From contig MPMM01000004.1 of assembly GCA_002238505.1 (NCBI GenBank), positions 124,001 to 188,000 on the forward strand: a DNA stretch of 64,000 nucleotides, read 5' to 3'. This DNA is from SAR202 cluster bacterium bin22 (GTDB lineage: Bacteria; Chloroflexota; Dehalococcoidia; Lucifugimonadales; UBA3495). Positions within the stretch are counted from its first letter, which is position 1. Every line of letters begins with the position of its first letter. This document shows positions 1 through 64,000 of this stretch, one piece after another. The notes beneath the pieces are model-generated. The model was not told the origin of the DNA and did no database searches. It worked only from the letters and a program-made list of their open reading frames with translations. The position numbers were made by a program, and so were the translations under genes.

Positions 1-1102
1 CCAGGCGGGTGCGCCGCGTGCCTTCAACGTCGTGGCTTATGGCGGCAATGAAGTGGGCCGACTGGAGAGCCTGCCGTATTTCCCCTTCCCGCAGCCCCGG
101 TTCCGCCTCTGCCGGCAGACGTATTCGTACCCGTACCACGGCATCTTCAACGTCATGGCGGCCGATAGCCCGGAGCACTGCGGCAGTGGGGTCTGGTTCA
201 CCCGGGGCAATGGTAACGTTCACCGTAACGAACCGGCGCGCGTTCACCAACTGGAACTGGAAGTCCGTCATTCGCTGCCCCCGTGGGGCGCCCGTATCCA
301 GGTCCACCACGCAAAAGCCCTTGTCGTCGTTCTCCTCCGAAAAATCCACCCGCTGCAGACTGCCCGAGTAGGCCATTGTGGGCGCTTCCCGCCGTAGTAC
401 CTGGTGCTTGTGAATATGCCCCAGGGCCACATACTCCACCTCTGGACGGTGCACCGCGCTGGCCAGGAGCACGTGGTCGTTCCCCAGCATCATTGACCGC
501 TCAGTGCCGGTGGTGGACCCATTGATGGTAACGTGGCCCGTCAAAATGGCTGGTACATCCGGGTCCAGTTCCGAAATTCGCTGGTCAATGGCCATGGTCA
601 TCCGGCTTTCAATTTCCGCCCGCACCTGGTCAATGGTCATGCCCCTGGATTCCTCCCTGCTTAGCAGTCGTCCCCGGCGGGGCCAGGGTACCGCCAGCAC
701 CTGGAGGGGACCGGCAGGAGTGTTGACCATGTATGTCTGCAGGTTATCCCCTATGTAAACGTTCGGCACCTGCAAAGTCGGAAATATCTCCACCGCATTG
801 GCCCGGCTGCTGGCGTTGGGCAGATCGTGGTTGCCCACCAGCAGGAACACCGGTATTCCCGCCGACGCCACCCGGAATAACCGGCTGGCAAACTCCCGCT
901 GGTGTGTCTGGGAGGGATCCCTGCCCTTGTAGGCGTCCCCCGCCAGCAGCAGCAGGTCAACCTTCTGGGCAAGGGCAAACTCCACCACCTCGTCCAGCGC
1001 CCCCAGGAAGTCTGCCAGTCGGGTGGACAGCCCGGTCGCCGGGTCCAGCCGCCCGTAATTCTCTACGCCGATATGCAGGTCTGAAAAATGTAGGATTCGC
1101 AT
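1..1102 (-). CDS. sbcD: SbcD-type DNA repair exonuclease (metallophosphoesterase), 3' part outside window
   Basis: Nuclease subunit of the SbcCD (Mre11-Rad50-like) complex, which opens DNA hairpins and processes double-strand ends. About 367 codons are present and the C-terminus lies beyond the window start. The N-terminus reads MRILHFSDLHIG (metal motif D-x-H), followed by LLLAGDAYKGRDPSQTHQ and VGNHDLP, the order and spacing of the calcineurin-like phosphoesterase motifs in SbcD. Further on, ILTGHVTING and YVALGHIHKHQ supply the remaining metal-binding histidines. The ATG at 1102-1100 directly begins the domain; no strong ribosome site precedes it. An sbcC partner would be expected beyond the left edge, which I cannot see. 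Confidence 0.93.
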   Translation of the reverse strand, partial: MRILHFSDLHIGVENYGRLDPATGLSTRLADFLGALDEVVEFALAQKVDLLLLAGDAYKGRDPSQTHQREFASRLFRVASAGIPVFLLVGNHDLPNASSRANAVEIFPTLQVPNVYIGDNLQTYMVNTPAGPLQVLAVPWPRRGRLLSREESRGMTIDQVRAEIESRMTMAIDQRISELDPDVPAILTGHVTINGSTTGTERSMMLGNDHVLLASAVHRPEVEYVALGHIHKHQVLRREAPTMAYSGSLQRVDFSEENDDKGFCVVDLDTGAPRGQRMTDFQFQLVNARRFVTVNVTIAPGEPDPTAAVLRAIGRHDVEDAVVRVRIRLPAEAEPGLREGEIRQALQSAHFIAAISHDVEGTRRTRL

Positions 1103-1601
1103 GAAAAACGCCCGCCAAACTGCCAGGAATCAGAGTTCAGGAAAGTATAACAAACCCCCTGCCCGGCCTCGCGCAGGTAAAGGAACCGCAGGACGACCAG
1201 GCCCAACCCGGGCCCCATAATTCACCAGGCATCTCAGCAAACAAAGCAGTCCATCCTGAGCCTGCCGGAATGTGACTGCCCCGCCGTTATGGTCTCCCGC
1301 ATAACCCTGTCCTTGCTTGTCGCAAAATGGTCACAGCAGGCTCCTTCCCACTCTAATTGTCACTCAAACCGCAGTCTGAAAATCGTCGCCCCACATTCCA
1401 CCGCATTACCCTGCTCTGCCCATCCGAAAAGTCACAATCGGCCATACATCCGGCCCGTATTCCGCCGGGAAATACCGCAACCAACTATTTATCGTAATTA
1501 TAGTTGTCATTGACATTGCAAGTGGTGCTCAATAGAATCAGTTAGGGCGATTCGTAAAGAAGCGGCCCCCTATTCGTTATCTGCATGTAGGAACGGCCCG
1601 A
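1103..1601. other. Intergenic region between divergent sbcD and zinc-ribbon gene
   Basis: No convincing gene in about 500 bp. It carries a fragment resembling the interspersed CCTGAGCCTGCCG repeat near 1255-1275, and the promoter annotated at 1510-1538. An inverted repeat AACTAT/ATAGTT (1483-1488 and 1500-1505) lies just upstream of that promoter and could be an operator; this is only a possibility. Confidence 0.5.
1510..1538 (+). promoter_or_regulatory. Sigma-70 type promoter for zinc-ribbon gene
   Basis: TTGACA at 1510-1515, a 17-bp spacer, then TAGAAT at 1533-1538. Both boxes are near consensus and lie about 60 bp upstream of the start codon at 1602. Confidence 0.75.
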
Positions 1602-2303
1602 ATGACCACTCTCAAACAACTCTACACCCTCCAGGAAGTGGATCTCGACCTGGACGGTGTTAATGGTCAGATAGCAGATGTGGAGCGGGAGTTGGAGGGG
1701 CGGCTATCACTGGACAAGATAGAGGAATCACTGGAGCAGGCCAGGGCTGATTTGCAACAAATACAGTCCTCTCACCGGGATCTTCAGCTCGAAACAGGCA
1801 GCCAGCGGGAGCGGTCCACCCTCTTGGAAGAACAACTCTACAGTGGCGTTGTGGACAACCCCAGGGACCTGGAGGCCTTGCAACTGGAAACCAACAACGT
1901 CCGTCACACCCTGGAACAAATGGATGTTCGCCTGCTGGAAATGTCGTTACAGGCAGAGGATGCCAGAACCCGTATCGCAGGGCTTGAACAGCAACTGGCC
2001 GATACCCAGGCGGCGTGGGACACCCGCCAGGCCGAGCTTTGGCAACAACTGGAGCAGCTTACCAACCGGCAGGAGTCGTTGAAGAAAGACCGCAACAGCC
2101 TCGCCTCGGGCGTCGAGCCGGTGGAGTTGACCCGCTACGAAGGGTTGCGCCGCAGCAAGGGCGGTACGGCCCTGGCGCGAGTGGTCCGGGGTCTCTGCCA
2201 GGCATGCCGAATGTCTCTCCCCTCTCAGCAACTGCAGCGTGTCCGCAACGGCCGCCAAACCGTCCTCTGCAACAACTGTGGCCGGATCCTGCTCCCCGGT
2301 TAA
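1602..2303 (+). CDS. Coiled-coil protein with C-terminal C4 zinc ribbon (zf-RING_7 / CT398-like)
   Basis: A 233-residue soluble protein. Residues about 5-170 form a long, charged heptad-rich coiled-coil hairpin, for example the run around VERELEGRLSLDKIEESLEQ. The C-terminus holds a four-cysteine zinc ribbon (CQACRMSLP followed by CNNCGRIL). This architecture is that of the bacterial zinc-ribbon family Pfam zf-RING_7, often annotated as a nucleic-acid-binding protein; its biochemical role is not settled. It stands alone, with its own promoter upstream and a hairpin downstream. The ATG at 1602 has only a weak ribosome site (GGAACGGCCCGA). Confidence 0.85.
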   Translation: MTTLKQLYTLQEVDLDLDGVNGQIADVERELEGRLSLDKIEESLEQARADLQQIQSSHRDLQLETGSQRERSTLLEEQLYSGVVDNPRDLEALQLETNNVRHTLEQMDVRLLEMSLQAEDARTRIAGLEQQLADTQAAWDTRQAELWQQLEQLTNRQESLKKDRNSLASGVEPVELTRYEGLRRSKGGTALARVVRGLCQACRMSLPSQQLQRVRNGRQTVLCNNCGRILLPG

Positions 2304-2338
2304 CCTCCCCCAGGCTCCTTCCCAAAAGCTTCAAAAGC

Positions 2339-2367
2339 AGTCCCCCTGAGACCTTCTCAGGGGGACT
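2339..2367 (+). terminator. Hairpin terminator after zinc-ribbon gene
   Basis: A 13-bp perfect stem, AGTCCCCCTGAGA paired with TCTCAGGGGGACT, with a 3-nt loop. It is followed by TTCGCTT, so the U-tract is weak. Confidence 0.6.
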
Positions 2368-2370
2368 TTC

Positions 2371-2655
2371 GCTTACCCCATCAGATTGCCTCACCAGAAG
2401 GCAGTGTCCCTATCTCGCTGGTCTCTTGGCGGAACAGCAATCCACCGACAAGCCAAAAGCGCGATTGCCCTGCCTTCCCCCTGCCGTAGGGTTTCGTTTC
2501 AGGTGGTATGGACATCCGGAACGGTAGGGGCAGACCTGTGTGTCTGCCCCTGTCCCACTGTGTGTCTGCCCTTGTCTCACAACTGAAACCACCCGAATAG
2601 GAACGGTACTTCCCCATGCAGGGTCTGTCGTTTATTCTGGTAGAGTCCCTTACTC
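2371..2655. other. Gene-free stretch with interspersed GC-rich repeats
   Basis: Contains one copy of the palindromic repeat GGGGCAGACCTGTGTGTCTG (about 2525-2555), also found several times at 22.2-23.0 kb. No open frame here has a credible start, ribosome site or recognisable domain. Confidence 0.5.
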
Positions 2656-2750
2656 CGTTCGCCCTGAGCCCGTCGAAGGGCCGCCCGGAATGGTTCTCCA
2701 GGCTCACCACGATCGGACTCGAGGAGCTGCCACCGACAATCGAAAGACCC
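2656..2750. repeat. 95-bp interspersed repeat, copy 1
   Basis: Begins CGTTCGCCCTGAGCCCGTCG and ends CGAAAGACCC. A second copy of exactly 95 bp with about seven mismatches lies at 26692-26786. The copy ends 20 bp upstream of the -35 box of the rnpB promoter. Its first 25 bp belong to a shorter interspersed repeat also seen near 14190, 22270, 22467, 22659 and 23075. Confidence 0.85.
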
Positions 2751-2770
2751 TGCTTCCCCATGCCCCTTCC

Positions 2771-2799
2771 TTGACCCCCCCATACCCCTATGCTAGATT
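2771..2799 (+). promoter_or_regulatory. rnpB promoter
   Basis: TTGACC at 2771-2776, a 17-bp spacer and TAGATT at 2794-2799, placing transcription start near 2806, just before the first helix of RNase P RNA. Confidence 0.75.
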
Positions 2800-2807
2800 G
2801 AACCTGG

Positions 2808-3298
2808 AGAGGCCAGGCAAAACCGGGTGACCGCCGCGGTGGGAATTTTCCCGCCGGGGAGGAAAGTCCGGGCTCCACCGGACAGGGTGCTGGGTAACTC
2901 CCAGGCTTCTGAGGCAGCTTGGCCGCTGCCCCAGGGGACGGAAAGTGGCACAGAAACATACCGCCTCCGCCACGAACCCGGGCTAGCCATTCCCCGCAAT
3001 GGACGCCCGATTGACGGAGGTAAGGTTGAAATCGGACGGTAAGAGCGTCCGGTCGCGTGTGGTGACGCACCGACGGCTAAACCCCACCTGGAGCAAGGCC
3101 GAATAGGGGGACTATGGGCGTCCGGCTCGTCCCCGGGTTGGCTGCTTGACCCCGACGGCAACGTCGTCCCGCTCGCTTCTGGCGGGCGGACTTGCCTCGG
3201 CCCACTTGGGCCGTTCGCAGGGGGCTAGATAGATGGTCACCGTCCTGTCGGCCATTGGTCGGCAGGATACAGAACCCGGCTTACAGGTTTTGCCCAGC
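2808..3298 (+). ncRNA. rnpB: RNase P RNA, bacterial type A
   Basis: Catalytic RNA of RNase P, which matures tRNA 5' ends. The conserved P4-J block GAGGAAAGTCCGGGCTCC is at 2865-2882, and the distal conserved block AGATAGATGGTCACCG is near 3226-3242, followed by ACAGAACCCGGCTTA. The terminal P1 helix closes with GGCAAAACC (2816-2824) pairing perfectly with GGTTTTGCC (3286-3294). At about 490 nt it is longer than the usual 350-400 nt, with an enlarged GC-rich segment around 3110-3215. Ends are estimates. Confidence 0.9.
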
Positions 3299-3401
3299 CC
3301 TCTCCTCTGTCATACTTCCCCGGGATTCTGCGGCAGCATGCCGGAAGCTCTCTGCTGCCCGCCGCCCTTCAGAACTTCTTGGCACAACTTCAGGAGACGA
3401 T

Positions 3402-4175
3402 ATGGTCCGCACAAACTTGACCAAGGCAAAAATAAACGAAGGCCAGGTGGCCCTCGGCGCCAGCATTAATTTCTACGCCCCCGGCCTGGTGGAACTCTAC
3501 GGCGTCATGGGCTTCGACTGGGTCTGGATAGACTGCGAGCACGGTTCATCCAACGATTCCGAAACGGAAAACATGGTGCGGGCCGCCGAACTCTACGACC
3601 TGACACCCGTCGCCCGTATCCCCAACGCCTACCCTTCCACCATCCTGCGCTTCCTGGACCGGGGCGTCCAGGGTCTCATAGTCCCCCACATTTCCACCCG
3701 CGAGGAAGCTGAGGGCGTGGCCCGGGCCTCCCATCACTATCCCGATGGCGACCGCAGCAGCGCCACCGGTGGCCGCACCAACCGCTACGGCGCTGGCCTG
3801 TCCACCCCGGAGTACTATGCCTCCGCCAACCGCGAGGTGCTGGTCATCGTGATGATTGAGACTCCCGAGGCGGTCGAGAACGTCCGCGAAATCGCCTCCG
3901 TCCCCGGCGTCGACGCTCTGCTGGTGGGCAGCAGCGACCTCACCCAGACCATGGGCATGGCCACCCCCGCCGAGTTGGACGCGGCCATCGACAAGGTAAT
4001 TGAAGGCACAAAAGCCGAAGGCAAGGCCATCGGCGTGGCCGGGGCCGGCATGTCCCTCAACAACGTCCTGCGTTTCCAGCACTTCGCCAGCCGGGGAGTC
4101 CAGCTAATGTCCATCGGCGCCCAGGACATGATCCGCGCCGGCGGCGACGGATTTTTGAGGACTATGAGGGAGTGA
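3402..4175 (+). CDS. HpcH/HpaI-family aldolase
   Basis: A 257-residue class II (metal-dependent) aldolase of the HpcH/HpaI family. Members cleave 2-keto-3-deoxy acids or 4-hydroxy-2-oxoheptanedioate into pyruvate plus an aldehyde. Visible motifs: GFDWVWIDCEHG near the N-terminus, the conserved arginine in VARIP, GVQGLIVPHI, the metal-binding glutamate in MIETPEA and aspartate in VGSSDLTQ. The ATG at 3402 follows AGGAGA at the right distance; a longer open frame from 3192 would overlap RNase P RNA and is rejected. It sits about 100 bp after rnpB with no obvious terminator between them. The exact substrate is unknown. Confidence 0.88.
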   Translation: MVRTNLTKAKINEGQVALGASINFYAPGLVELYGVMGFDWVWIDCEHGSSNDSETENMVRAAELYDLTPVARIPNAYPSTILRFLDRGVQGLIVPHISTREEAEGVARASHHYPDGDRSSATGGRTNRYGAGLSTPEYYASANREVLVIVMIETPEAVENVREIASVPGVDALLVGSSDLTQTMGMATPAELDAAIDKVIEGTKAEGKAIGVAGAGMSLNNVLRFQHFASRGVQLMSIGAQDMIRAGGDGFLRTMRE

Positions 4176-4203
4176 GGGAACCGAAAAGGCAATTCGCCTT
4201 ATT

Positions 4204-5067
4204 CTAACAAGTAGGGTCTTGAGGAACTTGGCTGATGAGAGCGTTTATACGATTGTCTATTTCGTCGAGAATATAGGGCGGAATATCATTTCGACGCAAG
4301 AACTCTTGAAGTAAAGTGAGTTCGTCGAAGGATGCGAAGCAATCTACTCCTCCCCTCAGCCAAGGCGACAGATGATGTATCCGGGGAGGAATTCCCTTTG
4401 CGAGAGAAAATTGATAGAAATAGCGGAGTTGGTCTTTGATGTGAGTTACAGCCGGCATGTAGTCGACATCCCCGCTGATTAATACCCCGGCATCGTACAT
4501 TGGCGCCTTGGTTATCATGTCCACCGCAATTCCTACATCTACACCTTTTTCTCCAACCCTTCTTCCCTGATAGACAATTTTGCCGTTTGCGTCCTTGGCA
4601 ATCCTGTAGGGGTCAAAGGGTCTGACTACGTACTGTCCAACGTACTTAAACTCAAGAAAATCTGTCCGTCGTTGTATTTCCTCAAATACAGTGCTTCTTG
4701 TCACCCCAAAATTGTCTCGTTCTCTTTCCCACCAGTGTCTTGCCAGCGACTCCACTTGGCTTGCGTCTAATTCCGGAAACTCGGTCCCGTATTTGGTAAG
4801 TATTGACCTGATCCAGCTATCGTTCTTTTGGAAAGGTGTGATTGTCTCTGCGTTATACCAGTATGCCCTCATCAGAGTATGTTTCAGATGGGTTTGTTCA
4901 TTGAACTTTTCTATTACGCGACGGAAAAACTTATTCCACTCAAAGTGCTTTTCGTCCAATGTGTACAGCGGGTATCTAACATTGGGTTTCTCGGATTTGA
5001 AGGAAAATTCTTGAAGGTTCTTTTTGAAGTTCTGTCCGTCAATAAAAATTACGGTCTTTAAAGCCAT
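4204..5067 (-). CDS. NYN-domain (PIN-like) putative ribonuclease
   Basis: A 287-residue protein. The N-terminus KTVIFIDGQNFKKNL is the signature of NYN/LabA (DUF88) domains, with the acidic residue of FIDGQN. VDVGIAVDMITKA and GVLISGDVDYMPAV carry the other conserved aspartates of the PIN-like metal site. These proteins are generally regarded as RNases; the substrate is unknown. The gene is visibly AT-richer than its neighbours, which suggests an acquired accessory gene. It converges on the aldolase gene (28 bp apart) and has its own promoter at 5158-5186. The ATG at 5067 follows CAGGGAAACTC, a weak ribosome site. Confidence 0.82.
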   Translation of the reverse strand: MALKTVIFIDGQNFKKNLQEFSFKSEKPNVRYPLYTLDEKHFEWNKFFRRVIEKFNEQTHLKHTLMRAYWYNAETITPFQKNDSWIRSILTKYGTEFPELDASQVESLARHWWERERDNFGVTRSTVFEEIQRRTDFLEFKYVGQYVVRPFDPYRIAKDANGKIVYQGRRVGEKGVDVGIAVDMITKAPMYDAGVLISGDVDYMPAVTHIKDQLRYFYQFSLAKGIPPRIHHLSPWLRGGVDCFASFDELTLLQEFLRRNDIPPYILDEIDNRINALISQVPQDPTC

Positions 5068-5236
5068 GAGTTTCCCTGAAAAAAGAAAACGAGCCCACGT
5101 CAGGAGCCCGCTCTCAAAAAAACTATTATTTAAACGTCCTTTACTGGACGTGTCTATACTCTATAACTCCAAAAAAAGGATGTCAACAATTTCGCGAAAT
5201 TATTCTTCCATGTTCCATAGGCATTTTGCCGCACCC
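5068..5236 (-). promoter_or_regulatory. NYN gene leader with inverted repeat at the start site
   Basis: On the minus strand, TTGACA (5186-5181), a 17-bp spacer and TAGAGT (5163-5158) form a good promoter. The predicted start near 5151 coincides with an inverted repeat ACGTCC/GGACGT (5134-5139 and 5146-5151), which could be an operator or 5' stem. A GAGCGGGCTC segment followed by a T-rich run ends 10-15 nt before the start codon and may act as an attenuator. The same DNA is the 3' flank of the LLM gene. Confidence 0.55.
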
Positions 5237-6385
5237 CTACTTAAACGCCGGTATCACATGCTTCCCGAACAACTCAATGGACTTCATCACCTGCTCGTGG
5301 CCTATGGTCTCGGTGGCCATCAGGAACTGTACCTGGTCCACTCCCGTCGCCTCGTGCAGTTTCACCGCGTTAATGCAGCTTTCCGGGTCCCCCGCCACAA
5401 TAACACCCCGGTCCGCCAGCGTGTCCGAGTCCATCTCCTCCCATATCTTCTGGGCCAGGGAACTGCCGCCCGACAGGTCAAACTGGGTGGCGGCGCCCTC
5501 GTCGGTCACCTCTTTCACGTCAATGTAACGCGAGAAGTTGTGCACCAGGTGCTCGGGAATCCCGCCCCACTGCTCCAGCAGCCGAGAATAAATGTCCTTC
5601 TGGTCCTGCACGTAAGGACGCCCCGGTCCGAAGAAAGTCTTCAGCGAGTTGGCGCACAGCTCTCGCGCCTCATGGTTGTCCTCGCCGCAGTATCCAAAAA
5701 TGGAACTTAGCCATTGGTTGTTGACGAATCCCCCCACCGGCTCCGCTTCCTTGATGGTAGTCCGGTAGTCCTGGATATGGGGCTCCAGCACCGACGGCGC
5801 GCTGACCCCCAGGGCCATGACTCCAATGCCCTTCTGGGCCGCCAGTTGGTAGGTGGTAGGCTGCAGGGCCGCCACCCAGATGGGCGGGTGAGGCTTCTGG
5901 TACGGCTTCGGCAGAACCTGCCTCGGCGGCACGTTCCAGAAACGGCCGTCCCACTCAAAATGGTCCGACTCCCATATTTTCGGCACCATGGACAGCGACT
6001 CTTCCCACATGTCCCGCGAGTCCCTTGGGTCGATGCCCATGCCCGTCTGTTCGTAAGGGGCAGACCGGCCCGTTCCGAAGTCCACCCGCCCGTGGGACAG
6101 GTGGTCCACCATCGCCACCCTTTCCGCCACCCTGACCGGATGGTGGTAAGGCAGGATGACCACCCCAAAGCCCAGCCTGATGTTCTTGGTCAAACGGCTC
6201 AGGGCCCCGAATATAACCTCAGGGCAGGGCGACGACGAAAAAGTCGTCAAAAAGTGGTGCTCAACGAACCATACGTAATCGAACCCCATCTCGTCCGCCA
6301 GTACGCACTGCTCGATGGTTTCCTCGATTACCGCGTGGTCGTCCAGGGTAGGCCGCTGCATCTCATAAGCCAGGCCAAATTGCAT
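5237..6385 (-). CDS. LLM-class flavin-dependent oxidoreductase
   Basis: About 382 residues of the bacterial luciferase-like monooxygenase superfamily, which uses reduced FMN or F420 for oxidations. Typical blocks: MQFGLAYEMQ at the start, GFDYVWFVEHHF, IRLGFGVVILPYHHPVRVAE, HGRVDFGTGRS and KPHPPIWVAA. The ATG at 6385 is preceded by AAGGAGCAGCACC; the frame is open 21 codons further upstream but without a ribosome site, so the shorter form is chosen. The substrate cannot be read from sequence. A second, only distantly similar paralogue lies at 56532-57539. Expansion of this family is a known feature of SAR202 genomes. Confidence 0.88.
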   Translation of the reverse strand: MQFGLAYEMQRPTLDDHAVIEETIEQCVLADEMGFDYVWFVEHHFLTTFSSSPCPEVIFGALSRLTKNIRLGFGVVILPYHHPVRVAERVAMVDHLSHGRVDFGTGRSAPYEQTGMGIDPRDSRDMWEESLSMVPKIWESDHFEWDGRFWNVPPRQVLPKPYQKPHPPIWVAALQPTTYQLAAQKGIGVMALGVSAPSVLEPHIQDYRTTIKEAEPVGGFVNNQWLSSIFGYCGEDNHEARELCANSLKTFFGPGRPYVQDQKDIYSRLLEQWGGIPEHLVHNFSRYIDVKEVTDEGAATQFDLSGGSSLAQKIWEEMDSDTLADRGVIVAGDPESCINAVKLHEATGVDQVQFLMATETIGHEQVMKSIELFGKHVIPAFK

Positions 6386-6465
6386 GGTGCTGCTCCTTAC
6401 GCTTAAAGTCCTGCCCTTTGTGGTGGCAGAGGCAGGTCCATACCCCACGGGATCGAGTCAGTTCT

Positions 6466-6858
6466 TCACACGGTTACCACATGAGGATATGAACGAATCC
6501 GTTCATCGGTTGTCAGTAGAGGACAATCAAAAATCCTGGCAGTCGCTACAATTATCTGGTCTGCAGGGTCTCTGTGAAAACTGCCAGGCAGGCGAGTTGA
6601 TTCGATGGCTATTTCGGGGGTTAATTCCAGGAGGCTAATCCCAGGATACTGCAGGGCTGCTCTGACCCATTCCGTAACTTCCACAGGCAATTGGAACTTA
6701 CGCAACTCTACTAGCTTCGCTACCTCCCAGCAGGAAATGGCGCTTACGCCAATTTGATCAGATTCATGATTGGAAATCGTTCTTACCTGTCGGTTCGATA
6801 ACCTGGTGTTATTGCCCATTACCCACCAGATCCAGCACTGGGTGTCCAGTACTATCAC
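6466..6858 (-). CDS. VapC-like PIN-domain toxin
   Basis: A 130-residue PIN-domain RNase, the toxin of a type II toxin-antitoxin pair. From the GTG start, the acidic site residues are D5 (MIVLDTQCWIWW), E45 (ISCWEVAKL), D97/D100 (RDPADQIIVATA) and D118 (LLTTDERI). The GTG at 6858 overlaps the antitoxin stop codon as GTGA and follows GGGAG, giving tight translational coupling. An in-frame TTG 15 nt further upstream is less likely. Such toxins cleave tRNA, rRNA or mRNA; the target here is unknown. Confidence 0.85.
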   Translation of the reverse strand: MIVLDTQCWIWWVMGNNTRLSNRQVRTISNHESDQIGVSAISCWEVAKLVELRKFQLPVEVTEWVRAALQYPGISLLELTPEIAIESTRLPGSFHRDPADQIIVATARIFDCPLLTTDERIRSYPHVVTV

Positions 6859-7076
6859 CGAAGGGACTCCCAATCTTCAAGGGCTACACTACGGAAGGGT
6901 TCCAGGTAATAGTATCCTTTTGACAGACGCCGCAGAGGATATGGGTCTTCCGGATCAGGTTGCTTGGGCAGCGTCTTAACGACGACCTGTACTTTCTGAC
7001 CTGGCTTAAGTGGAAGCCCATTTATGTGCACGGTACCATCTTCACCGACAATTACATGGGTAGTAAATGTGGCCAC
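6855..7076 (-). CDS. Probable antitoxin of the vapBC-like pair
   Basis: A 73-residue protein placed directly upstream of and overlapping the PIN toxin by 4 bp. The start is GTG at 7076, chosen because AAGGAGGAGG lies 7 nt before it. The frame is open up to 7352, but that part lacks a ribosome site and overlaps the next gene's promoter region. The N-terminal half (FTTHVIVGEDGTVHINGLPL followed by KPGQKVQVVV) looks like a small beta-rich DNA-binding fold of AbrB/MazE type. The C-terminal tail, rich in aromatic and acidic residues, would wrap the toxin. Assignment rests on position and size as well as sequence. Confidence 0.7.
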   Translation of the reverse strand: MATFTTHVIVGEDGTVHINGLPLKPGQKVQVVVKTLPKQPDPEDPYPLRRLSKGYYYLEPFRSVALEDWESLR

Positions 7077-7338
7077 ACCTAGCCTCCTCCTTAATGAATT
7101 TTCTCTATAGGGATCGTCAAAGAAGGTTATCAAGACTAAGGTTATCAAGACAATTGTAAGCTTCGTACTAGAGCAGGGCAAGAAAAGCTCCACTCTCCCC
7201 AACTCCACTCCCCAGCCTTGACGCTCCACCAGCGCCCCACCATAATCAAGCCACTCGGACAGCCTTTGCCCGATCGCATGGGTGTCTGGTACCCTCTTCG
7301 CAAATCTGCTGCAAACCGAACGTAATTCTGGAGGAAAC

Positions 7339-9018
7339 ATGGCCCGAGTCACCGGAAGTCACCTGATTGCCAAGGCCCTGAAACTGGAGGGCGTTTACAA
7401 CATCTTCACCCTGGCGGGCGACCACGTGCTGCCGGTGCTGGACGTCATGGCCGACGACGATTTTCGCTTCATCGACACCCGCCACGAACAGGCGGCTGTG
7501 CACATGGCCGATGCCTATGGCCGCATCACCGGCCAGCTTGGCGTCTGCATGTACACCACCCCCGGCTTTGCCAACGCCATTCCCGGCCTGACCAACGCCA
7601 TGCACAGCGAGAGTCCCCTGCTGTCCATCGCCGGTTCCGCCGACTTGTCCGAGCTGGGTCGCGGCGCCATGCAGGAAATCGACCAGGTGGGCATGGCGGC
7701 GGCTACTACCAAGGAATCCCTGATGATTTACGACGCCCGCCGCATTCCCGACACCATCGCCCGGGCCGTGCGGCTGGCCTTCAGCGGCCGCCGGGGTCCC
7801 GTTCACCTGACCATCCCCACCGACGTGCAGGAACAGGAACTGGACGAGGACGAGGTAGTCTTCTTCAATCCCGACGAATACCGCGCCAGCGAAGCCATCC
7901 TCGGACCTCAGGCCCAGATTGAACAGGCCATCGCCCTCCTGCGCCAGGCCCAGCGTCCCTTCGTCATTGCCGGCGAAGCCGCCGGTTACACCCAGGACGG
8001 ACGCGCCCTCCAGGAGTTTGCCGAAGCCCTCCGTGTCCCTGTACTCACCGAGGGCCAGGCCCGGGGTCTGGTTCCCGACGACCACCCCTACGGATTCGGC
8101 TTCTTCGAGCGTGGCCTCAACCGCGCCGCCACCATGCTTCGCAATGCCGACGTGGTGGTGCTCCTTGGCCGCAAGCAGGACTACACCATCGGCTTCTGCC
8201 GCCCCCCCAACGTGGCCGCCGACGCCAAAATCATCCAGATTGACCCTTCGCCCGCCGAAATTGGCCGCAACCGGGGCGTCTCCGTCGGCATCGTCGGCGA
8301 CGTGACCAGCGTGGTCCAGCAGCTTACCCAGGAAGCCTCCAAACACACCTGGCAGGACCTTCCCTGGCTTGAGGAACTGCGGGCTTCCCGCGCCGCCCAG
8401 GCCGAGTGGGCCGAGGGCCTCGCCGTGTCCGAAACCCCCATGCACGCCATGTTTGTCCACAAGACCCTGGAGTCCATGCTGCGGCCCGACGACTTCCTGT
8501 CCTTCGACGGCGGCGACTACTGCCACTTCGGGCGCGCCCTGCTGCCCGCCCAGATGCCCAAGAAATGGTCCTACGTCTCCAGCCTGGGAATGCTGGGTTC
8601 GTCCCTGCCCTCCGCCCTGGCCGCCCAGGTGGCCTACCCAGACTCCCGAGTCATCAACCTCACTGGCGACGGCGCCTTCGGGTTCAATGGCATGGAGTTC
8701 GACACCGCGGTGCGTCACGGCCTGAACGTGGTAACCGTCCTGGGCAACGACTCGGCCTGGGGCATCGACCGCCAGATCCAGCTGGGCCTGTACGGCCGTC
8801 CCGTCGCCACCGACCTGCTCCAGACTCGCTACGACCTGGTAGTCCAGGGCCTGGGCGGCCACGGCGAATTCGTCGAACGCCCTGAAGACCTCAAGCCCGC
8901 CCTCGAACGTGCCTTCGCCGCCAACAAGCCCGCCCTGGTAAACGTGGTAGTGGAAAGGGCCATAAGCCCCCGCGCCGAAGCAGCCATAGCCCGCCGCCAG
9001 GCCGTAACAGGCCAGTAG
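7339..9018 (+). CDS. Thiamine-diphosphate-dependent enzyme, acetolactate-synthase-like
   Basis: A 559-residue enzyme with the three-domain layout of the acetolactate synthase/oxalyl-CoA decarboxylase/benzoylformate decarboxylase superfamily. The activating glutamate is E50 (DTRHEQAAVHMADAYGR). The ThDP-Mg motif starts LTGDGAFGFNGMEFD near residue 442 and closes with VLGNDSAWG. The central domain has the usual Rossmann-like cofactor fold (PFVIAGEAAGY). Its specific substrate is not evident; true acetolactate synthases normally have an ilvH neighbour, absent here, so a catabolic 2-oxoacid enzyme is more likely. The ATG at 7339 follows GGAGGAAAC. Confidence 0.85.
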   Translation: MARVTGSHLIAKALKLEGVYNIFTLAGDHVLPVLDVMADDDFRFIDTRHEQAAVHMADAYGRITGQLGVCMYTTPGFANAIPGLTNAMHSESPLLSIAGSADLSELGRGAMQEIDQVGMAAATTKESLMIYDARRIPDTIARAVRLAFSGRRGPVHLTIPTDVQEQELDEDEVVFFNPDEYRASEAILGPQAQIEQAIALLRQAQRPFVIAGEAAGYTQDGRALQEFAEALRVPVLTEGQARGLVPDDHPYGFGFFERGLNRAATMLRNADVVVLLGRKQDYTIGFCRPPNVAADAKIIQIDPSPAEIGRNRGVSVGIVGDVTSVVQQLTQEASKHTWQDLPWLEELRASRAAQAEWAEGLAVSETPMHAMFVHKTLESMLRPDDFLSFDGGDYCHFGRALLPAQMPKKWSYVSSLGMLGSSLPSALAAQVAYPDSRVINLTGDGAFGFNGMEFDTAVRHGLNVVTVLGNDSAWGIDRQIQLGLYGRPVATDLLQTRYDLVVQGLGGHGEFVERPEDLKPALERAFAANKPALVNVVVERAISPRAEAAIARRQAVTGQ

Positions 9019-9024
9019 TAATCG

Positions 9025-9165
9025 TAAAGTCCCTTCCCCCTTCAAGGGGGAAGGTTAGAGCCTGTCCTGAGCCTGCCGAAGGAATTGGGGTGACCCCCGC
9101 CAACCAGCAAACCAACCCAAAGTCCCTTCCCCTTGAAGGGGGAAGGCCAGGATGGGGGTGAAAGC
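9025..9165. repeat. Palindromic repeat family A, two copies
   Basis: Imperfect palindromes centred on CCCCTTCAAGGGG (9031-9054) and CCCCTTGAAGGGG (9124-9146). The first copy carries the extra segment AGAGCCTGTCCTGAGCCTGC between the palindrome and the GGGGTGA tail. The second runs directly into the reading frame of the DUF559 gene. Confidence 0.9.
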
Positions 9166-9567
9166 ACGCAATCCAAAGACATAACAGCCAGGGCACGCCA
9201 TCTGAGAAAGAATCCAACAGACTCAGAAAGAGCCTTGTGGAATATCCTCCGGAATCGACAGATATTTGGGCTCCGATTTCGCAGGCAGGTCCCATTGGGA
9301 CCCTTCATAGTAGACTTCGCATGCCTCGAAGCCCGACTCATAATAGAAGTCGATGGTGGCCAGCATTTTGAAAACAAACACTACGACGAATGTCGCACAG
9401 CTTGGCTGAATTCTGTTGGCTTTAGAGTGTTGAGGTTTTGGAATAATCAGGTCTTGAACGAGATAGATTCCGTTTGGCAGGAAATTCAGGTTGCTGTCGG
9501 GGAATTGTCGCCAACACACAGTTGTCCCCCTCCCAAAGTCCCTTCCCCCTCGAAGGGGGAAGGTTAG
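9133..9567 (+). CDS. DUF559 (Vsr-like) endonuclease embedded in palindromic repeats
   Basis: A 144-codon frame encoding a DUF559 domain, a PD-(D/E)XK nuclease related to very-short-patch-repair enzymes. Conserved features: RNPTDSERALW, FRRQVPLGPFIVDF (D61), IIEVDGGQH (E72, D74) and VLRFWNNQVL. Both ends are made of flanking repeat DNA: the only in-frame start candidate is TTG 9133 inside one palindrome, and the last 11 codons plus the stop (KVPSPSKGEG, TAG) come from the next one. There is no ATG or GTG before the conserved region and no clear ribosome site, so the true start is uncertain. Function beyond nuclease activity is unknown. Confidence 0.8.
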   Translation: MKGEGQDGGESTQSKDITARARHLRKNPTDSERALWNILRNRQIFGLRFRRQVPLGPFIVDFACLEARLIIEVDGGQHFENKHYDECRTAWLNSVGFRVLRFWNNQVLNEIDSVWQEIQVAVGELSPTHSCPPPKVPSPSKGEG

Positions 9568-9806
9568 GATGGGGGTGATCCCCGCCAAACCAGCAAACCA
9601 ACTAAAGATCCCTTCCCCCTCGAAGGGGGAAGGTTAGGACGGGGGTGAACCCCCCAACCAACAAACCAACTAAAGATCCCTTCCCCCTCGAAGGGGGAAG
9701 GCTAGGATGGGGGTGAACCCTCCCAACCAGCAAACCAACCCAAAGTCCCTTCCCCCTCGAAGGGGGAAGGTTAGGATGGGGGTGAACCCCCGCCAACAAA
9801 TGTCTT
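9535..9806. repeat. Tandem array of four family A repeats, about 69-bp period
   Basis: Four head-to-tail units begin near 9535, 9604, 9672 and 9742. Each has the palindrome CCCCCTCGAAGGGGG, then GTTAGGATGGGGGTGA, then an AACCAGCAAACCAAC tail. Units are 68-70 bp and differ at few positions. With the two copies at 9025-9165 they bracket the DUF559 gene. Confidence 0.92.
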
Positions 9807-9840
9807 TCGAAAAACTCCCAGCCCCAAGGAGGCCCTCAAC

Positions 9841-11556
9841 ATGCCCCAATCACCCCACGGCATAAGCTACGACTCCTACCGCCCCGTCGTCATGGGGCGG
9901 AATGGTATGGTCTGCTCCGGGCACCCCCTGGCCTCCCAGTCCGGCATTGCCATGCTGCAGAGGGGCGGCAACTTTGCGGACGCCGCCCTGGCCACCGCGG
10001 CGGCCCTTAACGTGGTGGAACCCCTCATGTCCGGAGTAGGCGGTGACGGCTTCATCATGGTGTACCGCAAGGACACCGACCGCCTCGAAGTCTCCAACGG
10101 CACCGGCGCCGCGCCCTATGCGGCCACCCGCGACCGCTACCTGCCCGACGGCATCCCCATGAAGGGCATCATGTCCGTGTCCGTGCCGGGACTGGTCAAT
10201 AGCTGGCTGGACGTCCATGAAAAGCACGGTCTCTTGTCCCTGGCCGAATGCTTCGCCCCGGCCATTGACCTGGCCGCCAACGGCTTCCCGGTGACCCACG
10301 TCCTTTCCCGGGCCATCGCCTCCGACCCACTGCTGTGCCAGTTCCCCACCTCCCAGGCCGTCTTCGCCCCCGGCGGTCAGCCCCTGCAGCCCGGCCAGAT
10401 TTGCCACCAGCAAAACCTGGCCCGCACCTTTCAGGCCATCGTGGACGGCGGCCGCGAGGCCTTCTACCAGGGTGGAATCGCCCGCGCCATCGTCAAGTTC
10501 AGCGAGGAGCAGGGCGGCATTCTGTCCCTGAAGGACCTTGCCGACTGCCGCGCCCGCTGGCAGGAAGCCATTTCCACCACCTACCACGGCCACACCGTTT
10601 ACGAGGCCCCGCCCAACTCCAGCGGCCACGTCCTACTCCAGGAACTCAACCTGGTCGAGGAGTTCGACTTGCGGTCCATGGGCTGCAACACCGCCGAAAG
10701 CATCCACCTGATGGTCGAGGCCAAGAAGCTGGCCTTCATCGACCGCGAGGCTTTCGTCGCCGACCCCGACTACATCGACGTCCCCGTCGAGGGCCTCCTC
10801 TCCAAGGACTACGCCCGCGACCGCGCCAGGCTCATCGACCCCGAGCGCGCCGCCTATGACGCCACGCCCGGCAATCCCTGGGCCTACCAGGCTGCCCAGC
10901 CCACTGGCCGTCCCGCCAAAGTGGGAGCCGGCCAGGAACAGGAAGACACCACCTGCTTCGTGGTGGTGGACGGCCAGGGCAACGCCATCTGCCAGTTGCA
11001 AAGCATCCAAAGCGCCTGGGGTTCCAGCCTCATCGCCGGCGACACGGGAATCCTGCTTAACAACCGCATGACCTACTGGCACCTGGAAGAAAATCACGTG
11101 GACTGCCTCGAGCCGGGCAAGCGGGTCCGCCACACCATGAACCCGGTGATGGTCTTCCGCAACTCCCAAGCCTCGGGCAACGGCGCGGGACGGCAACTGT
11201 CCCTGGTCCTTGGCACTCCCGGCGCCGACACCCAGGTCCAGACCAACCTCCAGGTCATCAGTCACGTCCTGGACTTCGGGATGACCGTGGCCGAGGCGGT
11301 GGAGGCTCCCCGCTGGCGCAACACCCAGAACCCCACCGAGTCTTACGTCCCCCACACCTGCCCCGACGAACTGCTGGTCGAGTCCCGCTACTCCGAAGAA
11401 ACACTCGACGGCCTGCGCCAGCGCGGCCACGTCCTCAACGTCCTGGGCGGCTGGGAAGCCACCGGCAGCGAGATGATGATCCAGGTGGACCCCGAAAACA
11501 ACGCCCTCCACGGTGGCGCCGACCCCCGCCGCGACGGCTACGCGGTGGGCTACTAA
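9841..11556 (+). CDS. Gamma-glutamyltransferase family hydrolase
   Basis: A 571-residue Ntn-hydrolase of the gamma-glutamyltranspeptidase family, which cleaves or transfers gamma-glutamyl groups and self-cleaves to expose an N-terminal threonine. The large-subunit part shows SGHPLASQSGIAMLQRGGN, GVGGDGFIMVY and SVSVPGLVNSW. The autoprocessing site is the threonine pair in EDTTCFVVVDGQGN (about residue 369). The small subunit has MNPVMVFRN and a divergent C-terminus. No signal peptide is visible, unlike periplasmic GGTs, so a cytosolic acylase-like role is possible. The ATG at 9841 follows AAGGAGGCCCTCAAC. Confidence 0.9.
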   Translation: MPQSPHGISYDSYRPVVMGRNGMVCSGHPLASQSGIAMLQRGGNFADAALATAAALNVVEPLMSGVGGDGFIMVYRKDTDRLEVSNGTGAAPYAATRDRYLPDGIPMKGIMSVSVPGLVNSWLDVHEKHGLLSLAECFAPAIDLAANGFPVTHVLSRAIASDPLLCQFPTSQAVFAPGGQPLQPGQICHQQNLARTFQAIVDGGREAFYQGGIARAIVKFSEEQGGILSLKDLADCRARWQEAISTTYHGHTVYEAPPNSSGHVLLQELNLVEEFDLRSMGCNTAESIHLMVEAKKLAFIDREAFVADPDYIDVPVEGLLSKDYARDRARLIDPERAAYDATPGNPWAYQAAQPTGRPAKVGAGQEQEDTTCFVVVDGQGNAICQLQSIQSAWGSSLIAGDTGILLNNRMTYWHLEENHVDCLEPGKRVRHTMNPVMVFRNSQASGNGAGRQLSLVLGTPGADTQVQTNLQVISHVLDFGMTVAEAVEAPRWRNTQNPTESYVPHTCPDELLVESRYSEETLDGLRQRGHVLNVLGGWEATGSEMMIQVDPENNALHGGADPRRDGYAVGY

Positions 11557-11605
11557 AACGACCCGGTATGGCTCGCCCGGAAGTGCAGCCAAAGCGAGAA
11601 ACATA

Positions 11606-12076
11606 ATGCGCATCCCCGGAAACAAACGCAGCCAGGAACCTGACGACATCGGCAACCGCGCCGGCGTCTTTGCCGAGGCCGTCCGCGACGGCGATATGGA
11701 CCTGGCCTGGTCTATGCTCTCCAAGGAAACCCGCGGTATGCGCCTGGGCGTCTGGGCCACCCGCAACAACATCGACATGCAGAACGCCTACCGGGCCGCC
11801 TACGACCACGACCACAACCTGCGTCCCTCCATGATGAAGGACTTTCGCGACACCGTGCTCCGCCTTTGGCCCCTGGAAGACCTGACCGACCTCGGCGTGG
11901 CCCCCACCAACTTCATCGACGACACCCACGCCTTTGCCTTTCTTCCCTTCGGCGTCGTCGAAAACGAAAGCACCGTCACCAGCCGCCGCATGATGTCAGG
12001 CCTGGTTATTCCCATGCTCCTGGAAGACGGCCTGTGGCAGGTCGATCTTCCCGGCTGGCGCTTCCTGGAAACCTAG
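11606..12076 (+). CDS. Uncharacterised small protein
   Basis: A 156-residue soluble protein that I do not recognise. The alpha-helical first half (AGVFAEAVRDGDMDLAWSML) and the later beta-rich part ending in LLEDGLWQVDLPGWRFLET would suit an NTF2/SnoaL-like fold, but this is a weak impression. The ATG at 11606 lies 47 bp after the gamma-glutamyltransferase stop with a GCGAGAAA ribosome site, so the two are probably co-transcribed. Confidence 0.55.
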   Translation: MRIPGNKRSQEPDDIGNRAGVFAEAVRDGDMDLAWSMLSKETRGMRLGVWATRNNIDMQNAYRAAYDHDHNLRPSMMKDFRDTVLRLWPLEDLTDLGVAPTNFIDDTHAFAFLPFGVVENESTVTSRRMMSGLVIPMLLEDGLWQVDLPGWRFLET

Positions 12077-12142
12077 TGGCGCAACACCTTAACTTGGTGT
12101 TGCACTTCGTTTGTGAGTTTACCGAAACCAGGACCCTCAGCC

Positions 12143-12170
12143 GTAGGGGCGGGTTCCAAACCCGCCCTCA
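12143..12170. repeat. Short palindromic repeat GTAGGGGCGGGTT type
   Basis: GTAGGGGCGGGTTCCAAACC is a near-perfect inverted repeat that recurs at 22133-22158. It lies about 90 bp upstream of the HNH gene start. Confidence 0.7.
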
Positions 12171-12256
12171 CGATGGCCCGAAATCAACCCCAACTTGGCT
12201 GCACCAGGATCCATAGACCGGCTGAAGAAATAGAACTGCTCCCAAGGACCGCCAAC

Positions 12257-12592
12257 GTGGCACGTAAATCCTCGCAAAAAACCAAATCCCAACCCCTGCC
12301 CGCCAGGCTGGAGGCCGTCCTTTGCGAACTCTGCCAGCGCCAGGTTGACCGCTACACCGTCCACCACCTGGTCCCCAGGGCCCGGGGCGGCAGGTTCGGA
12401 CCCACCGCCAACCTCTGCCCAACCTGCCATCGCCAGCTTCACGCCCTGTTTACCGAGGCAACCCTGGCCGAGGAACTGAACTCCATCGCCCTGCTCCGCG
12501 CCAACCCCCAAATCAACGGCTACCTCAAATGGGTGCGCAAGCAGAAGAGCGCCGACGGCTTCAAGGTCCGCCGCGCCAACAACCGCAGGTAG
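12257..12592 (+). CDS. Small HNH endonuclease
   Basis: An 111-residue single-domain HNH nuclease. The zinc/active site reads CELCQRQVDRYTVHHLVPRA, then RGG, then NLCPTCHRQLHALF: two CxxC knuckles, the paired histidines and the asparagine. The C-terminus is basic (KWVRKQKSADGFKVRRANNR), as expected for DNA contact. The GTG at 12257 follows AAGGACCGCCAAC; the frame is open to an ATG at 12173, but that part is derived from an upstream repeat. It stands alone between repeat clusters, like the DUF559 gene 3 kb away. The cellular target is unknown. Confidence 0.82.
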   Translation: MARKSSQKTKSQPLPARLEAVLCELCQRQVDRYTVHHLVPRARGGRFGPTANLCPTCHRQLHALFTEATLAEELNSIALLRANPQINGYLKWVRKQKSADGFKVRRANNRR

Positions 12593-12602
12593 TAAGTGAC
12601 CA

Positions 12603-12755
12603 TCTCAAAATCCCTTCCCCCTCGAATGGGAAAGGTTAGGGCCTGTCCTGAGCCTGCCGAAGGAATTGGGGGTGCCCCCGCCAACCCGCCAACCAACCCA
12701 AAGTCCCTTCCCCCTCGACGGGGAAAGTCAGAGTCTGTCCTGAGCCTGCCTAAGG
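12603..12755. repeat. Two family A palindromic repeats
   Basis: Palindromes at 12612-12634 and 12704-12726, both of the subtype carrying the CCTGTCCTGAGCCTGCC insert, slightly degenerated. Confidence 0.85.
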
Positions 12756-12838
12756 AATGAGGGCGAAAAACAATCTTTCTTGCTGTAGCATTTTGCCCAG
12801 TGCTCTGCCTTGAATAATTTTGATATAGTTTCCAAGTG
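12755..12838. repeat. About 85-bp repeat upstream of amine oxidase gene (copy 1)
   Basis: The 3' half, including GCCCAGTGCTCTGCCTTGAA and ATAGTTTCCAAGT, is nearly identical (one mismatch over about 48 bp) to 59159-59206. The 5' half is more diverged. It ends next to the start codon of the FAD oxidoreductase gene. Confidence 0.85.
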
Positions 12839-12841
12839 ACC

Positions 12842-14023
12842 ATGACCACTCAGCCGGCTACAGCAGAAACAGTCATTCTTGGCGGCGGCGTCATGGGCTG
12901 CAGCATCCTGCACAGCCTCGCCCTGCGCGGCATGACCGATACCCTCCTCCTGGAGCGGGACGCCCTCGGCTCCGGCTCCACCGGACGTTCTTCCTCCGCC
13001 ATTCGCATGCACTACTCCACCGAAGTCCACGCCCGCATGGCCTGGGAAAGTTTCCAGGTCTTCCGTAACTTCGAGGAAATCGTAGGCGGCGAGTGCGGCT
13101 TCACCCAGACGGGACACCTGATCATGGGTGGCGAGGCCGAGGCCGAAATCTTCCGCGCCAACGTGGCCATGCAGCAGTCCGTCGGCATCGAAACCAGGCT
13201 GGTCACCCGGGAAGAGGCCCGAAAACTGGCTCCCAGCTTCTACTTGGACGACTGCGGAATAATCGCTTACGAACCCCTCTGTGGCTACGCAGACGCCTCC
13301 GCCACCTGCCTGTCCTTCGCCGGCCGGGCCCGTGACCTTGGTGCCCGCATCTCCCTGGGCAGCCCCGCCACCGACGTAGAAATCGTCAATGGCAAAGTCA
13401 CGGCAGTAATCAGCCCCCATGGTCGCATCGCCACCGGGCGGGCCGTAGTCGCCACCGGACCGTGGAGCCGCCGTCTTTTGCTGAAGCATGGTATCGACCT
13501 CCCCCTGGAAGCCACCCGCCACGAGGTTGTGCACCTGCAGCGGGGTCCCGCCGGCCCCGATTACCACCTCGGCGGCGGCGACCTCATCAACCAGATCTAT
13601 TTCCGGCCCGAAGGTTCAGACCTTACGCTGGTCGGCAACGGCAACATGGAAGACGTCATCGACGACCCGGAGATTTACGCCCAGCGGGCCAGCCCGGCAT
13701 TCATCCAGGATATTTGGACTCGAGTCGCCCGCCGCATCCCCTCCCTGGCCGACGCCCGGTTCAGTACCGGATACGCCGGCCTCTACACCTCAACTCCCGA
13801 CTCCCACCCCATTATTGACGCGGTTGACGGTATAGAGGGCCTCTACGTTTGCACCGGCTTCAGCGGCCACGGCTTCAAGCTGTCCCCCATGGTGGGAACC
13901 CTCGTGGCCGAACTGATCCTTGATGGCCATGCCACGTCCGTCGACATAACTCCCCTCCGCATGGCCCGCTTCGCCGAAGGCAACCTCAACATCACCGGAT
14001 ACAACTTCAAGGTAATGGTCTAA
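12842..14023 (+). CDS. FAD-dependent amine oxidoreductase (DAO family, sarcosine-oxidase-like)
   Basis: A 393-residue flavoenzyme of the D-amino-acid oxidase/sarcosine oxidase beta family, which oxidises secondary or tertiary amines or amino acids. The FAD Rossmann motif is VILGGGVMGCSILHSLALRG at the N-terminus, followed by the acidic LLLERD and GSTGRSSSAIR, where covalent or near-covalent FAD contacts occur in relatives. The C-terminal flavin loop is GLYVCTGFSGHGFKLSPMVG. ATG 12842 is chosen over GTG 12836. No good ribosome site is seen because a repeat ends immediately upstream. The surrounding amidase, carbamoylase and GGT genes fit use of organic nitrogen compounds. Confidence 0.87.
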   Translation: MTTQPATAETVILGGGVMGCSILHSLALRGMTDTLLLERDALGSGSTGRSSSAIRMHYSTEVHARMAWESFQVFRNFEEIVGGECGFTQTGHLIMGGEAEAEIFRANVAMQQSVGIETRLVTREEARKLAPSFYLDDCGIIAYEPLCGYADASATCLSFAGRARDLGARISLGSPATDVEIVNGKVTAVISPHGRIATGRAVVATGPWSRRLLLKHGIDLPLEATRHEVVHLQRGPAGPDYHLGGGDLINQIYFRPEGSDLTLVGNGNMEDVIDDPEIYAQRASPAFIQDIWTRVARRIPSLADARFSTGYAGLYTSTPDSHPIIDAVDGIEGLYVCTGFSGHGFKLSPMVGTLVAELILDGHATSVDITPLRMARFAEGNLNITGYNFKVMV

Positions 14024-14440
14024 CCCCCAAGCCCCTCCCCCCACAAAGGCACAAGGCCAGGCTGGGGGTGATGCCCTTTCAAAGTCCCTTCCCCCTCGAA
14101 GGGGGAAGGCTAGAGCCTGTCCTGAGCCTGCCGAAGGAATGGGGGTGACTCCCCAGAAAAACCCAGCCTGCCCGGACAGAACCCCCTAACCGTTCGCCCT
14201 GAGCCTGTCGAAGGGCCCCGAAGATGCACAAAGGTTTCAACACTCCCTTCCCCCTCGAAGGGGGAAGGCCAGGCTGAGGGGGATGCCCTTTCAAAGTCCC
14301 TTCCCCCTCGAAGGGGGAAGGTTAGGATGGGGGTGCCCCCCCGCCAACCAGCCCCCCCACCCAAAGCCCCTTCCCCTCGAAGGGGGAAGGCTAGAGCCTG
14401 TCCTGAGCCTCCCGAAGGAATGGGCGTGCCCCCCACCAAC
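14024..14440. repeat. Cluster of family A and family B interspersed repeats
   Basis: Four palindromes at 14086-14109, 14245-14268, 14298-14321 and 14367-14390, plus a decayed one near 14030-14070. A CGTTCGCCCTGAGCCTGTCG element lies at about 14190-14215. No gene is visible in the cluster. Confidence 0.88.
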
Positions 14441-14482
14441 CCACCATTCCCGCCCCACATCAACAACCCGCCGGGAATCAGT

Positions 14483-14488
14483 TATAAT
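14483..14488 (+). promoter_or_regulatory. Perfect -10 box TATAAT upstream of HEPN-helicase gene
   Basis: TATAAT at 14483-14488 with only a weak -35 (TCAACA at 14460-14465). It puts transcription start near 14495, which supports translation from GTG 14524 rather than the in-frame TTG at 14494. Confidence 0.5.
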
Positions 14489-14523
14489 CTGCCTTGCATC
14501 AGCGCAACCTATCGAGGCATAAC

Positions 14524-17439
14524 GTGATTTCCAACAACGCCAGGGTGGCCAGGGCCCTTTATCTCCTGAAACTGGAACTCGACAATTTTGTTCCCCGTGA
14601 ATTTTCCAGCCACCACGATGACCAGGTCGTTACCGTTCTGAATCAGATTCTGAGCCAGAACCGGGACGCCCAGAGACCCTTCCACAACATGAAAACCCAG
14701 GACTTGCTGGTCGTAGTCCAGGCCTCCTGGTGGAATGTCTTCGACCGCGCCATGGGCGGCATCGAACCCGGCCTGGTCCGGGAAGTAGCCTTCGCCCACG
14801 AAAACTGGGCCAGTCGCCACAATTTCTCCGGGGAGTCTGCCTACCAGGTCCTCTCCGCTGTCCAGCAATTGCTGGCTGCCATGTCCTGCCCCAGCACCCT
14901 GGAACTCGACATGCTCAAGCGCGAGTGCCTCGAATCGGAGATTGAGGTCGATATAGAGGAAGCCGAAGAAGCCCTGGCATCTTCGGTTGATGTGCCCGCC
15001 GCCGGGGTCGAACCGACCCCATCCCAGTCAGATGAAACTCCCGTCGAAGAGCCGGCGGAAGTCACCGAAACGATTTCAACCGGAGAGGCCGGGGCTCAGG
15101 CTGTTGACGAAGACCCCTACATGGCTGAATTGGTTCGCCTTCTCGTCGAGTCGTCGGCATTGCAGGAACAGGACTATGTGGCCCGGGCCTCCACGCCTGC
15201 CGCCGTGCCCCGCTACCCTGAAGTAGCAATTTTTCCTGACTTGAACTCCGCTCTGCTCCGCTCGCTTGCCGACCTTAACGTTGAACGTCTCCTGGCTTAC
15301 CAGGAGGAGGCCTTGGCTGTCGTGCTGGCCGGTGGCAGTGTGGCCCTGGAAGCCGGTCGCGCTTCCGACGAATTTCTATCCTGGTCCGTCCCCATGGCGG
15401 AAGCGCTGCAGCGTAGCCCGGGCAGCAACGGTCTGGTCCTTTGCCCGGATGAACCATCTGCCGCCCACGCCGCCGCGCAGCTGGAAGGCCTGTATCCCTC
15501 TGTGGGACTGTCGGTCATAAACGCGTCCGCAGATACTTCCGCCCTTGCCGCCCTTGCCGCCCTTGACGACAGCGAACCGCCCTTCGTCCTGATTGCCACC
15601 CCCGATGTGTTGAACGCCTCTCTGGCCGGCCTTGGCGATGGTTGGCTGGCCTTTATGCGGTGTCTGAGGTTCGTGGTTATCGACCAGGCCCAGCAGTACC
15701 AGGGCCGATTTGGAGCCAACATCGCCGTCCTGCTGAGGCGCCTCTTCCACCGTCTGGCAATTTTGGGCGCCTCTCCCCAGGCCCTTGCGGTTGTTCAGGG
15801 CAGCGGCAATGCCGGTGAACTGGCCTTGATTCTTACCGGCAGGAGCTTTGAAGAGATTCGCGGCCTGGACGGGCCCGCTTCCGGCAGTCACTTCCTGTTC
15901 GTTGACCCTCTCGACCTGGAATCTCCGGGCCTTTCCAACATTGCCGGCCGCATCGCCCGTGCTGCGCTGGCCTGTGCCGACGCCGGCAAGTCAGTGGCAG
16001 TCTGTTGCGGCCCGTCTCTGCTCCAAACCTCCTGGCAGGCTGCTCAATCCTTGAACGAAGCCAACGGCGGCGACGAAAGCCGCATTGCCCTGGGTCTCGA
16101 CGGGACCGCCCCTTCTCCCCACGCCGGTGAGGCGGAAGATTCTCCACCGGCACCCGGGCGGGCCCTATTTTTGACCGCATCCCGCGCCAGCGCGGGTTTG
16201 CTTCGCGAGTTTGACGGCCTCATTCTTGCCGGTCAGCCCGCAACTTTTAGCGCCCTGCTCCAGTTGGCCGAAGGTGTTGGAAATGCGAATTTGGATAACG
16301 CATTCGCCCTCTTTTTCTCCGCCGGCAGCGCCGCCGACAGGTTCGCTGCCCACAACCTGGCCTCCCTGCTGGCAATGGGTCCCGACCACACCGTAGTGGA
16401 CCCCGACCTGGCCGAAGTCATCCGTCCCCACCTGCCGGCCCTCCTGCAGGAGTTGGAAGGCCGGGTATATTCCTTCTCTCGCGATGTCTTGGGGAACGCG
16501 GTATTCCAATCCCTCCGCCGGGAAGGGCCAGCCCTTGATCTGGAAGGCGATGACCCAACGCCGGAAGCCCCCCTGGGCCCCCAGACCCGGGAGAATTGGA
16601 TGCTGGTCAGTGAGGGCGAGTCCCTGGGGTCCGTTTCCCCATATGGCAAGTTCCGCGAGGTTTACCCCGGCAGCGTTATCGTCTTTGATGGCGCCAAGTA
16701 CCGCGCCGCCTTTATTGAGCCCGGCGCCGGTTTCCAGGAAGCCCCCGAAATACTTCTGGAAAGGTCCGACGCCCTGGCCAACCTGCGTACCGTCCCCACA
16801 TTCGATACTGCCGTTACGGTCACCGACGAATCCCTCCGCCTTTCCCCCGCTCAGGGTATATCCCTGTACTTGGGAAGAGCTTCGGCAGAAGAAACTCTGA
16901 CCAGCGTGTCCGTGGTCGATGAGTCGGGCAACCCCGGCTTCGACGGCGGCCCGGACGCCGGTTCAGAGGCGGAACAGGACCTGGTTACCGCCACATTTAC
17001 GCCCGAAGAGGAAATTTCCTGGCAGTTGACCGCCCCGGCCTTCTGGATGGACCTCGTTGGCTTGCTGGACGAAGGAGTCGCTGATACAGAGGGAGAAGAC
17101 TCCCCAGCCGCCATTGGCAGCGTCGTCGCCCTGGAACAGATGCTTCGGGTGGGCGCCCGGTTCACCTTCCCCGTCAACCAGTACGACCTGGCGACCTACT
17201 CTCAGGGTGCGACCATTTTCCTGGTGGAAGTCAGTCCTGCCGCCCAGGGAATTGCCAAAAAGACCTTCGACCTCTGGCGCGAAATCCTGACCTTTGGCGC
17301 CAATGTGGCTCGGCAATGCCGGTGCGCCTCCGGCTGTACCTGGTGCCTCCTTCCCTGCTCGCCCTGGGAGGGCAGCCTGGACAAGGCCGGCGGCCTCCTC
17401 CTGGCCGAACGCCTCCTGGCTGCCACCGAGGGCTCCTAG
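14524..17439 (+). CDS. Swt1-type HEPN domain fused to degenerate MrfA/YprA-like helicase
   Basis: A 971-residue protein. Residues about 5-120 resemble the Swt1-type HEPN domain (ALYLLKLELDNFVPREF, ending NFSGESAYQVLSAVQQLL), but the usual R-x4-H motif reads HENWAS (92-97). An acidic linker (140-200) leads to a DEAD-helicase fold like MrfA: the Q-like YQEEALAVVLAGG, a Walker A remnant AGRASDEFL (277-285), IATPDVLNASL, and VVIDQAQQYQGRFGANI, where DEAH is replaced by DQAQ (387-390). The C-terminus keeps the DUF1998-like cysteine cluster CRCASGCTWC (932-941). Catalysis by either domain looks lost, while the frame is intact, which implies a selected structural or binding role. GTG 14524 follows GAGGCATAAC. 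The fold assignments are by eye. Confidence 0.7.
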   Translation: MISNNARVARALYLLKLELDNFVPREFSSHHDDQVVTVLNQILSQNRDAQRPFHNMKTQDLLVVVQASWWNVFDRAMGGIEPGLVREVAFAHENWASRHNFSGESAYQVLSAVQQLLAAMSCPSTLELDMLKRECLESEIEVDIEEAEEALASSVDVPAAGVEPTPSQSDETPVEEPAEVTETISTGEAGAQAVDEDPYMAELVRLLVESSALQEQDYVARASTPAAVPRYPEVAIFPDLNSALLRSLADLNVERLLAYQEEALAVVLAGGSVALEAGRASDEFLSWSVPMAEALQRSPGSNGLVLCPDEPSAAHAAAQLEGLYPSVGLSVINASADTSALAALAALDDSEPPFVLIATPDVLNASLAGLGDGWLAFMRCLRFVVIDQAQQYQGRFGANIAVLLRRLFHRLAILGASPQALAVVQGSGNAGELALILTGRSFEEIRGLDGPASGSHFLFVDPLDLESPGLSNIAGRIARAALACADAGKSVAVCCGPSLLQTSWQAAQSLNEANGGDESRIALGLDGTAPSPHAGEAEDSPPAPGRALFLTASRASAGLLREFDGLILAGQPATFSALLQLAEGVGNANLDNAFALFFSAGSAADRFAAHNLASLLAMGPDHTVVDPDLAEVIRPHLPALLQELEGRVYSFSRDVLGNAVFQSLRREGPALDLEGDDPTPEAPLGPQTRENWMLVSEGESLGSVSPYGKFREVYPGSVIVFDGAKYRAAFIEPGAGFQEAPEILLERSDALANLRTVPTFDTAVTVTDESLRLSPAQGISLYLGRASAEETLTSVSVVDESGNPGFDGGPDAGSEAEQDLVTATFTPEEEISWQLTAPAFWMDLVGLLDEGVADTEGEDSPAAIGSVVALEQMLRVGARFTFPVNQYDLATYSQGATIFLVEVSPAAQGIAKKTFDLWREILTFGANVARQCRCASGCTWCLLPCSPWEGSLDKAGGLLLAERLLAATEGS

Positions 17440-17449
17440 AAATTATCTC

Positions 17450-17495
17450 AAAAGTCCCTTCCCTCTCGACGGGGGAAGGTTAGGATGGGGGTGAA
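17450..17495. repeat. Single family A palindromic repeat
   Basis: Palindrome at 17456-17479 with the GTTAGGATGGGGGTGA tail, 10 bp after the HEPN-helicase stop codon. Confidence 0.85.
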
Positions 17496-17591
17496 CCACC
17501 TCAGTTCAAAGTTTCCCGCCCGCCGCCAAATAACCGTTCCCAATGCTTTATCCTTCCCCTGATTCATTAATACCGCCCTAAGGACGTAACC

Positions 17592-18839
17592 ATGACCACT
17601 GCAACCCTGAACACCAACGCCGGCCGTCTCAATCGTACCCTGGCAGACCTGGGCCGCATTGGCGAAACCCCCCAGGGCATGATGCGTCTCGCCTACTCCC
17701 CCTACGACATCCAAGGCCGCGAGTACGTCATGGGACTGATGCGCCAGGCCGGACTGGAACTCCGAATAGACTCGGCCGGTAATATCATCGCCCGCAAGCC
17801 CGGCTCCGACCCCGGCCTTCCCGCCATCGCCCTGGGTTCCCACACCGACACGGTTCCCAACGGCGGCAAGTACGACGGCGCCCTGGGTGTTCTGGGCGCG
17901 GTCGAAGTGGCCCAGACCCTGGCCGAAAACGCCCACACCCTGCGCCACCCCCTGGAACTCATCGTCTTTACCAACGAAGAGGGCACCCGCTTCCACCGCT
18001 GGCTCCTGGGCAGCCGCGCCATGGCCGGCCTCCTGGAACCCGAGGACTACGACGCGGTGGACGACGAGGGCGTCGGCATCGCTCAGCGTCTGTCCGACAT
18101 AGGCGGCGACCTCTCCCGCATCGACCAGGCCCGCCGCTATCCCGGGGAACTGGCCGCCTACTTCGAACTGCACATCGAGCAGGGCCCGACCCTCCATCAG
18201 TCAGGCACTCCCCTCGGCGCGGTGACGGGCATAACCGGTCGCTTCGTCTTCAAGGTCGAGGTCCAGGGCATGGCCAACCACGCCGGTACCACTCCCATGC
18301 CCAACCGCCACGATGCCCTGGCCGCCGCTTCCCACCTGGTCCTGGCCACCCAGCGCCTGGCCACCGTGGACGAAATCTGCCGCGTGGCTACCGTCGGCAA
18401 CATGCAGGTAACCCCCAACGCCGTAAACGTGGTCCCCGGCGAGGTTGCCCTGGGGGTGGAATTTCGCGACGTGGACACCAACTCCCTGTCCGCCGCGGAA
18501 GCGACCCTCCGCCGCAGCGCCGCCGAGATTGCCGACGCCAACCGCGTCTCAATTTCCATCAGCCAGGTCGAAGCTGCCCGGTCAGTGCCCATGCCGGCCC
18601 GCATGCAGAACCTCGTTGCCGAGGCCGCCGACCAGGCCGGCCTGGAGTATCATTCCCTCCCCAGCGGCGCCGGTCACGACGCCCAGTCCATCGCGTCCAT
18701 AACCGAAGCCGGCATGGTTTTCGTGCCCAGCGTTGACGGCATCAGCCACTCGCCCAACGAATTTACCCTGCCTGCCGACTGTGCCAACGGCGCCCAGGCC
18801 CTGCTCAACATGCTCCTGATGGCCGACTCCCGACTCTAA
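17592..18839 (+). CDS. M20-family Zn hydrolase (allantoate amidohydrolase / N-carbamoyl-amino-acid hydrolase type)
   Basis: A 415-residue dinuclear zinc amidohydrolase. Metal and active-site blocks are in order: LGSHTDTVPNGGKYDGALG, FTNEEGTRF, FELHIEQGPTLHQSG, then the dimerisation-domain segment GMANHAGTTPMPNRHDA and the late histidine in DGISHSPNE. The combination HIEQGP plus NHAGTTPM is characteristic of the hydantoinase/carbamoylase branch, which releases ammonia and CO2 from N-carbamoyl compounds or ureides. ATG 17592 follows AAGGACGTAACC. With the amidase, GGT and amine oxidase genes nearby it suggests scavenging of organic nitrogen; the precise substrate is not determinable. Confidence 0.9.
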   Translation: MTTATLNTNAGRLNRTLADLGRIGETPQGMMRLAYSPYDIQGREYVMGLMRQAGLELRIDSAGNIIARKPGSDPGLPAIALGSHTDTVPNGGKYDGALGVLGAVEVAQTLAENAHTLRHPLELIVFTNEEGTRFHRWLLGSRAMAGLLEPEDYDAVDDEGVGIAQRLSDIGGDLSRIDQARRYPGELAAYFELHIEQGPTLHQSGTPLGAVTGITGRFVFKVEVQGMANHAGTTPMPNRHDALAAASHLVLATQRLATVDEICRVATVGNMQVTPNAVNVVPGEVALGVEFRDVDTNSLSAAEATLRRSAAEIADANRVSISISQVEAARSVPMPARMQNLVAEAADQAGLEYHSLPSGAGHDAQSIASITEAGMVFVPSVDGISHSPNEFTLPADCANGAQALLNMLLMADSRL

Positions 18840-18942
18840 TATCCATCCACGAACAGGCGCCAATATTCACCAATGGAATAATCGCCTTCTATTCGAACAT
18901 ATTCCTGTCAATTCGCCGATTAACTTCCCGGAGGCCCCCCGC

Positions 18943-19386
18943 ATGGACATCTCCGCCACCTACGTTTTCAACGCCCCCGCCGAAAAGGTCTGGAACACCC
19001 TGATGGACCCCCAGGCCCTCGCCGCCTGCGTCCCCGGCTGCCAAAGCCTCGAGCCCACCGGCGACAACCAGTACCAGGCCGTGGTCAATGTCGGAATGGG
19101 CCCCATCCGGGGCAACTTCACCGCCAAAGTCGCCATCACCGAAACCCAGCCCTACAATTCCTACCACCTCTCCCTCAGCGGCACCAGCAACATCGGCTTC
19201 GGCAGCGGCGAATCCCGGGTAACTTTGGAAGAACAGGACGGCAAGACCACCGTCCGCGTGGACAGCCAGGCCCAGGCCGGCGGCACCGTAGCCCGTGTCG
19301 GCCAGCGCATGATGGAAAACGCCGCCCGCACCCTCCTCGACCGTTTCTTCTCCTGCCTCCAGGAAAAAGTAAACCAAGGCGCGTAA
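18943..19386 (+). CDS. CoxG-like SRPBCC family protein
   Basis: A 147-residue START/Bet v 1-fold protein. The opening MDISATYVFNAPAEKVWNTL, then DPQALAACVPGCQSL and GPIRGNFTAKVAI, are typical of carbon-monoxide-dehydrogenase subunit G (CoxG)-like proteins. CoxG recruits CO dehydrogenase to the membrane, but many genomic homologues occur without cox genes, and none are seen here. A lipid- or membrane-associated accessory role is therefore all that can be inferred. ATG 18943 follows CGGAGGCCCCCCGC. Confidence 0.85.
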   Translation: MDISATYVFNAPAEKVWNTLMDPQALAACVPGCQSLEPTGDNQYQAVVNVGMGPIRGNFTAKVAITETQPYNSYHLSLSGTSNIGFGSGESRVTLEEQDGKTTVRVDSQAQAGGTVARVGQRMMENAARTLLDRFFSCLQEKVNQGA

Positions 19387-19435
19387 CTCCCTGTAACGTT
19401 CTCCGTTCCACGTCAACAGAAAGGAATTCCGAATT

Positions 19436-20731
19436 GTGATCAACGATACAAAAACAATTCTCCAAGTATCATGCTTGGCGGTGCTGCTCATTGTATTGAT
19501 TTTGGCCGGATTGACTCTCTATCGATTTAACATAGCGCTGGAAGACTTTAGAGAATCATTTATCTTTCAACCTGCGGGTTCTATCGGCTCTCTGAGTGTT
19601 GAGTCCCTTGCTCCGGAAATGATCCTGGAAAAAGTTGAGGACTTGCCCTCCCTTCCGGGTGTGAACGCAGGTGACCAACCGGGCGATGTCCTTGAAAGTT
19701 TTGATGAAGTCGAAAGACCAAAGATTCCTGGTTTTAGTGTGGACTCGGAAGATTCGGAGCCAGATGAGGTCAATTCCATACAAGAATCGGAACTTCTGCC
19801 TGAAGAATCTAGTGCTTCCACGCCTGAAGTAAAGGTTGACTCAGGAAATATCTGTAATAGAACTCCTGAGATTCAAGAAATCCTGATAGACATGCTGGAA
19901 ATCAAGAGCTGCCGAGACATCACCGGTGAGGAACTGGTACGTGTCCGCCAGTTGAATTTAAGGGAAATCCCACTAAAGGTTGGAGATCTGGACGGTTTCA
20001 TTAACTTGACGGATTTAACCGTACAGACTGATGAGGCCGCATTGGGCTTATTGGATGACCTGGTAAATCTCAAGCGCTTGGGTATGGCGGTAAAGATACC
20101 TCCTTCTCTTGGCCTGTTCCAAAAGCTAGCGTCATTGCAGGAATTATCTCTTGTTGTTGAAGTCAGGAAAGACGCTGAGAGCTTAAGTTTGGAAGGTGTC
20201 TTTGAAGGATTGGATGATCTGGAACATCTTGAATTGGAAACTAGGGCTGGGTCCGATGGCCTTTCAGTCACCCTTTCGACGGGTAGTTTGGTTGGCATGC
20301 CGAAGTTGCAGCAATTGCAAGTCTCAAACGTAAACCGAATAGAATCGGGCGTGTTCTCCGATTTGCCCGCTTTACGGGCAGCAAGTTTGCAGGCTATTGA
20401 CTTGCCAGATCATCTGAGTAAACCATAGCTTCCTTCTGACGCCTTTGTTGACAATTCGGACCTGCAAAGCATTAGGGTCAGCGGGTTTAAGGAAGCTTCA
20501 ACTTTGGAGCTTGATTCGCTAAACGTGGCATGTCGTATGCGGCGGAATATAGAAGTTAACTACGGTGACGACTTCAAAGTAGTTGTTCAAGGAAAAGTGG
20601 TTGAAGTAGTAGATTACGATACGGACGAAAATAGCCTCGAGTGCACACTTCGAGTGGCTCCGGTCGAAACTGAAAACTGGGAAGAAGTTAGTGTAACCGT
20701 CCCACATTTGCCACAGTCGAATAGGAGTTAA
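19436..20731 (+). pseudogene. LRR-containing membrane-anchored protein interrupted by in-frame TAG
   Basis: From GTG 19436 the frame encodes an N-terminal membrane anchor (residues about 8-30, LAVLLIVLILAGLTL), an acidic linker and leucine-rich repeats (for example LVNLKRLGMAVKIPPSLGLF, LASLQELSLVVE, LDDLEHLELE and MPKLQQLQVSN). A TAG stop at 20426-20428 ends it after 330 residues. The same frame continues without further stops to TAA 20729-20731, resuming LPSDAFVDNSDLQSIRVSGF in LRR register. The stop is thus a single nonsense change, a sequencing error or a read-through site. The gene is AT-richer than its neighbours, and its stop lies 4 bp before the amidase ATG. Function unknown. Confidence 0.75.
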
Positions 20732-20735
20732 AACC

Positions 20736-22085
20736 ATGCCCCAACCCCACGAACTAACCGTCTCCGAAGCCGCCGCCCTCATCCGCCGCCGGGAACTCTC
20801 CGCAGCGGACTTGGCCCAGTCCCTCCTCGACCGCATTGACTCCCTCGAACCCTCCCTCAGTGCGTGGGTGTACCTCGACCGGGCCACCGTCCTTTCCGAC
20901 GCCCAGGCCAGGGACCGGGAAATTGCCTCCGGCGCCCAGCCCGGCCCCCTTCACGGCATCCCCGTCGGAGTCAAGGACATCTACTACACCGCCGGCATTC
21001 CCACCACCGCCTGCTCCCGCGTGTACGCCGACTTTGTTCCCGACCATGATGCTGCACCCGTAGCCCTGCTCAAGCAGGCCGGCGCCATCATGCTGGGCAA
21101 GACCGTAACCACCGAGTTCGCCTGCATGGACCCTTCCCCCGCCGTAAATCCTTGGAACGCTGCCCACACCCCGGGCGGCTCCAGCAGCGGTTCCGCCGTC
21201 GCCGTCGCCTCCGGCATGTGTCCCGCCGCCCTGGGATCCCAGACCGTCGGGTCCGTGCTGCGCCCCGCCTCTTACAACGGCGTCGTCGGCTTCAAGCCCA
21301 GCTACGGCCGCGTCAGCCGCTTCGGCGTCATCCCGGTTAGCTGGTCCCTCGACACTATGGGCTGGATGACCAGGACTGTCGAAGATGCCGCTCTCCTGCT
21401 CCAGGTCATGGCCGGTCCCGATTCCAACGATTGGGTCGCATCGGACCTCGACGTTCCCGACTACCTTGCCGCCCTCGACTCTGGGTCCGCCCCCCGGGTC
21501 GGCGTAATCCGCCAGTTCTTCTACGACCACGCCGACGAGGAGACCCGCCAGCACACCAATGCCATGGTCGAACGCCTGGCCGAGGCGGGAGCCGAGGTCG
21601 AGGAGATTCCCCTGCCGCCCAGCATGGACACCGCCATTGAAGACCAGCAGATTGTCATGGCCGTGGAGGGCTCGACCTTTCACGAACCCATGTACCGCCA
21701 GCAGGCCATGGACTACCAGCCCGGCATCCGGGGCATGATCCAGCGGGGCCTCGACACCGACGCCGTCACCTATTCCCGCGCCATGGAACGGCGCCAGCAG
21801 TTCATCACCGACATGCGCCGCCTGGCTGAGCGGGTTGATATCCTCTTGACTCCATCAACTCCCACTCCCTCCCTTCCAGACCTGACCAACACCGGCAACA
21901 CCATGTTCCAGGGTCCCTGGACCTCCTGCGGCCTGCCGGCCATAACCCTGCCCTCCGGTCTGGCGGCGTCAGGTCTACCCATGGGCCTGCAGCTTGTAGG
22001 CCAGTACCTGGCCGAAGACCGACTGCTCGCCGCCGCCCGCTGGTGCGAACAAACCATGAACGTCACCCTGTCCCCATCCCTGTAG
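20736..22085 (+). CDS. Amidase-signature family hydrolase
   Basis: A 449-residue amidase-signature enzyme hydrolysing a carboxamide to acid and ammonia. The Ser-cisSer-Lys triad is visible: lysine in GIPVGVKDIYYTAGI, the cis-serine in TPGGSSSGSAVAVASG, and the nucleophile region QTVGSVLRPASYNGVVG, where the usual DTGGS is altered to TVGS. The length fits GatA-like amidases, but no gatB or gatC is adjacent, so a catabolic role is favoured. ATG 20736 follows ATAGGAGTTAAAACC, and the preceding LRR frame ends inside that leader. Confidence 0.9.
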   Translation: MPQPHELTVSEAAALIRRRELSAADLAQSLLDRIDSLEPSLSAWVYLDRATVLSDAQARDREIASGAQPGPLHGIPVGVKDIYYTAGIPTTACSRVYADFVPDHDAAPVALLKQAGAIMLGKTVTTEFACMDPSPAVNPWNAAHTPGGSSSGSAVAVASGMCPAALGSQTVGSVLRPASYNGVVGFKPSYGRVSRFGVIPVSWSLDTMGWMTRTVEDAALLLQVMAGPDSNDWVASDLDVPDYLAALDSGSAPRVGVIRQFFYDHADEETRQHTNAMVERLAEAGAEVEEIPLPPSMDTAIEDQQIVMAVEGSTFHEPMYRQQAMDYQPGIRGMIQRGLDTDAVTYSRAMERRQQFITDMRRLAERVDILLTPSTPTPSLPDLTNTGNTMFQGPWTSCGLPAITLPSGLAASGLPMGLQLVGQYLAEDRLLAAARWCEQTMNVTLSPSL

Positions 22086-22210
22086 CCCCCCACCAATCCA
22101 TGTCCCCCCAAACGCGACACCACTGCCCTTGTAGGGGCGGGTTTCAAACCCGCCCCGCCCCCAGCCCGCAAGTCATGCCCCCCGATCCCAGCCGAAGCCC
22201 CCAACCCCCC

Positions 22211-22745
22211 GTAGGGGCAGACCTGCGTGTCTGCCCTGGCCGCTGCCCCATCCCCCAAATCCATTAGTCATGTCGCCCTGAGCGCAGCCGAAGGGCCTAA
22301 AATCCCACCCGACTGTCCGGTTGCGGGTCCCAAAGCTGGTCTGCCCAATCCCCCGAGCGCCAATCCATGCCCCCCGAGCTCTGCCGAAGCCCCCAAACCA
22401 CGGTATGGGCAGACCTGCGTGTCTGCCCTGGCCCACTGCCCCATCCCCCAAGCCATAAACCATGTCGCCCTGAGCGCAGCCGAAGGGCCTAAAATCCCAC
22501 CCAACTGTCCGGATGCGGGTCCCAAAGCTGGTCTGCCCAATCCCCCGAGCGCCAACCATATCCCCCCGAGCCCAGCCGAAGCCCCCAAACCACGGTATGG
22601 GCAGACCTGCGTGTCTGCCCAAGCCCGCTGCCGCAACCCCCAAGCCATAAATCATGTCGCCCTGAGCGCAGCCGAAGGGCCTAAAATCCCACCCGACTAT
22701 CCGGTTGCGGGTCCCAAAACTGGTCTGCCGGATGCGGCCCCCGCC
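22211..22745. repeat. 192-bp tandem repeat, about 2.8 copies
   Basis: Units start at 22211, 22403 and 22595, exactly 192 bp apart. Each begins with GGGCAGACCTGCGTGTCTGC, then has GTCGCCCTGAGCGCAGCCGA, CCTAAAATCCCACCC and GGTCTGCC segments. The third unit is truncated after GGTCTGCCGGATGC. The unit is itself a mosaic of shorter repeats found elsewhere in the window. Confidence 0.92.
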
Positions 22746-22857
22746 CCCCCCGCCCCACCCCCCAAGCCATAAGGTCATGTCGCCCCGAGCCCGGCCGAAA
22801 GACCTAAAATCCATACCAGAAACCAGGCCCAGCCAACCGCAACCAACATCAAACCCG

Positions 22858-22900
22858 AAGTTCCCCCCTCGCCCTATGGGAGAGGGGCCGGGGGTGAGGG
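22858..22900. repeat. Family D palindromic repeat
   Basis: GTTCCCCCCTCGCCC(T)ATGGGAGAGGGG followed by CCGGGGGTGAGGGCCC. Two more copies lie at 23862-23905 and 23984-24025, and an inverted copy lies at 44494-44530 inside the ATP synthase operon. Confidence 0.85.
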
Positions 22901-23242
22901 CCCGCACCGGGAAGAGGGCCAACCCCCTGAACGCCAACCATATCCCCCCCTAGCCCAGCCAAAGGCCCCCCAACCCCCCGTAGGGGCAGACCCACGTGTC
23001 TGCCCTGCGTCCCACCCATTCAACCAATCCCATCATGAAAATTCACTCCCCTTCGCGGACAACTCTCCCCCCATTCGTCCTGAGCTTGTCGAAGGACCTG
23101 CCCCTTCGCAAATACCCCCCTGACACTCCCCCCTTGCCACCCTGGAAAACCCGTCCCTACCATAATCAGTAACTGGCCCAATAACTTCCCACAAACACAC
23201 CAGGGCCAAATCCAATTCGCCACGGAGGACAACGGACAGCTC

Positions 23243-23746
23243 ATGCCAAACACCAACGGAAAATCCCCCGACCACTCCCAAATCACTGACATCATGCCCC
23301 GCCCCAGCCGGCTCCCGACCGCAGCCGGCAATCCCTACACGCCCTCCGAACCCGCGGTAATCGAGAGCGACGCCCAATCCCTCGACCTCTCGGACCTTAC
23401 CTTTCGTCAGCAGGCCGCCCTGGCCGTAATCGCCCACGCTCCCACCAGGGCCGAGGCCGCCCGTCTGGCCGGCGTCGGTGAGTCCACCCTGCGCCGATGG
23501 TTCACAAACCCCTCCTTCCGGCGGCAGGTGGACCTCGTCCGCCAGGAGTCAACCACCCGTGTCAGCCAGGAAGTCCAGAAACTGCTGCCCTTGTGCATCT
23601 CCGTCTTTGCCGACGCCATGCAGTCCCCCGACCCCGCCCTGCGTCTTCGTGCCGCCCGCTACTCCCTCTCCCTCATCGTCCGCCTCGGCGACGCCGACAA
23701 GCTCAACGAAGACCTCCAGGATCTCCAAGACCTCCCCACATCCTGA
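23243..23746 (+). CDS. Helix-turn-helix protein of unknown role
   Basis: A 167-residue protein. Residues about 55-95 (LTFRQQAALAVIAHAPTRAE, then AARLAGVGESTLRRWF) form a clear helix-turn-helix, followed by a helical C-terminal half (VQKLLPLCISVFADAMQSPD and RAARYSLSLIVRLGD). The arrangement resembles phage small-terminase or phBC6A51-type HTH proteins, but no phage genes adjoin it. It lies between repeat clusters, 290 bp before another unrecognised gene. ATG 23243 has only a weak ribosome site. A regulator or DNA-binding adaptor is the most that can be inferred. Confidence 0.65.
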   Translation: MPNTNGKSPDHSQITDIMPRPSRLPTAAGNPYTPSEPAVIESDAQSLDLSDLTFRQQAALAVIAHAPTRAEAARLAGVGESTLRRWFTNPSFRRQVDLVRQESTTRVSQEVQKLLPLCISVFADAMQSPDPALRLRAARYSLSLIVRLGDADKLNEDLQDLQDLPTS

Positions 23747-23756
23747 AAACCCCCCA

Positions 23757-24027
23757 ACCCAAAGTCCCTTCCCCCTCGAAGGGGGAAGGTTAGAGCCTGT
23801 CCTGATCCTGCCGAAGGAATGGGGGTGACCCCCCCACCCACAAACCAACATCAATACCGAAGTTCCCCCCTCGCCCACTGGGAGAGGGGCCGGGGGTGAG
23901 GGCCCGCACCAGGAAGCGCGCCCGGTCCCGAGGGCCAACCCCCAATCAAAAACGAGCGCAAATGACCCTGAAAACCAAAATGCTCCCCTCCCCCTATGGG
24001 AAAGGGGCCGGGGGTGAGGGCCCCCAA
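23757..24027. repeat. Family A and family D repeats between two unknown genes
   Basis: One family A palindrome with the CCTGTCCTGATCCTGCCG insert (23766-23789), then family D copies at 23862-23905 and 23984-24025. The last ends 10 bp before the start codon of the next gene and includes part of its leader. Confidence 0.85.
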
Positions 24028-24037
24028 GGAGCAAACC

Positions 24038-24643
24038 ATGTACACCATCACCCAGATTCGCAACCGTGTTAACACCCTGAAGCGCAAGTACGCCACCGAA
24101 CTCAAAATCCTCAAGGTCTTTCCCATCGCCGAGGAATACTCCCTCGACTGGGCCTGCATGGCCGCTGACCGCCTGCCCCTGCCCGACAGCCACGACTTCA
24201 TCCGTCACCTGGCATCCTGGGGCTTCCGCTTCAACACCTACACCAACCTGTTCCAGTACCTGGAACGCTGCCGTGAGCGGGGCGACATCCCCGATGCCCA
24301 GGGCATCTTGGCCAGCCTCTTCCCCGAGGTGCCCCGCGAGAAACTGGTAAAACTCCTGCCCTACAACCGTCCACCCCGCGAGGACCGGGGATGGTATGCC
24401 GCCAAGTCCCATGAAATCGTCCGCGCCGCCGCCATGGTCCTCGCCAGCATGCGCAAGCTCACCGCGCCCCGGTCCGGCAGACCCCTGCCCCGCCCGGCCA
24501 CTGGTCCCGCCCCGGTCGCAGCCTCCGGAACCCGCCCGGTCAACCGGCCCGCCACTGCCACACCGCCCGGTCCTCGCCTCCCCTTGGGAACCGGAAGCTC
24601 CCCGGGCCAGGCAGCCCGGCCCCATTGCCCCGTAGCGCCGTAG
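24038..24643 (+). CDS. Uncharacterised protein with Pro/Arg-rich tail
   Basis: A 201-residue protein that I do not recognise. Residues 1-135 look globular and helical (MYTITQIRNRVNTLKRKYAT at the N-terminus, then EEYSLDWACMAADRLPLPDS). Residues about 140-201 are a low-complexity, proline-, arginine- and alanine-rich disordered tail. ATG 24038 follows AAGGAGCAAACC. The previous gene is on the same strand 290 bp upstream, separated by repeats. GC and codon bias match the genome core. Confidence 0.65.
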   Translation: MYTITQIRNRVNTLKRKYATELKILKVFPIAEEYSLDWACMAADRLPLPDSHDFIRHLASWGFRFNTYTNLFQYLERCRERGDIPDAQGILASLFPEVPREKLVKLLPYNRPPREDRGWYAAKSHEIVRAAAMVLASMRKLTAPRSGRPLPRPATGPAPVAASGTRPVNRPATATPPGPRLPLGTGSSPGQAARPHCPVAP

Positions 24644-24701
24644 CTGCCGGTCCCTGTCGCCGCCCAATACCGGCCAAATTGGAATCAGCCCCCAAAACCC
24701 C

Positions 24702-24730
24702 TTGACATGGTGTAGTGGGCTGACTATACT
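24702..24730 (+). promoter_or_regulatory. 16S rRNA promoter
   Basis: TTGACA at 24702-24707, a 17-bp spacer and TATACT at 24725-24730, about 78 bp upstream of the mature 16S 5' end. Confidence 0.8.
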
Positions 24731-24765
24731 AACCGAACGTCACTTCCCGAGAGGGCGGTAACGAA

Positions 24766-24796
24766 GGCACCTTAACAGTTGAATAGTAGAAGGAAG
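24766..24796 (+). promoter_or_regulatory. 5' half of 16S precursor processing stem
   Basis: This 31-nt segment pairs with 26525-26555 over its full length with only three mismatched positions, forming the long RNase III-type stem that brackets 16S rRNA. Confidence 0.85.
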
Positions 24797-24807
24797 TAAG
24801 GTTTTTC

Positions 24808-26324
<1,517 letters not shown>

Positions 26325-26524
26325 GGGAGTACTTAACTCCTGCGGTTTCCCGGGCTGACCGGGTCGCGCAGGGGCCATCTCCCAGGTCGAACGGTGAGTG
26401 TTCCGTTTCTTAAGTCTGTTTGGTTGAGCTTCGGCTCCCCGGCTGATGGAAACGGTTCCCTGTGAAAACTCATCGCACATCTGGGCCCACATCGAGTGGG
26501 CCAACTAACTCACTTAGAACTTCT

Positions 26525-26555
26525 CTTCCTTCTACTATTCAGATGTTAAGGCGCC
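26525..26555 (+). promoter_or_regulatory. 3' half of 16S precursor processing stem
   Basis: Complement of 24766-24796. The about 200 nt between the mature 16S end and this element hold no tRNA that I can fold. Confidence 0.85.
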
Positions 26556-26562
26556 ACTGAGA

Positions 26563-26590
26563 AGCCGGACCATCGGGTCCGGCTCTTTTG
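26563..26590 (+). terminator. Terminator of the 16S unit
   Basis: Nine-bp stem AGCCGGACC/GGTCCGGCT with a 4-nt loop, followed by CTTTTG. Confidence 0.85.
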
Positions 26591-26691
26591 TTGCCCGACC
26601 CGCCCCCATCAACCCCATATTCAACAGACCGGGTCATTCGATCATATTGGCAGAGTCTCATCCACCGTTATCTAGGTAGAGTATCTTTCAC

Positions 26692-26786
26692 CGTTCGCCC
26701 TGAGCCCGTCGAAGGGCCTCCCGAAATGGCTCTCCAGGCTCACCACGAGCGGACTCGAGGAGTTGCCACCGACAAGCGAAAGACCC
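26692..26786. repeat. 95-bp interspersed repeat, copy 2
   Basis: Matches 2656-2750 over 95 bp with about seven mismatches and no gaps. It ends 20 bp before a candidate sat promoter, the same spacing as copy 1 to the rnpB promoter. Confidence 0.85.
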
Positions 26787-26806
26787 ATATTCACCATTCC
26801 GGGGTG

Positions 26807-26835
26807 TGGCAAATGCGGGCCAATCGTGCCATAAT
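26807..26835 (+). promoter_or_regulatory. Possible sat promoter
   Basis: TGGCAA at 26807-26812, a 17-bp spacer and CATAAT at 26830-26835. The -35 is weak, so this is tentative. Confidence 0.4.
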
Positions 26836-26913
26836 ATCCCCGCTTTAACAGCGCTGTACGTCTGGCGGGAATTCGACCCGGAATTCACGAAAGGCTTCAG
26901 GCAATCCTCTGGT

Positions 26914-28194
26914 ATGCGACGGAAACAATTGGTTGACAACAGCCTTTCCCCCCACGGTGGCGTCCTCGTCGAACGTGTTGCCCCCCTCCAACCGGGCGAC
27001 CTCGACCGCATTGCCCACCTGCCCCGCATTCCCGTCCGCGACCAGATAGCCCGCGAATGTGTCAACATCACCTACGGCTTCTTCTCCCCCCTTGAAGGCT
27101 TCATGGGCAGCGCCGACCTCGATTCGGTTGCCCGCCACATGACCCTGGACAGCGGCTACATCTGGAGCATTCCCGTTGTCTTAGACCTGTCCCACGCCGA
27201 AATTGCCCGACTCTCCCTCGAGGCCGGGGATTCGGCCCTTCTCCTCTACCAGGACCAGCCCCTTGCCATTCTGGATGTCGAGGAGATCTACTCCTACGAC
27301 AAGGAGTTCCTGGCCCAGCAGGTGTACGGCACTACCGACGAAGCCCATCCGGGCGTCCAGCGCACCTATGCCTACAGCGATATGTTCGTGGCCGGCAAGG
27401 TCACGCTGGTAAACCCGCCCACCATCAACCCGCCCTTCGACCGTTACTGGCAAACGCCCCGGCAACTGCGCCAGGCCCTCGCTGACAAGGGGTGGAGCAA
27501 GGTGGTTGCCCACCAGAGCCGCAACGTCCCCCACGCCGGTCACGAATGGCTGATGAAGGGCGCCTGGTTCGCCTCCGAGGCCGACGGTGTCCTGGTCAGC
27601 GCCGTCATCGGCGAGAAGAAGCCGGGAGACTACATCGACGAGGCCATCGTCCTGACCCACGATCTGCTGCGGGAGGCCGGGTTCTTCCGGGAAGGCACCC
27701 ACCTCACCTCTACTCTCATGTGGGACATGCGCTACGCCGGACCTCGGGAGGCGGTGTTTCACGCCCTCGTCCGCAAGAACCTGGGATGCACCCACCATAT
27801 GTTCGGCCGCGACCACGCCGGCGTGGGCAGTTACTACGATACCTACGCCGCCCACCGCATCTTCGATGACCTTCCCGACCTGGGAATCAAGTCCGTACTG
27901 ACCTTGGAATGGTGGTACTGCCCCGTTTGCGGCAGCGTTGCCTATGAGGGCCTGTGCGGCCACCGAGAGGAAAAACAGGACCTGGCCGGTACTCTTATCC
28001 GGCGCATCATTCAGGGCGGGGAGGAACCTGCCCCCACCACTCTCCGTGCCGAAGTGCTGGAAGTGGTCAGGGACTGCGCCGAAAAGTACGGCTTCGGATC
28101 ACCCTTCGTCGAGGACAACTACCTTCAGAACCGCACCCCCGTCATGTCCATGCCCGAACTGGAGGTTGGTTGTACTTGTAGTGGAACAACATAG
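26914..28194 (+). CDS. sat: Sulfate adenylyltransferase (ATP sulfurylase)
   Basis: A 426-residue enzyme interconverting ATP plus sulfate with APS plus pyrophosphate. The substrate motif is HQSRNVPHAGHEWLMKGAW and the second ATP motif is GRDHAGVGSYYDTY. A CPVCGSVAYEGLCGH metal-binding insert, typical of the Sat type of dissimilatory sulfur metabolisers, is present. ATG 26914 is chosen because RRKQLVDNSLSPHGGVLVER matches the usual Sat N-terminus; its ribosome site is weak. aprB and aprA follow on the same strand. In this arrangement Sat may run toward sulfate plus ATP (sulfite oxidation) or the reverse; sequence alone does not decide. Confidence 0.95.
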   Translation: MRRKQLVDNSLSPHGGVLVERVAPLQPGDLDRIAHLPRIPVRDQIARECVNITYGFFSPLEGFMGSADLDSVARHMTLDSGYIWSIPVVLDLSHAEIARLSLEAGDSALLLYQDQPLAILDVEEIYSYDKEFLAQQVYGTTDEAHPGVQRTYAYSDMFVAGKVTLVNPPTINPPFDRYWQTPRQLRQALADKGWSKVVAHQSRNVPHAGHEWLMKGAWFASEADGVLVSAVIGEKKPGDYIDEAIVLTHDLLREAGFFREGTHLTSTLMWDMRYAGPREAVFHALVRKNLGCTHHMFGRDHAGVGSYYDTYAAHRIFDDLPDLGIKSVLTLEWWYCPVCGSVAYEGLCGHREEKQDLAGTLIRRIIQGGEEPAPTTLRAEVLEVVRDCAEKYGFGSPFVEDNYLQNRTPVMSMPELEVGCTCSGTT

Positions 28195-28204
28195 TGGCAA
28201 AAGT

Positions 28205-28239
28205 GCGCCCCCGGCCAAAGGCACCGGGGGCGCTGTTTT
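28205..28239 (+). terminator. Strong hairpin with U-tract between sat and aprB
   Basis: A perfect 10-bp stem GCGCCCCCGG/CCGGGGGCGC (28205-28214, 28224-28233) with a 9-nt loop, then TGTTTTG. It sits inside the sat-aprBA cluster, 11 bp after the sat stop and 33 bp before the aprB start. Confidence 0.75.
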
Positions 28240-28271
28240 GGGATACAAGTCAAGATCTGCAGGAGGAATCT

Positions 28272-28724
28272 ATGCCTACCTTTGTAAATCCCACTGCCTG
28301 TAATGCCTGCGCAGGTGAACACCAGGGCCCGCTGTGCGTTTACATCTGCCCCAACGACCTCATGGCGATGGACACCGAGGCGAACAAGGGCTTTAACCAG
28401 GAGCCTCAGCTCTGCTCCGAGTGCTACGCCTGCGTCAAGCTCTGCCCCCAGGAAGCAATTCACGTCAGGGGCTATTCCGACTTCATTCCCCTGGGTGCTT
28501 CCGTGCAGCCTCGTCGGGTGGAAGGCGGCTTGACCTGGACGGTGACCTTCCGTAACGGCAAGGTTCTGGAATTCACCTACCCGTCTCGCAGCACTCCCGC
28601 TGGTTCCTCGGAACCCTACCGGAACTTCGCCGAAGACCCCGTTGACGACCTCAAAGGTCAGGGTCTGGCAGGTGAATCCCTGTGGCTGGGGGTGGACACC
28701 TTGCCCACCATCCGGGCCAGCTAG
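28272..28724 (+). CDS. aprB: Adenylylsulfate reductase beta subunit (Fe-S)
   Basis: A 150-residue ferredoxin-like subunit passing electrons to AprA. Two [4Fe-4S] sites are visible: the CNACAGEHQGPLCVYICP stretch and CSECYACVKLCPQEAIHV. The C-terminal part (RGYSDFIPLGASVQPRRVEG onward, ending in a tryptophan-containing tail) is the AprB-specific extension that wraps around AprA. ATG 28272 follows AGGAGGAATCT. aprA begins 20 bp after the stop. Confidence 0.95.
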   Translation: MPTFVNPTACNACAGEHQGPLCVYICPNDLMAMDTEANKGFNQEPQLCSECYACVKLCPQEAIHVRGYSDFIPLGASVQPRRVEGGLTWTVTFRNGKVLEFTYPSRSTPAGSSEPYRNFAEDPVDDLKGQGLAGESLWLGVDTLPTIRAS

Positions 28725-28744
28725 TAAAGGAGGCCACTAACAAA

Positions 28745-30610
28745 ATGGCTACGCCAACAGTAGAAACCGTCGAATGTGACATTCTGATAATCGGCGGCGG
28801 CATGTCCGGTTGCGGCGCCGCCTTCGAATCCAAGTTCTGGGGCAGCGACCTCAGGGTCGTCATTGCCGAGAAGGCCGTTATTGAACGCAGCGGCGCCACC
28901 GGCGAGGGCCTTTCCGCCATTAACTGCTACATGGGCCAGCGCTATGGCTGGAACACCCCGGAAGACTTCGTCAACTACGTAGTCAACGACATGATGGGTC
29001 TGGCCCGCGAAGACCTGGTTTATGACGTGGGACGGCATGTGGACTCCTCCGTTCATCTGCTGGAAGAATGGGGCCTCCCCATCTGGAAGAAGGACGACGG
29101 AAGTTACGAACGCATCGGCCGCTGGCAGATCCCCATTCACGGCGAGTCCATCAAGCCCGTGACCGCCGAACCGGCCCGCAAGGCCGTCGGCCAGGAGAAC
29201 ATCTACGAGCGGGTGTCTATCACCCACCTGATTACCGACGCCAACGACCCCAACCGCATTGCCGGCGCCGTGGGCTTCGGAGTCCGCGAAGACAAGCTCT
29301 ATGTCTTCAAGGCCCGGGCAGTAATCATCACAACCGGCGGCGCTTCCAACGTCTTCCGCCCCCGCTCGGTCAACGAAGGTATAGGACGTACCTGGTATTC
29401 GGTGTTTGCCACCGGCTCAGCATATGGCTTGATGATTCCCGTTGGTACGGAAATGACCCAGATGGAACACCGTTTCGTACCCACCCGCTTTAAGGACGGC
29501 TACGGTCCTGTGGGAATGTGGTTCCAGTACTTCCACGCCCGGGTTACCAATGCCCTTGGCGAGGACTACACTGTCACTCGCGACGACGAACTGGACAAGT
29601 TCCCTCCCTACGGCCGCGCCGTACCGACGCCCACCCCACTGCGCAACCACCAGATGTTCCTGGACATTAAGGCCGGCCTCGGCCCCATGTACATGCGCAC
29701 CGAAGAGGCTATGCAGAAGCTGGCCGAGGGCGACCCCGAAAAGATGAACAAGGTCCGCGAGGAAGCCTGGGAAGACTTCCTGGACATGACCATCGCGCAG
29801 GCCCTTACCTGGGCCTCCCAGAACATCGAACCCGAGGTAACCCCCTCCGAGGTTAACCTGGCCGAACCCTACATCATGGGTTCCCACTCCGGCGAAGCTG
29901 GCGCCTGGGTCAGCGGACCTGAAGACCTGGCTCCTCCGGAATACTTCTGGGGTTACAACAAGATGACTACTATCCGTGGCCTGTTCGCCGCCGGCGACGG
30001 CGTCGGAGCCGCCCCCCACAAGTTTTCCTCGGGCTCCTTCACTGAGGGACGCCTGGCTGCCAAGGCTGCGGTCAACTTCGTCCGCGACAACAGCGAAATA
30101 CCGACCGTCAACGACGAACAGGTTCGCCAGCTCCACCAGTCGGTCTGGTCTCCTCTGGAAACCTTTGAAACTCACCGGGGAGCTTCCACCGCAGAAGGCG
30201 TCAACCCCAACTACATCACTCCTTCCGACGCCCTGGTTCGCTTGCAGAAGATCATGGACGAGTACGCCGGCGGCGCCTCGGCCTGGTACACAACCAACGG
30301 CCCGACGCTGGAGCGGGGTATTGCCCTCATCGAAATGCTGCGCGAGGATCTGGTTCACCTGGGCGCCCGCAACCGCCACGAACTGCTGCGCTGCTGGGAA
30401 GTCGTACACCGCACCTGGGTCGGCGAAGCCCACATGCGGCACCTGCTGCACCGCCAGGAAACCCGCTGGCCCGGCTATTACTATCGAGCCGACTACCCCG
30501 ACCTGGACGATGCCAACTGGCGTGTCTTCGTCAACTCCACCTTTGACGCGGCCAACAACAAGTGGAACCTCAAGACCCGGCCGTACTTGAACGTGGTCAC
30601 CAACATCTAG
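28745..30610 (+). CDS. aprA: Adenylylsulfate reductase alpha subunit (FAD)
   Basis: A 621-residue flavoprotein that reduces APS to sulfite and AMP, or the reverse. The FAD motif is ILIIGGGMSGCGAAFE at the N-terminus. AprA-specific blocks include GATGEGLSAINCYMG, WGLPIWKKDDGSYERIGRWQ, EMTQMEHRFVPTRFKDGYGP and the late GLFAAGDGVGAAPHKFSSGS. Length is normal for the family. ATG 28745 follows AAAGGAGG. No qmoABC, dsrAB or other sulfur genes are adjacent. The membrane Fe-S protein at 51360-53414 is a possible electron partner, which is an inference only. Confidence 0.95.
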   Translation: MATPTVETVECDILIIGGGMSGCGAAFESKFWGSDLRVVIAEKAVIERSGATGEGLSAINCYMGQRYGWNTPEDFVNYVVNDMMGLAREDLVYDVGRHVDSSVHLLEEWGLPIWKKDDGSYERIGRWQIPIHGESIKPVTAEPARKAVGQENIYERVSITHLITDANDPNRIAGAVGFGVREDKLYVFKARAVIITTGGASNVFRPRSVNEGIGRTWYSVFATGSAYGLMIPVGTEMTQMEHRFVPTRFKDGYGPVGMWFQYFHARVTNALGEDYTVTRDDELDKFPPYGRAVPTPTPLRNHQMFLDIKAGLGPMYMRTEEAMQKLAEGDPEKMNKVREEAWEDFLDMTIAQALTWASQNIEPEVTPSEVNLAEPYIMGSHSGEAGAWVSGPEDLAPPEYFWGYNKMTTIRGLFAAGDGVGAAPHKFSSGSFTEGRLAAKAAVNFVRDNSEIPTVNDEQVRQLHQSVWSPLETFETHRGASTAEGVNPNYITPSDALVRLQKIMDEYAGGASAWYTTNGPTLERGIALIEMLREDLVHLGARNRHELLRCWEVVHRTWVGEAHMRHLLHRQETRWPGYYYRADYPDLDDANWRVFVNSTFDAANNKWNLKTRPYLNVVTNI

Positions 30611-30634
30611 TCCGACCGACAATAACGCTACACC

Positions 30635-30662
30635 GGCCCCAGGCACTTGCCTGGGGCCGCTT
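30635..30662 (+). terminator. Hairpin after aprA
   Basis: Nine-bp stem GGCCCCAGG/CCTGGGGCC with a 6-nt loop, 24 bp after the aprA stop. The U-tract is poor. Confidence 0.6.
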
Positions 30663-30780
30663 ACTGGCTGCCCCTCCCACAGTCTTGCCCCAAGTCTCCC
30701 ACACTCAAATACAGCCCCCTCGACGGTCTCCCCGCCCTCTCCCGTCTGTTAGTCCTTGTTAACCTCCCTGTCGCCAATGC

Positions 30781-30786
30781 TATAAT
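30781..30786 (+). promoter_or_regulatory. -10 box TATAAT before dehydrogenase gene
   Basis: TATAAT at 30781-30786. The best -35 is TTGTTA with a long 19-bp spacer. The start codon is 48 bp downstream. Confidence 0.5.
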
Positions 30787-30833
30787 CGCCGCCGTAGCAA
30801 GCTCTACTATTAACCACGCGAGGAGCAACAACA

Positions 30834-31730
30834 ATGAGAGTCGGATTTGTAGGCCTTGGCAACATGGGAAATCCTATGGCCACCAACCTGGTTAAGGCCG
30901 GTCACCAGCTTACCGTCCATGATCTTCGCCGCGAGGCCGCCACCAATCTCCTGGAAATGGGCGCCGAGTGGGCTGATACCCCCAAAGACTGCGTGCCCGG
31001 TAACGACGTGGTCCTTACGTCGCTCCCTGCACCCAGGGATGTGGAGGCCGTTGTCCTTGGGGAAAACGGCATCCTGGAGGGCGCAACCGCCGGCGACGTT
31101 TACATGGACCTGTCCACCAACTCACCTACCATGATTCGACGAATCCACGACGTTTGCGCGGAACAGGGAGTGAACGTGCTGGATTCCCCGGTCAGTGGCG
31201 GTGTCTATGGCGCGGCGGCGGCCACCCTGGCAGTTATGGTGGGTGGCGACGAGGCCATATTCAATCGCATGAAGCCCACCCTGGACGCCATCGGCAGCCA
31301 CGTCGTTTATTGCGGCCCCATCGGCAACGGCATGGTCTGCAAGATCTGCAATAACACCCTTGGCATGGGCATCGGGGTTCTTATGACCGAGGTGCTTACG
31401 CTGGGCGTCAAGGCCGGTGTTGACCTGGCGGTGCTGGCAGACGTGATAGCCAACAGTTCCGGCGGCAACCGGCGTCTCGTGGAAAAGTTCCCTCGCTACC
31501 TCTTCAAGGGCAACTTCGAGCCCGGCTTCGCCACTGCCCTGGCCGCCAAGGACGTGCGCCTGGGCACAGACCTGGCCCGGGAGTATGGAATGCCGATGGA
31601 GTTGTCTAACCTGGTGGACCAGCGGCATGTGGAGGCTCTGCACCGAGGCTGGGGCCCCGAGGATTCGGACGCCGTCAGCAAGCTCCAGGAAGAAAAGGCG
31701 GGCGTTCAACTCCGGCTGCCCGACGCTTAA
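30834..31730 (+). CDS. Beta-hydroxyacid dehydrogenase (3-hydroxyisobutyrate dehydrogenase family)
   Basis: A 298-residue NAD(P)-dependent dehydrogenase. The N-terminal Rossmann motif is VGFVGLGNMGNPMATNLVKA, the substrate-binding block is DSPVSGGVYGA, and the catalytic lysine is in GNGMVCKICNN. ATG 30834 follows GAGGAGCAACAACA. It stands alone between hairpins. A paralogue on the opposite strand at 33972-34925 shares the same layout. Candidate substrates include 3-hydroxyisobutyrate, tartronate semialdehyde and related acids; the specific one cannot be read. Confidence 0.9.
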   Translation: MRVGFVGLGNMGNPMATNLVKAGHQLTVHDLRREAATNLLEMGAEWADTPKDCVPGNDVVLTSLPAPRDVEAVVLGENGILEGATAGDVYMDLSTNSPTMIRRIHDVCAEQGVNVLDSPVSGGVYGAAAATLAVMVGGDEAIFNRMKPTLDAIGSHVVYCGPIGNGMVCKICNNTLGMGIGVLMTEVLTLGVKAGVDLAVLADVIANSSGGNRRLVEKFPRYLFKGNFEPGFATALAAKDVRLGTDLAREYGMPMELSNLVDQRHVEALHRGWGPEDSDAVSKLQEEKAGVQLRLPDA

Positions 31731-31740
31731 CGAAACGCTC

Positions 31741-31768
31741 AACGGGAGACTCTCACCGGTCTCCCGTT
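31741..31768 (+). terminator. Hairpin after dehydrogenase gene
   Basis: Ten-bp stem AACGGGAGAC/GTCTCCCGTT with an 8-nt loop; no strong U-tract. Confidence 0.5.
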
Positions 31769-31862
31769 GCGCCAGGTCTAGCTGTCTTGCCCTGCGTACT
31801 ATTTCTCCATCTCCAGTGGGGCGTACATCCATACCCAGATTTACAACTTTGGGAGTTGCCTG

Positions 31863-32681
31863 ATGCCCTGCAAGCACAAAGCCAACGGAATTCGCAAACT
31901 GGGCCGGTTGGTCCGTATAGCCTTAACTTCGCCAGCGTTGATTGCCTGCGCGGCGGTCAATCCTGCGCCTGCTGACTCTCCACCCGCCGCCCCGGATGAC
32001 TGGGGCTACTGGGGCAGAGGAGCGCCCAATAACTGGGGAGACCTGTCTCCCGAGTTTGGTCTCTGCGCTACCGGAACCCGCCAGTCTCCCATTGACCTGG
32101 TTGACTGGGCTGAAGATTCCTCGGCGCCGGCCATGAGTTTCAACTACACGGGAAGTCCCACGGAAGTTAACCATAACGGCAAGGTAGCCCATGTGGAATA
32201 TGGCGAGGGCAACACTCTGACTGTTGGTGACCGGCGGTACGAGCTGGTCTCGATGCACATTCACGTCCACGCTGAACATCAGGTGAACGGGCAGCTATTC
32301 CCGGCCGAGATGCACCTGGTTCACCGCAAGGAAGGCGGATTCCTGGGCGTCGTAGGGCAGATTTATCGCTTGGGCGAACCGGACCCGGTGGTTCAGGCCC
32401 TGATTGATGCGTACCCGGAGCCGGGACAGGCCAGTCACTCCGTTACCGGACTCAACGCCGCCGATTTCGTGCCGACGGGCACGGGCTATTATCACTACGA
32501 TGGATCCCTGACTACGCCACCCTGCACCGAGGGCGTGGACTGGTACGTCCTGGAACAGACCAGGACCATCTCCCAGGAACAGGTAAACCGTATTGCCGCC
32601 CTGCATAACGGGTTCAACCATCGGCCCATTCAAGGCAGGAATGGCCGGAACCTGCTCTATTCGGGACCCAGGCAGGGTTAA
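31863..32681 (+). CDS. Alpha-class carbonic anhydrase, probable exported lipoprotein
   Basis: A 272-residue alpha-carbonic anhydrase hydrating CO2 to bicarbonate. Zinc ligands are in MHIHVHAEHQ (two histidines) and EMHLVHRK (third). The core also shows WGDLSPEFGLCATGTRQSPI and YHYDGSLTTPPCTEGVDWYV, with the cysteines that usually form a disulfide. A basic N-terminus and a hydrophobic stretch ending in LIAC (cysteine at about position 29) suggest a lipobox, so the enzyme is probably anchored outside the cytoplasmic membrane. ATG 31863 follows GGGAGTTGCCTG. Confidence 0.92.
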   Translation: MPCKHKANGIRKLGRLVRIALTSPALIACAAVNPAPADSPPAAPDDWGYWGRGAPNNWGDLSPEFGLCATGTRQSPIDLVDWAEDSSAPAMSFNYTGSPTEVNHNGKVAHVEYGEGNTLTVGDRRYELVSMHIHVHAEHQVNGQLFPAEMHLVHRKEGGFLGVVGQIYRLGEPDPVVQALIDAYPEPGQASHSVTGLNAADFVPTGTGYYHYDGSLTTPPCTEGVDWYVLEQTRTISQEQVNRIAALHNGFNHRPIQGRNGRNLLYSGPRQG

Positions 32682-32962
32682 CCTTCTTCAAGGCCCAGGG
32701 CCAGTCGCCGGACTATTCCACCACATTCCAGGCCGAGCAACGAGGACGAAACGCAACGCAAATGCTACCGGGACGCCTTCAGTAAGGGGGCAAGATAGCT
32801 ATGGTGATGGGCGCTGCTTCCGTTCTCCGGGCGGATGTTACCAGCGCCGCCGATCGCGCCGCCATGGCAGGGGAGGCCACGGAGCGCTGCGGCGTTCTCC
32901 ACGGCCTGTTTATCAACGGTGAAACAACGGGGCTGGCTCTGCGGCCAACGTGGAGAAAGAGG
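32682..32962. other. Intergenic between convergent genes
   Basis: About 280 bp between the carbonic anhydrase stop and the EamA gene stop. I see no gene, repeat or clear terminator. Confidence 0.4.
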
Positions 32963-33871
32963 CTACAGCAGGGTCAGCACCATAATTCCGACTACTACCA
33001 TGCCCACCGCCAGAAACTTTACTGACAGTGTCCGCCACTCCAGGGGTTCATCGAGTATCGGCAGCCAGCGTGTGCTGCAGAGGGTGCTGAACAGGAACAC
33101 TGACAGGGGTCGAGTAGCGGTGGCCGTAGCGACCAGGGATACGGGCCCCAGGTTGATGGCGAGCACGTTCAGCCATACCCCCAGCGGAGCCAGGGTAAAC
33201 TCCGCGCCGAACAACAGGAAAAGGGTTTGCCTGTCCCGCATGGCCAGAAAGAAATCTCCCCAGGCGCCCGGTTTCCACAGGGTGAGGAATACCAGCCCCA
33301 TTCCGTAGTTTCGAACCGAATAAACAAACAACACGGGCAGTTCGTTGAGAGCCTGCTTCCCCAGCACAATGGCCAGGGCCGTAAGTATGCTGGCCCCGAT
33401 CAGGATGGGCAGCGCCCAGCTTATCCGAATTGCCAGGCCTCCCCTTGACCCCCAGAGGGAAACCAGGAATGCCCCGCCTACGACAATTACAATGCCGGTC
33501 CATTGAGCAACCGACAGGGTTTCCCCCAGAAGGAATACTCCCATGAACGCCACGAACACGGGGAAAGTGTGGATAATGGCCGAAGAGCGGGAGGCCTCCT
33601 CCATGGTATAGCCCCAGAACATCATCGCCAGGGCCCCGCCCCAGCAAAGTCCGGAAGCGACGGCATAGCCAATCGAACCCAGGGAGGCGTCAGTCGGAAT
33701 GCCGGTAAATACCAGGGCGAAAGTCCCGTGAGCGACTAGGCAGACGGCCATTCCGGCGTAAAGAGAGGGCAGGTTGGGCATGTTATACGAGGTCAGTCGT
33801 TTATCCAGAACGGTGACAAACCCCATTATTCCGGCGCTGGCCAGAGCGACCCAGAGGTACAGTGGACCCAA
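32963..33871 (-). CDS. EamA/DMT-family permease
   Basis: About 302 residues with roughly ten hydrophobic helices in two homologous halves, for example LYLWVALASAGIMGFVTVLD at the start, then SAIIHTFPVFVAFMGVFLLG and LVATATATRPLSVFLFSTL. This is the drug/metabolite transporter superfamily, usually exporters of amino acids or metabolites; the substrate is unknown. A TTG at 33871 is preferred because AAGGGG precedes it at proper spacing; another in-frame TTG at 33889 lacks a ribosome site. It is followed upstream by a divergently regulated dehydrogenase on the same strand, about 80 bp away. Confidence 0.8.
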   Translation of the reverse strand: MGPLYLWVALASAGIMGFVTVLDKRLTSYNMPNLPSLYAGMAVCLVAHGTFALVFTGIPTDASLGSIGYAVASGLCWGGALAMMFWGYTMEEASRSSAIIHTFPVFVAFMGVFLLGETLSVAQWTGIVIVVGGAFLVSLWGSRGGLAIRISWALPILIGASILTALAIVLGKQALNELPVLFVYSVRNYGMGLVFLTLWKPGAWGDFFLAMRDRQTLFLLFGAEFTLAPLGVWLNVLAINLGPVSLVATATATRPLSVFLFSTLCSTRWLPILDEPLEWRTLSVKFLAVGMVVVGIMVLTLL

Positions 33872-33971
33872 AAAAGTTCCCCTTCGCAATGATTGCGCCC
33901 GGTTCCCGCCGGCGTGGTAGAGGTGGCCGGGAAGCCGAGCGCCGGTTATAAGGCTAAATCCCGAAGCTACG

Positions 33972-34925
33972 CTACTCTTCGTCGGGGTGAGTGGATATGA
34001 AGCGACCGGATTTGGCTGGGTCTATTTGGGGCGCCCGCACTTCAACCCCCGCCTGTTCTTCCTGCAGGAGGACGGTTACGCTGCTGTCCCGGTCCTTCCA
34101 CCCCCGGTTCAGGGCCTGCATGGCAACCTGTTCCGCCAGGGTGGCCATGGGCATGGGTACGCTGTACTCCCGGGCCAGTTCCGTGGCCAGGGAAATGTCC
34201 TTGTGGGCCAGTTCCAGCGCAAAACTGGCCGGCTCAAACTCGCCCCGAAACATGGTGCGGACCAGTCCCTCGTGGAGGATGCGCATTCTGCCCAGGGAAC
34301 CCCGGCGCATACCCTCCCACAGGGCTTCCGGTTCAACCCCGGCCTTGACGCCCAGGGTTAGCCCTTCCGCGATTGCCTGGCGGACGCTGTGGCCCACCAT
34401 ATTGTGCACCAGCTTGCAAATGGAGCCCGCCCCAATTTCGCCGGCATAGAAGACCTTGTCGCCAAAGGAGTCCAGGAGGGGCTTGATGCGCTCGTAGATT
34501 TCACGATCTCCGCCCACCATTACCGCAAGGTTGCCACTGTATGCCCCCGTCTTGCCGCCGCTGACCGGCGCATCCAAAACGTGAGCGCCCTTCCGCCTGA
34601 AGACGGGTTCCATTTCCCGGATTAGAGTAGGGCGGCTGGATGACAGGTCAACATAGATGCCACCAGGCCGGATGCCTTCCAGGACTCCCGAGTCGCCCAT
34701 CGCCACGGCCTCCACTTCCTTGGGGCCAGGCAGGGAAGTGAAGATTATATCGCTGGATTCGGCCACCTCTGCCGGGGTGTTGGCCAGCCGGGCTCCACCC
34801 TCCAGCAAGGGCAGTGCGGCCTCTTCCCGCAGATCGCTGACTACCATCGGGTAGCCCGCCTTCTGGATGTTCAGGGACATGCCGCCCCCCATGTTACCCA
34901 GGCCAATGAAACCTATGGTTTCCAT
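33972..34925 (-). CDS. Beta-hydroxyacid dehydrogenase (3-hydroxyisobutyrate dehydrogenase family), second copy
   Basis: A 317-residue relative of the gene at 30834-31730. Motifs: IGFIGLGNMGGGMSLNIQKA, DAPVSGGKTGAYSGNLAVMV and the catalytic lysine in GAGSICKLVHNM. It carries a slightly longer C-terminus ending STHPDEE. ATG 34925 follows AAAGGAGTGTGACGAC. Its promoter at 35008-35037 is good. The two copies are diverged paralogues rather than a recent duplication, so they probably act on different hydroxyacids. Confidence 0.9.
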   Translation of the reverse strand: METIGFIGLGNMGGGMSLNIQKAGYPMVVSDLREEAALPLLEGGARLANTPAEVAESSDIIFTSLPGPKEVEAVAMGDSGVLEGIRPGGIYVDLSSSRPTLIREMEPVFRRKGAHVLDAPVSGGKTGAYSGNLAVMVGGDREIYERIKPLLDSFGDKVFYAGEIGAGSICKLVHNMVGHSVRQAIAEGLTLGVKAGVEPEALWEGMRRGSLGRMRILHEGLVRTMFRGEFEPASFALELAHKDISLATELAREYSVPMPMATLAEQVAMQALNRGWKDRDSSVTVLLQEEQAGVEVRAPQIDPAKSGRFISTHPDEE

Positions 34926-35007
34926 GTCGTCACACTCCTTTGCCAGTCAGAAAGGGAAATCATGTACGCGCACGCCCCAGCGGCAAAGCTGGGACCATTG
35001 CAGGGGC

Positions 35008-35037
35008 ATTGTATGGGAGTCAAACGGCAAGGGTCAA
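35008..35037 (-). promoter_or_regulatory. Promoter of the second dehydrogenase gene
   Basis: On the minus strand, TTGACC (35037-35032), an 18-bp spacer and TACAAT (35013-35008). Confidence 0.65.
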
Positions 35038-35261
35038 CGAAACCAAAGTTCCCCGGGAAAGTCCCCGGGGGGAATGGACTCCCCATTGTCCTGCAAGAAA
35101 AACTGATTTTCCGGCAAAAACCGGCCACTTGTGTTCACTTCGTATTTGAACAACTGGTCCTCGCGACCTCCCATTGAGTAGAATGACCGGCCTGGTCCCA
35201 CTACCAGCAAGCACAAAAGAATCCACGCTGGCCTATCCCCTGGAGGGCTTCCCAAGTCTCC

Positions 35262-35317
35262 CCACACCTTTGTCACCACACCTCTGTCCCCACACCTCTG
35301 TCCCCACACCTCTGTCT
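35262..35317. repeat. 14-bp minisatellite, four copies
   Basis: Four consecutive units of CCACACCTCTGTCC, the first and last with one or two changes. Confidence 0.9.
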
Positions 35318-35538
35318 ATGGTAGGCAGGGGTCATGCAATTGTGAAAGGGCACGATGTCAGTTATTTCGTGCCAGAAGGGGGGCATGAGAAAAACCTTCC
35401 CTGCGGAAATTGCAGGCCCTAATTGGGGGACTGGCACGACGAAGAATCCCAGCGGTGCAGGAAGAACGAAACAAGTGGTTTTACAGCGCTCATACAGGAA
35501 CTCCAGGGCGCGACCTTGCCGCCGTGCAAGCGGTTCCC

Positions 35539-35567
35539 TTGTTTCCCCAATATGCCCCGTGTAGAAT
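35539..35567 (+). promoter_or_regulatory. Promoter of the GlcG-like gene
   Basis: TTGTTT at 35539-35544, a 17-bp spacer and TAGAAT at 35562-35567. Confidence 0.6.
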
Positions 35568-35600
35568 TACGCAAACTTCGGAGACTCAGGGAGAATGAAA

Positions 35601-36020
35601 ATGTACGACAAGCCGATGCTCAGCCTGGACCAGACTCGCAAGGCCATGGAGGCCATGCTGGACAAAGCTACCCAGGAACCCAACCGCCCCGTGGCTATTG
35701 CTATAGTGGACGACGGCGGCAACCTGCTCAGTTATGCCCGAATGGATGGCTGTCGGGCCAATCCCCAGACCTTCGCCATTCGCAAGGCCTACACATCGGC
35801 TATGTCCGGCCAGGACTCGGCCGTCTATGCCGAGCGGCTGCAGAGCCAGGGGCGCTCGGTGTCCGATATGGGAAACCCGAACCTGGTGTCTGCCCAGGGA
35901 GCCGTCGTTGCCATTCACCCCCAATCGGGGGCAGTGCTGGGAGCCATCGGGGTAAGCGGACTAAGCTCCCAGGAAGATGAAGACCTGGCCCGCCTGGGTG
36001 TCAGCACAATGGGGCTTTAG
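35601..36020 (+). CDS. GlcG/HbpS-family protein
   Basis: A 139-residue single-domain protein of the GlcG/HbpS (DUF336) family. Typical segments are PVAIAIVDDGGNLLSYARMD, FAIRKAYTSAMSG and AVVAIHPQSGAVLGAIGVSG. Relatives bind haem or occur beside glycolate or diol catabolic genes; the molecular role is poorly defined. ATG 35601 is chosen over ATG 35595 because GGGAG lies 7 nt before it and only 1-2 nt before the other. The deacetylase-fold gene follows 94 bp downstream on the same strand. Confidence 0.82.
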   Translation: MYDKPMLSLDQTRKAMEAMLDKATQEPNRPVAIAIVDDGGNLLSYARMDGCRANPQTFAIRKAYTSAMSGQDSAVYAERLQSQGRSVSDMGNPNLVSAQGAVVAIHPQSGAVLGAIGVSGLSSQEDEDLARLGVSTMGL

Positions 36021-36114
36021 CCATAGCCTGACCCCGCAATTCTTGCCAATCTGCGGCGCATTAACATAAGCGGTCGCAGCTAAGCGACCGCAGCCCCATT
36101 CAGCTGGAGGTACC

Positions 36115-36978
36115 ATGGCCAACCCCCGCGCAGAATTTTCACCTATCTTCCATAGACCCCCTCTAAAGCTCCCCAACAACGCCCGGGTGGCGGTGTGGGT
36201 TGTCATAAACGTTGAGGAATGGGACATCAATGAGCCCATGGCGCGCACCGTGCTGCCCACACCCCAGGGAGTGGAAGTGATTCCTGACATTCCCAACTTT
36301 GGCTGGTTTGACTATGGATTGAGGGTGGGATTCTGGCGGATGAAGCGGGCTCTGGACCGGCGGGGAATACGAGCCACCGTGAGCCTGAACGCTTCTGTCT
36401 GCAACAGCTACCCCTTCCTGGTGCAGGACTGCCTGGATTCTGGCTGGGAGCTGATGGGTCACAGCTACATTCAGAGGGTAATCAACCGGGAGCCCGACGA
36501 GCGGGAGGCCATTCGGCGCACTATCGATACCATCCGGGACTTCAGCGGCGTCGCCCCGAGGGGCTGGATGGGACCGGGCCTGGCCGAAACCTTCGACACC
36601 CCGGACATTCTGGCGGAAGAGGGCATTGAGTACGTTTGCGACTGGTGCAACGACGACCAGCCTTATCCCATGAAGGTCAAGAGCGGAGAACTGGTTTCTG
36701 TGCCCTACACGGTGGAATTGAACGATATTCCCATCTACATGGTCCAGCACCACCAGTCGCCGGAGATATTTAACCGGGCAAAGGACCAGTTCGACACCCT
36801 GTACGAGGAAGGGGCCGAAAGCGCGCGGATACTCTGTGTGTCCACCCATCCCTACATTACCGGCGCCGCCCATCGCATCAAGTACTACGAGCAGATTTTC
36901 GACTACATCAGCCGCTTCGAAGGGGTGGCCTTTATGACGGGGAGCGAGATACTGGACTGGTACAAGTCGGTGGCCTAA
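36115..36978 (+). CDS. Polysaccharide-deacetylase/PuuE-type hydrolase
   Basis: A 287-residue NodB-fold hydrolase acting on C-N bonds. The first metal-site region is VVINVEEWDINEP. GWELMGHSYIQRVIN carries the histidine motif, with RGWMGPGLAETFDTPDIL following and STHPYITGAAHR near the C-terminus. The absence of a signal peptide and the WELMGHSY form are like cytosolic PuuE allantoinases and related amidohydrolases rather than cell-wall deacetylases. ATG 36115 follows CTGGAGGTACC. A terminator follows the gene. Confidence 0.85.
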   Translation: MANPRAEFSPIFHRPPLKLPNNARVAVWVVINVEEWDINEPMARTVLPTPQGVEVIPDIPNFGWFDYGLRVGFWRMKRALDRRGIRATVSLNASVCNSYPFLVQDCLDSGWELMGHSYIQRVINREPDEREAIRRTIDTIRDFSGVAPRGWMGPGLAETFDTPDILAEEGIEYVCDWCNDDQPYPMKVKSGELVSVPYTVELNDIPIYMVQHHQSPEIFNRAKDQFDTLYEEGAESARILCVSTHPYITGAAHRIKYYEQIFDYISRFEGVAFMTGSEILDWYKSVA

Positions 36979-37020
36979 CCTGCGGGTTCAACGGGCCAGG
37001 CCGGGGAAAGCTAACAAGGA

Positions 37021-37052
37021 GAGGGGCAGGCGTTGAAGCCTGCCCCTCGTTT
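37021..37052 (+). terminator. Terminator after deacetylase-fold gene
   Basis: Stem GAGGGGCAGGC/GCCTGCCCCTC with a 6-nt loop, then GTTTCTC. Confidence 0.75.
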
Positions 37053-37434
37053 CTCGTATGCTGGGATATTACGGCTTGCCGGCAGTCGCCTGCGGCGGCC
37101 CTCGGGGACTAGCAGGCCAACGGGTTTGAAATTATGACGGCCAAATCTGCATCGTCATTCCGGCCTTGAGCCGGAATCCAGACAGGTTGCGAAAGGTCAA
37201 CTGCATAGTACAACAGGAGCTCCGGATTCCGGCTCTTGCCGGAAAGAAGGCCAAACCCCAACCCATCATTGCAATGCTCTAAGACCACTGGAGGAAAACA
37301 CCGCCAGCAGGCCCGGAGCAGTTCACCGTCGCGCTTCCGATATCCCGTTCTTCGTGAACCCTTTGGCAGATTCACTGCGAAGGGAACTCATACTCACCAT
37401 TTAACAGTCGATCGGGTTAACAAACTATAAGGCG
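37053..37434. repeat. Gene-free region with inverted-repeat elements
   Basis: Holds two short palindromes: ATTCCGGC/GCCGGAAT (37157-37177) and TTCCGGC/GCCGGAA (37227-37244). Both resemble the widespread CATTCC-GGAATCC type intergenic repeat. No gene is evident. Confidence 0.6.
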
Positions 37435-37896
37435 CTAATCGTCCTCGGCGCTGCCGTTGTTGCCGGCCATGGCCTTGCTGGCAAGGGTGCTGCCAGCCAG
37501 CATGTCTATGCCCTTCCTCAAGCTGCCGCTGATGCCGTTGATTTCCCGCTCCAGGGAACGGAGGGTGCGGAGCGCATAGGCGTCGGCTTCGGTGCGGCGG
37601 GACTGGGCCTCCGCCTCTGCCATCTGCAGGACTCGGGTGGCCCGCTCCTGGGCATCCTGAAGAAGCTGCTCGGCCCGCCGTTGCTGCTCCGATTCGGTAA
37701 GCTGCCTGGAGAATTCGTCCTCGGCTTTGGCCTTGGCGCGCTTGGCATCGGCCATTGCCAGGTTCATGATTTGTTCCTTCTGGGACAGCATCTCCTCGGC
37801 GGCCTTCATTTCCTGGGGAATGCTGATTCGCAGCTGGTCAACCAGTTCCAGCAGCTTGTCCTTGTCCATCATCAGGTTGCCGGTTATCGGCATCAC
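37435..37896 (-). CDS. Coiled-coil protein downstream of coaD, start uncertain
   Basis: At least 153 residues, mostly charged alpha-helix like ATP synthase b-subunit or DivIVA-type coiled coils (MLSQKEQIMNLAMADAKRAK, then EAEAQSRRTEADAYALRTL). No membrane segment is visible. The first conventional start codon is GTG 37896, but the same frame runs back to the coaD stop at 37978 and encodes DIIDIINTIDRLEILINNS, which looks like genuine N-terminal protein. AAAGGGGG lies just before ATC 37953 and ATA 37950, so a non-standard start or re-initiation after coaD is possible. Likely last gene of the rsmD-coaD operon. Function unknown. Confidence 0.7.
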   Translation of the reverse strand: MMPITGNLMMDKDKLLELVDQLRISIPQEMKAAEEMLSQKEQIMNLAMADAKRAKAKAEDEFSRQLTESEQQRRAEQLLQDAQERATRVLQMAEAEAQSRRTEADAYALRTLRSLEREINGISGSLRKGIDMLAGSTLASKAMAGNNGSAEDD

Positions 37897-37977
37897 CTTG
37901 CTGTTGTTGATGAGGATCTCCAGTCGGTCGATAGTATTTATGATATCTATGATGTCCCCCTTTCTCCCAACTTCCCT

Positions 37978-38466
37978 TTACGGAGCAGGAATGCCGAATT
38001 TCTCGTAAACTGCGCTGGCCACCCGGGGAGTCACCATTTCGGTGATGTCGCCCCCCAGGCGTGCAACTTCCTTAAGCAGGCTGGAACTGACAAACATGTG
38101 CTCCTGGGATGTCATGAAGGACACCATGTCCACGTCAGGAGCCAGTTTCCGGTTCATAAAGGCCATTTCGTATTCGTACTCAAAATCTGACCCGCTTCTC
38201 AGGCCCCGTACAATTACGGCGGCTCCCATATCCTGGGCGGAGCGGACCACCAGACCCTGGAACTGCCGCACCTCCACGTTTGGGAGGTTGCTGACTGCAT
38301 CCTGAAACAGGGCCACCCTCTCTTCGGTCGTAAAGAGCAGGTTCTTGGAGGGAGAGGCATACACCGCGACGATTACCTTGTCGAACAGGGCCGCCGCCCG
38401 GGCTGCCACGTCGATGTGGCCCCGAGTAACCGGGTCAAAGCTCCCCGGATAGAGAGCCGTTACCAT
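37978..38466 (-). CDS. coaD: Phosphopantetheine adenylyltransferase
   Basis: A 162-residue enzyme making dephospho-CoA from ATP and 4'-phosphopantetheine in CoA synthesis. The nucleotidyltransferase motif is YPGSFDPVTRGHIDVAARA and the second motif is VSSSLLKEVARLGGDI. Length is standard. ATG 38466 overlaps the rsmD stop codon by one base (TAATG), so the genes are translationally coupled, a common pairing in bacteria. Confidence 0.96.
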   Translation of the reverse strand: MVTALYPGSFDPVTRGHIDVAARAAALFDKVIVAVYASPSKNLLFTTEERVALFQDAVSNLPNVEVRQFQGLVVRSAQDMGAAVIVRGLRSGSDFEYEYEMAFMNRKLAPDVDMVSFMTSQEHMFVSSSLLKEVARLGGDITEMVTPRVASAVYEKFGIPAP

Positions 38467-39038
38467 TAATTCCCTCCTCGTTGGTAAAAGTCCACCAGGT
38501 TGTCCCCGTAGCGCCGGCCCGATGTCAGCGCCAGGTTTCCGTATTGAGGATCCAGTGTCACGTGCCTGGAATGGCCAACCACCACTACGCCGTCTTCCTC
38601 AACCAGTTCCGGGGTTGTCCCCAAGAGTTCCATGAACTGCCCAAGTTCTGCCATTTTGTAGGGCGGGTCCAGCAAGACCAGTCTGTAGGGACCGGGCAGG
38701 GTTTCCAGCGCTTTCGCCGCCTCAGCGCAGTAGGCCCTGGACCGGTCTCTAAAGCCCGTATTGTCCAGGTTGGCCTGCAACACCTGGCATTGACGCCGGT
38801 TCTTTTCTACAAAGTCAGCCCAGGCGGCGCCTCGACTGAGGGCCTCAATTCCCAGGCTGCCGGTGCCGGCAAACAGGTCCAGCGCCCTGGCGTCTTCGAT
38901 AAGCTGAGGGGGGAGTACGTTAAAAATGGCGGCCCTGGCCCGCTCCGAGGTCGGGCGCACCCCTGGTGTCACCGCACCCCTGAGGCGATGGCCCTTTGCC
39001 GTGCCTCCCACCACCCGCATATTGTTTAACGGGGACAT
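38466..39038 (-). CDS. rsmD: 16S rRNA (guanine966-N2)-methyltransferase
   Basis: A 190-residue SAM-dependent methyltransferase modifying G966 of 16S rRNA. Motifs: GVRPTSERARAAIFNVL, the SAM loop DLFAGTGSLGIEALSRGA and the catalytic LLDPPYK. Start ATG 39038 follows GAGGGTGAATTATA; an internal ATG at 39020 (MRVVGGTAKGHRL) is an alternative closer to typical family N-termini. First gene of the rsmD-coaD operon. Confidence 0.95.
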   Translation of the reverse strand: MSPLNNMRVVGGTAKGHRLRGAVTPGVRPTSERARAAIFNVLPPQLIEDARALDLFAGTGSLGIEALSRGAAWADFVEKNRRQCQVLQANLDNTGFRDRSRAYCAEAAKALETLPGPYRLVLLDPPYKMAELGQFMELLGTTPELVEEDGVVVVGHSRHVTLDPQYGNLALTSGRRYGDNLVDFYQRGGN

Positions 39039-39252
39039 TATAATTCACCCTCGTGTCAGCTTTTCTATCTGGTTTGCTGGTAGATTTCGAGCATTTTGAC
39101 TTGCGGCCCAGGCCAGCAGCAGGCCAACCTGTCAGGCATTCGTGGTCGGGTTGGCGACAAAATGGAAGGGAGATGCGGTCATGACTCGAAACCCGATGAT
39201 TGGGGTTGTTCAATACAAGGGAGGCAATGGTGGAGAGCATTGCCCTTTCCTG

Positions 39253-39280
39253 TTGACAGATTTCTTGAGGGGTTCATAAT
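39253..39280 (+). promoter_or_regulatory. Promoter of bifunctional nuclease gene
   Basis: TTGACA at 39253-39258, a 16-bp spacer and CATAAT at 39275-39280, 40 bp before the start codon. Confidence 0.7.
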
Positions 39281-39319
39281 ATTCTGGCAGGTCAAGGGTA
39301 TCACACGGAGGCGGCGGAT

Positions 39320-39871
39320 ATGCTAAGAATGTCTATCGACAGCATAAGAGTCAGCCCGATGAACTATCAAAGGGTCGTTATATTGAAAGAGAACGACTCC
39401 GATCGTTATCTGCCCATATGGATTGGGCCGGCCGAAGCCGACGCCATCGCCGTGAAACTTCAGGACCTCAGCGTACCCCGCCCGTTGACCCATGATCTGT
39501 TGCGGACCGTCATAGATACGCTGGGCGGTTCGGTGGTCCATATCCTGGTCAGCGACCTCCACAACGATACCTTTTACGCCAAGATCGTCATAGAAGTGGA
39601 GGGGGATACCAAGGAAATCGACTCCCGCCCCAGCGATGCAATGGCCCTGGCAGTTCGCGCCCAGGTGCCCATATTTGCCGAGGAATCGGTGATGGACAAG
39701 GCTGGCATCCTGCTGGACAAGGAAACAGGAAAGCCGCTAACCCCCGAGCGGGACAACACGGAGCCCACCGGCGAAGTCAACGAGGAAGAACTGCGGCGAA
39801 TGTCCGCCTTTACTGACTTCATTAATGACCTGGACCTGGAGGACTTTGGCCGGGAACAGCAGGGCCGATAG
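39320..39871 (+). CDS. Bifunctional nuclease family protein (BFN, DUF151)
   Basis: A 183-residue protein of the BFN/DUF151 family, characterised in a few cases as DNase/RNase. Conserved parts: RVVILKENDSDRYLPIWIGP, EADAIAVKLQ, VVHILVSDLHNDTFYAKIVI and DSRPSDAMALAVRAQVPIF. The C-terminal EEELRRMSAFTDFINDLDLE resembles a UvrB/UvrC-like interaction helix often fused to this domain. ATG 39320 follows GGAGGCGGCGGAT. Monocistronic, with promoter and terminator. Confidence 0.9.
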   Translation: MLRMSIDSIRVSPMNYQRVVILKENDSDRYLPIWIGPAEADAIAVKLQDLSVPRPLTHDLLRTVIDTLGGSVVHILVSDLHNDTFYAKIVIEVEGDTKEIDSRPSDAMALAVRAQVPIFAEESVMDKAGILLDKETGKPLTPERDNTEPTGEVNEEELRRMSAFTDFINDLDLEDFGREQQGR

Positions 39872-39920
39872 ATTGGACCCTTCACCAGGTGAGACTGGCT
39901 GACGACAGCAGGAGTAATGA

Positions 39921-39955
39921 AATGCCCCAGCAATTAACGCTGGGGCATTGGTTTT
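39921..39955 (+). terminator. Terminator after bifunctional nuclease gene
   Basis: Eleven-bp stem AATGCCCCAGC/GCTGGGGCATT with a 7-nt loop, then GGTTTTC. Confidence 0.85.
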
Positions 39956-40155
39956 CAAGGGTAGTTTGATATTGGCCTGGGACAGTCCGGGGACCGGTCT
40001 CAATCCGGGCGCAGTTGGCAGCTATTGTGGGGAAGGGGCATGAGGATTTGCGCCTGCGTTGTATCCAGGTCATAAAGCTGGGTCAATTCAATTGCAGTGG
40101 TTACAGCTTGCATGCCATACCTGCCCCTGAAATTCCGAAAACCCTTCCCGGTAAA

Positions 40156-40184
40156 TTGACTTTTCGTAATCCCGGTGTTAACAT
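40156..40184 (+). promoter_or_regulatory. ATP synthase operon promoter
   Basis: TTGACT at 40156-40161, a 17-bp spacer and TAACAT at 40179-40184. The predicted start near 40191 supports ATG 40206 as the first start codon. Confidence 0.65.
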
Positions 40185-40205
40185 CCTCAACGTTTGGTGA
40201 ACGGC

Positions 40206-40448
40206 ATGTCCGGGTGGGTAGTTGCCCTGCGCCTTACCGGTTTAGGTTGGTACATCGCCTTCTGTGTGGTGGCCGGGATTGCCTTGGGAATAGGTATGGA
40301 TAGATTGACCGGACTGTCCCCGCTTTTCGCCATTGTTGGTGTTATCCTGGGAAGCATAGTCGCTTTCTGGGGTGTGTATCGGATGATTCTGCCGGTTCTT
40401 TACGGATCTCGTAAGCCGTACGCTGCCGAACAAGGGAGAGACGAATAG
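40206..40448 (+). CDS. AtpZ/AtpI-type F-ATPase accessory protein
   Basis: An 80-residue membrane protein with two hydrophobic helices (LGWYIAFCVVAGIALGIGMD and LFAIVGVILGSIVAFWGVYR), the layout of AtpZ/AtpI-like proteins encoded at the head of many ATP synthase operons. They help assemble the c-ring or act in Mg/Ca transport. ATG 40206 is preferred; GTG 40197 is possible. The stop overlaps the atpB start by one base. Confidence 0.8.
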   Translation: MSGWVVALRLTGLGWYIAFCVVAGIALGIGMDRLTGLSPLFAIVGVILGSIVAFWGVYRMILPVLYGSRKPYAAEQGRDE

Positions 40449-41503
40449 TGCCGTCGGGTGCTGCTGCCAAGAGAGTAATGCTGCTGGCCGGGTTGGTCAT
40501 GGTAGCGCTTTTAATTGCAGGATTTGTGGTCGGCGCCATTGGCTCCCAGATGTTTGGCACCACCAGATTCCTGGCCCAGCCTGCTATTCACCTTCCACCT
40601 CAACCCATTTTCCCCTTCTCCGCAGTAAAAACCAGCCTTGGCTACGGTTCCGACTACGAGGCCAAGAAGGAAGAAGCCAAGGAAACTGCCGACGCCGAAC
40701 ACCCCCCCGCCGCTGAGTCTGGCGACCACGGCGAAGGTGGGGAGGAAGAGCACCATTTCACTCCCCTGGGTGTTTCCCAGTTTGCGATAACCAACACTCT
40801 GCTGTCCGCCTGGGTGGCCAGCCTCGTAATAATCCTGTTCTTTGTCCTTGGCGCCCGCAAGAAGGCCATGGTGCCCGGCCGTTTCCAGTCCCTGGTTGAA
40901 AGCATATTTGAAGGGGTATTGAGCTTTGGCTCCAGCGTCCTGGGTCGGGATATGGCCCGCAGGACCTTCCCCGTTGTTGCCACCATTTTCTTCTTTGTAC
41001 TCTTCAATGCCTGGATCGCCCTGTTCCTGGTGCCTTTGTACCAGGCGGTTGGGTTTGGGTCCGGCGGGCTCTGGGACTTTGAGCTTAAGGCCCACCTGAT
41101 CAGGCCGGCGGGAACTGACGTTAATATGCCTCTGGCGCTGGCCCTCGTCTCCTTTGTGTTCGTCGAGTACTGGGGAATCCGCACCTTGGGGCTTGGATAC
41201 TTCAAGAAGTTCTTCGCCTTCGGCAACCTGCTTCGGGGCCGCCCCAGCGGACTGATTGACATTTTCGTCGGAATCCTGGAGCTGATCAGCGAACTGGTAA
41301 GGATTGTCAGCTTCACCTTCCGGTTGTTCGGAAACATGACGGCCGGTGAAATCCTGGTCGTAATGATCACCTTCCTGGTTCCCTTCGTCGCAAATATCTT
41401 TGTCTTTGGCCTGGAGTTGCTGGTTGGCCTCATTCAGGCGGTAATCTTTGCCGGACTCACCCTGGTGTTCCTGTCCCTGGCGGTACATCACGAAGAACAC
41501 TAG
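40448..41503 (+). CDS. atpB: ATP synthase subunit a
   Basis: A 351-residue membrane subunit forming the proton half-channels. The essential arginine is in ELVRIVSFTFRLFGNMTAGE, and the last helices end LVFLSLAVHHEEH. It is longer than usual because of a charged extramembrane segment at about residues 69-103 (KKEEAKETADAEHPPAAES and GEGGEEEHH) between the first helix and the core. GTG 40448 overlaps the preceding stop (TAGTG), with AGGGAGAGACGAATA as ribosome site. Confidence 0.95.
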   Translation: MPSGAAAKRVMLLAGLVMVALLIAGFVVGAIGSQMFGTTRFLAQPAIHLPPQPIFPFSAVKTSLGYGSDYEAKKEEAKETADAEHPPAAESGDHGEGGEEEHHFTPLGVSQFAITNTLLSAWVASLVIILFFVLGARKKAMVPGRFQSLVESIFEGVLSFGSSVLGRDMARRTFPVVATIFFFVLFNAWIALFLVPLYQAVGFGSGGLWDFELKAHLIRPAGTDVNMPLALALVSFVFVEYWGIRTLGLGYFKKFFAFGNLLRGRPSGLIDIFVGILELISELVRIVSFTFRLFGNMTAGEILVVMITFLVPFVANIFVFGLELLVGLIQAVIFAGLTLVFLSLAVHHEEH

Positions 41504-41618
41504 GATTGCCCATAACTGTACCGGTCGTTTCTACCTGGTTGGAATGCACTTCCCGTATGGGCGGGAAACCTGGAGCCAAAGGGTTCTAAAGACTACATAA
41601 CATGGAGGACTCGCAGAA

Positions 41619-41876
41619 ATGGAGCTACTACCGATTCTTTTGGCGTTGGAGGCCGAAGCGGCCAAGTTCCTGGGTGCTGGCCTGGCCATCGCGATCGGCG
41701 TAATCGGCCCGGGCGTTGGTATCGGCATTCTTGGCGCGGGCGCGATGGGAGCCATTGGCCGTAATCCGGAGGCCGCCGGTTCCATTACTACCAACATGAT
41801 TCTGGCCATCGCCTTCGCCGAAGCGTTGGGCATTTACTCCCTGATTGTTGCCGTAATTCTGCTGTTCGTGGTCTAG
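41619..41876 (+). CDS. atpE: ATP synthase subunit c
   Basis: An 85-residue hairpin protolipid forming the rotor ring. Two helices flank the polar loop GRNPEAA; the ion-carrying carboxylate is E68 in AIAFAEALGIYSLIVAV. The Na+-site residues known from Ilyobacter-type rings (glutamine in helix 1, serine or threonine after the glutamate) are absent, which favours proton coupling. ATG 41619 follows GGAGGACTCGCAGAA. The 115-bp gap after atpB is the largest inside the operon. Confidence 0.96.
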   Translation: MELLPILLALEAEAAKFLGAGLAIAIGVIGPGVGIGILGAGAMGAIGRNPEAAGSITTNMILAIAFAEALGIYSLIVAVILLFVV

Positions 41877-41880
41877 CGAT

Positions 41881-42381
41881 ATGGTCGAACTAGGAATCAA
41901 CCTGCCCCTGCTGATCGCCTATCTGGTTACCTTCGTCATTCTCATGGCGATACTGTACCAGTTCGCGTACAAGCCCCTGATGGGGGCTATGGATCAGCGG
42001 ACGGAACGTATCCAGGAAGGTCTTTCCGCCGCTGAACGGGCGCGAGAAGAGGCAGCCAGTTCCCAGGCGGCCATTGAGGAGCAGTTGAATGAAGCCCGGC
42101 GCGAGGGGCAGCGGCTCCTCGACCAGGCCCGCGAGGCTTCCCAGCGTTTCCGTGAATCCGAGATGGAGCGGGCTCGCCAGGAGGCTGAGGCTTTCGCCGA
42201 ACGGGCGCGGGCCGACATCCAGCGAGAACGGGACGCCGCCCTTGAAGACCTGCGGGCCAGCTTCGGTGACCTGGCCATTACTGCTGCCGAGCGGGTTATC
42301 CGCCGGTCCCTGGACCGGCAGGCCCACGAGGAGCTCATCACCCAGGTACTGGAAGAGGGTGAGAGCTTGCGGCGAGGGTAG
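41881..42381 (+). CDS. atpF: ATP synthase subunit b
   Basis: A 166-residue peripheral-stalk subunit. One N-terminal membrane helix (LLIAYLVTFVILMAILYQFA) is followed by a long charged coiled coil (AAERAREEAASSQAAIEEQL and so on) and the delta-binding C-terminus ITAAERVIRRSLDRQAHEEL. It starts 4 bp after the atpE stop; a single b gene implies a homodimeric stalk. Confidence 0.95.
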   Translation: MVELGINLPLLIAYLVTFVILMAILYQFAYKPLMGAMDQRTERIQEGLSAAERAREEAASSQAAIEEQLNEARREGQRLLDQAREASQRFRESEMERARQEAEAFAERARADIQRERDAALEDLRASFGDLAITAAERVIRRSLDRQAHEELITQVLEEGESLRRG

Positions 42382-42387
42382 GGCGCT

Positions 42388-42933
42388 ATGGCCAAACAGG
42401 TTGGAGGCCAGAGGTACGCCCGGGCGCTTTTTGACCTGGCTGTCGAAAAGGACGCCACCGACCAGTGGGCCACGGATTTGGCTCAGCTGGCCGATGTGAT
42501 GCAGGACGAGCAGTTCAACCTGTTCCTGAAGCACGCCGAAGTGCGGTTGGAGCAGAAGATCGAGTCCCTGGCGACGGTGCTGGCGGAAATAGACCCAATG
42601 GTCCGCAATCTGGGCTCTTTGCTCATTACCCGGGGTTCCGTGGATACCATCGGCGACGTGGCCGTTAGTTACAACCGACTGGTGGACGAAAGGCTGGAGC
42701 GACAGCGCATCGAAGTTACCACCGCTGTGGAGCTCGAGCCGGCCGAGGCGGAACGCATCCGCCAGTTTGTGGCGAATCTGGTTCAGCGCGAGGTCGTGAT
42801 GTCCACTCAGGTGGACGAGTCCATTCTGGGCGGCATGGTCATACAAATAGGTGACCGCCTTATGGACGGCAGTACCCGTTCCAGGCTGGAGGAGCTAAGG
42901 AAGCAGATTCGAGCGGAGGCTGCTGCCGGATAG
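42388..42933 (+). CDS. atpH: ATP synthase subunit delta
   Basis: A 181-residue OSCP-like subunit tying the stalk to the catalytic head. The N-terminal six-helix domain begins QRYARALFDLAVEKDATDQW, and the C-terminal hallmark is DESILGGMVIQIGDRLMDGS. It starts 6 bp after atpF. Confidence 0.95.
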   Translation: MAKQVGGQRYARALFDLAVEKDATDQWATDLAQLADVMQDEQFNLFLKHAEVRLEQKIESLATVLAEIDPMVRNLGSLLITRGSVDTIGDVAVSYNRLVDERLERQRIEVTTAVELEPAEAERIRQFVANLVQREVVMSTQVDESILGGMVIQIGDRLMDGSTRSRLEELRKQIRAEAAAG

Positions 42934-42984
42934 CGGTCCAGGTCTCCCGCTTCCATTCGTAGTAAGTAGTAAGGAGAATCCCCA

Positions 42985-44493
<1,509 letters not shown>

Positions 44494-44576
44494 CCCTCAC
44501 CCCCGTCCCCTCTCCCCCAGGGAGAGGAGTGATTTGAGGACTCCCTCTCCAGGGGGAGAGGAGAAGAAGAATAGAC
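44494..44576. repeat. Inverted family D repeat inside the ATP synthase operon
   Basis: CCCTCACCCCCGTCCCCTCT begins 1 bp after the atpA stop. A second half, CCCTCTCCAGGGGGAGAGG, forms a hairpin just upstream of atpG. This is the reverse complement of the element at 22858, 23862 and 23984. GAGAGGAG near 44555 and GAAGAAGAA provide the atpG ribosome-binding region. Confidence 0.85.
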
Positions 44577-44577
44577 A

Positions 44578-46883
<2,306 letters not shown>

Positions 46884-46917
46884 CTTGGGCCGATAAGAGC
46901 AAGGAGCGGTTGAGACT

Positions 46918-47367
46918 ATGGCCCCCATGCGACTGGAAATTATTACGGCGGAGCGCGAGGTTTATGCCGACGACGTGGACATCGTTGTCGCGCCCGGTGT
47001 GGAGGGACAGTTGGGTATTCTTCCCCACCATGCTCCCCTGATGACCGCCCTGCAACCCGGAGAAATCCTGGTTCGAAAGGACGGAGAACCCTCGTACCTG
47101 GCGGTTTCCGGCGGATTCATGGAAGTCATAGCCAACCGTGTGACCATTCTGGCTGAGACCTGTGAGTACACCGAGGAAATCAACGAGGAGCGCGCCCAGG
47201 CTGCAATGGAGCGTGCCCAGGAACGAATTCGCAACCAGGGATCGGAAGCTGAACTGGCCGAGGCTCTCACTTCCATTCGGCGTGCCCAGGTCCGGCTGAA
47301 TATTGTACGCCGGCGGCGGCCCCGGGGTGACATGCGATCAACGGTAGGAAGTCAACCTGGCGGTTAA
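46918..47367 (+). CDS. atpC: ATP synthase subunit epsilon
   Basis: A 149-residue central-stalk subunit. The N-terminal beta-sandwich is MRLEIITAEREVYADDVDIV, with EGQLGILPHHAPLMTAL and YLAVSGGFMEVIANRVTIL. The C-terminal two-helix domain is present (RAQAAMERAQERIRNQGSE), with a basic tail RRRRPRGDMRS longer than usual. ATG 46918 follows AAGGAGCGGTTGAGACT; ATG 46927 is an alternative. Last gene of the operon. Confidence 0.95.
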   Translation: MAPMRLEIITAEREVYADDVDIVVAPGVEGQLGILPHHAPLMTALQPGEILVRKDGEPSYLAVSGGFMEVIANRVTILAETCEYTEEINEERAQAAMERAQERIRNQGSEAELAEALTSIRRAQVRLNIVRRRRPRGDMRSTVGSQPGG

Positions 47368-47396
47368 CCCGACTACCCGACTGCAGAAAGAATAAG

Positions 47397-47429
47397 GGGC
47401 GCCTGACTTAAGGCAGGCGCCCCGTTTTT
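47397..47429. terminator. Bidirectional terminator between atpC and rex
   Basis: Stem GGGGCGCCTG/CAGGCGCCCC with a 7-nt loop, followed by GTTTTT on the plus strand. On the minus strand the same stem is followed by TTATTCTTT, so it can end rex transcription as well. Confidence 0.88.
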
Positions 47430-47437
47430 CGTGGATG

Positions 47438-48112
47438 CTACAGTTCCTTTTCCGGTGACAGGCCGTTGACCAGATAGTAGGTCATGGACTGGAGGGACAG
47501 GAGAGGGTCAATGCTCCGGACGCTCACGCCCTCCGGCACCTGGGGCATTATGGGGGCATAGTTCAGTATTGCCCTTATGCCGCAGTCCACTAACCTGTCC
47601 ACCACGGCCTGGGTGTAGGCAATGGGCACGGCAACGATGGCGATACTGACCTGGTAACTGTCGATTACCTCCGCCAGATGGGAAACTGGGCGTACCATCA
47701 GTCCGCCGACCTCCTGGCCTACGACGCCGGGGTTGTCGTCCAGCGCCGCCACCAGTTGAAACCCGTCAGGCGTAAATCCGGGGTAGTTAAGGATTGCCCT
47801 TCCCAGCCTTCCCACGCCCACGACGGCTACGTTCCAGGTAACCGTCAGGCCCAGTATCTGCTTTAATTCTTCCAGCAGATGGTCAACGCGATAGCCCCTG
47901 CCCTGCTTGCCAAAACGGCCGAAGTAGCTCAGGTCCTTGCGTATCTGCGCCGGGGTGATTTGCAGCTTTTCACCCAACTGCTGGGAGTTGGCGATTTGCA
48001 CTCCCTCCGCCAGCATCTGGCTAAGGGTGCGGACATATTGCGGTAAGCGGCTGACTACTACGTCAGGTACTTCGGTCCGGCCGGTTATGTCGCTCTCGAA
48101 ACTGCTCGCCAT
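47438..48112 (-). CDS. rex: Redox-sensing transcriptional repressor Rex
   Basis: A 224-residue dimeric regulator that leaves DNA when NADH rises. The winged-helix part has LGEKLQITPAQIRKDLSYFG followed by RFGKQGRGYRV. The Rossmann part has VAVVGVGRLGRAILNYPGF and AALDDNPGVVG, and the C-terminal swap helix ends the chain. ATG 48112 has AAGG just before it. It converges on the ATP synthase operon. I found no clear TTGTGAA-type Rex operator in the window. Confidence 0.93.
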   Translation of the reverse strand: MASSFESDITGRTEVPDVVVSRLPQYVRTLSQMLAEGVQIANSQQLGEKLQITPAQIRKDLSYFGRFGKQGRGYRVDHLLEELKQILGLTVTWNVAVVGVGRLGRAILNYPGFTPDGFQLVAALDDNPGVVGQEVGGLMVRPVSHLAEVIDSYQVSIAIVAVPIAYTQAVVDRLVDCGIRAILNYAPIMPQVPEGVSVRSIDPLLSLQSMTYYLVNGLSPEKEL

Positions 48113-48358
48113 GCCTTGAAGCCAATTATCGGTATAGTTATCCCGCCCGGATTACGAATTAAGGAGGCTGGCAGTTGTCGGCTTGCCTTTTGCGGGAACC
48201 AGCATTACCCGGGCAATGTTATTTTGTATCACCTTGACTACAATCTAAAGGTTCGCCGTAAATGCGTCAAGACTGGTATGTATTGGCAGTCTGAACTGAC
48301 TCCTGGAACAGGTCTGTTTGGCATACCCATTCGGCCCACGGCGTCCGGAGGTTCAACC

Positions 48359-48652
48359 ATGCACATAGGAGCCTGCAGATTGACCCTGTACCTGCCCGAC
48401 TCCCACAGCCTGAAGGACAAGCGGCGGGTCACCCGCTCAATTACCGCGCGCATCAGAAACAAGTTCAACGTGACCGTGGCGGAGGATGCGGAAAATGACT
48501 TGCGGCAGCGGTTGGACCTGCTTGTCTGCGCTGCCAGCAACGACGGCTCTCATGCCATCGAAATGCTCGCGGAGGTGGCCGATTTTGTGGAGGAGTCCAG
48601 GCCCGATTTGCAGGTATTAGACTACCAGGTGGAGCTGATTTCGGGGGTGTGA
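48359..48652 (+). CDS. DUF503 (YlxP-like) protein
   Basis: A 97-residue single-domain protein of the DUF503 family. It shows IGACRLTLYLPDSHSLKDKR, RRVTRSITARIRNKFNVTV and the C-terminal beta strand QVLDYQVELISGV. Relatives (YlxP) are encoded near rbfA/infB and thought to act in ribosome maturation; that context is absent here. ATG 48359 follows CGGAGGTTCAACC; the open frame extends upstream to 48116 but without supporting signals. Confidence 0.88.
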   Translation: MHIGACRLTLYLPDSHSLKDKRRVTRSITARIRNKFNVTVAEDAENDLRQRLDLLVCAASNDGSHAIEMLAEVADFVEESRPDLQVLDYQVELISGV

Positions 48653-48712
48653 GGCCGGTGGGTCGTACAGTGTTTAATTTTCGGAGGAAGCGGAAGAGTC
48701 AGCCGCCCTGGC

Positions 48713-49660
48713 TCACGGGGACCGCCGGATGATTTCGGATTGAAAGGTTGACGAAGCAGGTGTGCCTGTGTCCTTTGCATCGTACGTACGCGTTGGCGGC
48801 TTGGCGCTTGGCAGTGAGTCCAGATACTCCTGGATTACAGTCCACGTTTCTGTACCTGCCTCACCCATGCCATCGTTGTGCCTGGCTCCGGGGATTTCGT
48901 GGAAACTCTTTGGTTGATTGGCGGCCTGATATAGACGGCGGCCATGGTCAACGGGAATTATTTCGTCCGCCGCCCCGTGTATTACCAGCAGTGGTCCTCG
49001 ATACTGGGCGATGCGGGAAAGGGAGTCGAAGCGCTTACCTGCCAGAAACCGGATTGGGGAATAGGGGTACAAGTCTCGGCCCAGGTCCGAGATGCTGGTG
49101 AATGGGGAGTAGAGAATCATGCCGAAGGGGCGCTGTTGGAGAGCGAGTTCCGTGGCCACCGCAGCTCCCAGCGACCGGCCAAAATAAACGATGCGCTCCG
49201 AGTTTACGTCCTCCCTCGACGTCATATAAGACAGCGCCGCCCTGGAGTCCCGGTAAACCCCTCTTTCTGACGGTTTTCCCTGGCTCTCGCCGTATCCCCG
49301 GTAGTCAAATATGAACACGTTTACGCCCAGCAGATAGTGCATCAGGGCCAGGTCATCAGCTCGATGTCCTGTGTTGCCGCCGTTGCCATGCAGCCACAAG
49401 AGCGTCACATCAGAGCTTCCTCTTTCGCCGGGTGCGCTCGCGACCGGAGCAGGGATGAACCAGCCGTTCAGGAATAACCCGTCCTCAGTCTCAAACCGGA
49501 CATCTTCGTAAGGAAGGCCCACATCTGCGGGTGTCCGCTCAACCTGAGAAGAAGGGAAAAAGATGAACTGGCGTTCCAGGAAGTCGAGCAGACTCATGCC
49601 TGGCCCCGCAATTCCCGCGAGGATGGCGATGACGCCGAACAATTCCACAAATCTTGCCAT
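48713..49660 (-). CDS. Membrane-anchored alpha/beta hydrolase
   Basis: A 315-residue hydrolase of the BEM46/abhydrolase group. An N-terminal hydrophobic segment (VIAILAGIAGPGMSLLDFL) probably anchors it. The core has VTLLWLHGNGGNTGHRADDL, the nucleophile elbow YFGRSLGAAVATELAL (serine in GRSLG), the acidic residue in VIHGAADEIIPVDHGR and the histidine in PGARHNDGMGEAG. The substrate is unknown. ATG 49660 is used, and the D-hydroxyacid dehydrogenase gene ends 19 bp upstream on the same strand. Confidence 0.87.
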   Translation of the reverse strand: MARFVELFGVIAILAGIAGPGMSLLDFLERQFIFFPSSQVERTPADVGLPYEDVRFETEDGLFLNGWFIPAPVASAPGERGSSDVTLLWLHGNGGNTGHRADDLALMHYLLGVNVFIFDYRGYGESQGKPSERGVYRDSRAALSYMTSREDVNSERIVYFGRSLGAAVATELALQQRPFGMILYSPFTSISDLGRDLYPYSPIRFLAGKRFDSLSRIAQYRGPLLVIHGAADEIIPVDHGRRLYQAANQPKSFHEIPGARHNDGMGEAGTETWTVIQEYLDSLPSAKPPTRTYDAKDTGTPASSTFQSEIIRRSP

Positions 49661-49679
49661 GTGCAGACCCGAATCATGG

Positions 49680-50669
49680 CTAGCTTCGCCACCCCTGGGC
49701 CACCACGTTTATCGGTGAGCCGGCGGCGAACTGTTCCAGGTTTTCAATGGACATTTCCAGGCCGCGCATGGTGCCGTTGTACGCCATGCTGCCGGCATGG
49801 GGCGCCAATACCACATTGTCCAACAGCGTCAGCGGATGCCCCGCAGGCAAGGGTTCCACTTCGAAAACGTCCAGACCCGCGCCCGCTATACGACCCTGCT
49901 GCAGGCATTCCAGGAGGGCGGCCTCATCGACGACTGCGCCACGGGCCACGTTCACCAGTATGGCACTGGGCTTCATCAGGGCCAACTGGTCTCTGCCAAT
50001 TAGTCCCTGGCTGTCGGGAGTCAAGGCGACGTGGAGGGAAACAACGTCGGAGCAACGCAGCAAATCGTCCAGTTCCAGGAACTCCACCCCGTATTCTTCG
50101 GCCCGCTCGGGCGTGGGATTGAAGGTCCAGGCAACCACGTTCATGCCAATCCCCTGCCCCAGTTGGACCATGCGCCGTCCGATGGCGCCGGTGCCGACCA
50201 CGCCCAGGGTCTTGCCGTAAAGCTCGTCGATATAGCCGGCTGCCCAGCCACCCTGGCGGATGCGGCGGTCGTTCTGGACAATCTGGCGGGAGACGGCCAG
50301 GGCCAGCGCAAGGGCATGCTCCGATACGTAAGGGGCGCCGTACCCCGGCGTGTTGGACACGGTGATGCCCAGTTCTGCCGCCGCTTCCAGGTCAACGTGG
50401 TCCACGCCGGTGCCCCACACCGACAAGAGCCTCAGGTTGGGGCAGGCCTCCAGCACTTCCCTCGGAAATGGCACTGCGGAGCGTATGTTTATGATTGCAT
50501 CCGCTTCCCGTATGCGTTCGATGGTTTCCTGGTTGCTGGCCGGCCGGGTGTCATACCACTCAGAATTGGCGGCCAACTCCCGAGCCCGGGATTCCAGGGG
50601 CGTTCCTGCCAGGGCGGGCGGTTCATCATCGGGTACGGCCAGGAGTGTGTACGGCTTGGGGTTAGGCAT
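49680..50669 (-). CDS. D-2-hydroxyacid dehydrogenase
   Basis: A 329-residue NAD-dependent dehydrogenase of the phosphoglycerate/formate dehydrogenase fold. The nucleotide motif is GKTLGVVGTGAIGRRMVQLG. The catalytic residues are arginine in LVNVARGAVVDEAALL, glutamate in GLDVFEVEPLPAGHPL and histidine in VLAPHAGSMAYN. There is no ACT domain, so it is not a regulated serine-pathway SerA; the substrate is open. ATG 50669. Transcribed with the hydrolase gene downstream. Confidence 0.9.
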   Translation of the reverse strand: MPNPKPYTLLAVPDDEPPALAGTPLESRARELAANSEWYDTRPASNQETIERIREADAIINIRSAVPFPREVLEACPNLRLLSVWGTGVDHVDLEAAAELGITVSNTPGYGAPYVSEHALALALAVSRQIVQNDRRIRQGGWAAGYIDELYGKTLGVVGTGAIGRRMVQLGQGIGMNVVAWTFNPTPERAEEYGVEFLELDDLLRCSDVVSLHVALTPDSQGLIGRDQLALMKPSAILVNVARGAVVDEAALLECLQQGRIAGAGLDVFEVEPLPAGHPLTLLDNVVLAPHAGSMAYNGTMRGLEMSIENLEQFAAGSPINVVAQGWRS

Positions 50670-50715
50670 ACTCTTTTCACCTTAACAATTGGGTCCTATG
50701 CAGGCCCTTGAGGGG

Positions 50716-51300
50716 CTATGGTACGGGGTGTGACTGTAAACGCCGGGCTGCCCACCCGGAAATGACGCTGGCCACCACCGAACCCAGCAGCCCCAGTGTC
50801 AGGTCTCCCAGGGTATCAATGTAGGCCGTTTCCAGTTCGGGCGATACCCGGATGAAGGCCACATACTCTGCTATCTCCCAGATGATAGCGGTGGTTGCGC
50901 CAAAACCGACCACCAGGGCCGCAGAAATCCAGAATCCGTGCCCCAGTCTGGTGACCAGCGCGCCGAAGCCCCCGGACAGCAGGACCCAATTGACCAGGTG
51001 GTTAGCGTCGTCCCACCATTCCACGGTGTCATAGAGATCCAGGGAGTTCCCAGCAGTATCAATCAGGAAGGGCAGGGTAATCAGGATGTCGGCGGCAAAG
51101 GGGTATTTCGATTGCCTCCGCCAAACTCTCCAGACTACGGGCAGGACCAATATGGCTGCGGGATATGTGACCAGGCGCCAAAAGAAGCCCTTGCCTTCGA
51201 ACTGCTGAAGACCCGAAAAAGCTCCGAAGACCAGCAGGCAGACAAGGATGAGCTTTAGTAGAACATCAGCCCAGAGTATTGGCGGGTATCTGCTAAACAC
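50716..51300 (-). CDS. Integral membrane protein, DUF2238/YjdF-like
   Basis: A 194-residue protein with about five to six membrane helices. It has the motifs DTAGNSLDLYDTVEWWDDAN, HLVNWVLLSGGFGAL, IIWEIAEYVAFIRVS and DTLGDLTLGLLGSV, which are characteristic of the DUF2238/YjdF group. Conserved acidic and histidine residues face the membrane and suggest metal or lipid binding; no activity is established. The start is GTG 51300 with no clear ribosome site, so the N-terminus is tentative. Confidence 0.75.
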   Translation of the reverse strand: MFSRYPPILWADVLLKLILVCLLVFGAFSGLQQFEGKGFFWRLVTYPAAILVLPVVWRVWRRQSKYPFAADILITLPFLIDTAGNSLDLYDTVEWWDDANHLVNWVLLSGGFGALVTRLGHGFWISAALVVGFGATTAIIWEIAEYVAFIRVSPELETAYIDTLGDLTLGLLGSVVASVISGWAARRLQSHPVP

Positions 51301-51359
51301 TTCGTTATGGTGGGAGTCGTCACAGTGTTGCCGGTTACCGGGAAGGACACACCGAGTAT

Positions 51360-53414
51360 CTACTCCTCCAGGCTGTCCGCCAGGATCTCCAGCACGTCCT
51401 TCGCCTGCTTGTCCTGGTCTTCTCCCTTAGCCTGGATTCCCTCGGTCATCATCTGCAGGCAGAAGGGACAGGAAACGCCCACCGTGTCGGCGTTGGTTTC
51501 CAGGAAGTGGTCGGTACGGGCATGGTTAATGCGCTGGCCCTGGCTTTCCTCTATCCACATATGCCCGCCACCGGCGCCGCAGCAGAACCCACGCTCGCGG
51601 CAGCGGGGTTCCATCTCCACCAGTCTCAGGCCAGGGATGGAGCGGGCAATGTTGCGGGGCTGGTCGTAGATGCCGTTGTGGCGGCCCAGGAAGCAGGAGT
51701 CATGGTAGGCCATATCCACGTTCATCATCTTGATAGGCTTGACCCTGCCCTGCTGGATGAGTTCATCCACAAACTGGCTGTAGTGCAGCACCTCGTAATC
51801 CCCGCCGAACTGGGGGTATTCGTTGCGCATAGTGTTGAAGCAGTGGGGGCAGATGGTGACAATCTTCTTGACGTTGTAGCCGTTGAGCACTTCGATGTTC
51901 TGGGCGGCCAGCATCTGGAACAGGTACTCGTTGCCCATGCGGCGGGCCGGGTCGCCGGTGCAGGTTTCCTCGTCGCCCAGAATCGCAAAGTCCACGCCGG
52001 CGGCTTTCAGCACTTTCACCATGGAGCGGGCCGTGCCCTGGCTGCGCTGCTCCAGGGCGGCGGTGCAGCCCACCCAGAAGAGAATCTCGGCATCGGGCTT
52101 CTCGGCCAGGGTCGGAACATCCAGCCCTTCGGCCCAGTCGGTGCGGGAATACTGGGTGCCCCGCCAGGGGTGGCCGCGCTGCTCCATGCTGAGGAGAGCG
52201 TTCATTCCCGTCTCCGGGATTCGGGACTCTTCCAGCACCAGGTTCCGGCGCAGGTCCATGATGGTGGGTATATGTTCCACCACCACGGGGCATTCCTCCA
52301 TGCAGGCGCCGCAGGAAACGCAGTCCCAGATCATTTGCTCCGGAATGGCATGGTCGATTATCGGCTCAGGCTCCACGTGCTCGGGGTCGCGCGGCCCCTG
52401 GTGGCCGATGGTTATCATGTGTTCCTTGATGTTTTCCACGATGTGCATCGGGGACAGGACCTTGCCGGTGGTGTGGGCGGGACAGGCGTCGGTGCATCGC
52501 CCACACACCGCGCAGGCGTAGCCGTCCAGCAATTCTTTCCAGGTGAAGTCCTGCACACGAGACGCGCCGAACCGCTCGACGTTCTCGAGGTCCATGGTCG
52601 CCATGGTTCCCCGGGGCTCCAGGGACCGGAAGTAGGCGTTCAGGGGCGCGCCCATCATGTGAATGTGCTTGGAAGTGGGGACATATATGCCGAAACCCAG
52701 GATGATGCCCAGGTGAACCCACCAGAAAATGGCGTGGAGGGCTTCCGCAGCTCCGGCAGTAACGCCCATGCTGGTAAAAGCGTCGCCCAGCACGCCGCCA
52801 ACCGGAACGGCGGCTTCCGGACCATGTCCGCCGGATGCGACGTAAAAGGCGTGGACCAGGAGGGTGGCTACCATCAGCCCCGCGGTGAGACCAACCACAA
52901 TCACCGCGTCGATATTTCGGGTGAGGTCAAAACTGAGGCGGTAGGGTTTGGCCGCCCACCGGCGCGCCAGCATCCACCCCAGGATTGCCAGGATCAGGAC
53001 CGCATACAGGTCCAGGTATATGCTGTAAACCCTTACGCCGGTTGTCGTAAGCAGGCGCTCGGGGAAGGCATGCCAGATAGAGCCGGCAAAGATGAAGATT
53101 AGGTAGCTCAGGGAGAAGGAAAGGAATCCCCAGAAAACGAAGGCATGTCCCAGCCCTGCCAGGTCTATACTGCGACTGCGCGCGTCCAGGGACCCTACCC
53201 GCTGCAGCACCTTGCGCTGTCCGACCACAATACTGATTGCGCCGGTCAGTCGCTCCCAGGGCCGGTCAAAGCGGGCAATGCTGCGGCCCTGCCGAATGAG
53301 GTGAATAACCCGCTTGTAGGCCAGCCAGCCAGCCAAAGCCTGCGTGAGAACCAGGGCCAGATAAACGCCAGCCCATACGGGGATAATGCCTAAGATATCG
53401 CCAGGAGGGACCAT
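51360..53414 (-). CDS. Fused membrane/Fe-S/CCG protein (HdrD- or DsrMK-like)
   Basis: A 684-residue three-part protein. Residues about 1-260 hold five or six membrane helices with histidines spaced as in nitrate-reductase-gamma/DsrM cytochrome b subunits (GLGHAFVFWGFLSFSLSYLI, HAIFWWVHLGIILGFGIY). Next come two [4Fe-4S] motifs, CAVCGRCTDACP and CVSCGACMEECP. The C-terminal half has two CCG domains (ICPHCFNTMRNEYP, CCGAGGGHMW and CPFCLQMM). The fusion joins quinone-side haem to an HdrD-like catalytic site. Its partner could be a thiol or disulfide, lactate/glycolate or sulfur redox system. ATG 53414 follows GGAGTCCCCTATC. Confidence 0.9.
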   Translation of the reverse strand: MVPPGDILGIIPVWAGVYLALVLTQALAGWLAYKRVIHLIRQGRSIARFDRPWERLTGAISIVVGQRKVLQRVGSLDARSRSIDLAGLGHAFVFWGFLSFSLSYLIFIFAGSIWHAFPERLLTTTGVRVYSIYLDLYAVLILAILGWMLARRWAAKPYRLSFDLTRNIDAVIVVGLTAGLMVATLLVHAFYVASGGHGPEAAVPVGGVLGDAFTSMGVTAGAAEALHAIFWWVHLGIILGFGIYVPTSKHIHMMGAPLNAYFRSLEPRGTMATMDLENVERFGASRVQDFTWKELLDGYACAVCGRCTDACPAHTTGKVLSPMHIVENIKEHMITIGHQGPRDPEHVEPEPIIDHAIPEQMIWDCVSCGACMEECPVVVEHIPTIMDLRRNLVLEESRIPETGMNALLSMEQRGHPWRGTQYSRTDWAEGLDVPTLAEKPDAEILFWVGCTAALEQRSQGTARSMVKVLKAAGVDFAILGDEETCTGDPARRMGNEYLFQMLAAQNIEVLNGYNVKKIVTICPHCFNTMRNEYPQFGGDYEVLHYSQFVDELIQQGRVKPIKMMNVDMAYHDSCFLGRHNGIYDQPRNIARSIPGLRLVEMEPRCRERGFCCGAGGGHMWIEESQGQRINHARTDHFLETNADTVGVSCPFCLQMMTEGIQAKGEDQDKQAKDVLEILADSLEE

Positions 53415-53515
53415 GATAGGGGACTCCGGAGGTTGGATTTCGCCATACGATTAAGTGCGAGAATAGTGTAACATACGGGTGCCAGAACATTGCCACATCT
53501 CATGGAGAGGAACGA

Positions 53516-54427
53516 ATGGCGGTGCCAAAGTTCAGTGAGTTTTACAGTGCTATTTTGCAGATAGCGTATGAGTCTTCTCAAAGTAAGAGATCAGACCAAT
53601 TCAAAGAAACTGTATGCCAGCGACTTCGACTGTCCGACAACGAAATAGCGGAGAAGACTTCCTCGGGCATGAAGACGAAAGTGGAAGATCGTACTCGATG
53701 GGCCATTTACCACCTGCAGAAGGATGGCTTGTTGGAGAGCCCCTCCAGGGGCCTTTACAGAATCAGTGCCAAGGGAAAAGCGTCTCCACGCCACCAATAC
53801 CGCACCCAAAACACACCGCAGGCTGAAAAACTGCCAGAGTCCGAAAGCCATCAAATCGAGCCGTGGATTAAGAACCTACCGAAGGAAGTGGATGAATTTG
53901 GGTTGCATGATTCCACGCCCGACGAAAAAATGGCTATCCATTATGAAGAGCAACGGGAAAGATTGGCTCAGGAAATTCTCGACATCGTGAAGGGAATCGC
54001 GCCCTCTGAATTCGAGAAGTTGGTTGTGGAGTTGTTGAAAGGGATGGGATATGGTGATGGCAAAGTAACTGGCAAGTCAGGGGACGGCGGAATAGATGGC
54101 GTTCTCAATCAGGATGCCCTGGGCATGGAAAAGATCTATATTCAAGCCAAGAGGTTTGATTACGCCCAAGTCGGAGAACCTGAAATCCGCAATTTCTCAG
54201 GCAGTTTAGATCCTCATGGAGCTAATAAGGGAATATTTATCACAACCTCTTCTTTTTCTGCAAACGCCCGTCGTACGTCTGAGAATATCTCCAGGGGTGG
54301 TAAAATCATCCGCCTTATTGAAGGAACGGAACTTGCCCAACTTATGATTCAGCACGGCGTAGGCGTTGTAACCGAAATCACCTACGAAGTAAAGAAACTG
54401 GATGCAAACTATTTTGCTGATCTGTAG
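53516..54427 (+). CDS. mrr: Mrr-type restriction endonuclease
   Basis: A 303-residue type IV-like restriction enzyme. The N-terminal winged-helix (Mrr_N) domain at about 1-90 contains KVEDRTRWAIYHLQKDGLLE. The catalytic Mrr domain at about 160-290 has GIAPSEFEKLVVELLKGMGY, SGDGGIDGVLNQD (D194) and KIYIQAKRFDY (Q210-A-K212), the PD-(D/E)XK core of this family. Such enzymes cut methylated or otherwise foreign DNA; no methyltransferase is adjacent. The gene is AT-richer than its neighbours. ATG 53516 follows GGAGAGGAACGA. Confidence 0.9.
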   Translation: MAVPKFSEFYSAILQIAYESSQSKRSDQFKETVCQRLRLSDNEIAEKTSSGMKTKVEDRTRWAIYHLQKDGLLESPSRGLYRISAKGKASPRHQYRTQNTPQAEKLPESESHQIEPWIKNLPKEVDEFGLHDSTPDEKMAIHYEEQRERLAQEILDIVKGIAPSEFEKLVVELLKGMGYGDGKVTGKSGDGGIDGVLNQDALGMEKIYIQAKRFDYAQVGEPEIRNFSGSLDPHGANKGIFITTSSFSANARRTSENISRGGKIIRLIEGTELAQLMIQHGVGVVTEITYEVKKLDANYFADL

Positions 54428-54496
54428 GGTGGTGCCGTTTCAGTGGCTATTTCGCTCTCATTTCACGGCGATTCTGACCTGGCTATCTAGTATGTT

Positions 54497-56434
54497 ATGG
54501 AGAACAGCACTGTAAAACCCACACCCCCCCTAGTCCCCCGCATAGTGGCGGCATTCCGCCCCTACACTGGCCGCATAACCCTGGTGGGGCTGCTGATCCT
54601 CGTCACCGCCGGGCTGGGCGTGGTCAATCCAGTCCTGATCCAGGTGGTTTTCGACAACGCCCTCTTCCCCGAGTCGGGCGGCCCCAACATGCGCCTGCTC
54701 TGGATTCTGGCCGGGGTAATGGGCGGCATAACCGTGGTGTCCGGCAGCCTGGGAATTGTCCAGACCTACCTGACCAACCTGGTGGGCCAGCGGGTGATGC
54801 GCGACCTGCGCGACACCCTGTACCGTCACCTGCAGGGCCTGTCCCTGGGGTTCTTCACCGACACCCGCACCGGCGAAATCCAGTCCCGGGTCGCCGACGA
54901 CGTGGGCGGTGTGCAGCGCGTCGTAACCAACACCGTCTCCGATGTCCTGTCCAACAGCGTCATCCTCATCAGCACAGTCATTGCGATGCTGGTGCTGTCG
55001 TGGGAGTTGACCATCGTTGCGGTGGCTTCGGCCCCGTTCTTCTTTGCCATCAGCCGCTACGTGGGAAGGAAACGACGGGCCATTGCCGCCGAAGCCCAGC
55101 GCTCCACCGCCGAGTTGACCGCCATCACCCAGGAAACCCTCTCCATTTCCGGAGTTATGCTGGCCAAGCTGTTCGGCCGGCAGGGCAGTGAAATTGACCG
55201 CTTTCATAGTCAGAACCAGCGCCTGTCGGACCTGATTATCCGGCGGCAGATGACGGGCCAGTCCTTCTTTACCCTGATGCAGATTTTCTTCTCCGTGTCC
55301 CCCGTTGCCGTGTACCTGCTGGCCGGTTACCTGATCACGGGCGGGGGAATTAACCAGGTCTCGGCCGGCACCATCGTCGCCTTCACCACCCTGCAGAGCC
55401 GCCTCTACTTCCCCATCGGACGCCTGCTTGAAGTCTCGGTGGAGTTGCAGGCCTCTCTGGCCTTGTTCGAGCGTATTTTCGGCTACCTGGACATCAAGCC
55501 CGAAATAGTAGACGCTCCTGACGCCATTGACTTGCCGCCAGAGCAGGTGGCGGGAACCGTCAGTTTCGATTCGGTGCGAGTGGACTACTCGGTCCACCCG
55601 GACGCCGGTCCAGCCGGAAATACAGCCTTTGGGACGACAGGGGTTGGCGGGGACGGGACCACGCACCAGTGGGCCCTGGACGGTGTCACTTTCAATATCA
55701 AGGCCGGCCAGTTGGCTGCCTTTGTGGGGCCCAGCGGCGCCGGAAAGACGACCATCTCTTACTTGATCCCCAGGTTGTACGACGCCACCGAAGGCGCCAT
55801 TTCCATCGACGGCATTGACGTGCGTCAGATCCGGCAGGCTTCCCTGGCCGGGTTGATAGGGTACGTAACCCAGGAAAGCTACCTGTTCCACGCCAGCATT
55901 CGGGACAACCTGCTGTACGGGAATCCCCGGGCTACCCAGCAGGAAGTGGAAGCCGCGGCCCGGGCCGCTTACATCCACGACAGGATCGTGGAGTTTCCCG
56001 AAGGGTACGACACGGTTGTGGGCGAACGGGGCTACCGGCTCTCCGGCGGGGAACGTCAGCGGCTGGCCATCGCCCGGGTAATACTGCATCAGCCCCGCAT
56101 ACTGATTCTGGATGAGGCCACCTCGGCGCTGGATACGTCCAGCGAGAGGTATGTTCAGTCGGCGCTGAAACCGTTGATGCGAGGACGTACGACGGTGGCC
56201 ATCGCCCACCGCCTTTCAACCATATTGGCAGCTGACGTAATCTACGTAATCGACCACGGCCAAATAATGGAACGGGGGTCTCACCTGGAACTCTTGGCCC
56301 GGGGCGGCCTGTATTCCCACCTGTACGAAGAGCAGTTTGAGGGTGGCGACGTCGAATGCTACTGCGAGGACGGGGTGGTAATGAGCGATGGAGAGATAGT
56401 GGGCGCCGGGGCCCCTGCAACGCTGTCAAATTAA
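54497..56434 (+). CDS. ABC exporter, fused permease and ATPase
   Basis: A 645-residue half-transporter of the MsbA/MDR type. Six membrane helices occupy about residues 20-320 (ITLVGLLILVTAGLGVVNPV at the first). The nucleotide domain has Walker A GPSGAGKTT, signature LSGGERQRLAIARV, Walker B ILILDEATSALD and the switch histidine in VAIAHRLSTI. An unusual loop of about 25 residues (PDAGPAGNTAFGTTGVGGDG) is inserted before Walker A. The substrate is unknown; a homodimer is likely because no partner half is adjacent. Confidence 0.93.
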   Translation: MENSTVKPTPPLVPRIVAAFRPYTGRITLVGLLILVTAGLGVVNPVLIQVVFDNALFPESGGPNMRLLWILAGVMGGITVVSGSLGIVQTYLTNLVGQRVMRDLRDTLYRHLQGLSLGFFTDTRTGEIQSRVADDVGGVQRVVTNTVSDVLSNSVILISTVIAMLVLSWELTIVAVASAPFFFAISRYVGRKRRAIAAEAQRSTAELTAITQETLSISGVMLAKLFGRQGSEIDRFHSQNQRLSDLIIRRQMTGQSFFTLMQIFFSVSPVAVYLLAGYLITGGGINQVSAGTIVAFTTLQSRLYFPIGRLLEVSVELQASLALFERIFGYLDIKPEIVDAPDAIDLPPEQVAGTVSFDSVRVDYSVHPDAGPAGNTAFGTTGVGGDGTTHQWALDGVTFNIKAGQLAAFVGPSGAGKTTISYLIPRLYDATEGAISIDGIDVRQIRQASLAGLIGYVTQESYLFHASIRDNLLYGNPRATQQEVEAAARAAYIHDRIVEFPEGYDTVVGERGYRLSGGERQRLAIARVILHQPRILILDEATSALDTSSERYVQSALKPLMRGRTTVAIAHRLSTILAADVIYVIDHGQIMERGSHLELLARGGLYSHLYEEQFEGGDVECYCEDGVVMSDGEIVGAGAPATLSN

Positions 56435-56436
56435 CA

Positions 56437-56467
56437 AACCCCGGGAGCATCCGCTGCAACCGGGGTT
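56437..56467 (+). terminator. Hairpin after ABC exporter
   Basis: Stem AACCCCGG/CCGGGGTT with a 15-nt loop, followed by GATTGTATGG; a weak terminator. Confidence 0.45.
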
Positions 56468-56531
56468 GATTGTATGGATTGCCTTCTCGCTGTACGAATG
56501 ACGGGCCTGGCGAGGATAAAGCCCGAGTCCC

Positions 56532-57539
56532 CTAACCCTTAACCCTGGGGATAACTTCTCGGCCCATCAGTTCAATCTGCTGCAGGGTGGCCTCCTGGGA
56601 CATTCCTGGCCATTGCATTCTGAAGATCATGTAGTTGACCCCCAGGTCCTGCTCGTAACGCTGAATCTCCGAGACTACGTCGTCCGGGGACCCCAGCAGG
56701 AACCGGTCGCGGGCCAGGTCCTGGTAGGGGACGGAGAAACTCTCTTCTCCAGGCAGCGCTTTGTCCTGTCCCCAGGCCGCGTAGGCGGCATACTTCGGAG
56801 CCAGCCAGGGTTCGCTCTCCACGTAAGCGGTCTCCCGGTCCTGGGCCACGTACAATTCCCGCATCATTGGCAGCGATTCCGGGGTGGGCTGTCCTGCCCG
56901 TTCCAGGGCTGCCTGGTAACCCTTCCACTGCTCAGATACCATCTGGACGGTGGCGTGCGGATTTACCAGCCACGGGTAGCCCCACCGCGCGGCGCGGCGA
57001 ATGGCCACGTCATTGTTGGCAGCCACCCATATGGGAGGGTGAGGTTTCTGCACCGGCTTGGTGGATGGCGACACCCGGGGGACGTTGTAGTACTGGCCGG
57101 AGAACTCCACCTCTTCCTGCGTCCACATAAGCTTGATAACTTCCAGCGCCTCCCGCAGGCGTGATACCCGCTCTCCGCGCTCCACGCCGAAGGCCGTGTA
57201 TTCCTCGTCCCGGTAGCCCAGCCCCACACCGAATATAAAGCGTCCGCCGCAGATGGCGTCCATGGTGGCAATGCTTTCCGCCAGTTCCACCGGGTTGTGC
57301 AGGGGCACCAGGATTACCGTGGCGGCCACCTCCATTTCACCGGCCTCGGCGGCCAGGCGGGCCAGTAACGGGAGGCTGGAACTCATCTGGTAAGGAGCGG
57401 CCAGGTAATGCTGACCCGTGCAGATCATGTCGAAGCCGGCTTCCTTGGCCGCCCGGACCTGCTCAACGCTCTCCTGTATTTTCTGGGGAAACGACTCCCC
57501 GGGAAGGTACTGGTTGGTGACAAAAAATCCGAGCTTCAT
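56532..57539 (-). CDS. LLM-class flavin-dependent oxidoreductase, second copy
   Basis: A 335-residue luciferase-like monooxygenase. Blocks: KLGFFVTNQYLPGESFPQKI, GFDMICTGQHYLAAPYQ, GRFIFGVGLGYRDEEYTAFG and KPHPPIWVAANN. The active-site histidine region (GQHYL) and the RFIFGVGLGY stretch are typical of FMN- or F420-linked members. It is clearly a different subfamily from the copy at 5237-6385. ATG 57539. Divergent from the FAH-family gene. The substrate is unknown. Confidence 0.88.
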   Translation of the reverse strand: MKLGFFVTNQYLPGESFPQKIQESVEQVRAAKEAGFDMICTGQHYLAAPYQMSSSLPLLARLAAEAGEMEVAATVILVPLHNPVELAESIATMDAICGGRFIFGVGLGYRDEEYTAFGVERGERVSRLREALEVIKLMWTQEEVEFSGQYYNVPRVSPSTKPVQKPHPPIWVAANNDVAIRRAARWGYPWLVNPHATVQMVSEQWKGYQAALERAGQPTPESLPMMRELYVAQDRETAYVESEPWLAPKYAAYAAWGQDKALPGEESFSVPYQDLARDRFLLGSPDDVVSEIQRYEQDLGVNYMIFRMQWPGMSQEATLQQIELMGREVIPRVKG

Positions 57540-57754
57540 AATTGGCCTGATTCCCCCGTTTTCATTCTTTCCATTGACCGATATTCGGCTAGTTCGCTCA
57601 GTATTCTAAAGGGACTCAGTTCCTGGCACAATCGGGACTTGAGAGAATTTAGTAAGGTTTATTTATGCATTTTTTACTAATTATTTGCCAAACCCGGTTG
57701 TGGAACCCCGGCCCTTGAGATAAAGTTATGTAAATTGGGGGAAAGGGGATAGGG
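57540..57754. other. Divergent intergenic region
   Basis: About 215 bp of AT-rich DNA between the LLM gene and the FAH-family gene, probably holding both promoters. I could not assign clear -35/-10 pairs. Confidence 0.4.
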
Positions 57755-58555
57755 ATGAAGATTGCCAGATTCCGCGCCGGAAGCCGTACTGCCAACGGAG
57801 TAGTCGTCGGTGAGGAGATTGCCGAAATCCGGGGGAGTATCTATACCAGCTTCAGAGTTACTGACACACGTCACTCGCTGGCCGATGTGAAGCTGCTGCC
57901 TCCTACAGACCCCGCCGAATTGTGGGGGCCGGGGCTTAACTTCGTTGACCACCTGGAATATGCCGGTTCGGTTTTTGGCCAGGGTGCGATGGCAGTTCCG
58001 GAGCGTCCCCAGCCCTGGCGCAAGGGACGAAACGCCCTGACCGGCGTAAACGACCCCATCATCATTCCCAAGGACACCGCCGGCGAAGTCCACTACGAAG
58101 GCGAGGCGGTGGCGGTTATCGGCAAGGTGTGCCGCCGGATTCCCACGGAAAGAGCTTCCCAATACATTCTCGGCTACTCTTGCGGCAATGACGTCAGCGA
58201 GCGCACCTGGCAAAAGGACGACTGGACCTTCTGGCGGGCCAAGGGCGCCGACACCTTCGCCCCGGTGGGACCCTGGATTGAGACTGAACTGGACCCCCAG
58301 GCCCTGGACCTGCTGGTCAGGATCAATGGGGAAGAGGTGCAGCGGTGCAACACCTCGGATATGCTCTTCTCCTTCGCGGAGATAGTCAGCTATATCAGCC
58401 AGCACGTAACCCTGCGCCCTGGCGACCTGGTCTTCTCGGGTGCGACGGGCGTCACCCGTGCCATAGTGCCCGGGGACGTGGTGGAGGTTGACATACCTGG
58501 TATTGGTGTCCTGACCAACCCGGTCATCACCGAATTTGAGGCGGGCGAGGGCTAA
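57755..58555 (+). CDS. Fumarylacetoacetate hydrolase family protein
   Basis: A 266-residue FAH-fold enzyme acting on 2-oxo-acid intermediates of aromatic or sugar-acid breakdown (hydrolysis, hydration or decarboxylation). Metal-site motifs: VHYEGEAVAVIGK (E-x-E) and YSCGNDVSERTWQ (D). The substrate loop region is WRAKGADTFAPVGPWI, and the end has SGATGVTRAIVPGDVVEVDI. Length matches two-domain FAH hydrolases. ATG 57755 follows AAAGGGGATAGGG. The neighbouring LLM gene and the aldolase at 3402 fit aromatic or recalcitrant-carbon catabolism. Confidence 0.9.
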   Translation: MKIARFRAGSRTANGVVVGEEIAEIRGSIYTSFRVTDTRHSLADVKLLPPTDPAELWGPGLNFVDHLEYAGSVFGQGAMAVPERPQPWRKGRNALTGVNDPIIIPKDTAGEVHYEGEAVAVIGKVCRRIPTERASQYILGYSCGNDVSERTWQKDDWTFWRAKGADTFAPVGPWIETELDPQALDLLVRINGEEVQRCNTSDMLFSFAEIVSYISQHVTLRPGDLVFSGATGVTRAIVPGDVVEVDIPGIGVLTNPVITEFEAGEG

Positions 58556-58565
58556 GCGACTCTCT

Positions 58566-58600
58566 CAACAATCCTTCCCCCTTGACGGGGGAAGGTTGGC
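58566..58600. repeat. Single family A palindromic repeat
   Basis: CCTTCCCCCTTGACGGGGGAAGG at 58573-58595 is slightly degenerate; the core is CCCCCTTGACGGGGG. Confidence 0.8.
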
Positions 58601-58711
58601 TTTGCGGAAAAAGCCGCTTCTGATGAATAAGTAGCCAAAGCGATGAAGAAGTGCCAAATGAATCCCCCACCTGGTCTGGGTTGAGCCTTCGCTAATAGGA
58701 GAAGGTATACG

Positions 58712-59011
58712 ATGAGTGTGCAGGAATTTGTCGCCAGATGGGAAGACGAAACTGACTTTTTGAAGTTTCTTGTTCTTATTGCTCTCAAAACAGATTTTAG
58801 AGATTGGGAGAGTTGGGACGACGCCACACAATCCATACTAGCCCCGCTCCGTCGCATAAAGGATATTTATGGGATAGATGCCATCCTGGATGCAAAAGAA
58901 TTGGGGCTGGGTACTCATTGGAACCAATCCACTTTGCAAGTAGAAGGTTTGAACGCTCCACTAGTGGTTACCGCAGTTTCCGAATATACGACCCCATCGC
59001 AAAGCCAGTAA
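58712..59011 (+). CDS. Small hypothetical protein
   Basis: A 99-residue soluble protein that I do not recognise. The first half is helical and acidic (MSVQEFVARWEDETDFLKFL), with no signal peptide or metal motif. ATG 58712 is well supported by AGGAGAAGGTATACG. The gene is AT-richer than its neighbours and is followed by a good terminator at 59078-59105, so it is likely expressed on its own. Confidence 0.65.
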   Translation: MSVQEFVARWEDETDFLKFLVLIALKTDFRDWESWDDATQSILAPLRRIKDIYGIDAILDAKELGLGTHWNQSTLQVEGLNAPLVVTAVSEYTTPSQSQ

Positions 59012-59077
59012 AAGGGGAGCTTGCAAAGGCAGTGGCCCAAGCACGGCAAAGAAAGGTCCGCCCATACGTTTAATGCA

Positions 59078-59105
59078 AAAGTCGCCTAAAATGGCGACTT
59101 TTTCC
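59078..59105 (+). terminator. Terminator after small hypothetical gene
   Basis: Nine-bp stem AAAGTCGCC/GGCGACTTT with a 6-nt loop and trailing TTCC. It is flanked by A- and T-runs on both sides, so probably bidirectional. Confidence 0.8.
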
Positions 59106-59117
59106 GCAAGACCGGGG

Positions 59118-59206
59118 AAGGTTAGAATGGGTGGGAAAAGCAATCGCTTTTGCTGTCGCCTTTTGCCCAGTGCTCTGCCTTGAATAATTTTGAGATAGTT
59201 TCCAAG
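59118..59206. repeat. About 85-bp repeat, copy 2
   Basis: Matches 12755-12836: the last about 48 bp differ at one position, and the first part is diverged. It follows a remnant of a family A repeat tail (GGGGAAGGTTAGAATGGG). Confidence 0.85.
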
Positions 59207-59316
59207 TACTGGACCGCTCCCACCAAGGCATCCCCGGCCGACTACAGGCGCTATCGCACCGCCTCATGGGCTCCAGCCCTGTCGGCAGGCGTAAGCCCGT
59301 CGTAGAAACGGCTCCC

Positions 59317-60693
59317 CTATTCCCTGGCTTCCTCCACCGGTTCGCCTGCTCCCTCGGCGGCGGCCTGCGGCAGGGAAGGTTTGCGGGCCAGGGCAAACAT
59401 GAAGGCGCTGATTACGAACGTTGGCGCAAAGGTCATCAGCACAATCTCGTAGCTGCCCGTACTGTCCCTGATCCACCCGGCGTAAATGGGCGCAATAAAC
59501 ATGCCGATGTTGTGGAAGATGCTCATTGCCCCCATCAGGCTGGCGAAGCGGTTCCGGCCAAAGTAGTCTCCCACCATTATCCAGTTGACCGAAGTAATCC
59601 CTTCCACTATGGCCAGCCCCAGGATGAAGACAATCAGCGCCCACCACTGGGGCAGCAGCCACAGTCCCACCAGGCCTATGGCCCCGAGATTCATTCCGTA
59701 GAAGAGCAGCTTGCGTGGAGAAAGCCGTCCTCCGGCCACGCCCAGCAGGAACCGCAGGGGGATGGCCATGAAGAACATTACCGACGCCGACAGGGTGGCC
59801 ATGTCTTCGCTTAAGCCCTTCCACACCATCAGCGGGAACAGGTGAATAATGATGGAGTTGGTGGCGGAAACCCGGGTAATTACGCCAATCAGGATGAACC
59901 AGAAGGCCTGGGTGCGCAACGCCTGCCGTACCGTAAAGTTCTGCTCTTCGCCGCTGCCTCGGGCCGCCGGCTGATGGTGTCCACCGCCCCGCGAGGCACG
60001 GGCGGCGGAAGCGGCTCCTGCGGGTGGGTCACCGTCGGGCCGCAGTCCCATGTCTTCAGGACGGCTCCGGATGACATAGGCCACCGGCAACGTAAGGATG
60101 ACGATAAACAGGCCGATCAGGAAAACCGTTGGCCGCCAGCCCAGGGTAACAACTCCCAGGTGAAGCAGGGGGACAACTATGGCCCCCCCGCCGGCAAATG
60201 CGGTCATCAGGGTGGAAAGGGCCACCGCCTTGCGGCGAATAAACCACTGATTTACCGTGGCCATCAGGGTCTGGCCCAAGCCGGCCGTCTTTCCCACCGA
60301 TACCACGCCGACAAAGAGGAAAACAAGCTGCCAGTATTCCCGGGCGAAGGCGAGAAGCATCAATCCGATGCCCGCCGTCAGCCCGCCGAAAAGTATCATG
60401 GGCCTGGAGCCGAACTTGTCCACCAGCCAGCCCACCAGGGGAGCCCCCAGCCCTCCCTCGGCCCGGGCCAGGCTGAAGACCAGGGACATGGCGGCGTAGG
60501 AAATTCCCAGGTCGGCGCGGATGGGTTCAAAAAAGCGGGGGAAGCCGGTTGAGATGGCCCCGTTGCCGAACATTCCCTGAAGGCAAGCCACGGCCACCAC
60601 GTACCAGCCATAAAAAAAGCGGCCCTGCCGCCGCTGGGTAGTGCCCGTTTGTCCAGGAGTTGTGGTTTCGGGTTCGGTCGGGGTGGCGCTCAT
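59317..60693 (-). CDS. Major facilitator superfamily transporter
   Basis: A 458-residue permease with twelve hydrophobic helices. The first is FYGWYVVAVACLQGMFGNGA, with the loop-2 motif GWLVDKFGSRPMILFGG (MFS motif A form). A hydrophilic, glycine/alanine-rich loop (RPDGDPPAGAASAARASRGG) divides the two halves. Similar to monocarboxylate/oxalate-formate-type MFS carriers; the substrate is unknown. ATG 60693, promoter at 60708-60735. Confidence 0.9.
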   Translation of the reverse strand: MSATPTEPETTTPGQTGTTQRRQGRFFYGWYVVAVACLQGMFGNGAISTGFPRFFEPIRADLGISYAAMSLVFSLARAEGGLGAPLVGWLVDKFGSRPMILFGGLTAGIGLMLLAFAREYWQLVFLFVGVVSVGKTAGLGQTLMATVNQWFIRRKAVALSTLMTAFAGGGAIVVPLLHLGVVTLGWRPTVFLIGLFIVILTLPVAYVIRSRPEDMGLRPDGDPPAGAASAARASRGGGHHQPAARGSGEEQNFTVRQALRTQAFWFILIGVITRVSATNSIIIHLFPLMVWKGLSEDMATLSASVMFFMAIPLRFLLGVAGGRLSPRKLLFYGMNLGAIGLVGLWLLPQWWALIVFILGLAIVEGITSVNWIMVGDYFGRNRFASLMGAMSIFHNIGMFIAPIYAGWIRDSTGSYEIVLMTFAPTFVISAFMFALARKPSLPQAAAEGAGEPVEEARE

Positions 60694-60707
60694 TTCAACC
60701 GCCCAAT

Positions 60708-60735
60708 ATTATCCTAGGCACAAATACTTGGTCAA
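60708..60735 (-). promoter_or_regulatory. Promoter of MFS gene
   Basis: On the minus strand, TTGACC (60735-60730), a 16-bp spacer and GATAAT (60713-60708). Confidence 0.6.
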
Positions 60736-60855
60736 GCGGAGTATCAATATTATCTATGGTCAGACACGCTCCAATTACGCAATAGATATTTGGCTCACCA
60801 AGCGGTTAAGGTAGAAGTGCTAAAGTGCATCAAAATTCTAAAGTGGATTGTGCGT

Positions 60856-61782
60856 ATGTCCGATCAGTTTGAATTCTTGTCCGATTTTCTCACTAACCGA
60901 ATGAGTATGTCTCACATTTATCAGCCGGTAATGTTAAAGCATTTGCTGGAGAGCGGCGGCCAAAGCAATGTGACTGACATTGCTAAGGCAATTCTGGTTC
61001 ATGACCATACCCAGATTGAATACTATGAGGCAATAACTAAGCGGTACCCTAGCAGAGTTCTCCAGGCAAGGAAAATTACTGAGCGGGTCAAAAATGAGTG
61101 CAGGATTGCGGGTTTTGACGATCTGGAAGAAAGCGAAGTCGCTGCGCTGATACAAATCTGTTCGGCAAAACTGAAGGAATATTTGCAAAGGAAGAAGTCT
61201 AGCCCCTGGCAGCACCGGAAGAAGTCATCCGGCAACATTCCAGGATCGGTCAAGTTCGAAGTCTTGAAAAACGCAAGACATCGTTGCCAGTTGTGTGGCA
61301 TATCGGCTGACCAAAAGGCGCTGGAACCTGACCACATAATTCCCAGAGAACGGGGAGGAAGCGACGACATAACCAATTTGCAGGCGCTTTGCTATAGCTG
61401 CAATTCTATGAAGCGGGATAGGGACGACACCGACTTCCGAAATATTGAGGAGGAGTACAGTGCGAGAAAAGATGGCTGCCCATTCTGTGTTCCAGATGAC
61501 GGCACTGTGTTAAAGCAAGAGAGACTTGCCTACTCTATTCTTGGTGACGAGCCCAATCCTGATCACATTTTGATTGTGCCAAGGCGGCACATCGAAAACT
61601 ATTTCGGCCTTTACCAGCCGGAATTAAACACCATACAGAGACTCCTTAACACTACTCAAACAGAACTTAAGCAATTAGAAGAGCCCGTAGTGGGCTTCGA
61701 AGTAACATTTCAGGCGAGTACGACTAAAGGCGAATCTCAGGAGCACGCTCATCTGAATATGTTTGTCAAGAGAAACAGCTAG
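60856..61782 (+). CDS. HNH endonuclease fused to HIT-like domain
   Basis: A 308-residue three-part protein. Residues about 1-115 are helical, starting near MSHIYQPVMLKHLLESGG. Residues about 140-190 are an HNH domain: CQLCGISADQKALEPDHIIP, then RERGGSDDITNLQALCYSCN. Residues about 205-305 are HIT-like: CPFC, ILIVPRRHIENYFGLYQPEL and a terminal EHAHLNMF, in which the third histidine of the HxHxH motif is asparagine. The gene is AT-rich, suggesting transfer. ATG 60856 is chosen, with ATG 60901 possible; no good ribosome site. Nuclease plus nucleotide hydrolase or transferase suggests defence or repair, an inference. Confidence 0.78.
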   Translation: MSDQFEFLSDFLTNRMSMSHIYQPVMLKHLLESGGQSNVTDIAKAILVHDHTQIEYYEAITKRYPSRVLQARKITERVKNECRIAGFDDLEESEVAALIQICSAKLKEYLQRKKSSPWQHRKKSSGNIPGSVKFEVLKNARHRCQLCGISADQKALEPDHIIPRERGGSDDITNLQALCYSCNSMKRDRDDTDFRNIEEEYSARKDGCPFCVPDDGTVLKQERLAYSILGDEPNPDHILIVPRRHIENYFGLYQPELNTIQRLLNTTQTELKQLEEPVVGFEVTFQASTTKGESQEHAHLNMFVKRNS

Positions 61783-61890
61783 ATTGCCTCAAGTGCGCCG
61801 AGGGCATATTGTTGACGCCGCTGGCAACCGCGGAAGATACCAGGATGGTATCTGGTAGCCAATCCCATACCCCTGTGCCAAAATACGGCC

Positions 61891-62694
61891 ATGCCGGGGC
61901 CTCCTTACGAATCTACATTGCTTGAATCGACCCTCCGCAAGGACAGGTACATTGTCCTTGGCGGCCTGACGGTCCTTGCCCTGCTGGCTTGGGCTTACCT
62001 GGTCTATCTGGCCAGGGGCATGAATGAAATGTCCGGCATGGAAATGTCCGGAGCGGGAATGATGATGTCCTGGGGCCCCATTGACTTCCTGCTGATGTTT
62101 GCCATGTGGTCGGTGATGATGGTGGGAATGATGGTTCCTTCCGCCACCCCCATGATACTGGCCTTCGCCAGCATCAACCGCCGCCGCCGCCAGGCTGGCA
62201 ACTATTACGTCCCCACCGGTGTGTTCTTGGCCGGGTATCTGGCGGTGTGGGCAGGATTCTCGGGAATCACCACCCTTGCCCAGTGGGGGCTGCAATCGGC
62301 CTCGCTTCTCTCCCCCATGATGGCCAGCGCCAGCCCCTTCCTCGGCGGTATCCTCTTGCTTTCCGCCGGCGCGTTCCAGCTTAGTCCGCTCAAGAATGCC
62401 TGCCTCCGACGCTGCCGAACTCCCATAAGTTTCATAACTAACGACTGGCGCGAAGGGCATCGGGGAGCATTGCAAATGGGTCTTCATCACGGCGCGTATT
62501 GCCTGGGCTGCTGCTGGGCGCTGATGGGCCTGCTGTTCCTGCTGGGCGTGATGAACCTGCTTTGGATTGCAGCCCTCGCGGCATTTGTTCTGGTGGAAAA
62601 GGTAGTTCCTGCGGGAATCTGGGTGGGCCGCCTGACCGGAGTGGCGTTGCTGGGCTGGGGAATCTGGCTGCTGGCCTCAACCTACTGGTCATAA
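61891..62694 (+). CDS. DUF2182 metal-binding integral membrane protein
   Basis: A 267-residue protein with about six helices. The methionine-rich segment MNEMSGMEMSGAGMMMSWGP and MWSVMMVGMMVPSATPMIL, followed by HGAYCLGCCWALMGLLFLLG, are the hallmarks of DUF2182 (predicted metal-binding membrane proteins, possibly copper-related). Biochemical function is not established. ATG 61891. The next gene follows 98 bp downstream on the same strand. Confidence 0.88.
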   Translation: MPGPPYESTLLESTLRKDRYIVLGGLTVLALLAWAYLVYLARGMNEMSGMEMSGAGMMMSWGPIDFLLMFAMWSVMMVGMMVPSATPMILAFASINRRRRQAGNYYVPTGVFLAGYLAVWAGFSGITTLAQWGLQSASLLSPMMASASPFLGGILLLSAGAFQLSPLKNACLRRCRTPISFITNDWREGHRGALQMGLHHGAYCLGCCWALMGLLFLLGVMNLLWIAALAAFVLVEKVVPAGIWVGRLTGVALLGWGIWLLASTYWS

Positions 62695-62792
62695 CGAGGT
62701 AAAGACGCGACCATAGATGTACAGTAAATTGGCAATGGCAACCTTGGTGCGGAGTGAAAGCAGCGCCCTTTGCCTGGATTTGGGAGAACGAG

Positions 62793-63275
62793 ATGACGAG
62801 CCGAGCCGATACCCACGATCTTGACAAGCTGCGCCGCTGGCAGCAGGACCTGGAAGACAGCGCCGCGGATGCTCCGCCGGTATTTGCCGTCTTCCTGGTT
62901 GATGGTGGGGACAGGACCGCCCACGACGTTTTCCGCGCCTTCCGCGCGGGTTTCGAGGAGTGCAGCCTGGGGTTTGCCCACCTGGTCATATTCGGACAGC
63001 ACGGCGTTTCTGAAACCGCCACGAAACTCAGGGACAGGTTTGGGTTGAAGGCAGATACCCGTCCCCAACTGGTCCTGTATTCGGGAGAGGGAAGTCAACC
63101 GCAGATTCTGACTCTTCCAGCAGGAGAGGGCAGCGCTCTCGATGACTGCATCGAGAAAGCCTGGCGCCGCGCCCTGGAACAGGCGATAGAGGTAGTCGGC
63201 GCCGCCCCCGGGGAAAAGGGTGAGCCCCTGGGGACTTTGAAGGCCATCTGCGCAGAACTATTGAGCGCGGAATAG
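62793..63275 (+). CDS. Uncharacterised protein upstream of rmuC
   Basis: A 160-residue soluble protein, not recognised. An amphipathic N-terminal helix (DLDKLRRWQQDLEDSAADAP) precedes an alpha/beta core with VFAVFLVDGGDRTAHDVFRA and AHLVIFGQHGVSETATKL that could be a thioredoxin-like or Rossmann-type fold. ATG 62793 follows GGGAGAACGAG. It is 24 bp before rmuC and probably co-transcribed. Confidence 0.6.
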   Translation: MTSRADTHDLDKLRRWQQDLEDSAADAPPVFAVFLVDGGDRTAHDVFRAFRAGFEECSLGFAHLVIFGQHGVSETATKLRDRFGLKADTRPQLVLYSGEGSQPQILTLPAGEGSALDDCIEKAWRRALEQAIEVVGAAPGEKGEPLGTLKAICAELLSAE

Positions 63276-63299
63276 CGGGCAGATTTAAGGGAGTAAATT

Positions 63300-64000
63300 A
63301 TGGAACTGGCAGTGTTGTTCGGCGGCCTGATTCTGGGTCTGGCAGTCGGCGTTCTGGCGGGCTGGGTTTGGCGCGCCGGTAAGGCTGGCCGCGAATCGGC
63401 CGAGCGTCAGGCGGAAATCGCAAGGTTGCAGGGTCAGTTGGAACAGGCGGCCACCACGCAGCAACTCCTGGAAACGGCCAGGACGCAGTTCAGCGAGACC
63501 GCCAGGCTGACCGCTGCCGAGGCGCTGCAGGGCAATAACGACCAGTTCCTCAAGCTGGCCAACGAGAATCTTGGGAAGACGCTGGAGACTGCCAGCCGGG
63601 AGTTGCAGCAACGACACCAGCAATTCCAGGAATTGGTAAAACCCCTGGCGGAAAACTACGGCAAGCTGAACCCCCAGATTGAGTCCCTGGTGCAGCAGAG
63701 CCAGTCCCTGGCCGTGGAAACGGGTAAGCTGTCTTCCGCCTTGACCGACAACCGCCAGGCTGGCCAGTGGGGCGAAGTGCAGCTGCGGCGGGTGGTTGAC
63801 CTGGCCGGAATGACCGAATATTGCGACTTTTCCGAGCAGGAGTCCCAGGGCTCTGTCCAAAGCCGACCGGACCTGGTGGTGAGATTGCCCGAGCGGCGCG
63901 CCATTGTGGTTGACGCCAAGGCCTCCACCCTGGCCTACATGGAAGCCCAACAGTCGGAAGATCCGGCCGCTGCTGATGAGGCATGGAACCGCCACGCCCA
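63300..64000 (+). CDS. rmuC: DNA recombination protein RmuC, 3' end outside window
   Basis: The first 233 codons of RmuC. An N-terminal membrane helix (LAVLFGGLILGLAVGVLAGW) is followed by a long coiled coil and the start of the RmuC nuclease-like domain (QAGQWGEVQLRRVVDLAGMT, then RPDLVVRLPERRAIVVDAKA with the PD-(D/E)XK-type aspartate-lysine core). RmuC limits DNA inversions at short repeats, which is notable in a genome with many inverted repeats. ATG 63300 follows AAGGGAGTAAATT. Confidence 0.92.
   Translation, partial: MELAVLFGGLILGLAVGVLAGWVWRAGKAGRESAERQAEIARLQGQLEQAATTQQLLETARTQFSETARLTAAEALQGNNDQFLKLANENLGKTLETASRELQQRHQQFQELVKPLAENYGKLNPQIESLVQQSQSLAVETGKLSSALTDNRQAGQWGEVQLRRVVDLAGMTEYCDFSEQESQGSVQSRPDLVVRLPERRAIVVDAKASTLAYMEAQQSEDPAAADEAWNRHA

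Follow-up and report, generated by a model that had tools for sequence, protein, structure and literature searches.

The DUF559 nuclease gene analysed here, from the genome of the SAR202 cluster bacterium bin22, a Chloroflexota member, lies amid six short, tailed hairpins that are assignable to a published class of intrastrand-triplex motifs (TMs), and the same pairing of nuclease gene and enclosing TMs is seen across many phyla. We consider it probable, with a likelihood of about 0.6, that the locus represents the autonomous form of a selfish element with two parts, the nuclease and the TMs that enclose it, in which the nuclease acts at TMs and recombination copies them. Dispersed TM copies, and TM doublets without the gene, would then be non-autonomous relatives of the element.

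The nuclease gene and its surrounding repeats

The window, i.e. the whole stretch of DNA analysed, comprises 64,000 nucleotides. The inserted stretch under study is bounded by the stop codon of a TPP-enzyme gene at 9018 and by the start of a gamma-glutamyltranspeptidase (GGT) gene at 9841. Its features, and the other TM sites discussed, are as follows (window positions; bit scores are those of the covariance model R2):

9019 to 9800, no strand: whole inserted stretch (TM repeats, DUF559 gene and TM array), between the TPP-enzyme gene and the GGT gene
9032 to 9093, + strand: TM copy 1; hairpin 9032-9054, spacer TTAG, tail split by a foreign 25-nt repeat at 9059-9083, then ATTGGGGTGA
9124 to 9158, + strand: TM copy 2; tail faces the gene, TTG 9133 in the loop; R2 36.1 bits
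9133 to 9567, + strand: DUF559 nuclease ORF, 144 aa; PF04480 E 1.3e-42; start codon (TTG) uncertain
9178 to 9495, + strand: DUF559 domain with catalytic set D61, E72, D74, H78, D85 (Pfam profile and alignment)
9541 to 9575, + strand: TM copy 3; contains the C-terminal codons and stop; R2 45.6 bits
9611 to 9645, + strand: TM copy 4; R2 39.4 bits
9679 to 9713, + strand: TM copy 5; R2 45.4 bits
9748 to 9782, + strand: TM copy 6; R2 45.6 bits
14028 to 14440, no strand: TM array without nuclease; hairpins at 14087, 14246, 14299 and 14369
17457 to 17491, + strand: solitary TM
22866 to 22900, + strand: solitary TM
23751 to 24020, no strand: nuclease-free TM cluster
44494 to 44528, - strand: solitary TM
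58573 to 58599, + strand: TM hairpin

The preliminary description of this DNA placed a DUF559 nuclease (D61, E72, D74) between two palindromes on the left and four on the right, and all six hairpins were located, at 9032-9054 and 9124-9146 on the left, and at 9541-9563, 9611-9633, 9679-9701 and 9748-9770 on the right. The presence of six such elements at one gene is not attributable to chance, since random 410-nt segments of like DNA hold one 3.5% of the time. The claim that the start and final codons of the gene are themselves palindrome sequence is correct here, in that the sole in-frame ATG, GTG or TTG of the ORF is TTG 9133, inside the loop of the second left hairpin, and in that hairpin sequence encodes the final ten codons and stop of the protein (KVPSPSKGEG, then stop), but it is not general. 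A candidate start is within the hairpin zone in 33/101 homologues and a stop in 25/101, a minority pattern; the hairpins thus sometimes supply these codons, though not as a rule, and these counts rule out a role for the repeat as only a DUF559 promoter or terminator.

The TMs of the window copy are direct repeats, an exception to the usual tail-in layout of DUF559 loci. The uncertain TTG start, together with the lack of an intact tail-in repeat on the right, suggests that the window gene may be decaying. The window genome has one full DUF559 domain only, and a Vsr-type linked cytosine methyltransferase is absent among the immediate neighbours of the gene (the TPP enzyme and gamma-glutamyltranspeptidase).

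Scattered copies of the palindrome, of which at least 15 had been counted in the window, occupy approximately 18 distinct sites there, and the hairpin has 117 forward-strand matches (up to 3 mismatches) in the 4.39-Mb genome, the reversed control giving 0. The 25-nt repeat (AGCCTGTCCTGAGCCTGCCGAAGGA) that splits the tail of TM copy 1 is found nested at an identical point within several TM tails in the window (9059-9083, approximately 14114-14138 and approximately 14395-14419), so that the spacer of one repeat family appears to be in use by a second family; similar inserts are also present in loci L007, L008 and L012.

The repeat as a triplex motif

The element at DUF559 flanks consists of a C-rich arm, a 3-6-nt loop, a G-rich arm, a 3-nt spacer (e.g. 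TTA, CTA or CCG) and a G-rich tail. The conserved tail of the window repeat, TTAGGATGGGGG, which the preliminary description had not noted, identifies the element as a triplex motif and not as a palindrome alone; the architecture of C-rich arm, G-rich arm, 3-nt spacer and G-rich third strand is seen in CCTTCCCCCTCGAAGGGGGAAGG-TTA-GGATGGGGG. Judged by its sequence, the window repeat belongs to the published TM_ECO/PIT/BoxC intrastrand-triplex class, and is predicted to be triplex-capable. The consensus for the class, CCCTCNCCCN3-6GGGNGAGGGN3GGGNGAGGG, was reported from >260 genomes (Holder et al. 2015, PMC4666352). The TM_ECO triplex forms in vitro, as observed by CD and NMR (PMC4666352), a stable TM triplex was not observed in vivo by DMS footprinting (Holder et al. 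2015, PMC4666352), and no mobility gene was found near the TM by its describers, for whom it was a repeat of unexplained origin (PMC4666352). The published repeat and that described here share the order of parts given above, with a loop of 3-6 nt, a spacer of 3 nt (TTA/CCG) and a G-rich third strand. Many DUF559 flanks have elements of the CCCTCTCCC type, which is that of the published consensus, and inverted pairs are present in both sets. By contrast with the published repeat, that described here is tied to a nuclease gene, and exists in many clade-specific stem variants with co-varying tails.

A purine-motif intrastrand triplex requires a mirror relation with A/T interchange. At DUF559 flanks differences in the stem are matched in the tail, which repeats the G-rich arm in mirror order, mostly with a T in place of one A; the stem-tail variants include GGGGGAAGG-TTA-GGATGGGGG, GGGAGAGGG-CTA-GGGTGAGGG, GGGGGAGGA-TTA-AGGTGGGGG and GGGAGAAGG-TTA-GGATGAGGG. 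Over 288 unique asymmetric elements, mirror scoring gives 5.42, versus 4.93 +/- 0.04 with shuffled tails (maximum of 500: 5.04); the direct-copy score for the same elements is 4.95, versus 4.88 when shuffled.

DUF559 genes between triplex motifs in many phyla

The 124 DUF559 loci gathered came from relatives, from elsewhere in the phylum and from many further phyla. The inverted-repeat score, obtained by comparing the left flank with the reverse complement of the right, has a median of 29 at DUF559 loci, versus null values of 15 when the flanks are taken from different loci and 14 around pseudo-genes of the same contigs, and a hairpin with tail is found near 108/124 DUF559 genes, versus 3.5% of distant 410-nt segments. 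It had been proposed that DUF559 genes elsewhere should adjoin the repeat of their own genome, and this is the case: a TM lies within 350 nt of stand-alone DUF559 genes at 23/26 loci in the Chloroflexota sample, 12/16 in relatives and 57/75 in other phyla, the cross-phylum loci having been chosen by similarity to TM-flanked sequences, so that other DUF559 clades may be without TMs. In the identical test, a TM was within 350 nt of 0/30 GIY-YIG genes of the same genomes and of 0/5 DUF559-like domains in long proteins.

As TMs occur in clusters, a single array beside one gene could be a coincidence, i.e. the chance insertion of a single gene in a single repeat array; such an origin is scarcely credible for an arrangement that recurs at >100 loci in many phyla, versus 0-3.5% in controls. 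Adjacency by chance was rejected on the basis of four controls, namely pseudo-gene, cross-locus, GIY-YIG and multidomain.

The flanking TMs are also oriented, with the tail of the nearest TM facing the DUF559 gene in 139/178 cases (p 2e-14), and with a tail-in/tail-in arrangement at 49/70 loci that have TMs on both sides. Furthermore, protein identity is correlated with hairpin similarity (Mantel r 0.21, p <=0.0005, 57 loci), and where one genome has two DUF559 genes, each gene has hairpins of its own type, like those of its protein clade in other genera. Thus, L005, L006 and L011 have common GGGGGAAGG and GGGGGAGGA arms, and L015 and L021 have common AAAGGGGGG arms (L023 was judged by eye). 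Vertical inheritance contributes in part to this match of clade and repeat.

DUF559 genes with AAATCCCCC-type hairpins adjoin a DnaE2-like, error-prone polymerase-like gene (L006/L023 in G010, L005/L021 in G017, L015 and L018); this neighbourhood is seen in several genera, and two different DUF559 genes can stand <2 kb apart. A relative is present in only 40/72,556 plasmid records and 2/50,697 phage records, counts that rule out plasmid or phage cargo and indicate a mainly chromosomal element.

In E. coli K-12 the DUF559 gene is ycjD (b1289), the product of which was predicted to be a PD-(D/E)XK nuclease (PMC1189080). Its reading frame ends within a TM hairpin (RRSPSP, then stop), and a complete TM, entry 9 in the published list of 23, is located ~170 nt downstream; in a strain with a less decayed locus (L187), three TMs or TM relics follow ycjD. 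Of 5,426 complete genomes, 3,362 have at least 80% of the ycjD-TM stretch. Where it is missing, the eef operon is present between sapF and fabI (PMC12817139), which implies replacement and not a clean empty site; E. coli SMS-3-5, which has other genes (eef) beside fabI, was rejected as a clean empty site (PMC12817139).

Genome-wide co-occurrence

The presence of the repeat tracks that of DUF559, in line with a second proposal of the preliminary description. Among Chloroflexota genomes, which are interrelated, TMs as counted by R2, a model trained partly on DUF559-flank TMs, are present in 45/46 with a strong DUF559 match versus 46/105 without (odds ratio 58, Fisher p 1e-11). At least five TMs are present in 42/46 of the Chloroflexota genomes with DUF559 versus 29/105 of those without, and the median number of TMs, among the matches listed for the Chloroflexota sample, is 31 versus 0. 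In other phyla, 39/39 DUF559-positive genomes carry TMs, with 3 to 152 matches. The occurrence of DUF559 and TMs together over many phyla, including in E. coli K-12, makes DUF559 a strong candidate for the spreader of TM repeats. At least 30 TM matches are present in 22/105 DUF559-negative genomes, stand-alone-type DUF559 fragments being found in only three of these 22.

It could be that RAYT/Y1 transposases mobilize TMs, with DUF559 an incidental passenger, as some TM-rich genomes have Y1 and at least five TMs are present in 36/61 Y1-positive genomes. However, at least five TMs are also present in 35/90 Y1-negative genomes and, among the Y1-negative genomes, in 16/18 with DUF559 versus 19/72 without; the odds ratio of Y1 for TMs is only 2.7, versus 58 for DUF559, and a single marginal match to Y1 (E 3.5e-4) is all that was found in the window genome. 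Y1 is thus a poor predictor of TMs and does not explain the DUF559 effect, making mobilization by Y1 very unlikely.

Occupied, doublet and empty sites

A comparison of empty with occupied sites, which had also been suggested, is possible at a metH site in one Chloroflexota family, where three states are found. In 17 genomes there is a single uninterrupted match, i.e. the empty state; G191 (L181) has a TM doublet only, with two inverted TMs around a short centre; and G056, G084, G193 and G213 (L170, L175-L177) have a doublet-DUF559-doublet arrangement, in frame. The doublet-only state may be what a deletion left behind, and not an independent insertion. In other genomes the metH linker takes unrelated short in-frame inserts (L171, L172, L174, L179).

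At the window site, between the TPP-enzyme and GGT genes, neither DUF559 nor a TM is present in the congeners G001, G002 and G004, nor is either present upstream of the same GGT gene in the congener G003; in two other genera (G009/G013) just 107-111 nt separate the TPP-enzyme and GGT genes. The TM array at 14028-14440 is likewise missing in G002 and G003, which have a gap of ~118 nt there. The absence of the window unit and of this array in relatives implies that the full unit and bare TM arrays are both lineage-specific.

The TPP-enzyme/GGT site in congeners holds other small genes, including a GIY-YIG relic in G002 (L203) and BrnT/BrnA-type-looking pairs in G001 (L206) and G004 (L204); the site is thus a putative hot spot for small mobile genes. 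Elsewhere, L149 (G119) has a TM-DUF559-TM unit, in frame, inside a DNA-methylase-like gene, and in L150 (G067) and L151 (G057) DUF559 is the nuclease domain of an apparent intein in a DNA methyltransferase, the apparent intein bearing in-frame hairpin repeats. Within the apparent inteins DUF559 appears to take the position of a homing endonuclease.

The enzyme, homing and repair

The window protein matches PF04480 with 144.5 bits over residues 16-121 (Pfam gathering score cut-off 20.6); 66 homologues show no variation at D61, E72, D74 or D85, and conservation of at least 90% at H78. An AlphaFold2 model of the protein has a mean pLDDT of 85, and on searching with Foldseek gave target TM-scores of 0.91 for 3HRL, 0.81 for I-Bth0305I and 0.49 for Vsr; a profile search agrees on 3HRL and I-Bth0305I, with 3r3p at HMM E 7e-6. 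The initial assignment as a PD-(D/E)XK enzyme holds with respect to the catalytic residues, which are kept, but from these matches the enzyme is better described as having an EDxHD/Vsr-type homing-endonuclease fold. The invariance of E72, D74 and D85, with the near-invariance of H78, fits the E-x-D...H...D pattern that names the EDxHD class; the class is described in PMC3943268, and the placing of DUF559 in it is our own assignment.

Of the structural neighbours, 3HRL (NGO0050 from Neisseria gonorrhoeae) is a solved DUF559 structure, 44% identical by fold alignment, and I-Bth0305I (PDB 3R3P) shares the catalytic fold and the E-x-D...H...D residues. As with free-standing homing endonucleases, DUF559 is selfishly placed between copies of its presumed target; unlike I-Bth0305I, it is without a long extra DNA-binding region and lies between dispersed repeats, with no intron seen.

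As the main alternative, DUF559 may be a homing parasite, which cuts at pre-existing TMs only in order to insert a copy of its gene between two of them. The TMs would be spread by something else, such as replication slippage or another recombinase, and would serve as abundant homing sites and homology arms. The nearest fold is that of a homing endonuclease, DUF559 acts as the nuclease domain in the apparent inteins of L150 and L151, and DUF559 nearly implies TMs (45/46) while the reverse does not hold (46/105 TM-positive without DUF559), TMs persisting in many DUF559-free genomes. This asymmetry, i.e. that the repeats are common without the nuclease, keeps a homing parasite in consideration and, together with the fold, favours it. 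By contrast, the matching of TM type to DUF559 clade, within one genome too, and the far higher abundance of TMs with DUF559 (median 31 versus 0, among the matches listed) favour an element made of nuclease plus repeats, and no other candidate spreader correlates with TMs, Y1 doing so weakly; overall we regard mere homing as rather unlikely, albeit deserving of serious attention.

Vsr has a related fold, and YcjD and Caulobacter VsrA belong to the DUF559 family. VsrA is required for DNA-damage signalling in a strain without the ScmA cytosine methyltransferase (PMC12907096); this phenotype is genetic evidence that the DUF559 family damages DNA, and its link to cytosine methylation and DNA damage suggests another DUF559 role (PMC12907096). 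DUF559 could be an ordinary Vsr-like repair or restriction nuclease acting at methylation-related mismatches, the TMs being flanking passengers (terminators or replication pause sites) in permissive intergenic DNA, as would be in keeping with the signalling triggered by VsrA when ScmA is missing and with the presence of Vsr among the structural neighbours. However, the mismatch-repair role of VsrA is itself a prediction in its own paper (PMC12907096), TMs do not flank the small GIY-YIG genes of the same genomes (0/30), whole TM-DUF559-TM units are found in frame inside metH and a methyltransferase gene, and the TMs are oriented inward (p 2e-14). Unlike Vsr, the window gene has TM flanks and no methyltransferase beside it. 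An ordinary repair function of this type is improbable.

Relation to REP/RAYT systems and proposed mechanism

The arrangement resembles that of REP/REPIN sequences with RAYTs (REPtrons), in which a small nuclease gene is flanked by inverted, short, tailed hairpins (PMC3733652, PMC8266576, PMC8049555). In both systems gene-free copies and doublets are dispersed in their hundreds, the location is chromosomal, and the hairpin type follows the enzyme lineage. By contrast with RAYTs, DUF559 belongs to the metal-dependent PD-(D/E)XK/EDxHD nucleases and has no tyrosine HUH site, and its repeat is a purine-tailed triplex motif with no GTAG at the hairpin foot, the tail being TTAGGATGGGGG. The DUF559-TM unit thus works like RAYT/REP but is not a member of that group, having no Y1 enzyme and no GTAG tag. 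The original proposal, that nuclease and palindromes form one unit parallel to RAYT/REP, has survived every one of its suggested comparisons that was run. The repeat falls within the known TM class, and the enzyme within DUF559. In the open-access journal literature searched, no report coupling DUF559 or ycjD with TM repeats was found, nor one joining GIY-YIG with REPs.

With respect to mechanism, in the two-part element the DUF559 nuclease most likely recognizes the TM sequence or the folded hairpin/triplex, and would nick or cut at the TM. Recombinational repair or templated copying between TMs would then give rise to TMs at new sites, with or without the nuclease gene, and the same process would expand or contract arrays. 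Action of DUF559 on TMs, the spread of TMs as its consequence and a role for the triplex fold are our inferences.

Small GIY-YIG genes have a different type of neighbour, in that CGTC-type REPs ([CT]GTCATTCC...GGAAT) are present within 350 nt of 7/30 such genes (L226, L234, L236, L238, L244, L245, L247), versus 0/117 DUF559 genes. In a 2013 REP survey the CGTC repeats were without a dedicated transposase (PMC3733652). It is conceivable, though we propose it only tentatively, that there is a general rule by which different families of small nucleases are each paired with a single class of dispersed bacterial palindrome, i.e. HUH/Y1 with GTAG REPs, as is known, DUF559 with triplex motifs and GIY-YIG with CGTC REPs; DUF559 would, in that case, recognize and spread an intrastrand triplex.

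DUF559 is, to our knowledge, a large family without an assigned function, and linking it with the TM gives each a testable role. E. coli K-12 is suited to such tests, in that ycjD ends in a TM, 23 TMs are mapped, and >5,000 complete genomes are available for natural variation. If the proposal is true, DUF559 would be a second enzyme class for nuclease-driven repeat families, which are so far known for RAYTs.
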